From: Gluconobacter cerevisiae
GTDB lineage: Bacteria; Pseudomonadota; Alphaproteobacteria; Acetobacterales; Acetobacteraceae
DNA length: 64,000 nucleotides
Direction: 5' to 3'
Assembly (NCBI RefSeq): GCF_015244675.1
Contig: NZ_JABCQO010000005.1
Coordinates: 62,001-126,000, forward strand
A program made the translations under genes and the position numbers. The notes beneath the pieces were generated by a model. It was given only the letters and a program-made list of their open reading frames with translations. It was not told where the DNA came from and did no database searches. Numbering within the stretch: position 1 is the first letter of the stretch; each line of letters begins with the position of its first letter. Of this stretch, positions 1 through 64,000 are shown one piece after another.

Positions 1-228
1 ATGCTTCTATTGACGCTTCCGGTGATCTATATCCCTCCCCGTGCAGGACTTCGAAATCCTCTTCCGGTGTACGTTCTTGGCGCCGGAATGGGGTTCGTCA
101 TCCTGCAGGGAATGATTTCCGCACTTGGAAACGCAGGCACGCTGCCAGCCCCGCTGGCTGTCAGCGTCGGGCCACTGCTTGGCGCCCTCCTGGGTTTGAC
201 CTGGCTCCTGCGGATGGAGGAACGATGA
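1..228 (+). CDS. LptF/LptG-family permease, C-terminal fragment (cut by window edge)
   Basis: The last 75 residues of a membrane protein whose start lies left of the window. The visible part has two hydrophobic segments (about residues 20-42 and 46-68), ending in a short charged tail LLRMEER. This is how YjgP/YjgQ-type permeases (LptF, LptG and paralogues) end, with Gly/Ala-rich helices around GNAGTLPAPLA. In the Lpt system such subunits pull lipopolysaccharide from the inner membrane towards the periplasmic bridge. Paralogues occur in other lipid-export loci. The stop codon overlaps the next start by 4 bp (ATGA), so it is probably cotranscribed with the following lipid and glycan genes. That context makes a dedicated paralogue as likely as the housekeeping LptG. 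Family assignment rests on a short fragment. Confidence 0.6.
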   Translation: MLLLTLPVIYIPPRAGLRNPLPVYVLGAGMGFVILQGMISALGNAGTLPAPLAVSVGPLLGALLGLTWLLRMEER

Positions 229-1040
229 GCATTTTCACTGCACCGTGGCGCAACATGTCCGCCATCCGGACAGGCCGCAGCTTTGATCTGGGAAAGATGA
301 ACCTCTCCCAGCTCTGGTTCGCCTATCTGACCTATCCGACGATCCTGCTTTATTTCGCCCTGATCGCAGGCGCGGCCTGGGCAGCCCTGCATTTCTCGGC
401 CTCCCTATGGGTTACACTCCTCCCCGTCCCCGTCGTGATCATGGTTTATCCGCTGGCCTGGTATGCGATCCATCGCTTCATTCTTCACGGACGCTGGCTC
501 TATCGCAACCATTGGACGGCCTCTCTCTGGAAGCGCATCCATTTCGACCATCATCAGGACCCGCATCTGCTAGACGTTCTGTTCGGCTCACCGCTGAACA
601 CGGTGCCGACGATGGCCATCATCACGATGCCGATCGGCGGTCTGATCGCAGGCTGGAGTGGCGCGTTCTGCGCCCTTTCGACTGCGCTGATCATGACCTG
701 CATCTATGAATTCTTCCACTGCATCCAGCATCTGGCCTACAAGCCGCGCTGGAAATGGGTGGCGGACATCAAGCAGTTACACGTCCTGCATCATTTCCAT
801 GACGAAGACGGCAATTACGGCATCACAAACTATGTGCCGGACCGCCTGTTCAGCAGCTTCTACCGTGAAGCCCGCGACCGGCCCCGCAGCAAACACGTCT
901 TCAATCTCGGCTATGATATTGAAGAAGCACGCCGCTATCCGTGGGTTATGGACCTGACCGGCTCACCGCCGAAAGATCGTCCCGATGGAGCCCGTCCAGC
1001 CGCCCCCCGCAAAACGCCAGACCGTAACCACGCGGCATGA
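225..1040 (+). CDS. Fatty-acid hydroxylase / sterol desaturase superfamily membrane protein
   Basis: A 271-residue integral membrane di-iron oxygenase-like protein. It carries the histidine clusters of the fatty acid hydroxylase superfamily: HRFILH (residues 83-88), HFDHH (106-110), HCIQH (165-169) and HVLHHFH (186-192). Hydrophobic segments lie at about 32-58, 62-82, 122-145 and 147-163. Members hydroxylate or desaturate sterols, fatty acids, carotenoids or sphingoid bases using O2 at the cytosolic face of the membrane. The start overlaps the preceding permease gene by 4 bp, and the stop overlaps the next start by 4 bp. Between a lipid-permease-like gene and sugar- and nucleotide-transferases, a substrate in a membrane lipid such as ceramide is plausible. 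That substrate is inference, and carotenoid or fatty-acid hydroxylation is not excluded. Confidence 0.85.
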   Translation: MSIFTAPWRNMSAIRTGRSFDLGKMNLSQLWFAYLTYPTILLYFALIAGAAWAALHFSASLWVTLLPVPVVIMVYPLAWYAIHRFILHGRWLYRNHWTASLWKRIHFDHHQDPHLLDVLFGSPLNTVPTMAIITMPIGGLIAGWSGAFCALSTALIMTCIYEFFHCIQHLAYKPRWKWVADIKQLHVLHHFHDEDGNYGITNYVPDRLFSSFYREARDRPRSKHVFNLGYDIEEARRYPWVMDLTGSPPKDRPDGARPAAPRKTPDRNHAA

Positions 1041-1792
1041 GTCTTCCGGTTCTGGTGCTCGCAGGCTCCCGTGACGGGGAGAATGATGTTCTCGCAAAGC
1101 TTGGACAGGTTTCTCACAAAGCGCTCCTTCCCGTTGGTGGCCAGCCCATGCTGGCCCGTGTGCTGGACACCATTGCCCGCACGCCCGGCCTCGGGCCCGT
1201 CACGATCAGCATCGAAAACCCCGACTGCATCAAGGATCTCGCAGGCGACGCCACGATCCTGCACTCAGCCCCCTCTCCCAGCGAAAGCGTTGCCGAAGCC
1301 ATCGACAGGATCGGCACGCCCTGTCTGGTGACAACGGCCGATCATGCACTCCTCCGCCCGAAATGGATTGAGGAGTTTCTGGCCAAAGCACAGGGCTGCG
1401 ATCTGGCCGCCGGTGTGGCGTTACGTGCGACGGTTGAACGCGACGTTCCCAGCACGAAACGCACCTATATCCACCTGTCAGATATGAGCTTTTCAGGCTG
1501 TAACCTATTCCTGATCGGCAGCCCAAAAGGGCGGAACGTCATCGCGCTGTGGAAGCGCCTTCAGCAGAACCGCAAGCGCCCGCTCCGGATGGCATTGACG
1601 CTCGGCCTCGGCACGCTGCTGCGCGCCATAACGCGTACGCTGGATTCCAACGCTCTTTACGGCCGCATCCAGAAGCTCACCGGTGCGAACGTCCGGCTGG
1701 TGAAGCTGTCTGACGGCCGTGCAGCGGTCGATGTGGACAAGCCTTCCGACCTGACGCTGGCTGAACAGATTCTGGCGCGGACGACCCCATGA
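1037..1792 (+). CDS. MobA-like NTP transferase family protein
   Basis: A 251-residue protein with the start of a nucleotidyltransferase Rossmann fold: VLVLAGSRDGENDV at residues 5-18, then HKALLPVGGQPML (about 28-40), which resembles the KxLlpvxGxPm signature of sugar- and cofactor-nucleotidyltransferases. TTADHALL (about 98-105) supplies the metal-binding Asp region. The usual GGxSxRMG glycine loop is altered (AGSRDGEND), so activity is uncertain. Family members transfer NMP to a phosphorylated sugar, polyol, cytidylyl acceptor or molybdopterin. No moco or sugar gene sits here. The flanking lipid-hydroxylase and glycosyltransferase genes suggest a role in making a lipid head group. It has 4-bp overlaps on both sides (ATGA), indicating translational coupling. 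Confidence 0.75.
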   Translation: MSLPVLVLAGSRDGENDVLAKLGQVSHKALLPVGGQPMLARVLDTIARTPGLGPVTISIENPDCIKDLAGDATILHSAPSPSESVAEAIDRIGTPCLVTTADHALLRPKWIEEFLAKAQGCDLAAGVALRATVERDVPSTKRTYIHLSDMSFSGCNLFLIGSPKGRNVIALWKRLQQNRKRPLRMALTLGLGTLLRAITRTLDSNALYGRIQKLTGANVRLVKLSDGRAAVDVDKPSDLTLAEQILARTTP

Positions 1793-2859
1793 AAATCGCC
1801 TACATCATCAATTCGCTCGAATGCGGCGGCGCACAGCTTCCCATTCCAGACATTGTTTCCGTCATGCGCGCCCGAGGCGGGGACGTGACTGTCTTCGCGC
1901 TGGCCAGCAAGGACGGATTGGCCATTCCGTTGCTGGAAGCCGCAGGAATACCCGTGCGAGTGCGCGAAGGCACAACGCGTGACCATATCGCGGCCTATCG
2001 CTGGCTGAGGGATGAAATGGAGGCGTTCCAGCCAGATCTGATCTGGACATCGCTAAGCCGCGCCACGCTTCTGGGACAACTGATCGCACTACGTCGCAAG
2101 ACCCCGACGGTTCACTGGCAGCATTGCGGACGTCTGAAAAAGGCCAACGCGTTCCTTCTCAGACTCTGCCGTCCCTACACCACGCTCTGGGTCGCTGACT
2201 CCCAGTCCGTCATCACCTTCGCCGCAAAAGAGCTCGGCCTCAGCGATAATTTCGTGGCGTGGCCCATTTTCCGCGCTAATCCTGACGCGCCCATCGCAAC
2301 ACCCTGGAAAGAGGGCGAGGTCGTTCGCGTCGGCTCTCTGGGACGGCTCAATCCGGTCAAGGCCTATGATATCCTCTGCGAGGCCGTGTCCCTCCTGAAG
2401 GATCATCCGGACCTGCCGCCGTTTCGTCTTCAAATTGCAGGCGACGGCCCTCTTCACGCGGCGCTTCAAGCCCGCATCACGGCCGGAAATCTGCCGATCG
2501 ACCTTCCAGGCTATACGTCAAAGCCGATGGATTTCCTGAAAACCCTGCACCTCTACGTCCAGTCGTCGCACTGGGAGGGCATGTGCGTAGCAGGACATGA
2601 AGCCATGACCTGCGGGTTGCCTGTTGTCGCGACCCCGGCGGGAGAACTGCCGTCCAGCATCCTCGACGGCGAAACGGGTCGCATCGTACCATTCGACAAT
2701 GCCCCCGCTCTTGCAGCCGCTCTGGCGGATCTGATCGGCAGACCCGCCGATTTGGCAGCAATGGGCGAACGCTCCCGCAAGCGGGTTATGGAGCGCTTCG
2801 GCCCAGAAGCCTTCACCCGTAACGGCAATGCCGTGCTGGACCGTATTCCGGGCTTCTGA
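1789..2859 (+). CDS. GT4-type glycosyltransferase
   Basis: A 356-residue retaining glycosyltransferase of the GT-B fold. The N-terminal half begins MKIAYIINSLECGGAQ, the typical GGAE/Q loop of family 4 enzymes. The C-terminal half has the phosphosugar-binding strand VGSLGRLNPVK (about 182-192) and the EX7E-like motif EGMCVAGHEAM, followed by GLPVVAT. It is cytosolic with no membrane segment, and is expected to transfer a sugar from a nucleotide or polyprenyl donor to a lipid or glycan acceptor. It is the last gene of the four-gene overlapping plus-strand run. The acceptor cannot be read from sequence. The neighbouring hydroxylase and permease favour a membrane lipid. A strong hairpin covers its stop codon. 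Confidence 0.88.
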   Translation: MKIAYIINSLECGGAQLPIPDIVSVMRARGGDVTVFALASKDGLAIPLLEAAGIPVRVREGTTRDHIAAYRWLRDEMEAFQPDLIWTSLSRATLLGQLIALRRKTPTVHWQHCGRLKKANAFLLRLCRPYTTLWVADSQSVITFAAKELGLSDNFVAWPIFRANPDAPIATPWKEGEVVRVGSLGRLNPVKAYDILCEAVSLLKDHPDLPPFRLQIAGDGPLHAALQARITAGNLPIDLPGYTSKPMDFLKTLHLYVQSSHWEGMCVAGHEAMTCGLPVVATPAGELPSSILDGETGRIVPFDNAPALAAALADLIGRPADLAAMGERSRKRVMERFGPEAFTRNGNAVLDRIPGF

Positions 2860-2873
2860 AGGCCCGGAATACG
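2842..2873. terminator. 12-bp perfect hairpin over the stop codon of the GT4 gene
   Basis: Arms CGTATTCCGGGC (2842-2853) and GCCCGGAATACG (2862-2873) are perfect complements around an 8-nt loop that contains the TGA stop of the glycosyltransferase gene. It lies in the 19-bp gap between two convergent genes, so it probably acts as a bidirectional terminator. Only a short T-rich tail (CACTTTC) follows on the plus strand. Confidence 0.55.
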
Positions 2874-2878
2874 CACTT

Positions 2879-3769
2879 TCAGGCTCCGAAGACCCGCCGC
2901 TTCACATTCAGCAGGTCCCGCTTCGGGCCAAGTCCGATTTTCTTGACATCAATCAGCGTCACCTGTCCGGCTGCGGAGAGCGTGTGCATTCCGTCCCCAA
3001 AACGCCGACGCAGGGATGCTGGAATGGAAATCGTCAGCCCGGGCGTGACTTTCGGTAGTTCACGTTCCAGCCCCTCAATTTCCAGCAGCCGGATGCCGCG
3101 TCCATAAGTGCCCTGGCAGTCCTGCGTCGGCAGAATGATCTTTCCATCCACAACAACCGGCGTTCCTGCCGGACGCGCACCTGCACGGTCGTTCAGGAAA
3201 AGCCCAAGATTCTTCCATGAGCCCGTCAGCGTATCAGCCACGGAAATGTTCAAGAGACTTTGCCGCTCGACCTTACTGCCCGCAGGAGTCCAGAACATCC
3301 ACCAGCGATCGGCATGCTGGAAAGGTGTGGCATCGATTGCGGCTTCGGGAAAATCGAAAGCCTCGACGCGCTCCCATCCCCGGGGAAATGACGTCGCACG
3401 ATAGAGCGAAAGACGCCCCGAGGCGCTCGCTTCGGGCAACAGGTAAACTTCGCCCTCATGCTCGAACACAAAGGGGTAAGACAGGTGCCAAGGCTCTTCC
3501 AGAACGCTCTCACGGGATAGCAGCCGCCCCGTACCATCATAGATCAGAACTTCGATCATGCCTTTCGGATGACGATAATCGAACGCTTCGGCAAAGACAT
3601 ACAGCTTTCCGTCTCGCCACAGGCCGAAAGGGTCCGCCAGAAAACGATGGTCCCCGATGTCGGGCAGCGTCGTGATAGGAAAACCGTTCAGACTGGCCGC
3701 ATCGACGATCTCCGCCAGAGGCGCATGAACGATGGCGCATCGCCAGTGATCCGTCCGCAGAAATGGCAT
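2879..3769 (-). CDS. GINT1-like (glucosamine inositolphosphorylceramide transferase N-terminal-like) protein
   Basis: A 296-residue protein resembling the beta-propeller-like domain found at the N-terminus of plant glucosamine inositolphosphorylceramide transferase and in bacterial stand-alone homologues. Repeated blades are visible: FLADPFGLWRDGKLYVFAEA, LEEPWHLSYPFVFEHEGEVY, LPEASASGRLSLYRA and IDATPFQHADRWWMF, with Asp/Glu and Trp positions reminiscent of GH43/GH32 propellers. A longer frame to 3874 exists. The ATG at 3769 is preferred because GGAGGAG lies 7 nt upstream and the longer version would run into mmcB. No signal peptide is seen. It converges on the lipid/glycan run, and its plant relative acts on a sphingolipid, which supports a glycolipid role. 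Its exact reaction is unknown. Confidence 0.72.
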   Translation of the reverse strand: MPFLRTDHWRCAIVHAPLAEIVDAASLNGFPITTLPDIGDHRFLADPFGLWRDGKLYVFAEAFDYRHPKGMIEVLIYDGTGRLLSRESVLEEPWHLSYPFVFEHEGEVYLLPEASASGRLSLYRATSFPRGWERVEAFDFPEAAIDATPFQHADRWWMFWTPAGSKVERQSLLNISVADTLTGSWKNLGLFLNDRAGARPAGTPVVVDGKIILPTQDCQGTYGRGIRLLEIEGLERELPKVTPGLTISIPASLRRRFGDGMHTLSAAGQVTLIDVKKIGLGPKRDLLNVKRRVFGA

Positions 3770-3852
3770 GAGGCACTCCTCCCGCAAAAATACAGCTTCA
3801 AAAAATATCTGCCGGGGCAGACGTAGAGCGCAGATCGGGGCAGGATGGAACC

Positions 3853-4392
3853 ATGAGTGAGGCCCTTTCCGCAATTCCCGCAGACATCTCCTGCGGTCTG
3901 CCCGAAACGCAACTGGCCATCCGGCGCGCCGTTCTCGGCCTGTGCCGGACGATGAACTGGGCGGCCATCAATGAATTTTCCCTTCCCGCCGCGGGTCGTC
4001 GCGCAGACGTGATGGCGCTTCTGCCCGACCACTCCCTGACCTGCATCGAGATCAAGTCCGGCCTGCGCGATTTTCAGACCGATCAGAAATGGCCCGAATA
4101 CCGTGACTGGTCCGACCGCCTGTTTTTCGCCGTGGATGACGCTTTTCCCGTAGACCTCATTCCGCCGGACGTGGGTCTGATCGTCGTCAGCGTCAGCGCC
4201 GTCCCCCCTGCCCTGCGCGAAGGCGTTCTGGCAGAATGCACGATCATCCGGGAACCCGCCCTCCACAGACTCGCCCCTGCCCGGAGGCGGACACTGGTGC
4301 ATCTGTTCGCAACAACCGCAGCCAGCCGTCTCATGGGCCTTGAAGACCCCGCCATCACCTCATCCCTCCGCGCTGCACGACGCGCTGAATAG
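3853..4392 (+). CDS. mmcB: MmcB family DNA repair protein
   Basis: A 179-residue restriction-endonuclease-like protein of the MmcB family, known in alphaproteobacteria as a DNA-damage-induced protein. The nuclease-like core is visible as RRADVMALLPD (about 49-59), IEIKSGLRDFQTDQKWPEY (about 65-83) and DRLFFAV. This gives the D...ExK arrangement of PD-(D/E)xK enzymes. The C-terminal RLAPARRRTLVHLFA is also typical. AGGAT about 7 nt before the ATG supports the start. It is divergent from the GINT1-like gene and followed 9 bp later by an inositol-phosphatase family gene. I did not find a clear LexA box by eye. Confidence 0.9.
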   Translation: MSEALSAIPADISCGLPETQLAIRRAVLGLCRTMNWAAINEFSLPAAGRRADVMALLPDHSLTCIEIKSGLRDFQTDQKWPEYRDWSDRLFFAVDDAFPVDLIPPDVGLIVVSVSAVPPALREGVLAECTIIREPALHRLAPARRRTLVHLFATTAASRLMGLEDPAITSSLRAARRAE

Positions 4393-4401
4393 GACTGTTC
4401 C

Positions 4402-5190
4402 ATGACCTTTGATCCAATCGCCGTCCGCCTCGAAGCCGCCCGCAGCGTCGTTCGCGACGCAGCCCAGCTGGCCCTCTCCCTGCGCCCGGCCCCCGGCGGC
4501 CCGAGCGGGACTCTCAAGGGACGTCAGGACTATCTGACCGAAGCGGACGGCGCTGTCGAAGCCCTCGTCAGCCGCCGCATTCAGGAGCTTTTTCCCGAAG
4601 ACGGTTTTCAGGGCGAAGAAAACGGTACGACCCGTCAGGGCCGCTTCCGCTGGGTCGTGGACCCGATCGACGGCACCTCGAACTATGCGCGTGGCCGGGA
4701 CCGCTGGTGCGTCTCCCTCGGCCTTCTGGAAGGCGACGAACCCGTCGCGGGCGTGATCGAGGCCCCGGCGCTGGGTGAAGTCTTCACGGCCAGCAAAGGC
4801 AAGGGCGCGTTCCTGAACGGCAAGCCCATCAAGGCCTCTCCCATCACCAACACGCAGGAGGCCATGATCGAAATGGGCTGGTCCTCCCGCGTCCCTGCCG
4901 AAACGTTCAACGAAAAGATCGCCGCCATCATGGCTCTGGGTGCCATGCCACGCTCGGGCGGGTCCGGCGCGCTGGCTTTGGCGGATGTGGCCTGTGGTCG
5001 CTCCGACGGCTATCTGGAAATTGTCATCCAGCTCTGGGATGTCGCCGCCGCACTGGCCATTCTCGCAGAGTCCGGCGCGGCCGTCTCGCCCTTCCTCCAG
5101 ACGGGCGGTCTGACGGGCGGGGCGACAATCCTTGCAGCGGCTCCGGGCGTCGCAAAGGACCTCTCAGCCGCCGTCAACGTGGAAATCTGA
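4402..5190 (+). CDS. Inositol monophosphatase family protein
   Basis: A 262-residue Mg-dependent sugar/inositol phosphatase. Motif 1 is WVVDPIDGTSNYARG (about 80-94), giving the DPxDGT(T/S)N metal site. EENG just upstream supplies the Glu ligand. Motif 2 is the C-terminal WDVAAALAILAESGA (about 213-227). RSGGSGALALADVACG fits the family core. Members dephosphorylate inositol phosphates, histidinol phosphate, 3'-phosphoadenosine phosphate or fructose bisphosphate. The sequence alone does not decide among SuhB-, CysQ- and HisN-like activities. AGGA is placed about 7 nt before the ATG. It lies between mmcB and a SYLF lipoprotein, with no pathway partner next to it. Confidence 0.88.
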   Translation: MTFDPIAVRLEAARSVVRDAAQLALSLRPAPGGPSGTLKGRQDYLTEADGAVEALVSRRIQELFPEDGFQGEENGTTRQGRFRWVVDPIDGTSNYARGRDRWCVSLGLLEGDEPVAGVIEAPALGEVFTASKGKGAFLNGKPIKASPITNTQEAMIEMGWSSRVPAETFNEKIAAIMALGAMPRSGGSGALALADVACGRSDGYLEIVIQLWDVAAALAILAESGAAVSPFLQTGGLTGGATILAAAPGVAKDLSAAVNVEI

Positions 5191-5276
5191 CATCTCCTTT
5201 CCCGCACTCGTGATTTGGCCGCATTTGGCGCATAGTGCGGGAAACGTCTTTTCGATGACTGCAGAAGGTATCTTCC

Positions 5277-6155
5277 ATGACCCTGTCCGGTCTCCTGCGT
5301 ACGACCACGCTCGTCGCTTCGGGCTGTATTGCCCTGTCGGCCTGCTCCGACGCACCCCAGACCACGGCCAGCCAGCAGCAGCTCGTGGTCGATCGCGCCA
5401 CGCTGGCTGTTCAGGATCTCTTCGCGGGTACCACGCCCCAGTCGCGCTCGCAGAAGCTTCTGGCAGAAGCAAAAGCCGTCATGGTCTGTCCGTCCGTGCT
5501 GAACATGTCCTTCGGCATCGGCGGCTCTGGCGGGCGCTGCCTGCTGCTCAGTCGTGATGCGCGCGGATCCTGGTCTGATCCGGCATTCTATCGTCTGAGC
5601 ACGGCCTCGCTGGGATTACAGGTTGGCGTCCAGAGCGCGGAAACCATTCTGTTCATCATGTCCCAGCGCGGCATTCAGGCCATTCTGGACAGTCAGTTCA
5701 AGTTTGACGCCTCTGCCTCTGCGTCCTTTGCCAGCATCGGTACGGGTGTCGAAAACAGCACGGCCGGCGCACACAACACCGATATCTATGCTGCCCAGAA
5801 AAACGAAGGTCTTTATGCCGGCGCCGCTCTGGGTGGCTCGAAACTGACCGTCGATAGCGGCGCGAACCGTGCCTATTACAACCAGACGGTCGGTCCTGAA
5901 GACATCGTCGTGACGATGCGCGTCAACAATCCGTCCGCTGATCCGCTGCGCCGCGCCCTGATGTCAGTCGCCCAGACACCAGCCGCTTCCACGGCTTCGA
6001 GACGCGTGACGCAGGCCGCCACCACGGCCCGTAACACAGCCGCACAGGATGTGGTCGGCAACAGTCCTTACCCGACGACCTACGATGCCTCTCGCCCCTA
6101 CTCGGCACAGGCTGCAGGCGTCCAGAGTCAGAGCCTTGCTCCGCTGAAGCACTGA
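5277..6155 (+). CDS. SYLF (Ysc84) domain lipoprotein
   Basis: A 292-residue exported protein. The N-terminus has a hydrophobic signal and a lipobox-like LSAC (about residues 20-23), so it is probably lipid-anchored. Residues about 55-225 match the SYLF/Ysc84 lipid-binding domain: LLAEAKAVMVCPSVLNMSFG, GGSGGRCLLLSRD, WSDPAFYRLSTASLGLQVG, FIMSQRGIQAIL and IYAAQKNEGLYAGAALGGSKL. The domain binds phosphoinositides in eukaryotes; its bacterial role is poorly defined but is envelope-associated. The C-terminal ~65 residues are Ala/Ser/Thr-rich and probably disordered. AGAAGG about 8 nt upstream supports the start. Transcription converges with mltG. Confidence 0.85.
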   Translation: MTLSGLLRTTTLVASGCIALSACSDAPQTTASQQQLVVDRATLAVQDLFAGTTPQSRSQKLLAEAKAVMVCPSVLNMSFGIGGSGGRCLLLSRDARGSWSDPAFYRLSTASLGLQVGVQSAETILFIMSQRGIQAILDSQFKFDASASASFASIGTGVENSTAGAHNTDIYAAQKNEGLYAGAALGGSKLTVDSGANRAYYNQTVGPEDIVVTMRVNNPSADPLRRALMSVAQTPAASTASRRVTQAATTARNTAAQDVVGNSPYPTTYDASRPYSAQAAGVQSQSLAPLKH

Positions 6156-6157
6156 AA

Positions 6158-6190
6158 AACCGTCCCGCTCTTTTTCAAAGGGCGGGACAT
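6158..6190 (-). terminator. Rho-independent terminator of the fab-mltG operon
   Basis: Arms GTCCCGC (6162-6168) and GCGGGAC (6182-6188) form a GC-rich hairpin. Read on the minus strand it is followed by a run of five T (GGTTTTTC), directly after the mltG stop codon. It sits in the 34-bp gap between convergent genes and may slow transcription from both sides. Confidence 0.6.
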
Positions 6191-7239
6191 CAGTTCGGGT
6201 TTTGCGACGCCCCGGACAGATGCGCGCGATAGGCGCGGATATTTTTATCCTGATCGGCAAGGGTCTCGGCAAAATTATGCCCGCCCGTTCCTGTTGCCAC
6301 GAAATACAACATTTTGCCTTCTGCCGGATGCGCTGCTGCGTCCAGAGAATTCTGCCCCGGTGAGCAGATTGGTCCAGGCGGCAGTCCCGCCTGAAGATAA
6401 GTATTGTACGGCCCCGGCGTTTGCAGATCCTCATGGGTCAGAGGCGCATCAAGCGTCCCGGCCCCGTTGCTGAGCCCGTAAATCACGCTCGGGTCCGTCT
6501 GTAGTCGCATTCCCAGCTTCAGACGGTTCAGGAACACACGCGCCACCATGGGACGCTCGGGCGGCACACCTGTTTCACGCTCGATCAGAGACGCCAGAAC
6601 CAGCAACTCTTGCGGAGACTGGATCAATCCGTCCAGCGCCTCGACATTGCGCCCTTCCCACGCTGCGGCCAGCCTGGTCGTCATCATTTTCTGCAATTTT
6701 TCGGCCAAAGCCTGACGCGACGTGCCCCAGATATAGGAAACCGTCTGTGGAAAAATCGTCCCTTCCGCCAATGTCGGCAGATCACCGCTCAAGGCCGGGG
6801 CCTTGTCCAGAATGGCTGTGATTTTTAACGCAGTGAGCCCCTCAGGCACCGTCACCTGATGGGAAACAGGCTTGCCATGGCGCAGGATCTCAAGGACATG
6901 CGCGACCGAGACACGAGAAGGAAACTGAAGTTCCGCCGCATGGATCTGGCCATCGCGATGCGTCAGAAAAGCCGCAATCCGGAAAAAAGTACCGGAGGCC
7001 CATGTTGGCGACAGGATACCATCGTCCTGAAGGGCTTTCGTCACCCGAGCATTGTTACCGTGCGGGATGACGAAAATTTTCGCGTCCTGAAGCGGACCGG
7101 GATCGGTGTAATGGCCATATCCCGCAACCAGTCCTGCTATGAGCAGAAGTGGTGCTCCGAAGAGCGCCAGCTTCCGACCAGCCTTTGGAGGAAGAACGAG
7201 CTTCCGCGGCTCTTCGCCGTCAGACTGGCCTTCAGGCAT
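6190..7239 (-). CDS. mltG: Endolytic transglycosylase MltG
   Basis: A 349-residue YceG-like murein lytic transglycosylase anchored in the inner membrane. A short cytosolic N-terminus is followed by a membrane segment at about 24-44. The catalytic region contains ASLIERETG (the Glu of ERETG is the expected catalytic residue) and LQTDPSVIYGL, followed by PLTHEDLQTPGPYNTY and GLPPGPICSPG, all family hallmarks. It cleaves nascent peptidoglycan strands and sets glycan length. The start is supported by GAAGGG about 9 nt upstream. It lies 17 bp after fabF, an arrangement common in proteobacteria, so it is probably the last gene of the fatty-acid operon and ends at a terminator. Confidence 0.95.
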   Translation of the reverse strand: MPEGQSDGEEPRKLVLPPKAGRKLALFGAPLLLIAGLVAGYGHYTDPGPLQDAKIFVIPHGNNARVTKALQDDGILSPTWASGTFFRIAAFLTHRDGQIHAAELQFPSRVSVAHVLEILRHGKPVSHQVTVPEGLTALKITAILDKAPALSGDLPTLAEGTIFPQTVSYIWGTSRQALAEKLQKMMTTRLAAAWEGRNVEALDGLIQSPQELLVLASLIERETGVPPERPMVARVFLNRLKLGMRLQTDPSVIYGLSNGAGTLDAPLTHEDLQTPGPYNTYLQAGLPPGPICSPGQNSLDAAAHPAEGKMLYFVATGTGGHNFAETLADQDKNIRAYRAHLSGASQNPN

Positions 7240-7256
7240 GAAAAACGAACCCTTCC

Positions 7257-8543
7257 TCAGTCCTTGAAACGCTTGAGGATGATGCTCGCATTCGTCCCGC
7301 CGAAGCCAAAGCTGTTGGACAGGGCAACGTCGATCTTGCGCTGCTGAGCGACATGCGCCACGCGGTCGATCACGCTTTCACGCGCCGGATTGTCGAGGTT
7401 CAGGGTCGGCGGCACGATGCCGTCACGGATGGCCTGAAGGCAGAAAATCGCCTCAACCGCACCGGCCGCGCCCAGAAGATGGCCAATGGCCGACTTCGTG
7501 GAGGACATGACCAGACGCTTGGCGTCCTCGCCGAAGAAGCGCTCGACTGCATCAAGCTCAAGGTCATCCGCCATGGTGGAAGTTCCGTGGGCGTTGACAT
7601 AGTCGATATCGGCCGTGGTCAGGCCACCACTGTTGCGCAGCGCGGCTTTCATGGCACGGAACGCACCCTCATGGCCTTCAGCCGGGGCCGTGATGTGATG
7701 GGCATCGCCGGACATGCCGTAGCCGCCGATTTCACCATAGATCTTCGCACCACGGCGCTTGGCGTGCTCAAGTTCCTCAAGCACGACCACACCGGCACCC
7801 TCACCCATGATGAAGCCGTCGCGGTCCTTGTCCCAAGGGCGCGAAGCCTTGGTTGGATCGTCGTTGGAAGCAGTGGACAAAGCACGGGCCGAGCAGAACC
7901 CGGCAATTCCAAGCGAGCAGATCGCAGCTTCCGCACCACCGGCAATCATCACGTCCGCATCGCCATACTGAATCAGGCGTGAGGCGTCGCCAATGGCGTG
8001 AACGCCTGTCGCGCAGGCCGTCACGACAGCATGGTTCGGTCCCTTGAAGCCGTAGCGGATCGAAAGGTGACCGGAAATCAGATTGATCAGGGCCGAAGGA
8101 ATAAAGAACGGCGACAGACGGCGGGCTTTGCCGCTCGAAACCGTCAGGGAGCCGTCATAAATCGTCTGAAGACCGCCGATCCCCGAGCCGATCATGACGC
8201 CAGTGGCGCAGCGATCGTCCTCGTCCTCAGGCTTCCAGCCTGAATCCTCGACAGCTTGAATGGCTGCGGCAAGGCCCAGATGGATGAAGCGATCCATCTT
8301 CTTCTGGTCCTTGACCGGCACCCAGTCGGACAACGTGAGACCGCCTTCCGCCGTCGGGCCGTCCGGAACCTGTCCGGCGACCTGGGCAGGAAGGTCGGAG
8401 GGATCGAAATGCGTAATCCGGCCAATGCCGGACTGTCCTTCGATCAGCCGCTTCCAGGTCAGTTCCGCGCCCACAGCCAGTGGGCTGACAACACCGATAC
8501 CGGTTACGACGACACGCCGCCCGTTAGTTGCAGTCCCGCTCAT
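7257..8543 (-). CDS. fabF: 3-oxoacyl-[ACP] synthase II
   Basis: A 428-residue elongating ketoacyl-ACP synthase of type II fatty-acid synthesis. The catalytic triad is present: Cys in VTACATGVHA, His in NAHGTST and His in KSAIGHLLGAAG. The C-terminal SNSFGFGGTNAS loop is also present. A GTG at 8561 would add six residues. The ATG at 8543 is chosen because AAGAGG lies about 7 nt upstream. It condenses malonyl-ACP with acyl-ACP and usually sets the temperature-dependent 16:1 to 18:1 elongation. The gene follows acpP after 134 bp containing a strong hairpin, and precedes mltG. Confidence 0.97.
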   Translation of the reverse strand: MSGTATNGRRVVVTGIGVVSPLAVGAELTWKRLIEGQSGIGRITHFDPSDLPAQVAGQVPDGPTAEGGLTLSDWVPVKDQKKMDRFIHLGLAAAIQAVEDSGWKPEDEDDRCATGVMIGSGIGGLQTIYDGSLTVSSGKARRLSPFFIPSALINLISGHLSIRYGFKGPNHAVVTACATGVHAIGDASRLIQYGDADVMIAGGAEAAICSLGIAGFCSARALSTASNDDPTKASRPWDKDRDGFIMGEGAGVVVLEELEHAKRRGAKIYGEIGGYGMSGDAHHITAPAEGHEGAFRAMKAALRNSGGLTTADIDYVNAHGTSTMADDLELDAVERFFGEDAKRLVMSSTKSAIGHLLGAAGAVEAIFCLQAIRDGIVPPTLNLDNPARESVIDRVAHVAQQRKIDVALSNSFGFGGTNASIILKRFKD

Positions 8544-8635
8544 CGATGCCTCTTGTCTCACGTTATGTCCGGGTCTTGCAGCCGGGCCTCATGACAAGGC
8601 CTGACTGACCTCCCGCTCCATGGCGGAGCAGGAAT

Positions 8636-8659
8636 CCGGAGCCGGAAAACCGGCCCCGG
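8636..8659 (-). repeat. 10-bp hairpin between acpP and fabF
   Basis: Arms CCGGAGCCGG (8636-8645) and CCGGCCCCGG (8650-8659) pair over ten positions with one G-U wobble when read as minus-strand RNA, around a 4-nt loop. No T tract follows, so it is not a clear intrinsic terminator. A role in uncoupling acpP from fabF expression, by attenuation or by 3'-end protection of the abundant acpP message, is possible. Confidence 0.45.
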
Positions 8660-8677
8660 TCAGCTTGAGGACTGGCC

Positions 8678-8917
8678 TCAGGCTGCCTTCTGCTTTTCGA
8701 TGTAGTCGATGGCATCCTTGACGGTTGCGATCTTCTCGGCTGCATCTTCCGGGATCTCGACGGAGAAGGCTTCTTCGAAAGCCATGACCAGCTCGACCGT
8801 GTCGAGGCTGTCTGCGCCCAGATCGTCGATGAACGACGCGTCCGGCGTTACCTTGCTTTCGTCCACACCGAGGTGCTCGACAACGATCTTCTTTACCTTG
8901 TCAGCAATGTCGCTCAT
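8678..8917 (-). CDS. acpP: Acyl carrier protein
   Basis: A 79-residue acidic helical protein carrying the phosphopantetheine attachment site DSL in [17 protein letters not shown], with the Ser near residue 37. A longer frame to 8938 exists, but the ATG at 8917 ([10 protein letters not shown]) has AGAAGGA about 8 nt upstream and matches the usual ACP start. It carries growing acyl chains as 4'-phosphopantetheine thioesters for FabD, FabG and FabF, all encoded alongside. The gap of about 220 bp to fabG holds no gene that I can support and may contain a separate acpP promoter. Confidence 0.98.
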
Positions 8918-9139
8918 CTGTTCGTTCCTTCTGCCCATCCGGGACCCTGTTGCCCGTCCGGTGCGTTACATCAAAACTCGTACTGCCGTCTGCCAGTCCG
9001 GAAGCCCAGTGGTTCCTCCAGAGCAGGGCCGCCCCCGTTGAAGGGGAGACGTTGCCGCCGGAAGAACCGGACATCAGCCTTCAGCAGGCCGGGCAAAGCA
9101 GCGCGCGATTAGCATGCTTTAACCAAAAAGGCCAAGCAT

Positions 9140-9880
9140 TCACACCATCGCCATGCCACCATTGACATGCAGGGTCGTACCCGTGACCCATGCTGCCTCT
9201 TCGGAAGCCAGATATACCACTGCGGACGCCACGTCACCAGTATTCCCCATCCGACCGAGCGGAATAGAGCCGACCAGCTTTTCACGCACCGCGTCCGGCA
9301 GCACATCCGTCATCGGCGTTTCGATGAAACCGGGCGCCACGACATTGACCGTCACACCACGCGGACCGGCTTCCTGCGCCAGAGATTTGCTCATGCCCAC
9401 GATGCCTGCCTTGGCGGCGGCATAGTTGGCCTGACCGGCATTGCCCGTCGTTCCCACCACGGAGGCGATCGAAATAATCCGCCCCGCACGACGGCGCAGC
9501 ATCCCCTTGAGGGCTGCGCGCGCCAGACGGAACGGGCTTTCCAGATCCACGGTCAGAACCTGCGACCAGTCGCTGTCCTTCATGCGGATGGCGAGCGTAT
9601 CGCGCGTCAGACCGGCATTGTTGACCAGAATGTCCAGCGGAGCACCCGCAGCGGCTTCGGCCTTCGCGACGAGGCCGTCAGCCTCGGCGGGGTCGGCCAG
9701 GTTGGCGACAGCGATATGGGCGCGTTCGCCGAGGCTGTCGGCCAGTTCCTGAAGGGCTGCTTCTCGGGTGCCGCTGAGCACGATGGTCGCGCCCTGAGCG
9801 TGAAGCTGGCGGGCGATGGCAGCGCCGATACCACCTGATGCGCCCGTCACGAGGGCCGTCTTGCCGGAAAGAGAAAACAT
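9140..9880 (-). CDS. fabG: 3-oxoacyl-[ACP] reductase
   Basis: A 246-residue short-chain dehydrogenase. The nucleotide-binding loop is TGASGGIGAAIA (about 13-24), NNAG is at about 90, and the Ser-Tyr-Lys triad is in IISIASVVG and ANYAAAKAG. PGFIETPMTDVLP is the usual post-active-site loop, and the C-terminus HVNGGMAMV is the classic FabG end. It reduces ketoacyl-ACP with NADPH. Its position directly after fabD and before acpP identifies it as the housekeeping FabG rather than one of the other SDRs in this window. Confidence 0.96.
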   Translation of the reverse strand: MFSLSGKTALVTGASGGIGAAIARQLHAQGATIVLSGTREAALQELADSLGERAHIAVANLADPAEADGLVAKAEAAAGAPLDILVNNAGLTRDTLAIRMKDSDWSQVLTVDLESPFRLARAALKGMLRRRAGRIISIASVVGTTGNAGQANYAAAKAGIVGMSKSLAQEAGPRGVTVNVVAPGFIETPMTDVLPDAVREKLVGSIPLGRMGNTGDVASAVVYLASEEAAWVTGTTLHVNGGMAMV

Positions 9881-9892
9881 GATCGGTTGTCC

Positions 9893-10837
9893 TTAAAGGG
9901 TCTTGAGCAGGGCTTCGATTTCGGCAGGCGTCCCGGCATTGCTGGTAGTCAGTTCTGGGGCAATACGACGCGCCAGACCGCACAGAACCTTGCCCGCACC
10001 AAGCTCATGCATGTTCGTCACGCCCATCGCCACCATGGCCTCCACACTTTCGCGCCAGCGCACCGTGCCCGTCACCTGCTTGACGAGCAGTTCGCGGATA
10101 ACGGCAGGATCGGTCACCTTGGCAGCCGTAACATTCGCAATGACGGGAACGGACGGTGCGTTCAGTGTCACGGTCGCAAGTGCATCTTCCATTTCGCGGG
10201 CGGCCGGAGCCATCAGCGACGAATGAAACGGTGCAGAGACCGGCAGCTTCACGGCGCGCTTGATGCCATGCTCCTTGGCGACAACGATGGCGCGGTCAAT
10301 GGCGCTCATCACGCCGGACACCACGATCTGCCCACCGCCATTATCGTTGGCGATTTCCAGCGTCTCGCCCTGAGAGGCTTCATCACAGATCGCACGGGCC
10401 TGAGACGCATCCACACCCAGAAGAGCCGCCATACCGCCCTCCCCGGTCGGGACAGCGCGCTGCATGGCCTGACCACGCAGGCGCAGCAGACGCGCACCTT
10501 CGGCAATCCCAAGCGTGCCAGCAGCGGCCAGCGCGGAATATTCACCTAGCGAATGCCCGGCCAGCAGGGTCGCCTTGTCCGCCAGTTTGAAACCGCCTTC
10601 GCTTTCCAGAGCGCGCACGGCGGCCAGCGAAACCGCGAACAGCGCGGGCTGGGCATTTTCCGTCCGTGTCAGTTCATCCGCATCACCAGTGAACATCAGG
10701 CGCGACAGATGATCGCCAAGCGCCTCATCAACTTCCTGAAAAACGGCGCGAGAGGATGCAAAAGCCTCGTGAAGGGCCTGTCCCATCCCGACGGACTGGC
10801 TCCCCTGTCCCGGAAAGACGAACGCGTGAACCGACAT
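9893..10837 (-). CDS. fabD: Malonyl-CoA:ACP transacylase
   Basis: A 314-residue acyltransferase. FPGQGSQSVGMG lies near the N-terminus. The nucleophile elbow GHSLGEYSALAAAG carries the catalytic Ser. The Arg-containing RLLRLRGQAMQ segment and the His-containing APFHSSLM complete the active site. A longer frame to 10894 exists. The ATG at 10837 is preceded by a strong AGGGGGA and begins MSVHAFVFPGQG, the family-typical start. It loads malonate onto ACP for FabF. First gene of the minus-strand fab-mltG set. Confidence 0.97.
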   Translation of the reverse strand: MSVHAFVFPGQGSQSVGMGQALHEAFASSRAVFQEVDEALGDHLSRLMFTGDADELTRTENAQPALFAVSLAAVRALESEGGFKLADKATLLAGHSLGEYSALAAAGTLGIAEGARLLRLRGQAMQRAVPTGEGGMAALLGVDASQARAICDEASQGETLEIANDNGGGQIVVSGVMSAIDRAIVVAKEHGIKRAVKLPVSAPFHSSLMAPAAREMEDALATVTLNAPSVPVIANVTAAKVTDPAVIRELLVKQVTGTVRWRESVEAMVAMGVTNMHELGAGKVLCGLARRIAPELTTSNAGTPAEIEALLKTL

Positions 10838-10909
10838 GGATCCCCCTGCTGGCAGTGAATTTAAGGTTTTGCGTGATGCGTCCTCACGATCCATCTGTCA
10901 AATCCCGCA

Positions 10910-11656
10910 TCAGTTTTTGCGCTTGAGCGTGAAGAATTCATCCGTCGGAATTTTCACACGGATCATGGAAAACGGCCTGTCGGAGCGAAACACGGTTCCG
11001 TCCTGATAATCCTGAGGATGGAGAATGAATGTATAGGGCGCAGCACCCTGATTATCGACCAGAAGCCTCGGCGTTTCGTTTTCCACGGCTTCAAAACGCG
11101 CGCCGGGTGCGACATCGACTTTGAGTCGATGAGCGTCAGGGGCAAGAAAAGCGAGGATGACACCAAAGAAATCGCGAATGGCGGCATTGATCTCACCGAG
11201 CCATCCCTCGGACTGCTCTTTCGTAAAAGACGGTGCCGGAAGAGGGTCAACCTCGATCGCCAGCTCAAGCTGGACTTTTCTGTTGGGCGGCAGGGTCAGC
11301 AGAACGGGAGGGTTTTCTGCCAAAAGCGCCTCGGAACGGGGAAAGTGCATTTCCCGGTCCTCGCCAACGAAAAGGGGTATATCGCCCTCTTTGGTATGGA
11401 GTACGACCCGCGCCTCAGACGGCACGGCATGGTCAGGCAGAATATCGCCCAGAAAATGCAGCGACAGATTCTTCCCGGCTTTTTCCGGCAGACGGTCAAA
11501 CCGGTCATAGACGCGGTAAATGCCTTTGTAGCTCCCGACACGTATGGCGTGCTGACCGGTGACGGTAACAGTTTCTTCTGGTTCGGCGGAAACACTGGAA
11601 AACGGCGCAATTAGCAGAACAGCAAGCAATCCCATGCTGATACAGGCTTTATTCAA
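10910..11656 (-). CDS. Secreted hypothetical protein
   Basis: A 248-residue protein that I do not recognise. The N-terminus is a typical Sec signal peptide ending PFSSVSA|EPEE. The mature part is predicted mainly beta-rich, with a proline-rich stretch ENPPVLLTLPPNRKVQLELA and the ending TLKRKN. Neither Cys nor obvious catalytic motifs are present in the mature chain. The start codon is TTG, with GGAGGGAAAGGG just upstream; a later ATG at 11635 lacks a ribosome-binding site and would shorten the signal. It lies upstream of fabD on the same strand (72-bp gap), possibly with its own promoter. Probably periplasmic; function unknown. Confidence 0.65.
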   Translation of the reverse strand: MNKACISMGLLAVLLIAPFSSVSAEPEETVTVTGQHAIRVGSYKGIYRVYDRFDRLPEKAGKNLSLHFLGDILPDHAVPSEARVVLHTKEGDIPLFVGEDREMHFPRSEALLAENPPVLLTLPPNRKVQLELAIEVDPLPAPSFTKEQSEGWLGEINAAIRDFFGVILAFLAPDAHRLKVDVAPGARFEAVENETPRLLVDNQGAAPYTFILHPQDYQDGTVFRSDRPFSMIRVKIPTDEFFTLKRKN

Positions 11657-11701
11657 AACCCTTTCCCTCCCGCTCCGTCACCGTGTCATGACAAAGAATG
11701 A

Positions 11702-12580
11702 CTATCCGATCTTCTGCATTACAATCAGAACCTGTGGCAACCGCACAGGATTGTCCATGTATTCGATCAGGCGGAACAGGCCGCCCCATGCTTTGATGAT
11801 GTAATTCCGCGGAATAATCGCCTCGCCATAATGCGACTGGGGCTGAGGCGGTTTTGAGGAGGCTGCATGAAGAAAGCGTCCGGCCTCGAACTCCGCATTC
11901 GCACGCGCCTCATCGGTGAAGCTGTCGGCACAGGCTTCGTGCCACGGATGCTCCAGACGGATGCCGGAGGCGCGCTTGAGCCTTTGCTCGGCGCAGAAGG
12001 CGATGAACCGGCGACTTTGTGTCGTCATGACCAGGATTCCACCCGGTTTGAGGAGTCGATGAAATTCCCTCACCCAGTGCCCCGCAAGAAATTCGTCCAG
12101 ATGCGAAAACACTGACCATGACGTTATCAGGTCAAAGCTCTCAGACGTCAGGAGCATGGGCGGCACCAGATCGCAGCCCAGAAAATTCAGCGCAGGATTA
12201 GCCCGCCGCGCCGCCATAAGAAAACGATCCGTGGTTTCCGCGCCATACAGGTTGGACGGACGAATATCTTTCATGAACAGCCGGGCGATACGCCCCCAGC
12301 CACATCCGAAATCCAGCAATCGCGTCTCAGGACGGACCGGACGCCCGGCATAAGCGCAGTACGCCTTGATTTCCCGAAAAAAGACATGGGCTTCATGGAT
12401 GGAAATTTCCCCATGATGGCCATGAATTTCCCGTTGCAGGTCGTCAGGGGGGAAAGATGGCATCATCACGCCCTGAATTTCAGGAATGCGCACGGACGAC
12501 ACCAGAACCTGAAGCCATTCTTCGTCACTGATACCATCAAAGGCATCAAAAACGGCGCTAATGCTTTCAGAATGGCTCAT
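11702..12580 (-). CDS. Class I SAM-dependent methyltransferase
   Basis: A 292-residue soluble protein with a Rossmann methyltransferase core. Motif I is LLDFGCGWGRIARLF (about 87-101). An acidic residue follows in LYGAETTDRF, then LGCDLVPP, and the post-motif strand FDLITSWSVFSHLDE precedes RLLKPGGILVMTTQS. This resembles methyltransferases acting on small molecules or glycans in envelope gene sets. TTG and ATG starts are adjacent. ATG at 12580 is chosen, with AGGA 4 nt upstream. The substrate is not readable from sequence. It is divergent from the acetoin reductase gene, with about 255 bp of AT-richer DNA between. Confidence 0.85.
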   Translation of the reverse strand: MSHSESISAVFDAFDGISDEEWLQVLVSSVRIPEIQGVMMPSFPPDDLQREIHGHHGEISIHEAHVFFREIKAYCAYAGRPVRPETRLLDFGCGWGRIARLFMKDIRPSNLYGAETTDRFLMAARRANPALNFLGCDLVPPMLLTSESFDLITSWSVFSHLDEFLAGHWVREFHRLLKPGGILVMTTQSRRFIAFCAEQRLKRASGIRLEHPWHEACADSFTDEARANAEFEAGRFLHAASSKPPQPQSHYGEAIIPRNYIIKAWGGLFRLIEYMDNPVRLPQVLIVMQKIG

Positions 12581-12835
12581 CAATTCCTGCCAGAGGCGTT
12601 TCGTAACGTTTATTTAACGCATTCTTGCAGCCCCGGAAACACATGACCAGAGCCACTTCAGGAAAATCGTAACCTTCGTTTCATCTGCGCTCTGTGTCGG
12701 ATCCTCTTGACACAATTCCGTGTAACGTTTGGAAAACAGGCGGTTTTTTGTGGAATCCCAAAATTAAAGAAACGATGGTTTGGACCGTCATGGCATTCAC
12801 ATGCGGATGACGGACAATCGAAGGATCTTTTTTCA

Positions 12836-13615
12836 ATGTCCCTTTCTGGAAAAGTAGCTGCCGTCACGGGCGCCGCCCAAGGCATCGGCAAGGCCATTGC
12901 CCTCCGTCTGGCCAAGGATGGCGCGGACATCATTCTGCTGGACGTCAAACAGGACATTCTGGCCCAGACCGCCAAAGAAGTTGAAGCGCTCGGACGGCGC
13001 GCAGTTGCGCTTACTGCTGATATCAGCAACCGCGACAAATTCGCCACGACCCTGCGCGAAGCTACGGAAAAGCTGGGCGGGCTGGACATCATGGTCAACA
13101 ATGCCGGGATCTGTCAGGTCAAGCCGGTTCTGGAGATCGAGCCTGCGGAAATCGAAAAGATCTTCAGCATCAACGTGCAGGGCGTGCTGTGGGGCATTCA
13201 GGCCGCTGCAAAGATTTTCCAGGAAAAGGGCACGAAGGGCAAAATCATCAATGCCTGCTCTATTGCCGGACATGAAGGCTATCCGCTGCTGGGTGCCTAT
13301 TCCGCCACCAAGTTCGCCGTCCGCGCCCTGACACAATCAGCCGCCAAGGAACTCGCTTCTTCAGGAATCACGGTCAATTCCTACTGCCCCGGCATCGTCG
13401 GAACGGATATGTGGGTCACGATCGACCAGCGCATGGCCGAAATTACCGGCACGGAAGTCGGCGCGACCTACAAGAAATATGTTGAGGGAATCGCTCTGGG
13501 GCGCGTGGAAACAGCCGATGACGTGGCGGGTTTCGTCGCCTATCTGTCCAGCAGCGACGCCGACTACATGACCGGTCAGTCCGTTCTGATCGACGGCGGC
13601 CTCGTCTTCCGCTGA
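12836..13615 (+). CDS. Acetoin reductase / 2,3-butanediol dehydrogenase-type SDR
   Basis: A 259-residue short-chain dehydrogenase. The glycine loop TGAAQGIGKAIA is followed by an acidic LLDVKQD, suggesting NAD preference. NNAGICQVKPV, INACSIAGHEGYP and the YSATKFAVRA tetrad are present. The segment SYCPGIVGTDMW resembles meso-2,3-butanediol dehydrogenases and acetoin reductases (BudC type), which interconvert diacetyl, acetoin and butanediol. A longer frame starts at 12707; the ATG at 12836 is preferred because AAGGA lies about 10 nt upstream and the extension has no family similarity. A consensus-like TTGACA at 12707-12712 in the upstream gap may be a -35 element, but I see no good -10. Exact substrate needs assay. 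Confidence 0.85.
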   Translation: MSLSGKVAAVTGAAQGIGKAIALRLAKDGADIILLDVKQDILAQTAKEVEALGRRAVALTADISNRDKFATTLREATEKLGGLDIMVNNAGICQVKPVLEIEPAEIEKIFSINVQGVLWGIQAAAKIFQEKGTKGKIINACSIAGHEGYPLLGAYSATKFAVRALTQSAAKELASSGITVNSYCPGIVGTDMWVTIDQRMAEITGTEVGATYKKYVEGIALGRVETADDVAGFVAYLSSSDADYMTGQSVLIDGGLVFR

Positions 13616-13618
13616 GAC

Positions 13619-13649
13619 CAAAAAAGGGGGCCGGTTTCCCGTGCCCCCT
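13619..13649 (-). terminator. Rho-independent terminator of the OpuAC-like gene
   Basis: Arms AGGGGGC (13625-13631) and GCCCCCT (13643-13649) are perfect complements. On the minus strand the hairpin is followed by six T (the plus-strand A run at 13620-13625). It lies between convergent genes and terminates the minus-strand gene ending at 13656. Confidence 0.75.
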
Positions 13650-13655
13650 GACGTG

Positions 13656-14381
13656 TCAGCGCCCGATCAGACGGCCGCGCTGCCAGGCTTCGGCCGCTCC
13701 CTCAGGATCTTGTCCGTCAACGGAAATGACATAATCCAGGGCGCTCATGACCTTGTTGCCCAGCATCATTTCAGAAAGCTCGTCCAGCAGATCGCTGTCT
13801 GCCTGACGCGCCGCATCTTCACGCAGAATCATCCGGACAGACATTTCGCCTCCCAGAAGACGTGACGGATCTTCGAGCACGGTCAGCAGATCAGTATGAA
13901 ACACCGCATGAGGTTGCGTTGCGACCACGAGCGGCTTCTCTCCGGCATCGCGCGCCTTTTCCAGACGCTCGATCAAAGCACCCTCACCGATGCTTTCAAT
14001 AGAGAGAACCGAAAGCGCCGGAAGCTGCTTGAGGGCCACTTCCAGAGCCTGCCGACTGTCATCGGCAACGATAATCCGGTCCACGTCTGCCGAAGTCAGG
14101 GTTCCAATAGCGCCCAGCGGCGCCAGTGCAGCAAAACTGACGACCGGCTGATACAGGTCGCCCAGAACCCGAAATCCCGGCCCCGCCAGATGTTCATCCC
14201 GCGGGAACCAGGCGGAGACCAGAAGATCAACCTCTCCCTGCTCCAGGGCATCTTCGACATCATCGGGATCAAGATCGACATACTCGACCTCGACCTCATA
14301 GGCCTCAAGCACGCGCGCGACCGCGCTGGCACATCCCGCATGCAACGAGGTGTACAGATGGCCGATCGTCATTTGTGTCAT
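13656..14381 (-). CDS. Orphan OpuAC-like (glycine betaine-binding fold) protein lacking a signal peptide
   Basis: A 241-residue protein resembling the substrate-binding domain of glycine betaine/proline ABC importers: HAGCASAVARVLEAYEVEVE, YVDLDPDDVEDALEQGEVDL and LVSAWFPRDEHL fit the beginning of that domain. Unlike true binding proteins it has no signal peptide or lipobox; it begins MTQMTIGHLY directly at the first strand. No permease or ATPase gene is adjacent. It is rich in acidic residues. It may be a cytosolic sensor, or an enzyme or chaperone domain derived from a binding protein. A perfect terminator follows. Function unknown. Confidence 0.6.
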   Translation of the reverse strand: MTQMTIGHLYTSLHAGCASAVARVLEAYEVEVEYVDLDPDDVEDALEQGEVDLLVSAWFPRDEHLAGPGFRVLGDLYQPVVSFAALAPLGAIGTLTSADVDRIIVADDSRQALEVALKQLPALSVLSIESIGEGALIERLEKARDAGEKPLVVATQPHAVFHTDLLTVLEDPSRLLGGEMSVRMILREDAARQADSDLLDELSEMMLGNKVMSALDYVISVDGQDPEGAAEAWQRGRLIGR

Positions 14382-14455
14382 GAGAATGGGTCCGTCAGGC
14401 AGAAAATTGAAACGTGAGACCGTGATTAGGCCCCACGTTCCAGTTTGTCACGACC

Positions 14456-16552
14456 TTACCAGATCTTTACGCGCTGATCCGGTGCCAGATAGAGCTTCTG
14501 GCCAGGTTTTACGTCAAACGCACCATACCAGGCATCAATGTTGTGAGCCGGGATGTTGACGCGGGTGACGGCAGGGGCGTGTTCGTTCGAAAGCACCTGC
14601 TGACGCAGCGCATCGGGACGGTCCTTCTCACGCCAGACCTGCGCCCAGCCAAAGAATACGCGCTGATCACCGGTCAGACCATGCACAACCGGCGCGGGCT
14701 GGCCGTGCAGCGAGTCATGATAAGCCTGAAGACCGAGGTTCAGACCACCGGAATCGGCGATGTTCTCGCCCATGGTCATCTTGCCGTTCACATACAGGCC
14801 CGGCAGGACTTCCTGTGCATCGTACTGCGCAGCCAGACGGTCGGCCAGCTTCTGGAAAGCCTCCGTGGACGCCTTGCTCCACCAGTCATTCAGACGGCCA
14901 TGCTCGTCGTAGTGACGGCCCTGATCGTCGAAGCCGTGACTCATTTCATGGCCGATCACGCCGCCGATACCACCATAATTGACGGCGGCATCGCCCTTCG
15001 GATCGAAGAATGGCGGCTGAAGGATCGCAGCCGGGAACACGATCTCGTTCATGGTCGGATCGTTGTAGGCGTTCACCGTCTGCGGCGTCATGCCCCATTC
15101 GTCACGGTCAACCGGCTTGTCGAGCTTGTCCAGATCGTGCTGCCAGCTGAATGCCGCACCACGCACGGCATTGCCGTAAACGTCGCCCTTGCGGATATCG
15201 AGCTTGCTGTAATCCCACCACTTCTTCGGATAACCGACCTGAATGGCGAAATGATCCAGCTTGTTCAGAGCGGCCTTGCGGGTTGGCTCATCCATCCAGC
15301 TATTATGTTCCAGACGGTCATGGAAGGACGCCTTAACCTTCTGCACCAGATCCGTAATCTGTGCCTGTGCGGAAGGCGGGAAGTAGCGCGCGACATATTC
15401 GCGACCCAGTGCCCAACCCAATGCACCGTTCGTCACGCGCACAGCACGCTTCCAGCGCGGGGACTGCTGCGCTACGCCTGACAGCGTATGGCTGTTGAAG
15501 TCGAAGGACGCGTCATAGAAGTTGCTGGACAGATAACCGGCAGCATTGTCCCCGAGATGGAACGCCAGCCAGGCCCGCAGCGTCGCAGGATCAGCAGCCT
15601 TAAGAACGGCCGTCATCGCCTTAATTCCGGCGGGTTCGCGCACGTCGATTTTGCGGCTTTCGAGCCCTTCTGCCGGAAGACCGGCGCTGGTCAGGAACGT
15701 AACCCAGTCGAAGTCAGGCGCGAGCTTCTGAAGCTCGGACACCGGCATCGGGTTGTAGATCTTGAGCGGGTCGCGGGTCTGGTCGCGCGGCACTTCGACC
15801 TTGGCCAGAGCCGTTTCGAGATTGACCACGGCCTGCGCGTTCTTCGCAGCGTCCGGCCAGCCCTCAAGCGTCAGCATCTTGGCGATATAGGCCTGATAGG
15901 CCTTCTTCTTGTCCGCCAGCTTGGGGTTTGTGTAGTAGCTCGTGTCCGGCAGACCGAGGCCACCGCTCACGCCGATGCTCATGCCCTGATCGAGCATCAG
16001 CATGTAGCGCTCCGGGTCCTTCTGGTCCTGCTCCACGCCGATCTGGAACGTGGAGAACATCATGGATTTCAGGGACGCACCGAACGCCGCGGCAAGAGAC
16101 TTGCCATCGTTAACATTACGAATTGTTTCAAGGTCGGCTGTGAGGGGCTTGCCACCCAGACGGTCGACGGCCTTCTGGTCAAGGAAGCTGGCGTAATAGG
16201 TGCCGATCTTGCCCATGTCGTCCGTAGGCTGTTCAGCAACCTTCTTCGCGGCTTCGTCGAGAATGGTCTTCTGACGCGCCAGGGAGAGTTCATACAGGAT
16301 ACGGAACGGGCCGTAGCTGCTCATGTCTCCGGGTATTTTGAGGTTCTTAAGGTAGGTACCGTTGGCGTATTCAAAGAAATTGTTGCCCGGCTGAACGGCG
16401 CGGTTCATTCCGGCTTCGTCAAAACCCCAACCTGCGTTGTAACCGGCGGCCTGCGCGCCGGAAACCATCAGGCCTCCAGCAAGAGCGAGAAGGCTGGCGC
16501 CATGTTTCAGAGCATGTCGTGACGTAAGGAATCGTTTCACAATGTACCTCAT
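14456..16552 (-). CDS. M13 family zinc metallopeptidase (PepO/neprilysin-like)
   Basis: A 698-residue secreted endopeptidase of the M13 (neprilysin) family. A signal peptide ends near SGAQA|AGYN. The zinc site is GHEMSHGFDDQG (HExxH near residues 533-537), with the third ligand Glu in GENIADSGGL further on. NAYNDPTMNEIVFPAAILQPP upstream matches the conserved NAxY-type substrate-binding region. The C-terminus VKIW keeps the final Trp seen in the family. It probably degrades peptides in the periplasm. The ATG lies inside a 10-bp inverted repeat, which may affect initiation. It is monocistronic as far as can be seen. Confidence 0.94.
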   Translation of the reverse strand: MRYIVKRFLTSRHALKHGASLLALAGGLMVSGAQAAGYNAGWGFDEAGMNRAVQPGNNFFEYANGTYLKNLKIPGDMSSYGPFRILYELSLARQKTILDEAAKKVAEQPTDDMGKIGTYYASFLDQKAVDRLGGKPLTADLETIRNVNDGKSLAAAFGASLKSMMFSTFQIGVEQDQKDPERYMLMLDQGMSIGVSGGLGLPDTSYYTNPKLADKKKAYQAYIAKMLTLEGWPDAAKNAQAVVNLETALAKVEVPRDQTRDPLKIYNPMPVSELQKLAPDFDWVTFLTSAGLPAEGLESRKIDVREPAGIKAMTAVLKAADPATLRAWLAFHLGDNAAGYLSSNFYDASFDFNSHTLSGVAQQSPRWKRAVRVTNGALGWALGREYVARYFPPSAQAQITDLVQKVKASFHDRLEHNSWMDEPTRKAALNKLDHFAIQVGYPKKWWDYSKLDIRKGDVYGNAVRGAAFSWQHDLDKLDKPVDRDEWGMTPQTVNAYNDPTMNEIVFPAAILQPPFFDPKGDAAVNYGGIGGVIGHEMSHGFDDQGRHYDEHGRLNDWWSKASTEAFQKLADRLAAQYDAQEVLPGLYVNGKMTMGENIADSGGLNLGLQAYHDSLHGQPAPVVHGLTGDQRVFFGWAQVWREKDRPDALRQQVLSNEHAPAVTRVNIPAHNIDAWYGAFDVKPGQKLYLAPDQRVKIW

Positions 16553-16580
16553 TCCAGAGTGGTGCCCCTAGAATGAGGTA
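16545..16580. promoter_or_regulatory. 10-bp inverted repeat across the M13 peptidase start codon
   Basis: TACCTCATTC (16545-16554) and GAATGAGGTA (16571-16580) are perfect inverted copies separated by 16 bases. The peptidase ATG (16550-16552 on the minus strand) is inside one arm. As mRNA the arms would pair and hide the start codon, leaving an AGGGG in the loop. As DNA it could be a dyad operator. Which applies is not known. Confidence 0.45.
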
Positions 16581-16623
16581 TAAAGTATCATTTCGTCAAA
16601 AGGACAAAATGTCCCTGCTTCGC

Positions 16624-17259
16624 TCAACGGGTTTTGCGGGCTTTTCGGGTTTTTGCACCCACACCTTCGGGCGCAACCACAGCCGCAACCGGGTAATCGA
16701 AAGCGACGACTTTTTCGAGGTACGGCGCAGCAAATTCCTTGAAGGCTTCATGCGCGGGGTCAATGAATGACACGTCGGTCACGACGGGTTTGCCAACATA
16801 ATAATTCCGGTCCCCTTCGGAGCGGAACGTTACGAGGAATGCCTGCTGCAAGCCCGCATCGGCCCCTTCTCCGCTGTTCTGGAAGCCGGTTTCAATGCTT
16901 GCGACCACAGGCTTGCCATCCGAACGGCGACTATCCTGTGCAAGATGCAGGAAGCGCCCCGACACTTCAGCGCGCTGGGCCGTCGTGGAATCCTTGGTAT
17001 AGCGGAACATGACCATGTGCCTGACCGGACCGACACGCCAGTCCGGGGCGGTGAAACGCGCGTAGCCGACCTGCCGGGCCAGTTGCTGCGCGGAAACTGT
17101 CGCAGGGCTCACTGTGTCGGTCTTCACCGGACCGGAGGACGCGATCGGCAGGGAATAAGGATCCGCTTTCGCTGTCGGAAACTGATACAGTCCGGCAGCG
17201 CAGAGGGTCAGGGTTGCGCCGTAGACGGCACGACGGGAGAAAATGGCGGAAACGGTCAT
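16624..17259 (-). CDS. Exported Dabb (stress-responsive barrel) domain protein
   Basis: A 211-residue protein with an N-terminal signal, possibly Tat-like (FSRRAVYGATLTLCAAGL). The core VRHMVMFRYTKDSTTAQRAEV and the repeated pattern ending DPAHEAFKEFAAPYLEKVVAFDY match Dabb domains, small alpha/beta dimeric barrels of unclear function. A longer frame to 17400 exists. The ATG at 17259 is preferred because CGGAG lies about 7 nt upstream and the signal begins there. The tail is rich in Lys/Arg (GAKTRKARKTR). It follows the desaturase-like gene on the same strand after about 100 bp. The family match is moderate. Confidence 0.65.
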   Translation of the reverse strand: MTVSAIFSRRAVYGATLTLCAAGLYQFPTAKADPYSLPIASSGPVKTDTVSPATVSAQQLARQVGYARFTAPDWRVGPVRHMVMFRYTKDSTTAQRAEVSGRFLHLAQDSRRSDGKPVVASIETGFQNSGEGADAGLQQAFLVTFRSEGDRNYYVGKPVVTDVSFIDPAHEAFKEFAAPYLEKVVAFDYPVAAVVAPEGVGAKTRKARKTR

Positions 17260-17360
17260 CGAAATCTCCGGACGCAGGCGAAAGAAGCAGGCATCTTTCA
17301 TGGCACAGACGCCCGGTTTCGTCTTCTGTTTTCCAGTTTCCGGATGTTGTGCAGATGCCC

Positions 17361-18182
17361 TCAGGCCTGAACCTGCTTTCTGAAGACTTTCCGGCGCCAC
17401 TGGATCAGTCGATAGACCAGCGAGGATGCCAGTTTCTGTAAGCGCGAATGGGGCGTAAAGCCAATCGTCTTGAAAATCATCGCCGTCACACGGTCGATAT
17501 GCCGGGGCTGGTAGAACCCCATCGCCTTGGACATATACGCCGCAATGCAGCGCTGATGATCATAGGCCATGCCCGGCGGCTCATTGGTCGTGTGATAGGC
17601 CGAGGCGAGTTCATCGTCCTCGCTCTCCGTTACACGGCCCAGCGCAATCCGCGTCCGTGCCCACACTCCGAGCTTTTCGCGCTTCAGATAGCGGCGCATG
17701 TGGTCATAGAACAGCTTAAAATGCCGGTATTCGTCGGCCGCGATCTGCTTGCAGATGGCCTTGAGCAACGGCTCCTCCGTCGCGTCGGCCAGTGCGGTAT
17801 AGAAGGATGAAGTGCCTGTTTCGACCATACATCGCGCAATCAGCTCGCCGGTGCGGGAGCCGCGGATCGAGGCGTCCACATCGGCATCGATCTTGTACGA
17901 TGCGCGATAGCGGTCGAAAGCCTGTTCATAGTTCCAGGACGGATCGGCCAGCATGGCCCAGCGACCGAGCGCGTCCCCATGCTGTACTTCCTCCACGGCC
18001 CAGTTCGCAGCGGCTGCGCTGAAATCCGGGTCTCCCACGAAGACGCGACGCAGATACTCGGCATAGTCGAGACCGTTCTTTTCCACCACGGAAGCGGCCT
18101 TCACGAGGGGGATGATCTCGGGGTCCACGCGGGACGGATCAAAGGAGTTCCAGTCCATCTGATCGATATGCCAGTGTTTCAT
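17361..18182 (-). CDS. Ferritin-like di-iron protein, acyl-[ACP] desaturase-like
   Basis: A 273-residue helical protein with paired di-iron motifs: VEEVQHGDALGRW (EExxH, about 84-96) and AADEYRHFKLFYDHM (DExxH, about 170-184). Their spacing and the HGD after the first motif resemble soluble acyl-ACP desaturases (EENRHGD ... DExRHE). An upstream Glu in AASVVEKNGLDYAEYL could supply another ligand. A longer frame to 18296 is rejected because ATG at 18182 has GAGG 6 nt upstream. Such enzymes use O2 to desaturate or hydroxylate acyl chains. It is divergent from bioB, whose product biotin supports acetyl-CoA carboxylase. Activity and substrate are not proven. Confidence 0.7.
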   Translation of the reverse strand: MKHWHIDQMDWNSFDPSRVDPEIIPLVKAASVVEKNGLDYAEYLRRVFVGDPDFSAAAANWAVEEVQHGDALGRWAMLADPSWNYEQAFDRYRASYKIDADVDASIRGSRTGELIARCMVETGTSSFYTALADATEEPLLKAICKQIAADEYRHFKLFYDHMRRYLKREKLGVWARTRIALGRVTESEDDELASAYHTTNEPPGMAYDHQRCIAAYMSKAMGFYQPRHIDRVTAMIFKTIGFTPHSRLQKLASSLVYRLIQWRRKVFRKQVQA

Positions 18183-18285
18183 TCTGCAACCTCGTCCGTT
18201 TTCCGGCTCACCAATAGTGACGATCAGATGACACGATGGGACAATTTTGGGTAGGTGTGATCCAGCAACCCTTGGAGATTGATCC

Positions 18286-19326
18286 GTGACGGCCACCCAT
18301 ATGCCCCACCCAGACGTCCGCCACGACTGGACCCGCGACGAAGTTGAAGCCCTTATCAGCCTGCCCTTCCCCGAGCTGATGTACCGCGCACAAACCCTGC
18401 ACCGCCGCTATTTCGACCCCACAAAAGTGCAGATTTCCACGCTTCTTTCCATCAAGACGGGCGGCTGCCCGGAAGACTGTGCCTATTGTCCGCAGAGCGC
18501 GCTGCACGAAAAAAGCGTCAAGGCAGAGCGCCTGATGGCCGTGGAATCCGTCCTGAAGGAAGCACGCGCTGCCAAGAAGGCCGGTGCGGGCCGATTCTGC
18601 ATGGGAGCGGCCTGGCGCACGCCGAAGGATCATGACCTTGATACCGTCTGTGAGATGATCGAAGGCGTGAAGTCGCTGGGGCTGGAAACCTGCGTGACGC
18701 TCGGCATGCTCGACGCGCAGCAGACGGAGCGCCTGAAGACGGCGGGGCTGGATTATTACAACCACAACCTCGATACGTCCGAAGAATTCTACGGCTCCAT
18801 CATTTCCACCCGCACCTATCAGCAGCGTCTCGACACGCTTTCGAACGTGCGCGACGCGGGAATTAATGTCTGCTGTGGTGGAATCGTGGGCATGGGCGAA
18901 GACCTGTCCGACCGTGCCGGCCTGCTGATGACGCTTGCCAACCTGCCCAAACACCCCGAAAGCGTACCCATCAACCTGCTCGTCCGCGTCGAAGGCACGC
19001 CGCTGGGTGAGGCCGAGGCCGTCGATCCGATCACCTTCGTCCGCATCATCGCAACGGCGCGCATCATGATGCCGGAGAGCCATGTCCGCCTTGCCGCAGG
19101 CCGCGAGAACATGACCGATGAAGCCCACGCACTGTGCTTCCTCGCGGGTGCGAACTCGATCTTTTGCGGCGAAAAACTCCTGACCACGCCCAACCCGGCC
19201 GAACACCGCGACCGTCAGCTCCTGTCTGCACTTGGCATGTCGCCGATGGTGCAGTCCGAAGCCGAAATGGGTACGATGCGTCCTGCCGTGACGGAAGAAG
19301 CCGTCTGCGAGATGGCTGCGTCCTGA
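18286..19326 (+). CDS. bioB: Biotin synthase
   Basis: A 346-residue radical SAM enzyme converting dethiobiotin to biotin. The 4Fe-4S motif is CPEDCAYC (Cys 61, 65, 68), preceded by [17 protein letters not shown], the YNHNLDTS segment and GIVGMGE follow as in BioB, with the 2Fe-2S-cluster Arg region RLAAGREN towards the end. The start is GTG at 18286 with GGAG about 8 nt upstream; a later ATG at 18301 lacks such a site. No other biotin gene is adjacent, so it is an isolated bioB. A strong terminator follows. I see no BioR-type palindrome in the roughly 100-bp upstream gap. Confidence 0.97.
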
Positions 19327-19344
19327 TCTCAGCCGCTGCACGAG

Positions 19345-19382
19345 AAGGGGAAGCGTTCGTAAAGAGCGCTTCCCCTTTTTTA
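19345..19382 (+). terminator. Rho-independent terminator after bioB
   Basis: An 11-bp perfect stem (19345-19355 with 19367-19377; core GGGGAAGCG/CGCTTCCCC) around an 11-nt loop is followed by TTTTTT. It is a textbook intrinsic terminator, 18 bp after the bioB stop, and separates bioB from the Hsp70-family gene. Confidence 0.88.
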
Positions 19383-19450
19383 TGCTTGGCGTGCGGCAGC
19401 TTCTTCCCTAAACCCACGCCCTTTGCCCATACCGGAAGAAAGCAGAACCG

Positions 19451-20752
19451 ATGACGACGCCCGGACACAACCAGACCAAAATCCGCGTCGGAATTGACTT
19501 CGGCACCACCAACAGCGTGGTCGTGATTGCGGATGAGAATGGCAATACCCACCCTGCCCGCTTTGTCTTCACGGATCACGCCACCAGCGAAACCTGCCGT
19601 ACGCTGCTCTGCCTGTGGATGGATCAGGACGGACGCCGCCGCGTCATGAAAGACGCGATCGGTCTGGACGCCATTGAGGCCTATCTGGACGATCCGGCCG
19701 AAAGCCGCCTCATCATGTCCATGAAGACCTACCTCGCGCAGGGATCCTTTCGTGAAACGCGAGTTTTCAGCAATGTCATGACACTCGAAGCCCTGATCGC
19801 ACGCTTTCTGACGTCTCTCATGGACAAAGCCGGGCTGAACCCATCCGATGTGAGCGCCACGATCGGCCGCCCGGTGCGATTTGCGGGCGAACTGGCCGAT
19901 GATTCGCTCGGTGTGGCCCGTCTGCGTGAAAGCTTTCTGGAAGCGGGCTTTCCCGAACCGAATATCGTCCTCGAACCCGAGGGCGCCGGCTGGCGCTTCA
20001 TGCAGCGTCTGGACCGCCCGGCGACCGTTCTCGTTGGCGATTTCGGTGGCGGCACCAGCGATTTCTCGATCATGCGCTTTGATCCGCAGGCCAGCCAACG
20101 CGTCACAACGCTGGGCCATTCGGGCGTGGGCATCGCAGGCGACCAGTTCGACTATCGTATCATCAGCCATGCCGTCGCCCCGGCACTTGGGCGGGATGCG
20201 ACCTATCGTGTCATGGGCGGACAGCCCCTGCCCGTCCCGGCTGAGTGGTTCGCAAGCCTCGGTCGCTGGCATCGCCTGTCGCTGATGCGCACGCCCCAAA
20301 CCCTGCGCGATATTGCGGACGTCGCCAAGACATCGTCAGAGCCGGAAAAATTGCGGAGCCTGCTGCGCCTGATCGAAGATCAGGAAGGCCAGAATCTTTA
20401 TCGCGCGGTTGGACAGGCCAAAAGCGACCTATCGCGCCAGGACAGCACCGTTCTGCGCTTCATCCATCGCGATCTGAAGATCGAAGAGACCATCACCCGC
20501 GCGGATTTTGAAAGCTGGATTTCCCCTGACCTGAGCCGCCTGGATGACGCGATCGAAGATGCCATGCGCCAGACCGGTCTGGGGCCAGACGACATCGACC
20601 GGGTCTTCCTGACAGGCGGTACATCGTTCGTCCCGGCGGTCCGTAACCTGTTTGACCGGCGTTTCGGTGCGGAACGCGTGGATGGCGGATCGGAGTTTGT
20701 GTCGGTCGCTGAAGGTCTGGCTCTGATAGAGCGCGAGCGTCATCTGGACTGA
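19451..20752 (+). CDS. Hsp70 family protein, YegD type
   Basis: A 433-residue actin-fold ATPase related to DnaK but without a substrate-binding domain. Phosphate 1 motif is VGIDFGTTNSVVVI (about 13-26), the second is VLVGDFGGGTSDFSIM (about 195-210), and the adenosine motif is VFLTGGTSFVPAVRNLF (about 385-401). The length matches E. coli YegD-like proteins, which are chaperone paralogues of poorly known function. No J-protein or nucleotide-exchange gene is adjacent, so it appears to be a single-gene unit between the bioB terminator and an AT-rich gap. Confidence 0.88.
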   Translation: MTTPGHNQTKIRVGIDFGTTNSVVVIADENGNTHPARFVFTDHATSETCRTLLCLWMDQDGRRRVMKDAIGLDAIEAYLDDPAESRLIMSMKTYLAQGSFRETRVFSNVMTLEALIARFLTSLMDKAGLNPSDVSATIGRPVRFAGELADDSLGVARLRESFLEAGFPEPNIVLEPEGAGWRFMQRLDRPATVLVGDFGGGTSDFSIMRFDPQASQRVTTLGHSGVGIAGDQFDYRIISHAVAPALGRDATYRVMGGQPLPVPAEWFASLGRWHRLSLMRTPQTLRDIADVAKTSSEPEKLRSLLRLIEDQEGQNLYRAVGQAKSDLSRQDSTVLRFIHRDLKIEETITRADFESWISPDLSRLDDAIEDAMRQTGLGPDDIDRVFLTGGTSFVPAVRNLFDRRFGAERVDGGSEFVSVAEGLALIERERHLD

Positions 20753-20768
20753 ATCGGCCTCTATACTG

Positions 20769-20948
20769 TTAAAGAAAGCCCCCTGTCAGGAAGACACCAA
20801 AAATACCAAAGGCCAGATTAATATATTCTACTTTTTTATTTAGTGAAGAAAGTTCCGGATTATGTGATTGGGAATTTTCTTCATTACGGATTTTATCTTT
20901 CCTTGGAGAACCAGAAACGCGCCACGGGATTCCCTGAGCGTTCTGCTT
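20769..20948 (-). other. Open frame without start codon in AT-rich gap (possible gene remnant)
   Basis: On the minus strand 59 sense codons run uninterrupted to a TAA at 20769-20771 but contain no ATG, GTG or TTG. The C-terminal part reads as a charged stretch then a hydrophobic helix (KKVEYINLAFGIFGVFLTGG), like the tail of a small membrane protein. The surrounding 20753-21010 is clearly more AT-rich than its neighbours. It may be the eroded end of a transferred gene, or chance. Nothing else gene-like is seen in this 258-bp gap. Confidence 0.25.
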
Positions 20949-21010
20949 TCACAGACCAGATTTACAGTCATGCATCATGCAGTCCATGATCGCAGGAAAG
21001 AAAAGCAGAC

Positions 21011-22561
21011 ATGTCTCGCCCGCGTTTTTTAAGAATATTCCTGCAACTCAATATTCTTTCAGTATTCAGCACGCTTCCCTTGGTCGCTCACGCACAAGAT
21101 AACGCGCCAGTGCTTCAGAAAAATGTGCCTCAGCCAACGGTACGTCTGTTGCCTTCAACCGCATCGGCAATCTCACATCCGTCCAGCATGGCACAGCATA
21201 AGCATCCGCCCGCCCCTTCCGCCGATCATCTGGGGGCAATCTTTGACACTGAGAGCATTTCCTCGCTTCTTAACCGCAACAACGATGCCCTGCGCCGCAG
21301 CGATCTGACAGCGGGTTATTACGTGCCTGCCGAAGCCTTCGGTCATCTCGTGCCTCAGCTTTCGCCTTATCGGAACTGGCTGTCGGAACGGGGGTTCAGC
21401 TTTGAATTTTCCTATAAAGGAGAGTCCATGGCGAATGTCGGCGGCGGTATCAGTAAGGGCATGTCCTACGCTCATGAACTGACGTTCAACACACGCTGGG
21501 ATCTGGGGCGGCTACTAGGACTGGATGGCTGGATCCTGCATGCCGTGATGATGGAACGTGCGGGCCGTCAGATCTCCTACGACCATGTCGGAGAACACCG
21601 CATCCTGTTGAGCGAAGTCTACAGCCTCTCGGGTCATGCGGCTGCGCATCTGGCAGATATCTATCTCGAAAAATCATTCTTCAATAATCGCGTTAACATC
21701 AATATTGGTCGCATCACGCTGACGCATACCTATGCAACGTCCGTGCTGCTCTGTACTTTTATGGTTCAGTGTTCTGCGCCTCCTGCAATCAAGGCTGACG
21801 AAGGCTGGAGCGTCTATCCAAAAGCCACATGGGGCGGCACGCTGCGTATCAAGCCCACACGTGACCTGACGCTGCGTACCGGCGTCTACAAAGTCGGTCC
21901 GCTAACGGACAATCCAAGCGGCTGGGCATGGGGCAGTGAAAGCTCCACGGGAGTCATGCTGCCCATCGAACTGACCTGGGAGCCCTTTATCGGTAAAGAT
22001 AATCTGCCGGGCCATTACAAACTCGGCTTCGGCCACGATACATCTCCTTATGCCGACCGTCTGGGGACAATTCCGGCGATGTTCGCGCATAACGTTTTTC
22101 ACGATTCCAACAAACCTCGGGACACGTTCTATATCGAGGCCGACCAGATGGTTTATCGCAAAGGCGGCCAGCACCAGATGGCGGGCGGATACATCCTTGC
22201 GGGCTATGTACATAATACGCCCAGCGTCTCAACATTTTCCGATCAGGTCTATGTCGGTGCGTCACTTCTGGGCATTATTCCGCGCAGACCGTTCGACCGT
22301 TTCGGCGTGATGTATTCCTATTACCAGATGAGCCCCGCCATTACGCTTGGGCAGCGACTGAGACAGCTTGCGGGGATGTCCATGGGGGCTTTTGTTAACG
22401 GTCCGCAGACCCATTCAGCCATTCTGGAAGCATATTATGGTATCCCCATCCATCCCGGCCTCGTTGTGCAGCCTGAGTTCGAATACATGATGCGCCCCGG
22501 CGAGACCTCTATTATTCCAAACGCGACGCTGATCGGACTCAAGGTTCTCGGAAATCTTTAA
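21011..22561 (+). CDS. Carbohydrate porin, OprB family
   Basis: A 516-residue outer-membrane beta-barrel protein. A signal peptide ends near VAHA|QDN. The mature chain contains YKGESMANVGGGI, FNTRWDLGRLLGLDGW, INIGRITLTHTYA, and a late YSYYQMSPA and EAYYGIPIHPGLVVQPEFEY. These are the OprB landmarks (periplasmic N-terminal part, then alternating amphipathic strands). OprB porins pass glucose and other sugars, and are numerous in sugar-oxidising acetic acid bacteria, where periplasmic dehydrogenases need substrate entry. Codon use is more AT-rich than in flanking genes, suggesting separate ancestry. No operon partner precedes it. Confidence 0.9.
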   Translation: MSRPRFLRIFLQLNILSVFSTLPLVAHAQDNAPVLQKNVPQPTVRLLPSTASAISHPSSMAQHKHPPAPSADHLGAIFDTESISSLLNRNNDALRRSDLTAGYYVPAEAFGHLVPQLSPYRNWLSERGFSFEFSYKGESMANVGGGISKGMSYAHELTFNTRWDLGRLLGLDGWILHAVMMERAGRQISYDHVGEHRILLSEVYSLSGHAAAHLADIYLEKSFFNNRVNINIGRITLTHTYATSVLLCTFMVQCSAPPAIKADEGWSVYPKATWGGTLRIKPTRDLTLRTGVYKVGPLTDNPSGWAWGSESSTGVMLPIELTWEPFIGKDNLPGHYKLGFGHDTSPYADRLGTIPAMFAHNVFHDSNKPRDTFYIEADQMVYRKGGQHQMAGGYILAGYVHNTPSVSTFSDQVYVGASLLGIIPRRPFDRFGVMYSYYQMSPAITLGQRLRQLAGMSMGAFVNGPQTHSAILEAYYGIPIHPGLVVQPEFEYMMRPGETSIIPNATLIGLKVLGNL

Positions 22562-22710
22562 GAGAAAATCACAGGTAACCGATCCGTTACTTGAGATTTG
22601 ACGGAAGTGTTATTTTTAAACGCTGGAATTACCTGTTCGTGATTGGAGTATAAATCTTTATTTACATAACCTCATGACAGACAAAGGATACCTGACAGAG
22701 GACTTTCCGC

Positions 22711-23001
22711 ATGAAAACGATGTTCGCTTCTTTTCTGCTTCTTGGACTTATGGGCGGAACGGCACTCGCACAGGACCCGAAGGTTGAGAATGCCGCTGTC
22801 AGCGTCTCTTCAGACACGAAAGCGCAGATTACGCAGGTCGTTGACACAAAGAACAGCGAGACCTGCACGCAGGTCTGGGTCAATACCGTGACCCACATAT
22901 ATCATGTCCCGGGCAGCTTCTGGTATGGCGCTACGGCTCATGGGACGTATATGTGCGAGGACGACGCCAAACGGACCGGCAATACCCGCGGCCGCTTCTG
23001 A
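22711..23001 (+). CDS. Small secreted protein with a VWVNT...YHxPGxxWYG motif
   Basis: A 96-residue exported protein. A signal peptide ends GTALA|QDPK. The mature part has a low-complexity linker, then VWVNTVTHIYHVPGSFWYG and GTYMCEDDAKRTGNTRGR. This last module recalls small bacterial domains of the sunset type (YHxPGxxWYGxTxxGxYMxExxA), whose function is not known. Two cysteines, CTQVW and YMCED, could form a disulfide in the periplasm. GAGGA about 8 nt upstream supports the start. It follows the OprB porin on the same strand after 149 bp of AT-rich sequence. No function is assigned. Confidence 0.75.
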   Translation: MKTMFASFLLLGLMGGTALAQDPKVENAAVSVSSDTKAQITQVVDTKNSETCTQVWVNTVTHIYHVPGSFWYGATAHGTYMCEDDAKRTGNTRGRF

Positions 23002-23005
23002 AATT

Positions 23006-23821
23006 TCAGGGCGCTTTTGCTAACCCCTTCTCTCCCGTCTGCCTAGCCTCCACCTGTCGGCTGGCGCTTTCCTGTTGCCGCAGGGCCTCAGCCTGACGCG
23101 AATGCCCTGCTGCTTCGGCTGCGTCAGCCGCCAGAATGAGCGCACGGCGCATTCCGCGATAATCCAGAGCATCACGACGGCTTTTCACAACCGAAAGTGC
23201 TTCGTCACAGGCCAGTTCAGGCTGGCCGCGCAACAGGTTCAGACGGGCCGCGAGCTCATGCCGATCGACAGTTGCACTGTTATCACCAAAAGCCGCCAGA
23301 TCGTTCACGCGCTGCGTCAGAAGATCGCCCCGCTTCTGGTCAGCGGCAATCAGCCCGGAGAGAAAAAGCGCTCTTTCGCGGATGCCCTCATCCGAGGATT
23401 GCAACGCGCGTTGCACGGCCTGTGACGCAAACACCGTATCATGTAACCTGTACAGAGCAGCCGCACGGATCACTGCCAGATCGGACGTGTCGGAGACATT
23501 ACGCAGGCTCAGCGCAGTTTCCGTTTCGCCAAGGCTCTGAAGGGCTTTTTGTGGCTCGTCCTGCGCGAGAAGCACTGTAGCGAGATTGAAACCGGATTCA
23601 TGAATAGCGACCGCATCGTCCCGCATCAGCGCACGATCCATAGCCGTCCGGTACTGCGCCTCGGCCTGAGACGCCTGACCGATCTCATAGACGGTTTTGC
23701 CCGTATCCATGGCGTCTTCGTAAGGCTGATCGGGCTTTGGCCCCTTCGTTGGGGTTGAAGACGAACAACCGCTCAAAGTCAGAGCGATCAGAGCCGTGCA
23801 GACCAGAAAACCGTGCCTCAT
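23006..23821 (-). CDS. Helical-repeat (TPR-like) lipoprotein of the Mla-type operon
   Basis: A 271-residue lipoprotein: signal CTALIALTLSGC with lipobox LSGC (Cys about residue 19). The mature part is alpha-helical, with TPR-like pairs such as ASQAEAQYRTAMDRALM, ESGFNLATVLLAQDEPQKAL and ERALFLSGLIAADQKRGDLL. A longer frame to 23890 exists. ATG at 23821 is chosen because it overlaps the mlaD stop by 4 bp (ATGA), places the lipobox correctly and ends the overlapping operon. Mla/MCE systems often carry an auxiliary lipoprotein that binds the MCE ring or hands lipid to the outer membrane. This one does not resemble MlaA or YrbC-type MlaC, so its role is inferred from position. Confidence 0.7.
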   Translation of the reverse strand: MRHGFLVCTALIALTLSGCSSSTPTKGPKPDQPYEDAMDTGKTVYEIGQASQAEAQYRTAMDRALMRDDAVAIHESGFNLATVLLAQDEPQKALQSLGETETALSLRNVSDTSDLAVIRAAALYRLHDTVFASQAVQRALQSSDEGIRERALFLSGLIAADQKRGDLLTQRVNDLAAFGDNSATVDRHELAARLNLLRGQPELACDEALSVVKSRRDALDYRGMRRALILAADAAEAAGHSRQAEALRQQESASRQVEARQTGEKGLAKAP

Positions 23822-24774
23822 GGCCGCACCGCCTGCGCCGGAAGACGACGGGAAGGCTCCTGTTTTGCACCTCCGCCTCCCAGCAGCCACAGGCCCCGGA
23901 GCTGATCGGTCAGCTTGCGCAGACTGCTCGCGCTCGCTTCCGCCTGCGCCAGCAGGGCCGGAAGCTGGGCCGTGGCGGTATTGGCATGGCTGATGGTTTG
24001 CTGGATCTGGGGCATGCTCTGACGCAGACCCGCAGTCGCGGCCCGCGCGTTGTCCATCGTTCCGTCAGCCTTGGTCATGACCCCCCCGACCTGTTTTTCA
24101 ATGGGCCTCAGATCCGCAATGACGGCATCAAGATGCGCCAGAGCCGCATTGGCCTTGTCCAGAACATCATCCTTCACCAGCAGACCGCCGATCGTGCCCT
24201 GCCCTTTGCGCATATCAGTCATCATGTCGTTCACCTGCGCCGTAATGAGCTGGACGTTGTTCATCGCCGGCACCAGCTTGGCGCGCAGATCCATAACGGT
24301 CTGAGTAATCACGTCCGCCGGGTTGGCTTCCACCGTCGCCTGAAGGACCGCATAGTCCCAGTCCAGCGGTTTGCCCTTGCCGCGCCCCAGTTCGATATAA
24401 CTCGCGCCAGCCACGATCAGGCGATGGCGAATGACGGCCGTGCTGTCCTGACGGATGAAGTTTGCGAATTGCGGGTCCAGATCCCCTTCCGCATACATCC
24501 TCCCCGTCTCGTTAAGTTTGAGGCGACGGATTTCACCGGCATGGACGCCCATGACTTCTATATCGTTGCCGATCGCAAGCCCCGCCACACCGCTTTCGGG
24601 CAGAATGAAGTGAATCTTCTTTTCAGGCGTCAGCCACTGACGCAGGAACCCAGCTTCCACGACTGCCACCGCGAACATGACGATCGCAGCAAGGACAAGC
24701 AGCCCGACCCATTCATCCGCATAGCGGTTCTGAAAGAGCGGACGGGCAGTCTCGGTCTGGCGTAGGCGAAACAT
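23818..24774 (-). CDS. MCE (MlaD-like) protein
   Basis: A 318-residue inner-membrane-anchored protein: membrane segment at about 24-44, then an MCE domain (ESGVAGLAIGNDIEVMGVHAGEIRRLKL, about 60-87, and IVAGASYIELGRG), followed by about 180 residues of helices, with coiled-coil-like segments NAALAHLDAVIADLRPI and TATAQLPALLAQAEASA. MCE proteins form hexameric rings that shuttle phospholipid between membranes, powered by the MlaE permease and MlaF ATPase encoded just upstream. A tail of this length is between short MlaD and tunnel-forming YebT types. Overlaps its neighbours on both sides by 1 and 4 bp. Confidence 0.88.
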   Translation of the reverse strand: MFRLRQTETARPLFQNRYADEWVGLLVLAAIVMFAVAVVEAGFLRQWLTPEKKIHFILPESGVAGLAIGNDIEVMGVHAGEIRRLKLNETGRMYAEGDLDPQFANFIRQDSTAVIRHRLIVAGASYIELGRGKGKPLDWDYAVLQATVEANPADVITQTVMDLRAKLVPAMNNVQLITAQVNDMMTDMRKGQGTIGGLLVKDDVLDKANAALAHLDAVIADLRPIEKQVGGVMTKADGTMDNARAATAGLRQSMPQIQQTISHANTATAQLPALLAQAEASASSLRKLTDQLRGLWLLGGGGAKQEPSRRLPAQAVRP

Positions 24775-25496
24775 CAGGAACCTCGCATCGAAAACAGTCC
24801 ATCATCATACAGTCTCAGACGAATGGTGGCATCGGACGCATAATCCCCCCATCCGCTTTCATCCGGAGCCATCCACACCACCGCGCAACCTCGATCCCGC
24901 AGATCGGTCACGAGAGACAGGAACGCATTCATCAGGCTGGCCGAAGCGCCTTCCATCGGGTGCTCCAGAAGCAGAAGCGCGGGCTCCCCCAACATGGCCC
25001 GTACACAGGCCGCGCGCTGCCGGTCCATCGCCGACAGGCGCCCCGGAGGCACCACGGGCAAGCCCGGCAGGCCCAGCATAACGGCCAGATGCACGGCCTG
25101 TGACTGAAGTTTTTCAATCGGAGTGCGTGTATGGTGAAGCTGTGGCCACAGGATGTTCATATGCGTCCCATACAGATCCACCCAGCCTCCCGTGACCACG
25201 ATCCGCCCGATCCGGCCCCGCAAGGCATTACTGCGCCGTTCGTCCAGATCGGCCCAGTCCAGCCCCATGCAACGCACATGTCCGTCATCCAACGGAATAA
25301 GGCCCACACACATATCGGCAAACAGCCCCGCCTGCCCCATGTCTCGACACTCGATCAGCGCACATTCGCCGGGATTAAGCCGCAGGTTGTAGCGGCTCGA
25401 TACCAGTCCGCTTTCATCAAAACGGGGACGTGCATCCACGAGTTCGAGCCGGGCTTCCAGCGCATCGGACAGGACGTCATCGTTTTCAGCCATCAA
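24774..25496 (-). CDS. Degenerate MlaF-like ABC ATPase (pseudo-ATPase)
   Basis: A 240-residue protein with the overall architecture of an ABC nucleotide-binding subunit: NLRLNPGECALIE (strand before Walker A), DDGHVRCMGLDWADL, LRGRIGRIV, RLSAMDRQRAACVRAML (signature helix, residues 153-169), EPALLLLEHPMEG (Walker B position, 171-183). Yet Walker A, expected near 50-57, reads CRDMGQAG, without GxxGxGKS/T. Walker B has EH in place of DE. The Q-loop Gln and H-loop His positions appear to be T and P. So it should not hydrolyse ATP in the normal way. It sits where mlaF is expected, between MlaE and MlaD, with overlapping starts and stops. The frame is intact, arguing against a simple pseudogene. 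Confidence 0.8.
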   Translation of the reverse strand: MMAENDDVLSDALEARLELVDARPRFDESGLVSSRYNLRLNPGECALIECRDMGQAGLFADMCVGLIPLDDGHVRCMGLDWADLDERRSNALRGRIGRIVVTGGWVDLYGTHMNILWPQLHHTRTPIEKLQSQAVHLAVMLGLPGLPVVPPGRLSAMDRQRAACVRAMLGEPALLLLEHPMEGASASLMNAFLSLVTDLRDRGCAVVWMAPDESGWGDYASDATIRLRLYDDGLFSMRGS

Positions 25497-26310
25497 AACA
25501 CACGCTGAACACGACGTTGATGATCATGATCGACAGCATTCCTCGTGCAAACCCGCGTGGAAGCATGCTCGCCAGATCGTCTTCGGTCGTCACATCCATG
25601 CCGGACAGGCAGGAACACACACCAACCGCATAACCGCTGAAAATGAATTTGGCCGGAATTACAAAATAATCGATTGGCTTCACGCTGCCTGCAACCTGAT
25701 CCATGAATGCCCAGATCGGCATCGTGATCGCATCTTCCACACGGCAGACCGCATAACCCACGACAAGGGCCGCCAGACTGAAAATGATGCCGAGCGTAAA
25801 GCCGCTGATCGTCATGGCGAGGCTGCGCGGCACCAGAAACGAAATGAACGGATCGACCCCCATTCCCGTCAAGGCACGCATTTGGCCGCCCGTTGTCAGG
25901 GTTCCGAGTTCGGTCAGCATCAGCATCCCCGAACGCCCCAGCAGGATTACACCCACCAGAACCGGCGCGATTTCACGCACCAGAACCGTGGACAGGATGG
26001 AGCCTGTCATCTGCGCCATGCCGGCAAAACCGAGCCAGTACACGGTCTGCGCCACGATGCCAAAGCCCGTTAACGCCGCCGTCACGAGCGTACTCAGCAA
26101 CCCACCGCCGACAGCCTGATGCAGAGACGTCCAGAATTCGATCCGTACTGTCCGGCGCCATGTGGTCAGCCGGGTGGCTTCCCGCATAATGCCCCATCCG
26201 GCCCCGATCATCAGCAGCGTGAAACGCATCTGCGTTCGGGAAAAATATCCCAGATGAACCAGCATGGTCCGGACCATCGTGATCCGGTCGAGATTGCGCA
26301 GCCCTTTCAT
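25486..26310 (-). CDS. MlaE-family ABC transporter permease
   Basis: A 274-residue integral membrane protein of the MlaE/YrbE family: SLHQAVGGGLLSTLVTAALTGFGIV, LVREIAPVLVGVILLGRSGMLMLTELGTL, VDPFISFLVPRSLAMTISGFTLGI and the C-terminal FSGYAVGVCSCLSGMDVTTEDDLASMLPRG. About five or six hydrophobic segments are present. The EIAPVL and E-L-G-T coupling-helix motifs are conserved, as in functional permeases. In MlaFEDB it spans the inner membrane and holds the MlaD ring. Its start overlaps the sensor gene stop by 4 bp, and its stop overlaps the ATPase-like gene. The partner ATPase here looks inactive, which makes the energy source an open question. Confidence 0.92.
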   Translation of the reverse strand: MKGLRNLDRITMVRTMLVHLGYFSRTQMRFTLLMIGAGWGIMREATRLTTWRRTVRIEFWTSLHQAVGGGLLSTLVTAALTGFGIVAQTVYWLGFAGMAQMTGSILSTVLVREIAPVLVGVILLGRSGMLMLTELGTLTTGGQMRALTGMGVDPFISFLVPRSLAMTISGFTLGIIFSLAALVVGYAVCRVEDAITMPIWAFMDQVAGSVKPIDYFVIPAKFIFSGYAVGVCSCLSGMDVTTEDDLASMLPRGFARGMLSIMIINVVFSVCFDG

Positions 26311-28667
26311 CGACGACCCGCCAGAACGAAGCTGCGTGTAATGCCGCTATTGGGAAGATAGAACATCCCCCGTGCCCGAAAGAGGAAATGCTCTCGCAGG
26401 ATCAGATAGGCCTGCTCGGAGACCTGAATCGTCCCCGCATCAGGTGCACTGCCGGTCAACAGTTCAGCTCCGTTGAGCGCATCGCCCCAAATATTGAAGA
26501 CTGAAGGCGCCTCTCCGAGTTCGGACGCCATGACAGACCCCACATCCATCCCGATCCGGAACACGGGGTCCAGATCTGCTGCCGCCAGCGATGACAGACA
26601 GGCTTCACGGATCGACACCGCCGCATCCGCGAGACGCACAGCAGCAGACGGGTCCGGCGTCTGGGAGCAGCCACCAACGAGAACAAGTCTGTTGCTCACC
26701 ACCTGTACGGAGAACAGCCCACTGTCACGTGCGATTTTCTGGATTTCCAGGCTGAGCGTGCGGATGACGGTCATGGCGCGCGCGATGCTGTCGCGATCCG
26801 GCGCATAAGGATCCACGAAGGAAATGACCATGACCGGAACCTGCGGATAGAACCCCGCCGCAACCGGTTCTCCCACTGTGGGCGATGGTTCCAGCAAAAA
26901 GCCTTCACCAAAGCGCGTCTCATATTTTTCGCCCGGAACCGCAAAGCCGGACGTCCCCTCGGCCGCCGCATCGAACGGCTTTGCAAAACGCAGCGCAACG
27001 ACGGACCCGACAATGGCAATGATATGCTCCATCGTCTCCGGCTGCCCCGGATCTTCCAGCACGATGGCGCCGACCGTGCGGTGTGCATTACGGACTGGCT
27101 GGAACAGCAGCGTACTGGTGCCCGCGGCACGCATGATGACGCGCTGGAAATTCTGCGTCCGCTCATCCTGAGAAGCATCCGCGATCGACAGCGTATGCCC
27201 TTCATCCAGAGCCTCGAACAGCTTGCCGTTTTCGCGACGGCTGATCTCAACGCCCGTACTATGAACATCACGCGATGGATCGAACGCATCCTCACACAGC
27301 AGACGGTCACCATCCGGCAGGAGCCGCCACAAGCTGGCGCGACGCGCGCTGGTTCGTGCTGTCAGAACTTCCGTCAGGATCGGCGCTTCATGAGCAGGAT
27401 CGAACAGATCCGGCGTGCTGGCGATTTCCAGAAGCGAGGCATTTTCCGCCCTGACCTGCTCGCGCCCACGCAGGAGGCGCTTTCGCAGACGTTCTACATG
27501 CCTCCCCTGCGCCACCAGCGCGAACGCCAGAAGGGACGCCAGCATGACGATCAGCAGTGAGAACCCAATATTCTGGCGCCGCGCCGTTTGTGCGAAATCT
27601 GCAAAATCGCTTTCGGGCGCATTCAGCAGCAGAACCCACTGCCGATGTACGAAAGGCAGTTCGGAGGCAATCGTGACGTAGTTCTTCCCGTGAGCCCGCA
27701 CCGCACCCGTTCCCGGTCCCTCGATGCGATACCGGTTGAGGGCCTGCGTGAAGACCGGCTGCGTCTTGGGATCGAGGAAGACATTCCCCGGGTCGAAGGT
27801 TTTAGGGTCCTGTCCGGGGGCCATATTATGGCCAGCAATAATCTGGCCGTGCATGTTGACAATCACGGCCTGACCGCTGCGTCCGACCTGAAGTTTGTTG
27901 AGAAACGACGTCAGCTGATTCAGCGAAACATTGATCGCAAAAACCGATTTGTGCCCGTCATGCCCATCATAGGCGAGAGACGCTGTGATGATGAACTGAT
28001 GCGTGGAAACGAAGGCATAAGGGTCGGTCCAGTGGAGCTGGCGGCCCGGATCGTTCTGATGTTTGACGGCTTTGGCGAACCACGGACGTACCACAACATT
28101 GTAGCCATCAGCGGGGTCCGCGGCCTCTCCCGTAATATTCCCCTCATGATCCGTATAGACGTGATGATAGACCTGTTTGCCGTCGTCGGTCTGGAAATGG
28201 GTCTGCTCGAAACCGTCCTTTCCATGTCGCGTGATCATCCAGAACTGGCCCTGATCATTCGCAATATAGAAACTGTCCACCTGAGGCGCATGGGCCAGAA
28301 TGGAGCGTCCGTAGAGCATGAACGTGGCGGGGGTGGCGTTGGTCAACGGATCGCGGAACATGTCCCTCGCGATCATGGCGCCGACAGAGGCCGGGGCCAG
28401 ATAGTCGCTCACTTCCTGCGTCACATAGCGCTGCTGGCTGCGCAGGAGATCGTTGGACAGCGCAATCGCGCCTCTGCGCGTCGTCTGGTAATTGTGAAGA
28501 CTGATGCCCGTGATCGCGGCAATAACCAACAGAACGCCCACGAACGGTCCCAGGATCTGAAAGATCCGGCGACGGTCGCTGGCGGGGCTCTGCGTAGGGT
28601 CCACGATCTCTGCGGCTGACAACGTCTTCTCTCTCCGGACAGGCACGGGGTCGCGGAACAGGGCCAT
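26307..28667 (-). CDS. Membrane sensor with dCache, GAF and cyclase-fold domains
   Basis: A 786-residue protein: membrane helix about 37-58, periplasmic double-Cache-type sensor about 60-365 (DSFYIANDQGQFWMIT, DGYNVVVRPWFAKAV, DPYAFVSTHQFIITAS), second helix about 367-388, a GAF-like region about 420-570, then a class III cyclase fold about 605-786. In the cyclase part the first metal Asp (SFVDP, about 619) and GDALN are kept. The second metal Asp aligns with Asn (VSNRL, about 659), the purine-binding Lys is absent, and the catalytic Arg position is Glu (GAELL, about 735). It may be a pseudo-cyclase or bind another ligand. First gene of the Mla-like operon, overlapping mlaE by 4 bp. The start is uncertain; upstream frame extends to 28859. 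Confidence 0.78.
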   Translation of the reverse strand: MALFRDPVPVRREKTLSAAEIVDPTQSPASDRRRIFQILGPFVGVLLVIAAITGISLHNYQTTRRGAIALSNDLLRSQQRYVTQEVSDYLAPASVGAMIARDMFRDPLTNATPATFMLYGRSILAHAPQVDSFYIANDQGQFWMITRHGKDGFEQTHFQTDDGKQVYHHVYTDHEGNITGEAADPADGYNVVVRPWFAKAVKHQNDPGRQLHWTDPYAFVSTHQFIITASLAYDGHDGHKSVFAINVSLNQLTSFLNKLQVGRSGQAVIVNMHGQIIAGHNMAPGQDPKTFDPGNVFLDPKTQPVFTQALNRYRIEGPGTGAVRAHGKNYVTIASELPFVHRQWVLLLNAPESDFADFAQTARRQNIGFSLLIVMLASLLAFALVAQGRHVERLRKRLLRGREQVRAENASLLEIASTPDLFDPAHEAPILTEVLTARTSARRASLWRLLPDGDRLLCEDAFDPSRDVHSTGVEISRRENGKLFEALDEGHTLSIADASQDERTQNFQRVIMRAAGTSTLLFQPVRNAHRTVGAIVLEDPGQPETMEHIIAIVGSVVALRFAKPFDAAAEGTSGFAVPGEKYETRFGEGFLLEPSPTVGEPVAAGFYPQVPVMVISFVDPYAPDRDSIARAMTVIRTLSLEIQKIARDSGLFSVQVVSNRLVLVGGCSQTPDPSAAVRLADAAVSIREACLSSLAAADLDPVFRIGMDVGSVMASELGEAPSVFNIWGDALNGAELLTGSAPDAGTIQVSEQAYLILREHFLFRARGMFYLPNSGITRSFVLAGRR

Positions 28668-28857
28668 ACTGCCGCGGTAGGTTAATATCCTCCGAGTATT
28701 GCGAGACTGCAACCCGCCGTCACGGACTGAAACAACCCTGCGTCCGAAAATACTCTCAACGTTCCCGAACTGGCGGTCTGCAGGGTTCGTCGTTATGGTC
28801 AGACGTTTTTCCGGCAGGATGGTTTTGCTGGACGCTGTCGGAATTGCGGTCTCTCCC

Positions 28858-29667
28858 ATGAATCAACATCTTTCCCACCGCGCCGTCCTCTCATTCACAG
28901 GCGCGGACCGGACCAGCTTTCTTCAGGGCCTCATCACCAATGACGCTCAGGGCCTCACGTCCGCGACCTCTGTGTGGAGCGCGCTTTTGACGCCGCAGGG
29001 CCGCTGGCTGAGCGAATTTTTCCTGTATGACGTATCCGACCGCATCCTGATGGATTGCGCGGCCGACCATGCCGACATGCTGGTCAAACGCCTCTCCCGC
29101 TTCCGCCTTCGTGCAGATGTACAGATCGAAAAAACGGACCTGCGCGTCATCACTGGCGCAGAGAGCGGACCTGTTCCGCCCGATACGATCACACATGCCC
29201 CGGACCCACGCTGCGATGGCCCGGGCTGGCGGGCCATCGTGACCGGAACCGAGCAAGGTGGTGAAACGCCGGAAGAATTTCTGGAACGCCGCCTCACGCT
29301 AGGCCTGCCAGATGTCATGGATTTCGAAAGCGAGCAGACACTAGCGCTTGAAGCCGACATGGACCTGTTGCACGGCGTCTCATGGAAAAAAGGCTGCTAT
29401 ATGGGGCAGGAACTGACAGCCCGCACCCATTACCGCGGCCTTGTCAAACGCCGCCTCCTGCCCGTTGTGCTGTCTGACGAGACGTTTCCCGATGAAGGCG
29501 GCATCATCGTAGCGGGAGACCGCGAGGTTGGAGACATCCGCTCCCGCAGCGGTAACCGCGCCATCGCCATGCTGCGGCGGGACGCCTGGTCTTCCCCCGA
29601 ACTGACCTGCAACGGGCAACCGCTTTCTGTCGTCTGGCCCGCTTGGTTCCCCCCGGAAATGCGTTGA
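28858..29667 (+). CDS. ygfZ: YgfZ/GcvT-family folate-binding protein
   Basis: A 269-residue tetrahydrofolate-binding protein involved in repair or maturation of iron-sulfur enzymes. It starts MNQHLSHRAVLSFTGADR, followed by FLQGLITND (the usual FLQGxxTND) and the signature KKGCYMGQELTARTHYRG with the conserved Cys. The frame is open from 28699, but ATG at 28858 gives the family-typical N-terminus; neither candidate has a strong ribosome-binding site. It is divergent from the sensor/Mla operon by 190 bp and is followed by hisI after 12 bp. Function in Fe-S protein upkeep is known from the family. Confidence 0.88.
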   Translation: MNQHLSHRAVLSFTGADRTSFLQGLITNDAQGLTSATSVWSALLTPQGRWLSEFFLYDVSDRILMDCAADHADMLVKRLSRFRLRADVQIEKTDLRVITGAESGPVPPDTITHAPDPRCDGPGWRAIVTGTEQGGETPEEFLERRLTLGLPDVMDFESEQTLALEADMDLLHGVSWKKGCYMGQELTARTHYRGLVKRRLLPVVLSDETFPDEGGIIVAGDREVGDIRSRSGNRAIAMLRRDAWSSPELTCNGQPLSVVWPAWFPPEMR

Positions 29668-29679
29668 GGAGATGCGTTC

Positions 29680-30090
29680 GTGATCTATACCCCCCCGTCT
29701 CCAGCGATTGTCGATGACATCATCGCTCAGGGGAAATTCGATGCGAACGGCCTGATTTCAGCCCTCGCGCAGGCACCTGACGGCATGGTGCTGATGCTGG
29801 CATGGATGAATGCGGATGCTTTGCGCGAAACGCTTCTGACCGGTCGTGTCTGTTACTGGTCCCGCAGCCGCCAGAAGCTCTGGCGCAAGGGCGAGACCTC
29901 GGGCCAGCAGCAGAAACTCATCGAAGCGCGGCTCGATTGTGATATGGACGCCGTTCTCATGATCGTGGATCAGACCGGCGTAGCCTGTCATACGGGCCGC
30001 CGGAGCTGTTTCTATCATGGCGTAACACCAGACGGGCTGCGCGATACCGCACAGCCCGAAATCAGCGCCGAAGAGCTTTACGGAAGCTGA
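29680..30090 (+). CDS. hisI: Phosphoribosyl-AMP cyclohydrolase
   Basis: A 136-residue enzyme of histidine biosynthesis, third step, opening the purine ring of PR-AMP. Recognisable features: VLMLAWMNADALRETLLTG, the CYWSRSRQKLWRKGETSG block, LDCDMDAVLMIV (metal-binding Cys/Asp) and GVACHTGRRSCFYH with two further zinc-ligand Cys. It has no fused HisE domain. The start is GTG at 29680 with GAGGAG about 8 nt upstream. It is separate from other his genes in this window. It is possibly cotranscribed with ygfZ. Confidence 0.95.
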   Translation: MIYTPPSPAIVDDIIAQGKFDANGLISALAQAPDGMVLMLAWMNADALRETLLTGRVCYWSRSRQKLWRKGETSGQQQKLIEARLDCDMDAVLMIVDQTGVACHTGRRSCFYHGVTPDGLRDTAQPEISAEELYGS

Positions 30091-30842
30091 GCAGCCTGAC
30101 CCGGCATGGTCCAGCCCGGTACGAGGAACGTGGCCGGGCAGTCATTCTGGTCGTCCGGTGAGGACAGATAAGCCCCTTCATACGGGAAGCGTGACAGCTT
30201 CTTTGGGTCCAGCGTGAACCAGAGCTGCGTCAGGACCATCTGCCCGTTATGGGCAGGTTCGCAACGGATCTGAAGCGCACGGTCGTCATGCACGTTCATC
30301 AGGCGGGCGAACATGGCGAGAAGATCGTCACGTTTGACCTGAAAGCCCGTCTGCTGTGACAACCATAGTCCAAAAGCGGATGCCGCAAGCCGGTCCCGCA
30401 TTTGCATGGATGTGACGAAAAAGCTGTCCGCATTATAGCCGAAGCAGCGAGCGTGCTTGGTGTACTCGTGCACATAAAGCGGCTTTTTCAGATGCGGCAC
30501 AACGCCTCGCAACGCCTCGACTGTCGTCGGCAGAAGCTGCGGCGGCGTATCGTCATGGTCGTAAAGATCGCACCCCTTCGACCACCATTCCTGCACCGGC
30601 ACACCCTGCGCCTCCAGCGCATGCGGTTCCGACGCCCAAAGTCCGTGCAGACCAATCGAGATCCGATGCGTCTGGTCCCACTCGCACCCACCGCCCGTCG
30701 CGCAGAACCCTGGCTGCCAGGTCAGCGCCAGCGTATCGTGCCGGAAATCGGTATGGGCCGTGGGCGTGAGCGAAGGCCCTGTCGGAGCCTGCGAGACGCA
30801 GCCTGCCATCAGAAGGAAAGCAGCAAGAACGGAACGCTTCAC
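30078..30842 (-). CDS. RNase T2 family lipoprotein
   Basis: A 254-residue endoribonuclease-like protein. The signal VKRSVLAAFLLMAGC ends in a lipobox (MAGC), predicting a lipid-anchored envelope protein. CAS1 is IGLHGLWAS and CAS2 is HEYTKHARCF, keeping His, Glu and Lys-His of the RNase T2 catalytic sites with GT changed to AR. It has several Cys for disulfides (FCATGGGC, KGCDL). Start is GTG at 30842, overlapping the fghA stop by 4 bp (GTGA); longer frames to 30902 lack this. It may scavenge external RNA. The link to the formaldehyde genes upstream is positional only. Confidence 0.85.
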   Translation of the reverse strand: MKRSVLAAFLLMAGCVSQAPTGPSLTPTAHTDFRHDTLALTWQPGFCATGGGCEWDQTHRISIGLHGLWASEPHALEAQGVPVQEWWSKGCDLYDHDDTPPQLLPTTVEALRGVVPHLKKPLYVHEYTKHARCFGYNADSFFVTSMQMRDRLAASAFGLWLSQQTGFQVKRDDLLAMFARLMNVHDDRALQIRCEPAHNGQMVLTQLWFTLDPKKLSRFPYEGAYLSSPDDQNDCPATFLVPGWTMPGQAAQLP

Positions 30843-31687
30843 GCAAAAAGCCCTTTGGCATGATGGGTCAGGTGGTCGGCAATAAAGCTCTGCACAAACC
30901 AATAGGAATGGTCATAGGTGGTATGACGACGCAGTTCGAGCGCCTGTTTGCCCTCTTTTGCCGCCGCCTCCAGGGCGTCAGGGCACAGATCCGCCAGATA
31001 CTGGTCCATCAGCCCCTGATCCACGAGGATGGTGGAGGGATGCGTGTGCCCTGACCGTAGAAGCAGCGTGGGATCGCAGCTCTGCCATTTCGCCGGATCA
31101 CCGCCAAAATACGCATCGAATGCCTTCTGGCCCCACGGAACCGTGCTCGGATGGCAGATCGGCGCAAAAGCCGAGACCGTCTTCCAGCGATCAGGATATT
31201 TCAGGGCCTGTATCAGAGCGCCCATGCCGCCCATGGAATGTCCCATGATGCCACGCCGGGTGCCATTCAGCGGATAGAGCCGTTCCGTCAGGGCCGGAAG
31301 CTCCTCCCCGACATAGGTTTCCATGCGGTAGTGGCTGCTCCACGGCGCGGACGTCGCGTCAATATAGAACCCGGCCCCCGATCCCAGATCATAGGCGTCA
31401 TCTTCACCTTTAATTCCTGTATGCCGCGGAGAGGTGTCGGGCGCGACCAGTGCGATGCCATGTTCGGCCGCAAAGCGCAGGGCATTGGCCTTGATAAGGA
31501 AGGTTTCCTGCGTCGCAGTCAGTCCGGCGAGCAGATGAATGACCGGAACCTTCTGCCCTGCCAACGCCTCTTTCGGCAGAAACACGCCGAAAGTTGCGGG
31601 AACGCCGAGCGCCTCTGACTGATGGCGCACGAACCGCAATGAGCCGTCGAAACAGGCGTGGTGGGCCAGAACCTCGATATCCGACAT
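30839..31687 (-). CDS. fghA: S-formylglutathione hydrolase
   Basis: A 282-residue serine esterase of the alpha/beta-hydrolase fold, which cleaves S-formylglutathione to formate and glutathione. The nucleophile elbow is MGHSMGGMGAL (GxSxG). The oxyanion region VIHLLAGLTATQETFLIK and the C-terminal HTTYDHSYWFVQSFIADHL (catalytic His in DHSYWF) are typical. It lies 2 bp after the class III ADH stop and overlaps the RNase T2 gene by 4 bp, so the three form an operon. Function in formaldehyde detoxification is well established for the ADH/FGH pair. Confidence 0.95.
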   Translation of the reverse strand: MSDIEVLAHHACFDGSLRFVRHQSEALGVPATFGVFLPKEALAGQKVPVIHLLAGLTATQETFLIKANALRFAAEHGIALVAPDTSPRHTGIKGEDDAYDLGSGAGFYIDATSAPWSSHYRMETYVGEELPALTERLYPLNGTRRGIMGHSMGGMGALIQALKYPDRWKTVSAFAPICHPSTVPWGQKAFDAYFGGDPAKWQSCDPTLLLRSGHTHPSTILVDQGLMDQYLADLCPDALEAAAKEGKQALELRRHTTYDHSYWFVQSFIADHLTHHAKGLFA

Positions 31688-31689
31688 GC

Positions 31690-32805
31690 TCAGTACTCCA
31701 CGACGGTACGGATGCTTTCGCCGCGGCTCATCATATCAAAGCCCAGATTGATATCCGCCAGCTTCAGCTTGTGCGTAATCAGGGAGTCGATATCGATCCG
31801 GCCCTCCATGTACCAGTCCACGATTTTCGGGACATCGGTCCGGCCGCGCGCACCTCCGAAAGCCGATCCGATCCAGCGTCGTCCCGTCACGAGCTGGAAC
31901 GGCCGTGTGCTGATTTCCTGTCCGGCTCCGGCAACACCAATGACGCAGGATACACCCCAACCGCGATGCGCACTCTCCAGCGCCTGACGCATCAGGGTCG
32001 GATTGCCGACACACTCGAATGTGTAGTCCAAACCGCCTCCCGTCATCTCGATCAGATGTCCGACGAGGTCTCCATTCGGCCCCAATTCCTTCGGATTCAC
32101 GAAATCCGTCATGCCGAATTGGCGCGCAATCGCCTCGCGCTCGGGATTGATGTCGATGCCGATGATCCGGTTCGCCCCGACCATTTTCGCACCCTGAATG
32201 ACATTAAGCCCGATGCCACCGAGTCCGAAAACGCCAACCGTCGCTCCGGCCTCGACCTGAGCCGTGAACAGCACGGCCCCGATACCCGTCGTCACGCCGC
32301 ATCCAATATAACAGACCTTGTCGAATGGCGCGTCAGAACGGATTTTCGCCAGCGCGATTTCCGGCAGCACCGTAAAATTCGCGAAGGTCGAACAGCCCAT
32401 ATAATGATGGATCGGCTGGCCTTTGTAAGAGAAACGGGACGTGCCATCCGGCATCAGCCCCTTACCCTGCGTACTGCGAATGGCCGTGCACAGATTGGTT
32501 TTGCGTGACAGACAGGACGGACATTCCCGACATTCGGGCGTGTAGAGCGGAATGACATGGTCGCCGGGCTTGAGGTGCTTCACCCCGGCGCCGACCTCAC
32601 GAACGATCCCAGCCCCTTCATGGCCGAGAATGGCCGGGAACAGGCCTTCAGGGTCCTGACCGGAGAGTGTGTACTTGTCGGTATGACACAGCCCGGTGGC
32701 CATGATCTCGACCAGAACTTCCCCGTCTCGCGGGCCTTCAAGCTGAACCGTGTCGATTTCCAGCGGCCTGCCGGCCTCAAACGCAATGGCAGCGATCACG
32801 TCCAT
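31690..32805 (-). CDS. S-(hydroxymethyl)glutathione dehydrogenase (class III alcohol dehydrogenase)
   Basis: A 371-residue zinc-dependent dehydrogenase that oxidises the formaldehyde-glutathione adduct. Catalytic zinc region: [14 protein letters not shown] and GHEGAGIV. Structural zinc lobe: [16 protein letters not shown], four Cys. The coenzyme site is [14 protein letters not shown]. The segment [15 protein letters not shown] is class III-specific. A frame to 32880 exists; ATG at 32805 is chosen with GGAGAG about 9 nt upstream. It is first in the operon with fghA and is divergent from a bestrophin-family gene. In acetic acid bacteria it also handles formaldehyde arising from methanol or glycine metabolism. 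Confidence 0.95.
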
Positions 32806-32988
32806 AACATCACTCTCCTCTGAAACGGTGATAACAGGGTGTCGTATCGGAGGGCATGGCGGCAAGAGGCGCTGCTGCAAAAGAAAGTAAAAAGACAGAC
32901 ACCCTTTGCTGTTGGCCGGGAACAGAGTTCGCCGCTACGCTAGTCTGGGACTTGTCTGCGTATACCGCCCATCCGAGGAGACAGCCGT

Positions 32989-33864
32989 TTGATCGTCAAC
33001 CGTCCACATGGACTGGCAATCCTTTTCCGGGAATCCCTGCCCCCGCTGTTCATCCTGACATTATGGGATTTCGTGGTCGTCATCCTGTTCCAGATCTATC
33101 ATCAGAACTGGATGGAACAGCCCTCTCTGCCGATTTCCCTGATGGGAACGGCGCTGGCCATCTTCCTGAGCATGCGCAACAACGCAGCTTATAACCGCTG
33201 GTGGGAAGGGCGTACCCTTTGGGGGGCCATCACCAACAACTGCCGGTCTTTCGGACGTGAAGCCGCAACCCTTCTGGGTGGACGCCCGGATCTGGCCCGC
33301 GCCATGGCCGCGTATCCGCATGTCCTGCGCGCCGCCCTCAGAGGCGACCCACCCAATGAAGACGCCAAAAGACTCCTGACGCCTGACATGTACGAAAAGG
33401 TCTTTTCCTGCTCGAACACCGCTAACATGCTGCTCTACCAGATCGGTCTCGGCGTACGGGAAGAGGTCGAACTCAAGGGAATTGACGGCGCCGTTCACGG
33501 TACGGTGGACCGTATCCTGTCAGATATCGCAAACGCACAGGGCGGCCTTGAGCGTATCAAGAACACTCCACTTCCTGTTCAGTATTCGATGCTGCCAGAA
33601 CTCGCGACACATCTGTTCTGCATCATTCTCCCGCTCTCGGCCGTGCAGACCCTTGGCTGGATCACGCCGCTGGGGTCAAGCATCATCGGCATGCTGTTCC
33701 AGATGCTCGACCGAAGCGGTCGTGACCTTCAGGAGCCGTTTACGAAGAGTCTCCACGCGCTTCCCATGTTGACTATGGCCCGCACGATCGAGCGCGATCT
33801 GCTCCAGCCGATCGGCGATACGCCCCTTCCGGCCATTCAGGCCAGCAATGGTGTACAGCCCTGA
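32989..33864 (+). CDS. Bestrophin-family (YneE/UPF0187) membrane protein
   Basis: A 291-residue membrane protein of the bestrophin family, which forms pentameric anion or cation channels. Hydrophobic stretches surround ILTLWDFVVVILFQIY, SLMGTALAIFLSMRNN (typical LxxFRNNxxYxRWWEGR pore region, here MRNNAAYNRWWEGR) and a later LFCIILPLSAVQTLGWITPLGSSIIGMLF. The start is TTG at 32989 with GAGGAG about 9 nt upstream, inside the 183-bp divergent gap from the formaldehyde operon. Bacterial homologues studied are mainly cation channels; the ion here is unknown. Confidence 0.88.
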   Translation: MIVNRPHGLAILFRESLPPLFILTLWDFVVVILFQIYHQNWMEQPSLPISLMGTALAIFLSMRNNAAYNRWWEGRTLWGAITNNCRSFGREAATLLGGRPDLARAMAAYPHVLRAALRGDPPNEDAKRLLTPDMYEKVFSCSNTANMLLYQIGLGVREEVELKGIDGAVHGTVDRILSDIANAQGGLERIKNTPLPVQYSMLPELATHLFCIILPLSAVQTLGWITPLGSSIIGMLFQMLDRSGRDLQEPFTKSLHALPMLTMARTIERDLLQPIGDTPLPAIQASNGVQP

Positions 33865-33952
33865 CGCATCGTTAAAAAAGTCCCACCGCAAAAAGAATAC
33901 CTCTTGCGATCAGACAAGACAGCAAGGGGTTTTTCTGCTATGAACCGGGCCT

Positions 33953-34540
33953 ATGAACACGTTCAAAAGCCCCCAGAAGGGCGGCATGACAGATGAAATG
34001 GCTCGTGTCGCAGCCAACAACACGGCCCGTCAGACCGATCCCGAGCACGATGCGGATCCTTTCCACGAAGGTGACTCCATTGTCTACGCCGCTCATGGCG
34101 TTGGCCGCGTGGAAAAGATCGGCATGGTCGATGTCGCCGACACCGTGATCGAGATGATCCAGATCTCCTTCCCCGGCAACCAGATGATGCTGCGGATCCC
34201 GCTGGCCAAAGCTCGCAAGGCCGGCCTGCGCAAGATCGTCACACGCGATATCGTCGACAAGGCGATGACCGTCATCAAAGGCAAGCCGCATGTCAGCAAA
34301 GGCATGTGGGCACGGCGCGCGGTGGCTTATCAGGAAAAGATCAACTCCGGGGACCTGATCCAGATTGCCGAAGTGCTGCGCGATCTGCGCCGCAATGTTG
34401 ACAGCCTGGATGGCAGCTTCTCGGAGCGCAAGCTGTTTGAAGCCGCGCAGGAACGCTTCGTGGCCGAGGTCGCGGTGCTGGAAAACGTCGATCCTGCACA
34501 GGTTCTCGAAAACCTGACCAAGACGATGAAAGCCGCCTGA
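33953..34540 (+). CDS. CarD family transcriptional regulator
   Basis: A 195-residue RNA-polymerase-binding factor. The N-terminal Tudor-like RNAP-interaction domain is DSIVYAAHGVGRVEKIGM ... NQMMLRIPLAKARKAGLRKIV, followed by the helical C-terminal domain KGMWARRAVAYQEKINSGDLIQIAEVLRDL and the ending ENLTKTMKAA. CarD proteins stabilise open complexes and act globally, for example at rRNA promoters. In alphaproteobacteria they are common housekeeping or stress factors. Start at 33953 (MNTFKSPQKG) or 33986 (MTDEMARV, with AGAAGG upstream); the second has the better ribosome site. Monocistronic appearance. Confidence 0.92.
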   Translation: MNTFKSPQKGGMTDEMARVAANNTARQTDPEHDADPFHEGDSIVYAAHGVGRVEKIGMVDVADTVIEMIQISFPGNQMMLRIPLAKARKAGLRKIVTRDIVDKAMTVIKGKPHVSKGMWARRAVAYQEKINSGDLIQIAEVLRDLRRNVDSLDGSFSERKLFEAAQERFVAEVAVLENVDPAQVLENLTKTMKAA

Positions 34541-34713
34541 CAAACGGTCTGGAGCACGGTTTGAAAAACCTGCATGTCTCCAATATGGATCAGGATGTGG
34601 TTTTCTTCGCATCCCGGACGGGGTTTCTCGCGTTGGCGACACGAGCAACCTTTTCCGTGATGTGTTTTCAGTCACGGTTTCACACCTGCATTCCAAAGGA
34701 GAGGTGAGGCCCC

Positions 34714-35514
34714 ATGCCTGCCCCTTACAAAGACCGTTTTGCCGGCAAGAAAGTCCTCGTCACCGGGGCATCCCAGGGAATTGGCGAGGCCACCGCGCTT
34801 CGCTTTGCCGAAGAAGGCGCGCAGGTCGCTCTCAACGGCCGCAAGGAAGACAAGCTGATCGCTGTGCGCGAAAAGCTGCCTAAGGTCTCTGGTGGAGAGC
34901 ACGCACTCGCCACGGGTGACATTTCCAAGGAAGACGACGTCAAACGTCTGGTTGCTGACAGCATCAAGGCCATGGGCGGTCTGGACATTCTGGTGTGCAA
35001 TGCGGGCTATCAGATTCCGTCTCCATCAGAAGACATCAAACTCGAAGATTTCGAAGGTGTGATGGCGGTCAACGTCACGGGCGTGATGCTGCCCTGCCGG
35101 GAAGTCCTGCGCTACTGGCTGGAAAACGGTATCAAGGGCGCGATTATCGTGAACTCCTCCGTTCACCAGACCATCCCCAAACCGCATTATCTTGGCTACT
35201 CCGCTTCCAAGGGCGCAGTTGGCAATATCGTTCGAACGCTGGCGCTGGAATATGCCGGTCGCGGCATCCGGGTGAATGCTGTGGCACCGGGCGCCATTGT
35301 GACGCCAATCAACATGTCCTGGGTCGACGATCCTGAGCAGTACAAAGCCGTTTCGAGCCATATCCCGATGAAGCGCCCTGGTGAAAGCCGCGAAATCGCG
35401 GACGCCGTCACCTTTCTTGCCGCTGAGGACAGCACCTACATTACGGGTCAGACCCTGTATGTCGATGGCGGTCTGACCCTCTACGGCGACTTTGAAAAGA
35501 ACTGGTCCTCATAA
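34714..35514 (+). CDS. Glucose 1-dehydrogenase-like SDR oxidoreductase
   Basis: A 266-residue classical short-chain dehydrogenase. TGASQGIGEATA forms the cofactor loop, followed by ALNGRKEDKL, where Arg may bind the NADP phosphate. Other parts: CNAGYQIPSPS, IIVNSSVHQTIPKP (catalytic Ser), YSASKGAVGN (Tyr/Lys), VDGGLTLYG near the C-terminus. It resembles NAD(P)-dependent glucose or gluconate dehydrogenases of soluble type found in acetic acid bacteria. The precise substrate cannot be read. AAAGGAGAGG stands about 7 nt before the ATG. A receiver-domain gene follows after 5 bp. Confidence 0.82.
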   Translation: MPAPYKDRFAGKKVLVTGASQGIGEATALRFAEEGAQVALNGRKEDKLIAVREKLPKVSGGEHALATGDISKEDDVKRLVADSIKAMGGLDILVCNAGYQIPSPSEDIKLEDFEGVMAVNVTGVMLPCREVLRYWLENGIKGAIIVNSSVHQTIPKPHYLGYSASKGAVGNIVRTLALEYAGRGIRVNAVAPGAIVTPINMSWVDDPEQYKAVSSHIPMKRPGESREIADAVTFLAAEDSTYITGQTLYVDGGLTLYGDFEKNWSS

Positions 35515-35519
35515 TCCAG

Positions 35520-35900
35520 ATGCCCCCATCCCTGACCGTTCTGCTGATCGAAGATGATTTCCTCATTCGGACCTGTCTGGCGGAATTCCTGCTGGACAAC
35601 GGCCTGACAGTCAGGGAAGCGGATCACTGCGCCGAGGCCCGCGCCATCATTGCGGCAGAGCCGAAGCTCGATGCCCTTGTGGCCGACATGACCCTTCCCG
35701 ACGGGGATGGCATGACGCTTATCCATCCGGCCCGTGAACGCTGGCCGGACCTTCCGGTCATCTATATCAGCGGTCACGGCGACATGCGTCGGAACGAGAC
35801 CTCCGGCGATCCGGCACGGGATCGTTTCATCTCGAAGCCTTATACGTTAGCAAGCATTCTAGAGGCTCTCGTGGATATGACATCAGTGGCCTCGGATTAG
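35520..35900 (+). CDS. Single-domain response regulator (CheY-like receiver)
   Basis: A 126-residue receiver domain without output domain. Acidic pocket LLIEDDFLIR (about 8-17), phospho-acceptor Asp in LVADMTLPDGDGM (about 55-67), Ser in YISGHG and Lys in RFISKPYT (switch residues), all conserved. It is close to the stand-alone receivers that work in phosphorelays or bind a partner protein. No histidine kinase or phosphotransferase lies in this window. It lies between the SDR gene (5-bp gap) and the TPR-glycosyltransferase gene (9-bp gap). The start lacks a clear ribosome-binding site; translational coupling to the SDR is possible. Confidence 0.88.
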   Translation: MPPSLTVLLIEDDFLIRTCLAEFLLDNGLTVREADHCAEARAIIAAEPKLDALVADMTLPDGDGMTLIHPARERWPDLPVIYISGHGDMRRNETSGDPARDRFISKPYTLASILEALVDMTSVASD

Positions 35901-35909
35901 GAGATCCGT

Positions 35910-37553
35910 ATGTCCGACAGTCTGGACAGACCCGCCCTCGACAATCCGGCCCCGATGATCGAGGAGAGTCAGTCCAGCCCGTCAGACCGCCTGATCAAAG
36001 CCCAAGAGGCCATGACCCGCGGCGCGCCCGAAGAAGCTTTGGCTATCGCGTATCTTCCCTCCGATGGCGCAGCCGAAATTCCGGCACTGCATTATGTACG
36101 GGCACGGGCACAGTTCCATCTGCGCCGTTATCAGGACTGTGCGGTAGAGCTTGAACAGGCCAGCGCCAACGCGGGGCCTCACGCCATCTCCCTTCTGATG
36201 GACGAAGCCGTTGCCATGCGACGGAGAGACGACCTCCTTCCGCTTCTGAAAATCTGCCGTAAACGGAAACCAGACGACTTCCGCCTGATGAACGCCGGAG
36301 CCGCCGTCCTGATCCAGCTTGCGCGGTTCGATGAGGCTGAACTTCTCCTGCGGCTGAGCCTGCAAAGATGCCCCAATGATCCCGGTGCTCTCAATCTTCT
36401 TGCTTTACTCCTGACGGAAACCGGCCGATTCGACAGCGCGCTTTCGGTCATGGCCCGTCTGCGGGACGCGGACCCGGAGGACTGGGAGCCGCTCTGCAAC
36501 ATGGCCTGCATCCTCAGCAGCATGGGTCGAATGGAGGAAGCAGCCAATCTTTATCGGGAAGCGGTCCCGATGGCGCCCCAGGATCCACGCCTGCGTCTGA
36601 ACCATTCCATCACCATGCTCAAAAGCGGACGCATGGCACAAGGCTGGATCGAGCATGAATGGCGCTTTGGCCTTCCCGGCCATACCAGCATACCGCTGGA
36701 TCGCCTGCTGCCCAACATTTCTCCGTCGCTGGACCTGAGGGGCAAGCGCGTTCTCATCACGCAGGAAGAGGGCTTAGGCGATACGCTCATGTATCTGCGC
36801 TACATCCCGCCCCTCGCCCGCACGGGCGCCATTATCCATATCTGGGGCACGGAAACGCTCGCTGCGATCTGCGAGCGTGTGGCTGGGGTCTCGGAAGTGC
36901 AGTTCGGGGGTGAGACGCCCGAGTATGACTATCACTGTCCGTTCATCAGCCTGCCCCGTGCCTTTTCGGGAACGCCGGACGCCATGGGCGCGCCCGTCCC
37001 GTATCTCAGTGCCGATCGGCAGAAAGCCGAGGCGTGGCGTCAGCGGTTTCAGGACGATCACAAGCTGAGAGTTGGACTGGTCTGGGCTGGTGCGGCACGG
37101 CCCGAAGATACGGCGGCGCTTATGGTGGATCGCCAGCGCTCAATGCCGCTCTCGGAGCTTGCGCCTTTGGCAGGGATTGAAGGTGTGAGCTTCTATTCCC
37201 TTCAGAAAGATACCCCTGCCGAACAGATCCCGGATTTTCCGGGGTCGCTGGTGAATGTCATGCCCGAATGTCACACGATGGATGACACGGCGGCCCTGAT
37301 GGTGAACCTCGACATCATCGTCTCGGTTGATACCTCAGCCGTTCATCTGGCGGGGGGTTTGGGCAAACCCGTCATTATGATGGACCGCATCAACAACTGC
37401 TGGCGCTGGCTGCACGGGCGAGACGATACCCCCTGGTATCCGCAGATGCGGATCGTCCGCCAGACCCGCTTTCAGGACTGGTCGGACGTTGTAGAGCGGG
37501 TCAAACGGCTTCTTGAAGACGCCGTTTCTACCCGGAAACCCGGACCTCAGTAG
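35910..37553 (+). CDS. TPR-containing glycosyltransferase-like protein
   Basis: A 547-residue protein. Residues about 25-255 are TPR helices (EEALAIAYLPSDGAAEI, LNLLALLLTETGRFDSALSV, CNMACILSSMGRMEEAANLY). Residues about 265-540 form a GT-B-like half resembling the GT9/ADP-heptose family: KRVLITQEEGLGDTLMYLRYIP, VGLVWAGAARPEDTAA and the late LDIIVSVDTSAVHLAGGLGKPV. Similar TPR-GT fusions modify flagellin, O-antigen or surface proteins. Strong AGGAGAT upstream. It converges with tamB and overlaps its end by 7 bp. No flagellar or glycan operon is adjacent. Acceptor unknown. Confidence 0.85.
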   Translation: MSDSLDRPALDNPAPMIEESQSSPSDRLIKAQEAMTRGAPEEALAIAYLPSDGAAEIPALHYVRARAQFHLRRYQDCAVELEQASANAGPHAISLLMDEAVAMRRRDDLLPLLKICRKRKPDDFRLMNAGAAVLIQLARFDEAELLLRLSLQRCPNDPGALNLLALLLTETGRFDSALSVMARLRDADPEDWEPLCNMACILSSMGRMEEAANLYREAVPMAPQDPRLRLNHSITMLKSGRMAQGWIEHEWRFGLPGHTSIPLDRLLPNISPSLDLRGKRVLITQEEGLGDTLMYLRYIPPLARTGAIIHIWGTETLAAICERVAGVSEVQFGGETPEYDYHCPFISLPRAFSGTPDAMGAPVPYLSADRQKAEAWRQRFQDDHKLRVGLVWAGAARPEDTAALMVDRQRSMPLSELAPLAGIEGVSFYSLQKDTPAEQIPDFPGSLVNVMPECHTMDDTAALMVNLDIIVSVDTSAVHLAGGLGKPVIMMDRINNCWRWLHGRDDTPWYPQMRIVRQTRFQDWSDVVERVKRLLEDAVSTRKPGPQ

Positions 37554-40500
37554 CTGTAGCCGTAGGACAGGCCGATGCTCGACCCGGGATCGTTCTCCGG
37601 CGTCGTGAATCCCGTGACCTGACCACCCGTTCCAACCGTCGTGTTGAATTTCAGCCGTTTCGTCAGGTCGATCTGTACCTGAGCCTGCGTGCCCGAACCG
37701 GATGTCGCCTGCTTGGCGCCGACATAGACTCCCTTCATCACGTATTTTCCGGCCTCGACACTGGTGCCCCCGTTATCGACACCGCTGCCGCCACCAACAG
37801 CCAGACGATCCAGTCCCAGCAGGTTCTGAACCTTGGCCAGCGGGTCGAAAGCCGAGCCGCCCGCAAGCTGAACCACCGCCGCGCCCAGTTCCGCAAGCTG
37901 CGTGGTGGAGAGCGAATGAGTGTCCGTTCCGAACAGCAGAATGGACAGAACCTGATCGCGCGGCAGACTAGGCGAAGAAACAAAATCCAGTTTCGGCGCG
38001 CTGGCATACCCTGTGACCAGAAGGCTTGCGAGCGTGCCGCTGGCATTGCGGTCTGCCCGGAAATTCAGCGTCGGATCAAGCTTGTGGTTCACGCCCGAGC
38101 CGTTGAACGCCACACGACCGTTCGTGAAATTAAGGTTGATGCCGCCCAGATTGAAATTGCCGCGCTTGAGATCAAAACCACCATTGATCAGAGGTTCCGC
38201 ACTTGTGCCACGCACCCGCAGACGCCCCTGCATTTCGGCGAACACGCCATGTCCGCGTACGAAGAACTCACCGGGCGAAATCACGTCCACGCCCAGTCCG
38301 ATGATCAGGCTCGATCCCGTCCCGGACGCTGGCTTCTGCCCCGGACGGATCACGTCAAGCTGCGGCACGGAGGCGGGCATGGAATTCGGAATATTGACGG
38401 TCGCGTTGGGAATATTGACCTTCCCGTCCACATCAAGCCGCGTCGTGGCCTGACCATGGATGTGCAGATCGGTATTGATCGTCGCGGTCAGCAACTCGCT
38501 GGATACAGGACGGGCCTTGTCGGAGGTAATGTGAAGATCGACGGGCAGATCGGGCCGGAAAGCACCGACAGTGCCGTCCAGCGTGATCGTTCCGGGGCCT
38601 GCATGGGCGATGATGTGATTGACGTTGATCGTATCACCGGCAGCAACGAGTGCCCCGTTGATCCGGCTGAGATGCACGCCTTGCGCGTAGTTGTCGAACG
38701 AGGCGTTCTCCAGCGCAATTTGACCTGACGCCCGGGGCTGCGAGGCTGTCCCCGCAACATTGAGGTTAATGCCGATTTTTCCAGCCGCAGCCATACCGTT
38801 CGCGCCCAGAACAGCATTTCCGACCGACAGATCGACATGCCCTGTGGTGGCAAGGGCGATCGCGCCCGTTTTGGAGAGCGGTGCGGTTCCGCGGACCGCC
38901 AGCGCGACGGACGGGCCTGCGCCAAACGTTGCATCCACCTTTGCGGACTGTCCCGCAAGCCCAATATTCGCCAGAATCTGCGCCGCTGGAAGAGATGCCG
39001 CCGGACCGGTCTTCATTCGCAGATCACGGCCATTCAGCAAGACCGTTCCGGTTGGTGCGTTCAGCGTACCGCCGAGTTTTGCGTTCAGAGAGATCGTACC
39101 CGTTGCCGACAGATCCGGCGCAAAAGGTTTTGCGATGGCAGGCGTGATGTGATCCAGACGCGCTGTGAGCGCGAGTGCGGGTTTGAGTGTTCCCGCAATA
39201 TCGACCGTGGCAGGTGCCACACCCTGCGGCGCGAGGGTCGCCACCAGATGATCCACGCCCATCCTGTCCCCGAACGACACGACCGCGGGGCGGCTCAGAC
39301 GCAGGCTCTCCCCCTTGACCAGAGCCGTCAGTTGCCCAAGGTGCACGGTCTTTTCAGGGACATTCAGAACAAGTGCGGTATCGATATTGGCCGGGGCGTC
39401 CATGACGTTCTGGAAGGCCGCGTTCAGCGCGATCGCCATCGCGGTCTGGGGTCCCTTGATCGTGGCGTGCGCCCTGCCCGTCATAGCCTGATAGCGCAGT
39501 CCAGCGAGATACAGCACCAAGGACGGTTCGGGGGCGTCGATCGGGTTTGCGATGGTCCCGCTGACCTTAAGAGACTGGACGGCGGCATCCGCCATCGCCA
39601 GCATTCCGTCCAGCCCGACCTTCACGACAGGCGGCGCGCCTTCTGTCTCCGTCGTGTGTAGTCCCAGCGTCAGATGACCGGAAATCGCCTGTCCGATCAG
39701 ACGGCGGAAATCGCCCAGATTGCGGATCGAGACATCCAGATCCCCGAGCGGCACCTTCGCCCCTTTGGGGAGACGGAGTTTGCCTTTGCCGCTCAGGCTG
39801 TTCCAGTCCAGCGTGTTGAGATCCAGATGATAGGCCCCTGCGTCGTCCTGCTGAAACGCGGTATCCAGCACCAGCGGCGCATGATCCAGCGTCCCCTTGG
39901 CCGTCAGCACGCCTGCCGGATGAGACGGCAGATGCTGGACGTCGGCATGGAGCGCCACGGGACCTTTCGCCACGTCTTTCGTGCCGAACTCTCCGCTCAG
40001 ATCAGCTTTGACCGTCAGATCGTCGGTCGGGCCATCGGCGGTCGCTGTCAGTGTCGTATTGCCAAGGATGGCCGGGCTGGCCTTTGCAAGATCCGGAAGC
40101 TGGACGGAGGCCTTCGTCTGCATCCGGTTGCCATGCGCCATGTCGATCACGGACGACGCCAGCATGTGCAGAACCGCACCATCCAGCGCAAAGCTCTTCA
40201 GCGTCAGAATGTTTTCCGGAGATTTCGCCAGATCAAGCGAGAATGTGCCTCTTCTGCCGATCAGGTTCAGGGCCTGCGGCTGGCCGCCAGTGATCGCAAG
40301 CGTTCCTGTGCTTTTCAGCGTCAGGTCATCCTGTTTCGTCACCGGCATGGCAAAATCGGCATGCAGTCCGGCTGTGCCGCTCAGATCCGTGCTGCCCATT
40401 GCCGCCAGCGGGTGCAGATCCGGCAAAGCAAGGTCGAACTGAGCTTTCGGGGCAGGCTTTAGATCCGCCGTTGCGGCGGCGTGCAGAAGGGGATGATCCA

Positions 40501-41692
40501 GCTTGGCCACAACAGGGACCGAGGCCGCCAGCGGATGCGCCAGAACATCCAGCGTCAGCGGCGCGGCCGCCAGAAGTGTGGGCTGCGACCCGGGAATACG
40601 CAGACCATCCAGCACAGCCGCCAGATGAGCGGTCGTGTCCTCAGGGCGTGCGCCTTCCACACCGTCAAACCGGGCATGCAGGTGCCCGATCCCGGTTCCT
40701 GCGGCGGTCAAGGCATCGATATCCAGCACGCCCTGACCGTTCGGCGCCATGAGCGGGCCATGCAGATCCGTGTCCAGCGCGATGCTGTTCCATGCAATGC
40801 CCGGACGCAGCGTCATGGACGGCGCATCCGCCTTCACATGCAGGTCCGCGGTCATGCTCAAAAGGTTCATCGTCCCGCTGGCGACAGCCTTCACCGGCCC
40901 CGCACCCAGACCGAAATCCAGCACCGCCGCCGTGCGCGGCCCATTGAGATTCAGGTGCAGATCCAGCGGATCAAGCTGCGGCATCTGGCCCAGCGTGGTG
41001 GCGAAGCCGTTTTCGCCTTCCTGATACCGCACGCCCACCGCGATGCGGTTTTTGGGCGTCTGGACATTGAGGGCCAGATTCGCCGACTGATCCAGTCGCT
41101 TCAGGGCCAGTGCGATGTCCATGACCGGAAGCGTACGCATCGTCACGCCGTCCAGAAATGGCGCGATGCTGTGGATATGGGCGTGTCCGTCCGCTGAAAA
41201 GACGGCCGGGGTGACGGTATAATCCGGGCTGACTTCCAGCCGCCCGACATGCAGCGATGCCAGATCGACCCGCAGATGCAGCTTTGACGGCGCGGTACTG
41301 GCGGGTGTCGGCTGCGCGGGCGTGGTGTCCGGAGCAGACACCATTTTGCGCAAAACGGCCACACGTGACGCGCTCAGATTTGTAATCTTTGCATCCAGAT
41401 GCAGCAGCGACAGCGGCGACCAGCGCAGATCCGCATTGTCCAGTTCGATCCAGGGGCCTTTCTCATCCTTGATGAGGAGTTTCGTCACCGCCAGATGTTG
41501 CGGTATAAAACCCGAAAGCCCGGAAATCTCGACCATGCCGCCTGTCAGCGGACCAATTTTCTGCTCGATCAGCCGCTGGCCAGCAGGCAGGTTGATCCCG
41601 ATCAGAACTCCCGTAACCGCCACGACCACCAGCCCGGCAGGGACGATGACCAAGCCGGCCGCGACGCGGAGAAGAACCTTGCGAACCCGCAT
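37547..41692 (-). CDS. tamB: Translocation and assembly module inner-membrane protein TamB
   Basis: A 1381-residue AsmA-superfamily protein bridging the inner and outer membranes. N-terminal membrane anchor about 9-33, long beta-rich repeats, then the TamB (DUF490) C-terminal domain, with FDLKRGNFNLGGINLNFTNG, SGTLASLLVTGYASAPKL, LPRDQVLSILLFGTDTHSLS and the terminal aromatic YGYSY. TamB interacts with TamA and is involved in outer-membrane protein assembly and phospholipid transport. ATG at 41692 is chosen because it overlaps the tamA stop by 4 bp (ATGA); a longer frame to 41728 lies within tamA. It is tail-to-tail with the TPR-GT gene. Ala/His-rich composition. Confidence 0.94.
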   Translation of the reverse strand: MRVRKVLLRVAAGLVIVPAGLVVVAVTGVLIGINLPAGQRLIEQKIGPLTGGMVEISGLSGFIPQHLAVTKLLIKDEKGPWIELDNADLRWSPLSLLHLDAKITNLSASRVAVLRKMVSAPDTTPAQPTPASTAPSKLHLRVDLASLHVGRLEVSPDYTVTPAVFSADGHAHIHSIAPFLDGVTMRTLPVMDIALALKRLDQSANLALNVQTPKNRIAVGVRYQEGENGFATTLGQMPQLDPLDLHLNLNGPRTAAVLDFGLGAGPVKAVASGTMNLLSMTADLHVKADAPSMTLRPGIAWNSIALDTDLHGPLMAPNGQGVLDIDALTAAGTGIGHLHARFDGVEGARPEDTTAHLAAVLDGLRIPGSQPTLLAAAPLTLDVLAHPLAASVPVVAKLDHPLLHAAATADLKPAPKAQFDLALPDLHPLAAMGSTDLSGTAGLHADFAMPVTKQDDLTLKSTGTLAITGGQPQALNLIGRRGTFSLDLAKSPENILTLKSFALDGAVLHMLASSVIDMAHGNRMQTKASVQLPDLAKASPAILGNTTLTATADGPTDDLTVKADLSGEFGTKDVAKGPVALHADVQHLPSHPAGVLTAKGTLDHAPLVLDTAFQQDDAGAYHLDLNTLDWNSLSGKGKLRLPKGAKVPLGDLDVSIRNLGDFRRLIGQAISGHLTLGLHTTETEGAPPVVKVGLDGMLAMADAAVQSLKVSGTIANPIDAPEPSLVLYLAGLRYQAMTGRAHATIKGPQTAMAIALNAAFQNVMDAPANIDTALVLNVPEKTVHLGQLTALVKGESLRLSRPAVVSFGDRMGVDHLVATLAPQGVAPATVDIAGTLKPALALTARLDHITPAIAKPFAPDLSATGTISLNAKLGGTLNAPTGTVLLNGRDLRMKTGPAASLPAAQILANIGLAGQSAKVDATFGAGPSVALAVRGTAPLSKTGAIALATTGHVDLSVGNAVLGANGMAAAGKIGINLNVAGTASQPRASGQIALENASFDNYAQGVHLSRINGALVAAGDTINVNHIIAHAGPGTITLDGTVGAFRPDLPVDLHITSDKARPVSSELLTATINTDLHIHGQATTRLDVDGKVNIPNATVNIPNSMPASVPQLDVIRPGQKPASGTGSSLIIGLGVDVISPGEFFVRGHGVFAEMQGRLRVRGTSAEPLINGGFDLKRGNFNLGGINLNFTNGRVAFNGSGVNHKLDPTLNFRADRNASGTLASLLVTGYASAPKLDFVSSPSLPRDQVLSILLFGTDTHSLSTTQLAELGAAVVQLAGGSAFDPLAKVQNLLGLDRLAVGGGSGVDNGGTSVEAGKYVMKGVYVGAKQATSGSGTQAQVQIDLTKRLKFNTTVGTGGQVTGFTTPENDPGSSIGLSYGYSY

Positions 41693-43842
41693 CAGAACGT
41701 CTCCCCGAGGCCAAAATAAAGTTCCCATTTATCGCCCTGCGGCGGGCGGTTCATCGGCAGTGCCACGTCCACGCGGATTGGCCCGATCGGCGTGAAATAC
41801 CGCACGCCACCACCATATCCGACCCGGAGCGTTCCCTGCCCTGGCCGCGATCCCGTCCCGACCTGGCCGGCATCCACGAACCCAGCGACCCCAAGATTCA
41901 TCGGTAGACGCTGGCGGAACTCGACGCTCCCCGCATCCATGGACGTCCCGCCTATTGCATATTTCGTTCGACCATATTGCGGCCCAACGCCCTGATAGCG
42001 GAAGCCGCGCACCGTCGCCGGGCCACCAGCATAGAGCCGCTGATCAGGCGGGATCTGATAGGTGGATGCGCCCTGCACGGAGCCGACGATGCCTCTGACC
42101 GCGATCACGCTGCGGCCGGGGCGGGAAATCCCGAGATGGTGCAGATCGAAATAGGTCGAGGCCTGCGCGGAGAGAAGCGTGAAGAACGTCGAGCCGCTTT
42201 CCAGCGATTCCGAGGGCGTGATGGACAGCGATGCCCGCACGCCATGGGTTGCCGGGTCGATCGGATTGGTGAGGCGCGTGTTGTCGAATGTCGCGTTCAG
42301 GGGTGCTGCAACGATGAAATAACTGCGTGTGTCACCGAACTGTTTGATCTGTTCCTGCTCGCCCATCAGACTGCCCGAGAGGTTCCAGTACTTCCCAACA
42401 TGACGGTTCAGCCCCGCTCGCGCGATGATAGCGGTCTGGTGGTACGAATAGAGAAGCTGGCGCACCCCTTCGAGGCGCACGCTCAGATTCTGCCCCTTGG
42501 ACAGGAAATCCGGCTTCATGAAATCCGCATACACATCATAGCCCAGACCCTGCTGCGCGGAGCCGCCAAGCCCTGTAACCAGAGCCGTCAGTTTTAGCTG
42601 CTCGGCATTTCCGAACAGATTATGATGCGTCCAGCTTGCACCCAGACGGCCACCGAGATCGGTCGAATATCCAACTTCGGCTGACAATGTACGCCGTTTG
42701 GCTTCCTTGAAGCTGAAATCAATCGGCATCGCCTGAAGAATGCCGGGCATCAGGGTGCGGCTGGGCGGAAGGGTAATGATTGGCGGGGCATTGCTGACCT
42801 GTACGGACGCAAACACGCCCGTACTTGCCAGATCCTGCCGCGCTGCCTCGATCCGGGACGGGCGATAAAGCTCCCCTTCCCGCAGTTCCAGGCGGTTGCG
42901 CAGAAAGCTCTGGTTGGTATGAACCAGACCCGTCATTCCGATCGGGCCGATCACGACCTTCGGCCCACGCTGCACGCGGAACACGATGTCGAGCTTCTGT
43001 GCCTGGGGTTCTAGATACGCCAGCGGCGTCGAGACACTTGCAGTCGCATAGCCGTTTTCCTGAAGCTGGTTGAGCAGTGTGTTCTGTGCGGCCAGAACGG
43101 TTTCCGCCACCGCAGGCTGCCCCGCAGACAGTGGAAACGCCTTGCGCTCATCCAGCGTGAGCGTGACGGGCTGGGACTGCGCAACTGCCTGCGCGAATGT
43201 CACCGGAGCGGCAGTCGCAGGATCTGCCTCCGTCGGGGTTTTGGCTTTTGACGCGGAAGTCTTCGCAACAGGTGCTTTCGCTACCGGAGCACCTGTTGCG
43301 GGGGTCGGCACTGCAGCTTTCTCGGGTGGTGCAAGCAGCGCGATGCTTCCAAGACTGAAACGCGGCCCGAGCGTGGTGGAAATCGTGATGGCGACTTTCT
43401 GGTTCTTCCTAAGAGCCTTGAGAATATCAGGCAGGGACGGGTTTTTTCCGTCCACGTCCTGTGCCCCGACCTTGACGCTGATCTGCACGGAACCCGCATA
43501 ATAGCCCTGCGATTCCAGAGCGATATTCACCCGGTCGTAATCGCCGCGGATCCGCCCGGCGAGCGCATACGCCCCGACGGCATGAGATGTCTGGAGCGAC
43601 TGAAGCTGGGACGATGCGCTGATTGCGGCATCCAGCTCCGGATGCTTCGTCGGGGTCAGTGTCACGGTATAGGGGATGGCGGGGTCGGAGGTGCCATCTG
43701 AAACCGGCTGAGCGGGCGTCGCCGCTTTGGATGCCTTCGCATGCAGGGGCAACGGCGCGCAGAACACCGTTACGACGCCCAGCATGCAGGACATCGACAC
43801 GACTGACACAGAATAAGAAACTGAGCGGCGGCCTGACTTCAC
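41692..43842 (-). CDS. tamA: Outer-membrane assembly protein TamA (BamA/Omp85 superfamily)
   Basis: A 716-residue Omp85 protein. Signal near VVTVFCAPLPLHA|KAS. N-terminal POTRA domains (about 40-330; e.g. NIALESQGYYAGSV, YRPSRIEAARQDLASTGVF), then a 16-strand barrel with AEVGYSTDLGGRLGASW, VRGFRYQGVGP (the conserved VRGF/Y loop) and the end PIGPIRVDVALPMN...LGETF with terminal Phe. The low-complexity Ala/Pro/Lys insert PVAKAPVAKTSASKAKTPTE lies within the POTRA region, which is unusual. A frame to 44052 exists; GTG at 43842 is preferred with AGGA about 7 nt upstream and a plausible signal. Operon with tamB. Confidence 0.9.
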   Translation of the reverse strand: MKSGRRSVSYSVSVVSMSCMLGVVTVFCAPLPLHAKASKAATPAQPVSDGTSDPAIPYTVTLTPTKHPELDAAISASSQLQSLQTSHAVGAYALAGRIRGDYDRVNIALESQGYYAGSVQISVKVGAQDVDGKNPSLPDILKALRKNQKVAITISTTLGPRFSLGSIALLAPPEKAAVPTPATGAPVAKAPVAKTSASKAKTPTEADPATAAPVTFAQAVAQSQPVTLTLDERKAFPLSAGQPAVAETVLAAQNTLLNQLQENGYATASVSTPLAYLEPQAQKLDIVFRVQRGPKVVIGPIGMTGLVHTNQSFLRNRLELREGELYRPSRIEAARQDLASTGVFASVQVSNAPPIITLPPSRTLMPGILQAMPIDFSFKEAKRRTLSAEVGYSTDLGGRLGASWTHHNLFGNAEQLKLTALVTGLGGSAQQGLGYDVYADFMKPDFLSKGQNLSVRLEGVRQLLYSYHQTAIIARAGLNRHVGKYWNLSGSLMGEQEQIKQFGDTRSYFIVAAPLNATFDNTRLTNPIDPATHGVRASLSITPSESLESGSTFFTLLSAQASTYFDLHHLGISRPGRSVIAVRGIVGSVQGASTYQIPPDQRLYAGGPATVRGFRYQGVGPQYGRTKYAIGGTSMDAGSVEFRQRLPMNLGVAGFVDAGQVGTGSRPGQGTLRVGYGGGVRYFTPIGPIRVDVALPMNRPPQGDKWELYFGLGETF

Positions 43843-44007
43843 CGTGCGTCCTGAAAATCTGTCTTGAGGGCATTTCCGACCTGTGAAAGCCGGATACGGG
43901 CGCGCAGACCGAAGGACAGGACTGCATAGTCCGAGGAACCTTGCACGGCGCTCCCTGTCAAGCCCTCCCGGGCAGAGACAGCCCGGAAAAACGCTCTGTA
44001 TGGAGGC

Positions 44008-45018
44008 GTGGAAACAAACAAGATTGTGTCGTCCCTGCGAAAACCGTATCACTCAGCACCCATGTCCCATCGTGATGCCAAGACCCCGAAGAGCCGACGC
44101 GGTCACAACCGTCCCGTCGTGGATGAAAATGCCGCCTTTCCGGCTTTTCAGTCGACGACGTCCACGTCCTTCTACAGCCGCCTGCGCTGTGCGCTCCGCC
44201 TGTCTCTCGTCCTGATCTGGACGTTCTGGGCATGCAGCTTTCAGGCCATTCTGGTGCGTCTGCCCGGACGGCTGAAGATCATGATGCCGCGTGTCTTCTG
44301 GAGAGGCGTGTGCCGGATTCTGGGCATCAGGATAAAAGTCCTCGGCCAAAGCGCGGGGGGTGTACGGACGGCAAAGGATGTCCGTAACGGCAAGCGTCCG
44401 GTGGTCTTCGTCGCCAATCATTGCTCCTGGTTGGACATCGCTATTATCGGCAGCGAGCTTCCGGTCGTGTTCGTCGCCAAAGGCGAAGTCGGCAAGTGGC
44501 CCCTCATCGGCACGGCATCTCGTCTGGCCCGCACCATTTTCGTCAGCCGCAACCGTCAGGACACTGGTCGCGAACTTCAGGAAATGGCCGCGCATCTGTG
44601 GGACGGGGACGATATTGTTCTGTTCCCCGAAGGCACTTCATCGGACGGCTCACGCGTTCTGCCCTTCCTGTCGTCGTTCTTCGCGGTCGCCAAACCCGGG
44701 CGTCTGGAGAAAGTCGGCCTGCCCAAAGCGCCGCCCGTCCTGATCCAGCCCGTTTCCGTCGTCTATGACAGTCTTGAGGGGCTGCCTGTCGGGCGAAGCC
44801 GCCGGAACGTGTTTTCATGGTATGGTGACATGGATCTTGCGCCACATCTCTGGTCTTTCGGGCAATGGCGGACCATGGGGGCGTCCCTGATGCTGCATGA
44901 ACCGATCACGCCAGATGAGTTCCTCTCCCGCAAAGACCTGTCGCGCGCGACGTACGAGGCCGTTAATACCGGCGCAGCAGACCTCCGCCGTGCCCGCCCC
45001 AAAGCTGCCGGAGCCTGA
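44008..45018 (+). CDS. plsC: 1-acyl-sn-glycerol-3-phosphate acyltransferase
   Basis: A 336-residue membrane-bound acyltransferase. After a hydrophilic N-terminus a membrane segment (about 60-85), the acyltransferase motifs are NHCSWLDIAI (HX4D), FVSRNR, and FPEGTSSDGSRVLPF, then PPVLIQPVSVVYD. These are diagnostic of PlsC-type lysophosphatidic acid acyltransferases and relatives. The first candidate start is GTG at 44008, with GGAG close by; ATG at 44062 is an alternative without a ribosome site. It is divergent from tamA. No other phospholipid gene is adjacent, and substrate variants such as ornithine-lipid acyltransferases are possible. Confidence 0.88.
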   Translation: METNKIVSSLRKPYHSAPMSHRDAKTPKSRRGHNRPVVDENAAFPAFQSTTSTSFYSRLRCALRLSLVLIWTFWACSFQAILVRLPGRLKIMMPRVFWRGVCRILGIRIKVLGQSAGGVRTAKDVRNGKRPVVFVANHCSWLDIAIIGSELPVVFVAKGEVGKWPLIGTASRLARTIFVSRNRQDTGRELQEMAAHLWDGDDIVLFPEGTSSDGSRVLPFLSSFFAVAKPGRLEKVGLPKAPPVLIQPVSVVYDSLEGLPVGRSRRNVFSWYGDMDLAPHLWSFGQWRTMGASLMLHEPITPDEFLSRKDLSRATYEAVNTGAADLRRARPKAAGA

Positions 45019-45263
45019 AATGCGCTCCACAGTCGGATCTGTCATCAGGTTTGTCTTGACTTGAAGCCTGCCTCCAAGCCACTTTCGGATCATGACACGG
45101 TGGCGACCCAGCTTTCGTGTCCGGAGGTGGTATTACCCATTCAGGCCCGTCTGATCATCCGTCGGCTCGTTGCGCCCGGCCTGCCGTTCCCCGGAACAGG
45201 CTTGACCCCGAGGTTGTCTGCCCCGATGTGTGTGCCTGATTCTGCCATTCCCGGACCGAGACC

Positions 45264-46691
45264 TTGACCACCACCCCGAATTCCCTAGCCATGCCCGCTT
45301 CTTCCGACCCCGTGCCCGCCGTACAGGCTCCGCGTGGCCTTCATGTCATTACATGGGGCTGCCAGATGAACGTGTATGACAGCGCGCGCATGGCCGATGT
45401 CCTGCGTCCGCTGGGATACGGCCCGGTCGAGCGCCCCGAAGATGCGGACATGGTCATCCTCAACACCTGTCACATCCGCGAACGTGCGACCGAAAAAGTC
45501 TTTTCCGAACTCGGGCGCCTGCGCAAGATCCGAGACGAGCGGATCGGCAACGGGCAGGATCGCACCATCATCGCGGTGGCAGGCTGTGTTGCGCAGGCCG
45601 AGGGCGAGGTCATTCTCTCCCGCGCGCCTTATGTCGATCTGGTTCTCGGCCCGCAAACCTATCACAAACTGCCCGAAATGGTGGCCCGTGCAGCCCGTGC
45701 GGGTGGCGCTGTGATCGAGACGGATTTTCCGGTCGAGCAGAAATTCGATTTCCTGCCAACAGATGCCGCCCCGCAGACGCAGGGCAATCTCACGGCGTTC
45801 CTCACCATTCAGGAAGGCTGTGACAAGTTCTGCTCCTTCTGCGTCGTGCCCTACACCCGTGGCGCAGAAACGAGCCGTCCGGTGGCCTCTGTTCTGGCCG
45901 AAGCACGGCGGATGGCAGAGAGCGGGGTGCGGGAAATTACGCTGCTCGGGCAGAACGTGAACGCCTATCACGGCGATGACGGCAACGGCGAAAGTGCGAC
46001 ACTGGCGGGGCTGGTCAAGCAACTCGCGCAGATACCCGGTCTGGGCCGCATCCGTTACATGACGTCCCATCCCCGCGACGTGGATCAGAGCCTGATCGAC
46101 GCTCACCGGGACAATCCGGCGCTCATGCCGTTCCTGCATCTGCCGGTGCAGAGCGGCTCGGACCGGATCCTCAAGGCCATGAACCGTGGTCACACGACGG
46201 ATGAATACCGCGAGAGCGTCCGCAAGCTGCGCGAAGCCCGCCCTGATCTGGCCCTGTCTTCCGATTTCATTGTCGGTCATCCTGGCGAGACGGAAGAGGA
46301 TTTTGAAGCGACCATGCAGCTCGTGCGCGATATCGGTTTCGCCATGGCCTACAGCTTCACCTATTCCCCCCGTCCCGGCACGCCTGCCGCAGGCCAGCCG
46401 ATGCAGGTGCCTGAGGACGTAAAGAACCGTCGTCTGGCTGAATTGCAGGCACTTCTGCGTGAACAGCAGGATGCCTTCAATGCCGACATGGTCGGGACGG
46501 TGCAGGAAGTCCTGGTGACGAACCGGGGCCGCAAGCCGGGGCAGATCGCCGGACGTTCGCCTTACCTCCAGCCCGTTCACTTCGACGGCCCCGACCATCT
46601 GATCGGCTCCACCGTCAAGGTCGCCATCACCACACGCCGCACCAATTCTCTGGGCGGCACCCTGATCCGGGAGACAGCCTCCGCTTGCTGA
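45264..46691 (+). CDS. miaB: tRNA-2-methylthio-N6-dimethylallyladenosine synthase
   Basis: A 475-residue radical SAM methylthiotransferase. The N-terminal UPF0004 domain carries three cluster Cys in WGCQMN, LNTCHIRE and VAGCVAQ. The radical SAM motif is CDKFCSFCVVPYTRG (about 186-200), and the C-terminal TRAM domain spans about 400-465. It modifies A37 of tRNAs reading UNN codons. Start: TTG at 45264 or ATG at 45291; neither has a strong ribosome site. It leads the miaB-phoH-ybeY-corC set. The 245-bp gap before it holds nothing I can support. Confidence 0.96.
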   Translation: MTTTPNSLAMPASSDPVPAVQAPRGLHVITWGCQMNVYDSARMADVLRPLGYGPVERPEDADMVILNTCHIRERATEKVFSELGRLRKIRDERIGNGQDRTIIAVAGCVAQAEGEVILSRAPYVDLVLGPQTYHKLPEMVARAARAGGAVIETDFPVEQKFDFLPTDAAPQTQGNLTAFLTIQEGCDKFCSFCVVPYTRGAETSRPVASVLAEARRMAESGVREITLLGQNVNAYHGDDGNGESATLAGLVKQLAQIPGLGRIRYMTSHPRDVDQSLIDAHRDNPALMPFLHLPVQSGSDRILKAMNRGHTTDEYRESVRKLREARPDLALSSDFIVGHPGETEEDFEATMQLVRDIGFAMAYSFTYSPRPGTPAAGQPMQVPEDVKNRRLAELQALLREQQDAFNADMVGTVQEVLVTNRGRKPGQIAGRSPYLQPVHFDGPDHLIGSTVKVAITTRRTNSLGGTLIRETASAC

Positions 46692-47863
46692 CAACGCACC
46701 CGACCCGTCCCGTCGCCACCAGCAGTGGCTCCGAAGGCAACCGCACCGTTGCCTTGCGTTTCAACGACAACATCCTGCTCCAGCGCCTGCTGGGAGACCA
46801 TGACCGGCATCTCGTCCGGCTGGAGGAAGGGTTCAACGTCAAGCTGTCCTGTCGTGGCAACAAGATTGCCATTTCCGGCGAAACAGACACGGTCGGGCGC
46901 GCGCAGGCGGCCATCATCGCGCTGTACAACCAGCTCGAACAGGGCGGTACGATCGATGCCTCTCAGGTCGATGGCGTCATTCGTCTGACGGCCCTCCCAA
47001 GCCGCGCCGAACGGCCGGTCGATACACGACAGGCGCGTCCAGCTGCGCAGGAGCACCCGCGCGGCAACGCGCCCCGCCGTCCGGAAAAAACCAACGGTAA
47101 ACCGCAGAATATGCCCGCCACTCCGTTCGGGGATCTGCCCGCCATCCGGACCAAACGTGGCGTGATCGCGCCGCGCTCGCACGGTCAAGCCGCCTATATG
47201 GAAATGCTGGCCAATACCGACATGGTGTTCGGGATCGGTCCGGCGGGCACGGGCAAGACCTATCTCGCAGTCGCACAGGCCGTTGGCATGCTGCTCGCGG
47301 GACAGGTGGACCGGATTGTGCTGTCCCGCCCGGCCGTCGAAGCTGGTGAGCGCCTCGGCTTCCTGCCCGGCGACATGCGTGAAAAAATCGACCCCTATCT
47401 GCGCCCGCTCTATGACGCCCTGCATGACATGATGCCGGGCGATCAGGTGGTACGCCGCATGGGGACGGGTGAGATCGAAGTGGCCCCCCTCGCCTTCATG
47501 CGCGGACGCACACTCGCTCATTCCTACGTCATTCTGGACGAAGCCCAGAATACGACCGCAGCCCAGATGAAGATGTTCCTCACCCGCATGGGCGAAGGCA
47601 CACGCATGGCCATTACCGGCGATCTGAGTCAGATCGATCTGCCGAATGGTGTATCATCCGGTCTGCGCGAAGCGGTCGAGACCCTCGAAGGCATCAAGGG
47701 AATCGGCATAACGCGTTTTTCTTCCGAAGATGTGGTGCGCCATCCGCTGGTTGCCCGTATCGTCGATGCTTATGAACAGAAAGCGCCAGCCCCCCGGGAC
47801 CTGTTCCGGAACAGGCTGCGCCGGGAAAACAATGGAACCTCCAAGTCGACACGCCGGCACTGA
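46685..47863 (+). CDS. PhoH family ATPase
   Basis: A 392-residue protein with an N-terminal KH-like part (about 20-95) and a P-loop NTPase. Walker A is FGIGPAGTGKTYLAV (about 182-196), Walker B is SYVILDEAQNTT, and FLTRMGEGTRMAITGDLSQIDLP matches PhoH. Start is TTG at 46685, overlapping the miaB stop (GGGAG upstream). PhoH proteins associate with YbeY and RNA metabolism, and the gene is directly followed by ybeY. A proline/arginine-rich linker (HPRGNAPRRPEKTNG) separates the domains. Confidence 0.94.
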   Translation: MLTTHPTRPVATSSGSEGNRTVALRFNDNILLQRLLGDHDRHLVRLEEGFNVKLSCRGNKIAISGETDTVGRAQAAIIALYNQLEQGGTIDASQVDGVIRLTALPSRAERPVDTRQARPAAQEHPRGNAPRRPEKTNGKPQNMPATPFGDLPAIRTKRGVIAPRSHGQAAYMEMLANTDMVFGIGPAGTGKTYLAVAQAVGMLLAGQVDRIVLSRPAVEAGERLGFLPGDMREKIDPYLRPLYDALHDMMPGDQVVRRMGTGEIEVAPLAFMRGRTLAHSYVILDEAQNTTAAQMKMFLTRMGEGTRMAITGDLSQIDLPNGVSSGLREAVETLEGIKGIGITRFSSEDVVRHPLVARIVDAYEQKAPAPRDLFRNRLRRENNGTSKSTRRH

Positions 47864-48338
47864 CATCATTATCGAGGACGCGCGCTGGCGCGCCTCGGTG
47901 CCGGGAACGGAGCGCGCAATCCGGCGCGCCCTCGTCGCGGTCGCCCGTCAGGGTGGCCCCGATTTCACGCAGTCTCCGGCCCCTTCGATCCTTCTGGCAA
48001 CAGACAGGATCGTCAAGCGCCTCAATGCGCGCTTCCGGGACAAGAACAAGCCCACGAATGTCCTGACGTTCGAGCCGCTTTCGCCGGAGCATGGCGGAGA
48101 CATCGTGCTGGGCTATGAGACCGTCCGACGCGAAGCAGATGCCGCACGACGCTCACTGAAGGCGCATCTGTCGCATCTTGTGGTGCATGGCGCCTTGCAT
48201 CTCGCCGGTTACGACCATCACCATCCCGGTGAAGCCCGGGAGATGGAAGGGATCGAGACCCGGACGTTACGCTCCCTCGGCTTTGGTGATCCATGGCAGC
48301 AGGGCAATGGGCAGATGGCGGGGAGTGTCCGGATATGA
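47832..48338 (+). CDS. ybeY: Endoribonuclease YbeY
   Basis: A 168-residue metalloprotein for 16S rRNA maturation and ribosome quality control. The zinc site is HLVVHGALHLAGYDHHHP (His-x3-His-x5-His, about residues 116-126), preceded by NVLTFEP and DIVLGYE, as in the family. The frame is open from 47730; ATG at 47832 is chosen from length and homology, overlapping the phoH end by 32 bp. Its own stop overlaps corC by 4 bp, so the three are translationally coupled. Confidence 0.95.
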   Translation: MEPPSRHAGTDIIIEDARWRASVPGTERAIRRALVAVARQGGPDFTQSPAPSILLATDRIVKRLNARFRDKNKPTNVLTFEPLSPEHGGDIVLGYETVRREADAARRSLKAHLSHLVVHGALHLAGYDHHHPGEAREMEGIETRTLRSLGFGDPWQQGNGQMAGSVRI

Positions 48339-49282
48339 GTGACGATACAAACGACCGCTCATCGGAAGAGTCGGGAAAAAGCCGCTCCTCACGCGGAATT
48401 TTCGGACTGTTTAACCGCCGCAACCGCGATCAGGGCCTGCGCGAATCCATCGCGACGCTTGTTCATGAAGCCAGCCAGCCGACTGAGGATTCCAGCGACG
48501 AGCCCGAACTCGACCGGCAGGAACGTGCCCTCATCATGAACGTGCTGCGTCTGCGCGACATCACGGCGGATGACGTCATGATCCCGCGTGCAGACATCAT
48601 TGCCATGCCCGAGGCCCTGCCTTTTCAAGAAGCGCTGGATCTGATGCGCCGGGAAAACCACTCCCGCCTTCCGGTCTATCGCGACCAGCTCGACGATATC
48701 GCGGGCATGATCCATGTGAAGGACCTGATCGCCTATGTCGGCGAGCCGGACGCCTTCGACATCCGTCCGCTGCTCCGTCAGCCACTAATGATCGCGCCCA
48801 CGATCCCCGTGCTGGACCTGCTGCTCCAGATGCGTCAGCGTCAGATGCATATGGCGCTCGTCATTGACGAATATGGCAGCATCGACGGCCTCGTGACGAT
48901 CGAAGATCTGATTGAGACCATCGTGGGCGATATTTCGGACGAACATGACGACCCGGTGACGACCATGTGGGTTGAGCGTCCGGACGGGTCCTTCGATATC
49001 GACGCCCGCCTTCCCGTGCGGCAACTTGAGGAGCGGCTCGGCGCTGTCCTGACGGATGCCGAACGCGAAGCCGAGATCGAAACGGTGGGCGGGCTGGTGT
49101 TCCGTCTGGCCGAACATGTCCCGGCCCGGGACGAGGTTCTGACCCATGAAAGCGGCCTCGAATTCCGCGTTCTGGACGCTGATGCACGACATATCCGCGC
49201 CCTAAGGATGCGGGTTCCGGAAGGCTGGGAAAACAAGCCGCTTCCTACCATCAAGACTCAGGAAGACGACCGGGGCTCTTGA
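48335..49282 (+). CDS. CorC/HlyC-family CBS-domain protein
   Basis: A 315-residue cytosolic protein: two CBS domains (about 70-195, with MIPRADIIAMP, HSRLPVYRDQLDDIAG, LLQMRQRQMHMALVIDEYG), then GLVTIEDLIETIVGDISDEHD and a C-terminal CorC/HlyC transporter-associated domain. E. coli CorC is linked to magnesium and cobalt efflux. Its start overlaps the ybeY stop (ATGA), with GGGGAG about 9 nt upstream. In many alphaproteobacteria lnt follows here; instead two DsbA-like genes do. The protein lacks the membrane domain of the longer paralogues. Confidence 0.92.
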   Translation: MSDDTNDRSSEESGKSRSSRGIFGLFNRRNRDQGLRESIATLVHEASQPTEDSSDEPELDRQERALIMNVLRLRDITADDVMIPRADIIAMPEALPFQEALDLMRRENHSRLPVYRDQLDDIAGMIHVKDLIAYVGEPDAFDIRPLLRQPLMIAPTIPVLDLLLQMRQRQMHMALVIDEYGSIDGLVTIEDLIETIVGDISDEHDDPVTTMWVERPDGSFDIDARLPVRQLEERLGAVLTDAEREAEIETVGGLVFRLAEHVPARDEVLTHESGLEFRVLDADARHIRALRMRVPEGWENKPLPTIKTQEDDRGS

Positions 49283-49338
49283 CGGAGCCGCGTGTTCGTC
49301 GTTCGAGTATCACCATCGATTTCAGCGGAGCCCCGTCC

Positions 49339-49974
49339 ATGCCTGCCGCCCAGCTTCTCGGCCGCCGTACCCTCCTCGCCTCCGGAATGGCCCTCGCGGC
49401 CGCTGCGGCAGCACCGTTCGCACGGGCGGACGATGTGCCCGCCAGCGACCCGCGCATGGGACCACGCGTTATCGGCTCGCCGGATGCGAAGATCATCGTG
49501 GACGAGTGGTTCTCCCTGACATGTTCGCACTGCGCCCATTTTTCGAAAGAAATCTTTCCGCAGATCCGTAAGAATCTGATCGACACAGGAAAGATCCGTT
49601 ACCGCTTTCATGATTTCCCGATCGATCAGGTCGCCCTGCTGGCCGCTATGGTCGCCCGCTCCCTGCCAGTGGATCGCTACGAAGCCTTCGTGACGGATCT
49701 GCTGGACCATCTGGACGAGTGGGCGTTCGCACAGAATATCGATCCAGTTGCCGAACTGAAGAAACGCGCTGCCCTGTTCGGGGTGAATTCTGCGGAATTT
49801 GACCGGATTAACGCAGATAATGCCCTGCGCGAGGCCATTATCAACAAGCAGGATCACGACGGCGCTTTCCTCCAGATCCAGGGCACGCCATATTTCCGCA
49901 TCAATGATGTTCCCGCGCCCGACGTGGTCGGGAGTTATGATGATTTCGCAAAAGCAGTCGCAAAGGCTTCCTGA
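49339..49974 (+). CDS. DsbA-family thioredoxin-fold protein (first of a tandem pair)
   Basis: A 211-residue exported thiol oxidoreductase-like protein. The signal carries twin Arg (GRRTLLASGMALAAAAAAPFARA), suggesting Tat export. The mature part contains the CxxC active site in EWFSLTCSHCAHFSKE, HDFPIDQ and the cis-Pro region IQGTPYFRIND. A frame from 49279 (TTG, overlapping the corC stop by 4 bp) exists; ATG at 49339 is chosen with GGAG about 8 nt upstream. It probably introduces or shuffles disulfides in the periplasm. It abuts a paralogue with zero intergenic spacing. Confidence 0.85.
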   Translation: MPAAQLLGRRTLLASGMALAAAAAAPFARADDVPASDPRMGPRVIGSPDAKIIVDEWFSLTCSHCAHFSKEIFPQIRKNLIDTGKIRYRFHDFPIDQVALLAAMVARSLPVDRYEAFVTDLLDHLDEWAFAQNIDPVAELKKRAALFGVNSAEFDRINADNALREAIINKQDHDGAFLQIQGTPYFRINDVPAPDVVGSYDDFAKAVAKAS

Positions 49975-50610
49975 ATGACCCGTCTTTCCCTTTCCCGCCG
50001 CTTTTTCGTCTCCGCCGCTCCGGCTCTTGCTGTTGCGGGAACCGCTGTTGGTAAGGCCCACGCCGCCGATGCAAGCTCCACCGACGCCCGGCTGAGCCCG
50101 CGCATTCTCGGCAACCCGAATGCCAAGGTTCTGGTGCAGGAATGGTTCTCGCTGACCTGCACGCATTGTGCGCATTTCGCGACGGAAGAGTTCCCCAAAA
50201 TTAAGGAAAAGCTGATCGATACGGGAAAGATCCGCTATCAGTTTCATGATTTCTGCGGTGATCGTGTTGGCCTGACAGCGGCCATGGTGGCCCGCTCTCT
50301 GCCGGAAGAACGCTACGTTCCGTTCATTGAGGCCCTGTTCTCCAGCCAGATGCAGTGGGCTTTCGCCGCAGGTGGCGATCCGATGCAGCGCCTTCAGCAG
50401 ATGTCTGCTCTCGCAGGCGTCTCCGCAGCCCAGTTCGATGCCATCAGCAAGGACAATGCTTTCGCCGAAGCCCTGTTCGATCAGGTCAAGAAGGACGCGG
50501 ACACCTACAACATTCAAGGCACCCCATATTTCCGCTTCAACAATACGCACTACGATCAGGACCCGGAAACCTACGAAAAATTCGCCGATCTCGTCGCCAA
50601 GGCGTCCTGA
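49975..50610 (+). CDS. DsbA-family thioredoxin-fold protein (second of a tandem pair)
   Basis: A 211-residue paralogue of the preceding protein, of the same length. Its signal is also Tat-like (SLSRRFFVSAAPALAVAGTA). The active site is EWFSLTCTHCAHFATE; HDFCGDR has an extra Cys where the first has HDFPIDQ. The cis-Pro loop is IQGTPYFRFNN. It starts one base after the previous stop, so it is cotranslated. The duplication suggests two related partners or substrates. It is followed by smc after 34 bp. Confidence 0.88.
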   Translation: MTRLSLSRRFFVSAAPALAVAGTAVGKAHAADASSTDARLSPRILGNPNAKVLVQEWFSLTCTHCAHFATEEFPKIKEKLIDTGKIRYQFHDFCGDRVGLTAAMVARSLPEERYVPFIEALFSSQMQWAFAAGGDPMQRLQQMSALAGVSAAQFDAISKDNAFAEALFDQVKKDADTYNIQGTPYFRFNNTHYDQDPETYEKFADLVAKAS

Positions 50611-50644
50611 TCCACTCCTCTAGGACCGGTATTTCACTCCCCTG

Positions 50645-53600
50645 ATGTCGAGCCGCACCACGACGATCGACCGCCTGAGCATTGGCGGTTTCAAGAGTTT
50701 CGCCGATGAGGTGCGTCTCGATATCCTTCCGGGTCTGACGGGGATCATCGGGCCAAACGGCTGCGGCAAATCCAATGTCGTCGAGGGCCTTCGTTGGGCG
50801 ATGGGCGAAACCTCTGCTCGTGCGCTGCGCGGCGGAGAGCTCGATGATCTAATTTTCGCGGGGACGGGCGCACGCTCGGCCCGCAACATCGCGCAGGTCA
50901 CGCTGCATCTCAGCAATGCGGCAGGTCTGGCGCCCTCGCCGTTTCAGGACGCGGAGGAACTGGAAATCAGCCGCCGGGCCGAACGCGGATCGGGCAGCGA
51001 ATACCGCATCAACGGCCGCGTCATGCGCGCGCGTGACGTTCAGACCCTATTTGCCGATCTGGCGTCCGGCGCACGCAGCTCCGCCATCATCAGCCAGAAC
51101 CGCGTTGGCCAGCTCATCGCCGCAAAGCCCGAGGAACGGCGGCTGCTGCTCGAAGAGGCTGCCGGCATCACCGGCCTACATGCCCGCCGCCACGACGCCG
51201 AACTCAAGCTTCGCCAGACCGAAACCAATCTCTCCCGCGCCGAAGATCTGCGTTTGCAGCTTGAGGAACGGCTTGCGAGCCTCGAAGGCCAGACGGTTCA
51301 GGCCCGGAAATACCGTGAGCTTTCCGAAAAGATCCGCGAGACGGAAACCGCGCTCCATGCTCTGCTCCATGCCCGCGCCAATCTGACTGTGCAACGCAGC
51401 CGGGACGATCTGGCCAAGGCGCGCGAGGATCTGAAAAAAGCCGAACGCGCCGCCGAAACCGCGGCCATCGTCGAGTTCGAAGCCCGCATGGCTGCCCCAC
51501 AGGCGCGCGAGGAAACGGACCGCCTCCGCAGCATGCTGGAGCGCCTGAAAGTGCAGTCCGAGACCCTGAAGCAGGATCTCGACCGCGCTCGGCAGACCGA
51601 ATCCGAAACGCGCCTGCGCCTCGAACAGGCGGAGGGGGATCTGGCCCGAAGCCATGCCAGTCTGACGGCGGACCGGGCGACACAGGAAACGACTGCCGCA
51701 GACTGTGAGGCGCTTGAAGCCGAAATGGATGCGCTCCCGCAACTCCGCTCGGCCTGCAGCGCCGAATGCGAGCGCCTTGATGCGCTCGAAAAGGAGCAGA
51801 CGCTTGCGCTGGAAGACGCAACCCGTCTGCGGGATGCCGAAGCCATCCGCAGGGATGCGATGATGGAAGGGCTCGATGCCCTGACGCTGCGGCTCGATGC
51901 TGAAGCCAGCGCACTCGACGCGATTCAGGCGGAAATCGCTGCGCTGGACGCAACCACGCCTGATGATGCGACGCTAAATGCGCTGCGCCGGAATGCGTCG
52001 TCGATGCAGGAACAATCAGAATCCGACAGCCTCAGGGAACAGGACTGCATAACGGCCCTGCAGGACGCGCGCCTGAAAGCAGAGCTGGCCGGACAGGCGT
52101 TCACGGATGGCAAAAAACGCCTTCAGGCGCTGGAAGCCACGGAAGCCGATCTGGACAGACGTTTGCAAACGACACAGGCCCAGATCACGCAAGATCGGGC
52201 AACGCGTGAGACTGCCCAAGCCGGGCTCCTGACCGAAGCAGCCCGAGCGGATCTTGAAAAAACCCGCGCCGTCACCGCACAGGTCCAGAGCGACGCCCAC
52301 GCTCAGGAAGCGCAGGCAAGGCAGGAGCAGGAACGCCTCGGCACGATCTGGCTGGAAGCCCGTGCGGCAGCCGAGGAAGGCATGCAGCGTCATAAAACGC
52401 TGCTGCGGGCTGTCGAACAGAGCCGCCATGCGCGCGATCAGGCACGCCAGAAAGTGCAGCTCGCCGCAACGGCGGAGGCGACGGCCCGGAGCACTCTCGT
52501 TCCGGAACAAACGGTTCAGGAAGCCCGCAATACCGTCGCACAGAGCGAAAATCGCCTGAAAACTCTTCAGCAGGCTCTGGCGGACGCAGATCTCAGCCTC
52601 ACGACGGCCCGTGAGCGAGAAACAGAAGCCCGGCAAGCACTCTCCGCGCTGGAAACGCTGATCCTACGCACACAGGGCGAATGCGAGGGGCTGGAGCAAA
52701 GCCTTAATGCCGTTGTCGCGCAGCCCGATCCGCTCGAAGATGTCCTCGACCTTCCGCCAGACATGGCACGGGCCGTCGCGGCGATTCTAGTCGACGGGCT
52801 GGATGCTTCCCTTGCTCCAGACAATATTCCTGCCGATCGGCGCTGGCGCTCTCTGGAACCACTTATCCCCGCAAAGCTGCAAGACTGCGTTCGGCTTTCG
52901 ACACTTGTGCAGGCTCCTGAAGCGCTGCAGCGCTGTCTAGACGCCGCATTCCTGCTGGATGACGACGCTGCCGGGCCCGAACTGCAAAAAAACCTTCAGC
53001 CGGGACAGGTTCTGGTCTGCCGCAGCGGGGCGCTCTGGCGCTGGGACGGCTTTACGCGCTCGGCAGACGCGCCGGATGCCGGTGCGGCCCGACTGGAGCA
53101 GCGTCGCCGTCTGACGGACGCCCGCGCGCTTCTTCAGTCTCATCTTGCCTCACAGCCCGCACTGGAAGAATGTTGTGCCGCAGCCTTACAGGCTCGCGAG
53201 CAGGCCGAAGCAGCCCTGACCACTCTGCGACAGGAACGCGCGACACTCGAACCCCAACTGGCCGAAGCCCGGACCGTCTCGTCACGGATTGAGCAGAAAG
53301 CGGCCCTTGCTCTTACGCATTGGGAGCAGGCCAGCGAACGTCTGAAAGACGCGGAAGGCGCGCTGACAGCCGCACAGACCAGCGTCGCACAGGCAGAAGC
53401 CGAACTGACCGCCCATCCCGATCCCGAGAACCTTCAGGCGCAGGCCCGAAACAGCACAAAGGATGCCGAAGCCGCCCGCGAAACGCTCCGCGTGGCGGGA
53501 GCGAGGCTTCAGGATGCCCGGAATGCCGCCGATACCGCCGCCCGGACTCTGGATCAGGCTCTTCTGCGTCACGATACCACGCTGGCGCGTCTGCGGGATC

Positions 53601-55180
53601 TGGATGAAGCCATAGCGCGATTAGAGACGGAACAGGCCCGTCTTGCAGAACAGCGCACTGTCCTCCAGCAACAGGAAAACCGTCCCGATATTTCCGCTCT
53701 GAGGACCGCCGCCGAGACCTCGCAGCAGGTTTTCGATCTGGCACGATCTGCGGCGGATACGGCGACACAAGCCGCGCGAAAGAGCCGTGAAGACGCCCAG
53801 CGTCTGACGCGCGAACTCCAAACGCTGGATCAGACTGCCGCAACGACCCTCGCACGCCGCTCGGCGTTGCAACCGCGCCAGACGGAGCTTCAGGCGCTTG
53901 TCACCCGCCTGCGGGACGAGCATGCGAAACGTATGGGCGAACTGGCGGAGCGTCCCGAACCCACGCTGCTGGAACAGGCGGTTCAGGACGCCACGGCCCC
54001 GCTCCATGAAACGCGGTATCTTCTGGAAGCGGCCCGTACCGAAAGCGGTCGTCTCTCTCTGGAAGACGTTCGCCTCACCGGCGCGCTGAATGCGGTTGGT
54101 GCCAGACTTGAGGTGCTGAGCAGCCAGATCGCAGCTGGAGAGGCCAGCCTTAAACATCTGCGGGAGCGACGGGACGAACTGCACACCAGTTTCCAGACAG
54201 TCAGCGCGGTCCCTGCCGAACTAGATCGGAAACTCGCCGGACACGATCAGAACCTGAAGGATGCCCAAGTCGCTTACGATACAGCACGGGCTGCTGATGA
54301 AGCGGCAGGCACAGCAGGGTTGGAAGCGCAGGAGCAGCGCCGCAACGCCGATCTGGCGCTGGCTGCGGGCCGTGAGACGATTGCACGTCTGACCGAACGC
54401 GCGGAACAGGCTGTCGCTGCCCGTGAGCGCCTTCTGGCCGACAGCGAACCGCCAGAAGGCGGCGCACAGGGCGCAGCTTATCCGTCCGACCTGTCCGAGC
54501 AGGCCGAGACCGCGACCCGCCGGCGCCTTTCTCGCCTTACCCGCGAGCGTGAAGACCTTGGCGCGGTCAATCTGCGGGCCGAAGCCGAATTCGAGGAAGC
54601 CCGCGAGACGGCGGAAACCATCGCCCGCGAACATGCTGAACTGACGGCTGCCATCAACAGGCTGCGCGGCGGGATCAGCACGATCAACCGCGAAGGACGT
54701 GAGCGCCTTCTGGCCGTTTTTTCGGAAGTGGACCGGCATTTCCAGTCCCTGTTCTCCAGGATGTTCGGCGGCGGACGCGCCCATCTGGGTATGGTCGGCA
54801 GCGATGATCCACTGGAAGCCGGGCTGGAGATCTTCGCGCAGCCTCCGGGCAAGAAGCTCTCCACGCTCTCCCTGCTGTCGGGTGGCGAACAGGCCCTGAC
54901 CGCACTTTCGCTGATCTTTGCGACCTTCCGATGCAATCCCGCCCCGATCTGCGTTCTGGATGAAGTCGATGCGCCGCTTGATGATGCCAATGTCGAGCGG
55001 TTCTGCTCGCTTTTGTCCGACATGACCAAAGAAGCCGGAACGCGGTTTCTGGTCGTGACGCATCATCAGCTGACGATGGCACATATGGATCGTCTTTATG
55101 GTGTCACGATGCAGGAGCGTGGTGTAAGCCGGGTGCTGTCAGTCGATCTGGGGCGCGCAGCCGCGTTGATGGACGGCTAA
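50645..55180 (+). CDS. smc: Chromosome segregation protein SMC
   Basis: A 1511-residue structural-maintenance-of-chromosomes ATPase. Walker A is GPNGCGKS (36-43). Two very long coiled coils flank a hinge (about 695-800). The C-terminal head has the signature LSGGEQALTALSLIF (about 1410) and Walker B ICVLDEVDAPLDDANV. It dimerises and works with ScpAB in chromosome organisation. At 1511 residues it is about 300 longer than typical bacterial SMCs, with the extra length in Ala/Arg/Gln-rich coils. It starts at ATG 50645 without a clear ribosome site. A hairpin overlaps the stop codon. Confidence 0.97.
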   Translation: MSSRTTTIDRLSIGGFKSFADEVRLDILPGLTGIIGPNGCGKSNVVEGLRWAMGETSARALRGGELDDLIFAGTGARSARNIAQVTLHLSNAAGLAPSPFQDAEELEISRRAERGSGSEYRINGRVMRARDVQTLFADLASGARSSAIISQNRVGQLIAAKPEERRLLLEEAAGITGLHARRHDAELKLRQTETNLSRAEDLRLQLEERLASLEGQTVQARKYRELSEKIRETETALHALLHARANLTVQRSRDDLAKAREDLKKAERAAETAAIVEFEARMAAPQAREETDRLRSMLERLKVQSETLKQDLDRARQTESETRLRLEQAEGDLARSHASLTADRATQETTAADCEALEAEMDALPQLRSACSAECERLDALEKEQTLALEDATRLRDAEAIRRDAMMEGLDALTLRLDAEASALDAIQAEIAALDATTPDDATLNALRRNASSMQEQSESDSLREQDCITALQDARLKAELAGQAFTDGKKRLQALEATEADLDRRLQTTQAQITQDRATRETAQAGLLTEAARADLEKTRAVTAQVQSDAHAQEAQARQEQERLGTIWLEARAAAEEGMQRHKTLLRAVEQSRHARDQARQKVQLAATAEATARSTLVPEQTVQEARNTVAQSENRLKTLQQALADADLSLTTARERETEARQALSALETLILRTQGECEGLEQSLNAVVAQPDPLEDVLDLPPDMARAVAAILVDGLDASLAPDNIPADRRWRSLEPLIPAKLQDCVRLSTLVQAPEALQRCLDAAFLLDDDAAGPELQKNLQPGQVLVCRSGALWRWDGFTRSADAPDAGAARLEQRRRLTDARALLQSHLASQPALEECCAAALQAREQAEAALTTLRQERATLEPQLAEARTVSSRIEQKAALALTHWEQASERLKDAEGALTAAQTSVAQAEAELTAHPDPENLQAQARNSTKDAEAARETLRVAGARLQDARNAADTAARTLDQALLRHDTTLARLRDLDEAIARLETEQARLAEQRTVLQQQENRPDISALRTAAETSQQVFDLARSAADTATQAARKSREDAQRLTRELQTLDQTAATTLARRSALQPRQTELQALVTRLRDEHAKRMGELAERPEPTLLEQAVQDATAPLHETRYLLEAARTESGRLSLEDVRLTGALNAVGARLEVLSSQIAAGEASLKHLRERRDELHTSFQTVSAVPAELDRKLAGHDQNLKDAQVAYDTARAADEAAGTAGLEAQEQRRNADLALAAGRETIARLTERAEQAVAARERLLADSEPPEGGAQGAAYPSDLSEQAETATRRRLSRLTREREDLGAVNLRAEAEFEEARETAETIAREHAELTAAINRLRGGISTINREGRERLLAVFSEVDRHFQSLFSRMFGGGRAHLGMVGSDDPLEAGLEIFAQPPGKKLSTLSLLSGGEQALTALSLIFATFRCNPAPICVLDEVDAPLDDANVERFCSLLSDMTKEAGTRFLVVTHHQLTMAHMDRLYGVTMQERGVSRVLSVDLGRAAALMDG

Positions 55181-55212
55181 GGTCAATTTTCTCAAACAGA
55201 TAAATTGACCTT
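55179..55212. repeat. 11-bp perfect inverted repeat at the smc stop codon
   Basis: Arms AAGGTCAATTT (55179-55189) and AAATTGACCTT (55202-55212) are perfect complements around a 12-nt spacer; the first arm includes the last two bases of the smc TAA. No T tract follows. It could be a transcript end structure or a dyad operator for the downstream metallophosphoesterase gene (start 55293). Confidence 0.45.
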
Positions 55213-55292
55213 GGACCGTTCTGGCCCTTTGATAGAAGGAAAACCGGAAAGCACGCGCCATCTTCGTTGATCCTCCCCTTCCCGACCCCGTC

Positions 55293-55979
55293 ATGACGCG
55301 AATCCGTGAACACGGCATTCGCGTGGTGGGGGACGTGCATGGCGATCTGAACGCTTTTCGGCACGCAACTGCGACGGAACGCTTCGTCATCCAGCTCGGA
55401 GACCTTGTCGATCACGGGCCGGACAGTGCGGGCGTGATGGAACTCATGCTCGACCTTCTGGAGCATCAGCGCGGGTTGTTTATTCTCGGCAATCATGACC
55501 GTAAACTCGGTCGCGCCCTTGAAGGCCGCCGCCTGAGACGCGATCCGCCTCTTGAGGAAACGCTCCGCCAGATTTCGCTACCGGAATATGATGGCCTTCC
55601 CGAACGAGTCTATCGGGCTATTGATCAGGCGCCGACATGGCTGCGGATCGGGCGCTCCCTATTCGTTCATGGGGGGTTTCACACCGCCATGTTGTCCCAC
55701 TCCTCCGTGCCGGGTCTGGGCGAGATGTCCGCGCCTTTGTCCCGCGCTCTTTTTGGAGAAACCACCGGCCGCATGCAGCCGGACGGCTATCCCGAACGCC
55801 GCCTGACCTGGATCAACCGCATTCCCGAAGGAATGACGGTCTATGTCGGCCATGACCGCCGCTCGACCGACGGACGCCCCTGGCGCCGGACGGGACGTCT
55901 GGGAGGCACGGCCGTCTTTACCGATCTTGGTGCAGGAAAAGGCGGCCATCTTGCATGGATCGATCTGAATGAGCCCTGA
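55293..55979 (+). CDS. Calcineurin-like metallophosphoesterase
   Basis: A 228-residue phosphoesterase with family motifs GDVHGDL (about 13-19), LGDLVDHGPDS (about 39-49), GNHDRK (about 73-78) and a later VHGGF plus VGHDRRS. These give the bimetal centre. It resembles PrpE/ApaH-type serine/threonine phosphatases or dinucleoside tetraphosphatases. The ribosome-binding site is weak. Its end overlaps the chorismate mutase start (11 bp). Confidence 0.88.
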   Translation: MTRIREHGIRVVGDVHGDLNAFRHATATERFVIQLGDLVDHGPDSAGVMELMLDLLEHQRGLFILGNHDRKLGRALEGRRLRRDPPLEETLRQISLPEYDGLPERVYRAIDQAPTWLRIGRSLFVHGGFHTAMLSHSSVPGLGEMSAPLSRALFGETTGRMQPDGYPERRLTWINRIPEGMTVYVGHDRRSTDGRPWRRTGRLGGTAVFTDLGAGKGGHLAWIDLNEP

Positions 55980-56313
55980 GCCTGTGTCCTCCTCCTCCCG
56001 CAATTCCGATCCCGCTCTGGCCGAACTCGAACGCCTGCGTGGCAGCATCGACAATATTGACGCGGCCCTGATCCACATGCTTGCGGAACGGTTCCGCTGT
56101 ACGCAGGAAGTCGGACAGCTCAAGGCCCGTGCCCATTTGCCGCCTGCGGACCCATCCCGCGAAACACGACAGATCGAGCGCCTCCGCCAGCTCGCCCGTG
56201 ACGCGCATCTTGACCCGGACTTTGCCGAAAAATTTCTGGCCTTCGTCATTCACGAAGTCATCCGCCATCACGAGGCCATTGCCGCCAATGCACGCAAGGC
56301 TTCGGAAGCCTGA
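55969..56313 (+). CDS. Chorismate mutase (AroQ type)
   Basis: A 114-residue all-helical enzyme: LERLRGSIDNIDAALIHMLAERFRCTQEVGQLKA carries the conserved Arg, Lys and Asp positions of AroQ helix 1, and the late HEVIRHHEAI fits helix 3. It converts chorismate to prephenate for Phe and Tyr. It is stand-alone, not fused to dehydratase. ATG at 55969 overlaps the preceding gene, and a GTG at 55984 is an alternative. TGATG overlap with the following phosphatase gene. Confidence 0.9.
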   Translation: MSPEPVSSSSRNSDPALAELERLRGSIDNIDAALIHMLAERFRCTQEVGQLKARAHLPPADPSRETRQIERLRQLARDAHLDPDFAEKFLAFVIHEVIRHHEAIAANARKASEA

Positions 56314-56828
56314 TGCCCCTGCACCGCCTTTTGCTGCTGCGCCACGCGGAAGCCGTCCCGCATGGCCTGACTCAAGACGGCGACCGCAGCCGTGCGCTGA
56401 CGTCCAGAGGGTCTGAACAGGCCGCGAGCATTGGCAGACAGCTTGCGGCACTCGATCTGCCCGGCCCGCTGCAAATCCTGTGCAGCCCCGCCATCCGCAC
56501 CCGGCAGACTGCTCAGGGTGTGATGGACATGCTGAATCAGACGGCTGCATTTTCAGTCGAAGACAGCCTGTATTCCGCAACCCCGGACACGCTCTACGGC
56601 CTCGTGCATGGCACGTCCGAAACCGTACGAACGCTTCTGATCGTCGGACATAATCCGACCATCGGCGAGTTCGCCTGCGACCTTCTTGGCCCGGCTCTTC
56701 AAAATACCCATTTCTCAACTCTTTACCGGGGATATCCGCTCGCGGGCCTGACAATTCTCGACGTTCCGGGACACTGGCTGGATGTCCGCCCCTCCACCAT
56801 TCAGCCAGCCACACTCCTTCTGCCCTGA
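56313..56828 (+). CDS. SixA-like histidine phosphatase family protein
   Basis: A 171-residue enzyme of the histidine phosphatase superfamily. Catalytic RHA motif LLLRHAEAVPHG (about 7-18), then LTSRGSEQAASIGRQL, LCSPAIRTRQTAQ (second Arg) and LLIVGHNPTIGEFA (second His). SixA removes phosphate from phosphohistidine proteins such as those of the phosphotransferase system. It overlaps the chorismate mutase stop by 1 base (TGATG). Substrate unproven. Confidence 0.88.
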   Translation: MPLHRLLLLRHAEAVPHGLTQDGDRSRALTSRGSEQAASIGRQLAALDLPGPLQILCSPAIRTRQTAQGVMDMLNQTAAFSVEDSLYSATPDTLYGLVHGTSETVRTLLIVGHNPTIGEFACDLLGPALQNTHFSTLYRGYPLAGLTILDVPGHWLDVRPSTIQPATLLLP

Positions 56829-56920
56829 AAGATCCGTCCAGAGCGGCTCTCTGGACATAAAAAACCTTTCAGAGATAAAACAGAACAACATCCTTACATT
56901 TCAGACGGGTTATCTTCTGC

Positions 56921-58216
56921 ATGTCCGAAAACCGTTCCGCGACCCTCTGCCTCGATGGCCTCAGCCGCCAGTTTCCGCTGCTGGAAGGAACGATCGGTCC
57001 GGACGTGATGGACATGCGCGCCCTGTCCCAGAAAACGGGCGTGTTTTCTTTCGATCCGGGGCTGGGCAGCACCGCCACCTGCACCAGCGCCATCAGCTAT
57101 ATTGATGGCGACAAGGGCGTTCTGCTGCATCGTGGCTATCCGATCGAGGATCTGGCGCTTAACGCGAGCTTCACCGAGACCGCCTATCTGCTGCTTTACG
57201 GCGAACTGCCGACGGCCCCGCAATATCAGGCCTTCAGCAAGGACATGAACACCCACCGGTTGCTGAACGAGCAGATCCGGAACTTCTTCAACGGTTTTCG
57301 TCGTGACGCCCATCCCATGGCTATCCTGTGCGGGACCGTAGGTGCGTTGTCAGCATTCCATCACGACGGGCTGGACATCTCCCAGCCTGCAGCGCGGGAC
57401 CTTTCCGCACGTCGGCTGATCGCTAAAGTCCCGACCATCGCAGCCTGGGCTTATAAATACTCCATCGGCGAACCCTTCATCTATCCTGATGAAGACATGT
57501 CGTTCTCCGAGAACTTCCTGCACATGCTGTTTGCCCGTCCCGGTAACCATTATCGCGTCAATCCGGTTCTGGCCCGTGCGATGGACCGCATTCTGCTGCT
57601 TCATGCCGATCATGAACAGAACGCTTCCACGACCACTGTAAGGCTCGTCGGTTCAACCGGCGCGAACCCCTATGCGTGCATTGCGGCAGGGATTGCGGCC
57701 CTCTGGGGCCCCGCTCATGGAGGCGCCAATGAAGCGGCTCTGGGCATGCTGGAATCCATTGGCAGCCGTGACGGCATCCCGGACTTCCTCAATGAGGTCA
57801 AGAACCGCGATTCCGGGGTACGTCTGATGGGCTTCGGCCATCGCGTTTATAAGAACTTCGACCCTCGGGCGAAAATCCTTCAAGCCACCTGCCACGAAGT
57901 CATCGAAGAACTTGGCCTCAAGCGCGACCCGCTTCTGGATCTCGCGATGGAACTGGAGCGCGTTGCAACCGAGGACGAGTATTTCGTCAGCCGCCGCCTC
58001 TATCCGAATGTGGATTTCTATTCCGGCCTGATCCTCAAGGCTCTGGGCATTCCCAAAAGCATGTTCACCGTCCTGTTTGCTGTCGCACGGACGGTCGGCT
58101 GGGTCAGTCAGTGGAAGGAAATGATCGAGGAACCGTCCGTTCGAATCAGCCGCCCCCGACAGCTCTATATCGGTGCGGCGGAGCGGAGTTTCGTCCCGAT
58201 GAGTGAGAGGAGCTGA
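56921..58216 (+). CDS. gltA: Citrate synthase
   Basis: A 431-residue type II citrate synthase. [14 protein letters not shown]-type region [15 protein letters not shown], catalytic His in [16 protein letters not shown] (about 265), second His in [14 protein letters not shown] (about 307), and catalytic Asp in NVDFYSGL (about 364). It condenses oxaloacetate with acetyl-CoA. The start is ATG 56921, without a strong ribosome site; upstream is an AT-rich 92-bp gap with likely promoter. A hairpin follows at the stop. Confidence 0.97.
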
Positions 58217-58226
58217 GGCTCCTCTC
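58205..58226. terminator. 9-bp hairpin at the gltA stop codon
   Basis: Arms GAGAGGAGC (58205-58213) and GCTCCTCTC (58218-58226) are perfect around TGAG, which includes the stop codon. Followed by TAAAATTC, not a strong U run. It lies between the convergent gltA and small hypothetical genes, probably helping termination of gltA. Confidence 0.5.
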
Positions 58227-58232
58227 TAAAAT

Positions 58233-58469
58233 TCAGCAGTCGCAGCCCGGCGTTTGACCTCTGGCCTGACGAACGACGTGATGGTCGATCCATTCCGCCA
58301 CAAGACGGCGGGCTTCCTTAACGGAAGATTCGGGGTGATGGATGCGGTACAGCGTCGTGCATGCGGCGAAGGCCTGCATGTCCGGCTGACCGACCTCCCG
58401 CAGTTCCTGATAGGCCGTCACAACAGCGCGTTCGCATTTCCGGCCGATCCGGCTGGTCTCTATGCTCAC
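58233..58469 (-). CDS. Small hypothetical protein
   Basis: A 78-residue mostly helical protein that I do not recognise: VSIETSRIGRKCERAVVTAYQEL near the start, AACTTLYRIHHPESSVKEARRLVAEWI in the middle and a C-terminus ending CDC. A frame from 58583 exists; GTG at 58469 is preferred with AGGATC about 6 nt upstream. It is convergent with gltA and divergent from pyrE. Several Cys and His could bind metal, but no known motif fits. Low certainty about function, moderate that it is real. Confidence 0.5.
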   Translation of the reverse strand: MSIETSRIGRKCERAVVTAYQELREVGQPDMQAFAACTTLYRIHHPESSVKEARRLVAEWIDHHVVRQARGQTPGCDC

Positions 58470-58676
58470 TTCTGATCCTGCCGTAAATGAGAATGAATAT
58501 CGATATCTCTCCCTAGAACTCCCAGGCCTTCCATGCAAGCAGGAAGATCGGAACAGCCTGTGACACTGACAGGCAGGCTGCAAAATTCACACAGTTCCTG
58601 GTCGGGCGATATTGCCCCTACCCTTCCCGGCTACAGGCCGGTAAACCACGAGAAAACGACGTCAGCGGAGACAAGC

Positions 58677-59423
58677 ATGACCCAGTTCGCCGAGAGCCCG
58701 ATGGCGGGCCGCACCCAGTGGGACCGCGACGCGGCCCTCACCACGGCCCGTATTCTGCTTGAGATCAAGGCCATCAACTTCCGCCCGGAAGACCCCTACA
58801 CCCTGACGTCAGGATGGAAGTCCCCGGTCTATATCGACTGCCGCAAAATCATTTTCTTTCCGCGTGCGCGCACCAAGATCATGGAACTGGCCGTCGAAAA
58901 GATCGGCCGTCATATCGGCTATGAAAGCATTGACGCCGTCGTGGGTGGTGAAACCGCCGGTATTCCGTTTGCCGCCTGGATCGCGGACCGGATGATGACG
59001 CCGATGGCTTATGTCCGCAAGAAGCCCAAGGGTTTCGGTCGCAACGCGCAGATCGAAGGCGACGTGCCGGAGGGGATGCGTACCTTGCTGGTCGAAGACC
59101 TGACGACGGACGGCGCATCCAAGATCCGATTCGCAAACGCCCTGCGCGATGCGGGCGCCATCGTGAACCATACTTTCGTCGTCTTCTTCTATGGTGTCTT
59201 TCCCGGCGCTCACAAAACGCTGGCGGACATGGACATTTCGCTCCATGCGCTGTGCACCTGGTGGGACGTGCTGGAAGCCTGCGCGGGCGGCGATTACTTC
59301 TCCGAAAAAGACAGCGCCGAAGTCCGCCGCTTCCTTGAAGACCCCTGCGGCTGGTCCAAGAAACATGGCGGCGTGAGCAGCGCCGAAGAGGCGCTGGCCC
59401 TCAAGGCCAAAGCTGAAGCCTGA
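58677..59423 (+). CDS. pyrE: Orotate phosphoribosyltransferase
   Basis: A 248-residue enzyme of UMP synthesis. LLEIKAINFRPEDPYTLTSG, SPVYIDCRK, DAVVGGETAGIPFA and the PRPP loop LLVEDLTTDGASKIRF identify it. A frame from 58533 exists; ATG at 58677 has GGAG 7 nt upstream. Its stop overlaps murI by one base (TGATG), so translation is coupled. The sequence is longer at the C-terminus than E. coli PyrE, as often in alphaproteobacteria. Confidence 0.95.
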   Translation: MTQFAESPMAGRTQWDRDAALTTARILLEIKAINFRPEDPYTLTSGWKSPVYIDCRKIIFFPRARTKIMELAVEKIGRHIGYESIDAVVGGETAGIPFAAWIADRMMTPMAYVRKKPKGFGRNAQIEGDVPEGMRTLLVEDLTTDGASKIRFANALRDAGAIVNHTFVVFFYGVFPGAHKTLADMDISLHALCTWWDVLEACAGGDYFSEKDSAEVRRFLEDPCGWSKKHGGVSSAEEALALKAKAEA

Positions 59424-60271
59424 TGGAAACTGGCGCATCCGTGCCAGCAGGCCGGAGTCTGGTTTTTGACTCCGGCATCGGGGGGATGGGCGTCGTGCAG
59501 GCTCTGCGCGACCTCCTTCCCGCCCTTCATATCGACTACCTCGCCGATACGGCACTGTTTCCCTATGGCGAACAGCCGGACGATTTGTTGACAGCGCGCA
59601 TCGTCAATCTGCTGGTTGCGGCCTGCGACAATCTTCAGCCCGATGTGCTGGTCATTGCCTGCAATACCGCCAGCACGATCGCCCTTCCTGCCCTGCGCGA
59701 ACGGCTTAACATCCCTGTCGTTGGATGCGTCCCCCCCATCCGCTGGGCCGGGCGTGTTTCAGAAACCCGCGTGATCGGCCTGCTCTCGACCTCCGCCACC
59801 GCACGACGCCCCTACACACTCCGGCTGCATCAGGAGTTCGCTGCGGATTGTCGTCTGATTACTCATGGCGCGCGTAGACTGGCCGATCTGGCGGAACGTG
59901 CTTTTCTGGGTGAGGTCATTACGGATGCGGACATCCAGCACGAACTGGACTGCCTGTTCGGGCAGCCTTATGGCGACGAGATTGATACGGTTGGATTGGG
60001 CTGTACTCACTACACCTTTCTGATGGATGCTTTTGAGCGCCTGTCTCCACCCGGTGTCCGCTGGCTTGACCCGGCTTCCGCCGTCGCCCGACAGGTCGGA
60101 ACCGTCCTTCGGACTGCGCCCCACGGAACAGAAGCAGCCCAGAAAGGCCGTTTCCTGATGACCCGACTGCCGCATGCTGCGCCGGGGCTTGAAGCTGCCA
60201 CCGCGAGGCTCGGCTTCAGAGGGTGGGAGCAATTCACTGCTTCCGTTCCGCTTATGGCGGCAGGAATCTAA
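59423..60271 (+). CDS. murI: Glutamate racemase
   Basis: A 282-residue enzyme making D-glutamate for peptidoglycan. The two catalytic Cys lie in IACNTAST (about 76) and GLGCTHYTFL (about 193). N-terminal VFDSGIGGMGV and LADTALFPYGEQ are family signatures. It overlaps pyrE by one base. It converges with the polyprenyl diphosphate synthase gene across a terminator. Confidence 0.95.
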   Translation: METGASVPAGRSLVFDSGIGGMGVVQALRDLLPALHIDYLADTALFPYGEQPDDLLTARIVNLLVAACDNLQPDVLVIACNTASTIALPALRERLNIPVVGCVPPIRWAGRVSETRVIGLLSTSATARRPYTLRLHQEFAADCRLITHGARRLADLAERAFLGEVITDADIQHELDCLFGQPYGDEIDTVGLGCTHYTFLMDAFERLSPPGVRWLDPASAVARQVGTVLRTAPHGTEAAQKGRFLMTRLPHAAPGLEAATARLGFRGWEQFTASVPLMAAGI

Positions 60272-60302
60272 AAGAGCCCCTGCCGATCAAAGGCAGGAGC
60301 TA
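60270..60302 (-). terminator. Rho-independent terminator of the polyprenyl synthase gene
   Basis: Arms GCCCCTGCC (60276-60284) and GGCAGGAGC (60292-60300) pair with one mismatch; on the minus strand the hairpin is followed by CTCTTTTAG. It ends the minus-strand transcript just after the stop at 60310 and separates it from murI. Confidence 0.6.
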
Positions 60303-60309
60303 ACGCGCC

Positions 60310-61365
60310 TCAGCGGGCGCGGTCGACGGTATACTGGACCGTCTCGGCCATCAGACGCCGCAGTTCACTGTCCGGGAAAATGGACAGCGCTTCGACGGCT
60401 TCGGCGGCGTAAACCCGTGCACGGGCAATGGTCGTGGCAATGGCACCCGTCTTCTCGATCAGGCCCAGCGCGTGCGACAGATCGGCATCCGTCTGCTCGC
60501 CCTTTTCAATGACACGCTCCCAAAAGGCTCGGTCTTCAGGTGAGCCGGCTTCATAAGCTGCCAGAACCGGCAGCGTGATCTTGCCTTCACGCATGTCGTC
60601 GCCAACGGTCTTGCCCAGAATCTGCTGATCGGCAGCATAATCGAGTGCATCGTCAACAAGCTGGAACGCCATACCCAGATTGGTCCCGAAACGGTCCAGC
60701 GCTACTTCTTCTGCTTCCGGACGATCGGCAACGACCGCTCCAACGCGACAGGCTGCCGCGAACAAGGCCGCCGTCTTGCCGTGAATGACTTCCAGATAAC
60801 GCTCAACCGGGGTGGAGAGGTCGTTCTGCGTCACCATCTGGAGGACTTCGCCCTCGGCAATCGTCGCCGAGGCATCGGACAGGATCGCCATGACCTTGAG
60901 CGAACCATCCGCCGTCATCAACTGAAAGGAGCGGGCAAACAGGAAGTCGCCCACCAGAACGGATGCCTTGTTGCCAAAGACCGCATTGGCCGACGCCAGA
61001 CCACGACGCAGATTGCTTTCATCGACCACGTCATCGTGAAGCAGCGTTGCGGTATGGATGAACTCCACACAGGCTGCCAGACCGACATGGCGCTGGTTTT
61101 CCGGAGTCGACTGATAACCACACAGGCGGGAGGCGGCGAGCGTCAGCAGGGGCCGCAGGCGCTTGCCGCCCGCAGCGACAAGATGGGCGCCAAGCTGCGG
61201 GATGAGTGGGACCGGGCTCTCCATCCGCGCGATGATGGCGCGGTTGCAGGCCTTCATGTCCTGTTCCAGATAGGCGGACAGAGCGGAAAGGGCGCTCTCG
61301 CTCCCTGCATCCCTGAGCACAGCTTTATCAACGGTCGCAGAAACGTCCGGTGCGGCAGAATCCAA
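60310..61365 (-). CDS. Polyprenyl (octa/decaprenyl) diphosphate synthase
   Basis: A 351-residue trans-isoprenyl diphosphate synthase making the ubiquinone side chain. First Asp-rich motif LLHDDVVDESNLRRG (DDxxD), second QLVDDALDYAAD (DDxxD), plus GGKRLRPLL near the N-terminus. Small residues before the first motif favour long products (C40-C50). The start is TTG at 61365 with GGAG about 8 nt upstream. Divergent from the TrmN6-like gene. Confidence 0.93.
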   Translation of the reverse strand: MDSAAPDVSATVDKAVLRDAGSESALSALSAYLEQDMKACNRAIIARMESPVPLIPQLGAHLVAAGGKRLRPLLTLAASRLCGYQSTPENQRHVGLAACVEFIHTATLLHDDVVDESNLRRGLASANAVFGNKASVLVGDFLFARSFQLMTADGSLKVMAILSDASATIAEGEVLQMVTQNDLSTPVERYLEVIHGKTAALFAAACRVGAVVADRPEAEEVALDRFGTNLGMAFQLVDDALDYAADQQILGKTVGDDMREGKITLPVLAAYEAGSPEDRAFWERVIEKGEQTDADLSHALGLIEKTGAIATTIARARVYAAEAVEALSIFPDSELRRLMAETVQYTVDRAR

Positions 61366-61514
61366 GGGTCATTACTCCAGTTCCCGCAACGGCTCCGGGG
61401 GCTGGCCCAGGAGCGCACGGGCACGATATGATGTGGCGTAGCCCGTTCTTTCTCTCCTGTCGCGACAAGAACGAACGGACCATGTAACGCCGGACGACAG
61501 GTTGGAGAGACCAT

Positions 61515-62381
61515 ATGAGCGGCAGCAGGAAGACGGTCAACCCATTGCCCCCTCCGAACATCTTTTCCGGCCACGCATTTTCCGCTCCCGGCCCCACCCG
61601 CGAAGAAGGATCGCTGCTGGGAGGGCGCGTGCGCTACGACCAGTTCACCGAAGGTTACAGGACGGGGCTGGAACCTGTTCTCATGGCGGCCTCTATCCCG
61701 GCAAAAGACGGCGAGACGGTTCTGGAAGCCGGATGTGGGGTTGGTGCCGCCTTACTCTGTCTCACCGCGCGTCTTTCGGGGGTCCGTGGAGTCGGACTGG
61801 AAGCCGACCCCGAAACCCTCGCACTGGCCCAACGCAATATCCGGGCCAATGCTTCTCCCGATGGTGAAACGCGGCTTCAAGTCTTTCAGGCCCATCTGCC
61901 CGACATCCCCAAAAGCCTGCGTGCCCTCACCCCGACTGCCAATGGCCGCTTTCATCATGTGATGGCCAATCCCCCCTGGCACAGCCCGCACGGTACCCCC
62001 TCTCCCGACAATCGACGCCGCCTTGCCCTCCGTGCGGAGACGACCGCACCAGAAGACTGGGCCCGCGCCCTCACGAAGTGGGTTCTTCCGGGCGGAACGC
62101 TGACATTTGTTCTCTCGGCCGCAAGTGCGGACAAGATCTGTCGGACCTTACTGGAAAATGGATGTGGCTCGATCCAGCTCTATCCCTTCTGGCCTCGACC
62201 GGGCTGTGAAGCAAAACTGGTTCTGGTCCGCGCCGTGCATGGCGGCCGGGGAATCTGCCGGCTTAGGGCCGGACTGGTTCTGCATGAAGCAGACGGTCGT
62301 TTCACCGCCGCCGCAGAACGCGTCCTGAGAGAAGGAGAAGCCCTGCCAGAAAGTCAGGGCCTCTCCGGACCCCGTTTTTAG
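61515..62381 (+). CDS. TrmN6-like tRNA adenine-N6 methyltransferase
   Basis: A 288-residue SAM methyltransferase. Motif I VLEAGCGVGAALLCL (about 74-88), acidic GLEADPE, and the adenine-N6 motif MANPPWHSP (NPPW) identify the family that methylates A37 of tRNA1Val in E. coli. LLGGRVRYDQFTEGYRTGLEPVLMAA fits the usual N-terminal region. TTGGAGAG upstream supports the start. Convergent with nrdB with 4-bp overlap. Substrate tRNA not determined. Confidence 0.85.
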   Translation: MSGSRKTVNPLPPPNIFSGHAFSAPGPTREEGSLLGGRVRYDQFTEGYRTGLEPVLMAASIPAKDGETVLEAGCGVGAALLCLTARLSGVRGVGLEADPETLALAQRNIRANASPDGETRLQVFQAHLPDIPKSLRALTPTANGRFHHVMANPPWHSPHGTPSPDNRRRLALRAETTAPEDWARALTKWVLPGGTLTFVLSAASADKICRTLLENGCGSIQLYPFWPRPGCEAKLVLVRAVHGGRGICRLRAGLVLHEADGRFTAAAERVLREGEALPESQGLSGPRF

Positions 62382-63397
62382 CTGAAAACGTTGCCTTCAA
62401 ACGCTTCTTCCCATGTGCCGGAGGTGGAGGCACGGGAATATTCGGTTGAACGGTTTTCGAAGAAGTTGGCATGTTCGACGGCATTCAGCATGTCGTCGAT
62501 CCACGGCAGCGGATTGCTTTCCTGCCCATAGACCGGGTCCAGACCAAGCTGCGTCAGGCGGCGATCGGCAATGAAGCGGATATAGGCCTTTACATCGTCG
62601 GAAGACATACCCTCGACCGGGCCCATTTCGAACGCCAGATCGATGAACGCATCCTCATGCTCGACCGTCGTGCGGCAGACCTGTGTGAGTTCCTCGCGGA
62701 AATCAGCCGTCCACAGTTCAGGATTCTCGCGGATGAACGTGCGGAACAGGCGGATCATGGACAGGCAGTGCAGCGTCTCGTCACGCACCGACCAGGACAC
62801 GATCTGCCCCATGCCCTTGAGTTTGTTGAAACGCGGGAAGTTCAGCAGGATCGCGAAGGACGCGAAAAGCTGGAGGCCTTCCATGAACGCTCCGAAAGCC
62901 GCCATCGTCTTGGCGATTTCACGCTTATTGTCGATATTGAACGACTGCATGAAATCGTATTTGTCCTTCATCTCCTTGTACTTCAGGAAGGCCGAATACT
63001 CGGTCTCGGGCATCCCGATGGTGTCAAGAAGATGGGAATACGCGGCGATGTGAATCGTCTCAATATTCGAGAACGACGACAGCATCATCAGCACTTCGGT
63101 CGGTTTGAAAACCTGACTGTAATACTTCATGTACGCGGAATTCACTTCCACGTCGGCCTGCGTGAAGAAGCGGAAAATCTGCGTGACGAGATGCTGCTCG
63201 GCCACGGTCAGCGTCCGGTGCCAGTCCTTCACGTCATCGGCCAGCGGCACTTCTTCGGGCAGCCAGTGGACGCGCTGCTGGGTCAGCCAGGCATCATAGG
63301 CCCAGGGGTACCGGAAGGGCTTATAGACCGGGTTGGCAGTCATCAGGTCGAAATGCTGCTCAGCCTGATTTCCGGTCGTCGGGGTTGTGTCGCTCAT
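62378..63397 (-). CDS. nrdB: Ribonucleoside-diphosphate reductase subunit beta
   Basis: A 339-residue class Ia radical subunit. Iron ligands are recognisable in FTQADVEV (Asp), SNIETIHIAAYSHLL (Glu, His and radical Tyr), and later EMGP and DETLHCLS-type region VRDETLHCL (Glu/His). It generates the tyrosyl radical used by NrdA for deoxynucleotide synthesis. AAGGA 7 nt upstream supports the start. It follows nrdA by 25 bp, so they form an operon. Confidence 0.96.
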   Translation of the reverse strand: MSDTTPTTGNQAEQHFDLMTANPVYKPFRYPWAYDAWLTQQRVHWLPEEVPLADDVKDWHRTLTVAEQHLVTQIFRFFTQADVEVNSAYMKYYSQVFKPTEVLMMLSSFSNIETIHIAAYSHLLDTIGMPETEYSAFLKYKEMKDKYDFMQSFNIDNKREIAKTMAAFGAFMEGLQLFASFAILLNFPRFNKLKGMGQIVSWSVRDETLHCLSMIRLFRTFIRENPELWTADFREELTQVCRTTVEHEDAFIDLAFEMGPVEGMSSDDVKAYIRFIADRRLTQLGLDPVYGQESNPLPWIDDMLNAVEHANFFENRSTEYSRASTSGTWEEAFEGNVFS

Positions 63398-63422
63398 GAT
63401 CGCGTCCTTTCACATCCCGCCA

Positions 63423-64000
63423 TTACTGGCAGGACAGGCACTCTTCGTAATCGCCGCTGCTCATTTCGCCACGCGGGGCGGCCTGAGCGGTGGCTTCGTA
63501 TTTCTCGTCTTCCAGAATGTCGCTCTTTACCGCCAGTGTGGACACCGCATCGGCACGCTGCACGGACAGGGAGCGGCAGTAATAGAGAGACTTCAGACCC
63601 TTCTTCCAGGCTTGGAAATGGATCTGATGCAGGTCGCGCTTGTGTACGTCTGCTGGCAGGAACAGATTGACCGACTGCGCCTGACAGATGAACGGCGCAC
63701 GGTCTGCGGCATGTTCCACGACCCAGCGCTGGTCGAGTTCGAACGCCGTCTTGAACACATCTTTCTCATCCTGCGTCAGGAAGTCGAGGTTCTGCACGGA
63801 CCCCTTGTTCAGGGTGATCGCAGACCAGACTTCGTCCGTATCGTAACCGCGCTCTTCCAGAATCGTTTTCAGATGCCGGTTGCGCACCGAGAACGAACCT
63901 GAAAGCGTCTTCTGCAGGAACACATTCGCGCTGATCGGTTCAATACCGGGGCTGGCATTGCCCGTGATGATCGAAATCGACGCCGTCGGCGCGATAGCGA
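63423..64000 (-). CDS. nrdA: Ribonucleoside-diphosphate reductase subunit alpha, C-terminal part (cut by window edge)
   Basis: The last ~192 residues of NrdA; the frame stays open to the window edge (IAPTASISIITGNASPGIEP before SANVF). Contains SVNLFLPADVHKRDLHQIHF, AWKKGLKSLYYCRSLSVQRAD and the C-terminal CLSCQ pair of redox Cys that shuttle electrons from thioredoxin or glutaredoxin. It catalyses reduction of ribonucleotides. The start of the gene lies outside. Confidence 0.95.
   Translation of the reverse strand, partial: AIAPTASISIITGNASPGIEPISANVFLQKTLSGSFSVRNRHLKTILEERGYDTDEVWSAITLNKGSVQNLDFLTQDEKDVFKTAFELDQRWVVEHAADRAPFICQAQSVNLFLPADVHKRDLHQIHFQAWKKGLKSLYYCRSLSVQRADAVSTLAVKSDILEDEKYEATAQAAPRGEMSSGDYEECLSCQ

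Follow-up and report, generated by a model that had tools for sequence, protein, structure and literature searches.

An MCE operon of Acetobacteraceae encodes a sensor with a degenerate cyclase domain and, in the MlaF position, an ABC ATPase homologue lacking the Walker A lysine

The window, the whole stretch of 64,000 nucleotides of Gluconobacter cerevisiae DNA that was analysed, carries on its minus strand five successive genes in the order Cache-GAF-cyclase-like sensor, MlaE-like permease, pseudo-MlaF, MCE protein and TPR lipoprotein. The genes and the sites within them that are discussed below are as follows.

26307..28859, minus strand: gene 1, sensor of the type TM-dCache-TM-GAF-class III cyclase-like (domains from Pfam, TM segments by eye)
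25486..26310, minus strand: gene 2, MlaE-family permease (Pfam MlaE, 5.3e-37), with the coupling helix TTGGQMRAL at residues 139-147
25876..25878, minus strand: codon of permease Arg145, where 36 of 38 canonical MlaE proteins carry Asp in the coupling helix
24774..25496, minus strand: gene 3, pseudo-MlaF, with a probable start at ATG 25493 and 239 aa
25326..25349, minus strand: degenerate Walker A CRDMGQAG of pseudo-MlaF, residues 49-56 (from alignment; GGSGSGKS in the genome's own canonical MlaF)
25314..25316, minus strand: codon of pseudo-MlaF Asp60, aligned with MlaF R52, which touches the MlaE coupling helix in E. coli (PMC7784689)
23818..24774, minus strand: gene 4, single-MCE-domain protein, MlaD/MpcD-like (Pfam MlaD, 1.7e-9)
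23006..23821, minus strand: gene 5, lipoprotein with a TPR-type helical solenoid (AF2 pLDDT 86.9; Foldseek)

Successive genes overlap by 4, 8, 1 and 4 bp, and their translation is thus likely to be coupled, as the original prediction had proposed for pseudo-MlaF and the MlaE and MlaD genes on its two sides. The TTG at 25496 is directly adjoined by the ATG at 25493, so that the pseudo-MlaF protein probably starts at the latter; its frame overlaps the MlaE frame by 11 bp, or by 8 bp when counted from ATG 25493, and shares 1 bp with the MlaD start. The 274-aa permease scores 127.9 bits against Pfam MlaE (PF02405), above the cut-off of 22.5. By eye, the 318-aa product of gene 4 has a TM segment at its N-terminus; its long C-terminal part weakly matches coiled-coil families, and residues 23-281 match NCBIfam Mtu_fam_mce at 1e-13, below the cut-off of that model. 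The best Foldseek matches of gene 5 are TPR proteins (best E 1.3e-4), and its Cys19 is invariant in 19 Gluconobacter sequences. The open reading frame of gene 1 has 850 aa with an uncertain start; from the in-frame ATG near 28667 the protein would have 786 aa, and a plus-strand frame begins at 28699. The orthologues of gene 1, whose start codons were set by script like those of the other genes, have 755-864 aa, two short ones aside.

In each of the 76 loci that were read, the genes detected share one strand and keep a constant order. A sensor gene was recognised in 73 of them, the exceptions being L121, L123 and L037, the last of which lies at a contig end; in L121 and L123 the permease, pseudo-MlaF, MCE and lipoprotein genes are found without a detectable sensor in more than 5 kb of upstream sequence. 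The lipoprotein was not detected in L056, L059 and L063-L065, and the intergenic gaps are larger in a minority of loci, such as L058 and L078 with about 990 bp. Over 69 loci, the pairwise distances of four operon proteins show correlations of 0.88-0.94, and the operon travels as a unit. Short permease frames occur in L078 and L089, together with a short sensor frame in L078 and with intact neighbours, reflecting either decay or assembly error. Elsewhere in the genome of the window, MCE domains are encoded at five loci (contigs C16, C3, C9, C5 and C14 of G000), the one on C9 having three MCE matches in one Pqi/Let-like frame of 562 aa.

By profile comparison, the product of 24774-25496 is an ABC ATPase homologue beyond chance. 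A 39-row profile of its protein family matches solved ABC ATPases with values down to 1.7e-18 (MacB), with LolD also matched and MlaF at 6e-16, and hhalign links the family to the genome's own MlaF at 97.5%. Pfam ABC_tran is matched at E<=0.01 by 20 of the 39 family members; the window protein alone gives E 0.19, below the cut-off. The NCBIfam MlaF equivalog scores 33.1 bits (E 3.4e-8) on pseudo-MlaF, short of its cut-off of 441 bits, and is outscored there by the FtsE (43.2) and DevA (37.2) models. Judged by its sequence, pseudo-MlaF is not closest to MlaF, and the MlaF role is assigned to it because its gene adjoins that of MlaE. An AF2 model of the protein built with 19 Gluconobacter sequences reached a pLDDT of 38 and was kept out of the fold searches. 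Proteins 97-98% identical to pseudo-MlaF are present in G. cadivus, G. kondonii and G. albidus.

Two canonical MlaFs are encoded elsewhere in the genome, with the Walker A motifs GGSGSGKS and GGSGCGKS, and pseudo-MlaF was aligned to its own genome's MlaF without a gap through Walker A. In this alignment GGSGSGKS is replaced by CRDMGQAG, the Q-loop Q by V, the signature LSGGM by LSAMD, the Walker B DE by EH and the H-loop H by P. The original prediction of an ABC ATPase-like protein in the MlaF position, with an intact frame and without the Walker A, Walker B, Q-loop and H-loop residues, is thus borne out by the open reading frame, the family profile, hhalign and this alignment. The same positions were counted in 75 distinct orthologues, with L067 left out. 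None of the 75 has GK[S/T] at Walker A and all 75 are devoid of the Walker A Lys, which is present in 35 of 35 canonical MlaFs by construction, since these were selected by a P-loop pattern. The Walker B Asp is Glu in 71/75 and is kept in 2/75, the catalytic place, where the window protein has His, is occupied by Glu in 9/75, the second Gly of the signature is kept in 3/75 and its fifth residue is Asp in 73/75, and the H-loop His is absent in 62/63. The Q-loop Gln is present in 18/75, and this motif is therefore not lost everywhere. The tail after the H-loop measures 29 residues (median 29 and maximum 45 in the set), whereas the genome's own MlaFs have 54-55, and on this alignment the MlaF-type C-terminal extension (~25 aa) is missing from pseudo-MlaF. 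Gly56 of the window protein, at the Walker A Ser position (25326-25328), corresponds to Ala or Ser in the closely related Gluconobacter proteins that were aligned.

Nine residues of pseudo-MlaF, D60, W80, R92, R97, W104, H121, G144, D157 and E177, are newly near-invariant (>=90%); at these positions 35 canonical MlaFs vary among themselves or carry another residue. Charged residues have thereby become fixed at the places of the old motifs (D157 in 73/75, E177 in 71/75), as would be the case if E177, D157, D60, H121 and R92 formed a new active site that binds or turns over a nucleotide or another ligand. The P-loop Lys is found in 0/75, and D60, R92 and H121 may just as well belong to an interface, so a new active site is regarded as quite improbable.

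The losses are old. Of 150 genomes of the family, 46 gave orthologues at E<=1.6e-22 in a protein search, the next matches lying at ~4e-13, and in genomes drawn from the order the 39-row profile gave a match at 7e-48 or better in 153 of 299, all of them Acetobacteraceae, with the next best at 1.2e-22; the weakest match counted, at 7e-48, is the decayed L067. Six genera are fully occupied, Gluconobacter with 24/24 genomes and the others with 36/36, 16/16, 12/12, 11/11 and 9/9, and these are presumably mainly acetic acid bacteria; in some other genera of the order draw the orthologue is sporadic. The class draw gave 6 of 385 genomes (4 Acetobacteraceae plus one from each of two further families) and the phylum draw 4 of 299 (3 Acetobacteraceae). 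Among Gluconobacter pairs with dS 0.05-1.5, the lowest median pairwise dN/dS belongs to the permease (0.036), followed by the MCE gene (0.046), the sensor (0.072), pseudo-MlaF (0.077) and the lipoprotein (0.136). The suggestion that the pseudo-MlaF gene is maintained under selection is upheld by its value, which also speaks against neutral evolution. A recently decaying pseudogene or a sequencing error would have in its favour a single locus, L067 in G126, where the operon has decayed; the frame is intact in the other 75 of the 76 loci read, and these 75 distinct orthologues, down to 32% identity, show the same losses, so that for this clade such an explanation is refuted and its probability negligible. 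Relatives with intact Walker motifs, which the original prediction had named as a sign of recent decay, number 0 of 75, and intermediates of the clade with an intact Walker A were likewise sought in these 75 sequences, where none occurs. The loss of the motifs is not recent decay; it is real, old and under selection.

At L067 (G126:C1:296500-309500) the operon is broken into short frames throughout, so that one lineage has lost the module naturally; G046 (L060), a genome from that genus, retains it. In one genus the pseudo-MlaF profile matches cross one TGA (G032, G118, G160, G165, G167, G181, G190, G193, G202 and G230).

In E. coli MlaFEDB, MlaE residues E127, Q128, S131, M135 and R142 contact MlaF residues R52, L96, R157, Y108 and E112, as described in PMC7784689. 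The corresponding positions were compared with those of canonical proteins; in the best-scoring 30 canonical loci, mostly of Mla type, patterns gave MlaE in 27 and an MlaF inside the 1.5-kb flanks in 26. The interface counts left out L067 and the short permeases of L037 and L089, and a 60-row permease comparison left out L037, L067, L078 and L089 (permease <236 aa). The R52 column is K/R in 33 of 35 canonical MlaFs (N in 2), and is D/E in 71 of 75 pseudo-MlaFs and never basic. On the permease side, the E127 column is E in 33/38 canonical MlaE proteins and Gly in 67/73 permeases of the pseudo-MlaF clade, and position 130, numbered by counting, is Asp in 36/38 and R/K in 64/73, respectively. The mean net charge of the coupling stretch is -1.00 in the 38 canonical proteins and +0.86 in the 73 clade permeases, which as a set do not show the acidic coupling helix of canonical MlaE. 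The R157-equivalent, another contact residue, is kept in 75/75 pseudo-MlaFs. In the aligned sequences, the coupling-helix charges are thus swapped on both partners around a known contact, and the permease, which the original prediction had taken as a normal-looking MlaE, stands as such by its Pfam match and departs from it in its coupling helix.

Opposite-sign changes on the two sides of an interface are what is expected of a contact that has been kept and re-specified, and the charge swap therefore suggests that pseudo-MlaF has probably retained its docking to the permease of its operon. The E127 contact of E. coli R52 (PMC7784689) is Gly here, and the swapped charge lies three residues further on; because position 130 is not among the contacts listed in that source, a new salt bridge is a guess. 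Co-variation between the two positions is not clear within the clade. Four loci have no acid at the MlaF site, 3 of them still with a basic permease residue, and 69 have the acid, 8 of them without a basic permease residue; in L121, the single locus with a permease Asp, pseudo-MlaF has Leu.

The same interface bears on whether the permease might be powered by one of the two intact canonical MlaFs found in the search for an active MlaF in the genome, with pseudo-MlaF as an assembly or regulatory subunit. Such borrowing would have to accommodate the loss of E127, the basic residue at position 130 and the acidic residue facing it, the short tail, the E. coli MlaF C-terminal extension being needed for function (PMC7367683), and the changed signature of the pseudo-subunit, because of which, by reasoning, a mixed dimer with canonical MlaF would be left without a complete site. 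A borrowed MlaF is considered very improbable and was rejected as the main reading on the charge swap. Of the three options originally offered for this protein, that of a borrowed ATPase is weakened by the charge swap and the lost C-terminal extension, and passive operation and a regulatory or assembly role remain.

The degenerate cyclase domain of the first gene and the altered MlaE were both missed by the original prediction, whose framing is right in part and deserves extension to the operon as a whole. Pfam places dCache_1 (3.8e-15), GAF (1.3e-6) and Guanylate_cyc (4.5e-11) in gene 1, and its residues ~665-850 share domain homology with class III adenylate cyclases (5o5k and others). Such cyclases possess a second metal Asp and a transition-state Arg, both of which are missing from nearly all of 61 sensor orthologues (L037, L067 and L078, with a missing or short sensor, were left out). 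Aligned to 5o5k, and with residue roles that we take to be those of active cyclases, the second metal Asp is absent in 60/61 and kept in 1/61, the transition-state Arg is absent in 57/61 and kept in 4/61, and the adenine-side Asp is Asn in 59/61; kept in part are the first metal Asp (42/61), the adenine-side Lys (13/61) and the Asn (19/61). The cyclase domain of gene 1 thus looks dead too, judging from these residues, and the operon pairs two pseudoenzymes. A role as partner of another cyclase was considered and is disfavoured, because gene 1 is the only class III cyclase match in the genome.

Since catalytic residues have been lost in both the motor and the signalling enzyme and the proteins are tightly conserved, the machine may have been rebuilt to work free of ATP. 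The reading put forward, to which about an even chance is given, is an ATP-independent, sensor-gated MCE lipid conduit. Genes 2-5 would form a complex, related to the Mpc and Mla ABC systems, that carries its putative lipid substrate from the inner to the outer membrane, and the NBD subunit would have turned into a non-hydrolysing pseudo-ATPase. Pseudo-MlaF would engage the MlaE-like permease by way of the usual coupling-helix groove, with the charges reversed, its Asp60 facing a permease Arg instead of a Lys/Arg facing an Asp/Glu, and would act as a dedicated clamp or gate and not as a motor. The periplasmic tube would consist of the MCE subunit with its helical tail; the TPR lipoprotein, for which the modelled solenoid makes a docking piece at the outer membrane plausible, would be the outer-membrane end of the conduit. 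The Cache-GAF-pseudocyclase would bind a periplasmic ligand and relay its state via the dead cyclase domain to pseudo-MlaF and the permease, replacing the STAS/MlaB unit and the ATP cycle in regulation, so that the conduit would be opened and closed by the sensor and lipid would move down its gradient or by a drive other than ATP. With both homodimer sites dead and a mixed dimer devoid of a complete site, a conduit with a pseudo-NBD gate or clamp appears the most economical arrangement. Against it stand the cyclase residues and Q-loop Gln that are kept in part, the two loci without a detected sensor (L121 and L123), and the fact that operon linkage is the one line of evidence for contact between sensor and transporter. 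E. coli Mla depends on ATP hydrolysis, as neither K47A nor E170Q complements (PMC7367683), and an MlaFE-type complex without ATP is for that reason not expected to transport.

The two apparently dead NTP-using domains and the sensor detected in 73/76 loci would also suit a sensor, signalling or tethering module, in which the MCE-permease-pseudo-NBD assembly is a receptor of lipid state without net lipid transport and the pseudo-cyclase/GAF part is a scaffold signalling to other proteins. No known output domain is seen in the five proteins, which counts against such a module, and the low dN/dS of the permease, MCE and lipoprotein genes (medians 0.036-0.136) fits it and the conduit alike; on balance it is held to be unlikely. 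Returning to the sensor-gated conduit, its extension to a whole class of ABC-type MCE transporters, in which a Cache-sensing pseudo-cyclase operates a pseudo-ATPase gate with swapped charges and flow is independent of ATP, is advanced tentatively, as something that may well prove wrong; in it two dead enzymes would be joined as one allosteric switch controlling envelope lipid flow. Keeping MlaE and MCE with the hydrolysis residues gone, the operon is seemingly a natural separation-of-function mutant in Gluconobacter, a tractable and harmless genus. It bears on the open questions of what moves lipids in MCE systems that have no ATPase, such as Pqi, and of what roles NBDs have beyond hydrolysis, and the charges swapped on both partners offer a clean test of coupling-helix specificity. 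Among the matches listed in the literature searched, by titles and abstract openings, no published description of the operon was found.

A permease tree built with 27 fuller canonical MlaE sequences, leaving out the long-branched L066, L124 and genome's own Mpc-type permease together with two short fragments, separates the pseudo, Mpc and Mla permeases into three groups (100/100, 97/91 and 100/99), with long branches and a warning from the tool. In an earlier tree that included two short MlaE fragments the canonical MlaE proteins did not group and the clade permeases did. By these trees, the clade permeases are a fully supported group of their own, apart from the Mpc- and Mla-type ones; which of the two lies nearer to them the tree does not say, and descent from Mpc as an established fact was dropped, since three separate groups do not support it. 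The reading of an ATP-independent conduit does not depend on such descent, and its likelihood is the same without it. The best-scoring outside matches of the permease are long permeases: among the best 7, STAS is above the Pfam cut-off in 6 and weak in 1, and a P-loop NBD adjoins in 7/7. The Mpc link is drawn from such match scores and from the layout, which suggest as a likely history that an Mpc-like ABC system acquired a sensor and was stripped of its STAS unit and of the ATPase residues.

PqiABC and LetAB are MCE systems too, and the operon keeps an ABC permease and an NBD homologue, PqiA and LetA not being known as MlaE homologues. PqiA has been described as 'devoid of an ATPase domain', so that an MCE system without such a domain exists (PMC12436622). 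With Mla MlaFEDB (7ch8, 6ic4, 6xbd and others) the operon shares MlaE, MCE and NBD homology and the kept R157-equivalent; in contrast, it has no ATP motifs, no MlaB gene and no MlaF C-terminal extension, and MlaD is much shorter than its MCE protein. The Mpc (Mla-Pqi chimeric) system MpcEFDA of Brucella is likewise an operon of an MlaE-type permease, an NBD, an MCE protein and a lipoprotein (PMC12436622). According to the same source, the Mpc permease has an N-terminal STAS domain and the Mpc MCE protein a long C-terminal needle, this protein having 331 aa compared with 318 here (PMC12436622). The length of the gene 4 product and its Mtu_fam_mce match would be compatible with such a needle. 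The 274-aa permease of the operon gives no STAS match, and where Mpc has a PqiC-like lipoprotein, the operon has a TPR solenoid without a match to PqiC-type families. The operon further differs from Mpc in its apparently dead NBD, its added sensor gene and its swapped coupling charges, and its permeases make up a third group that is not nested within that of Mpc.
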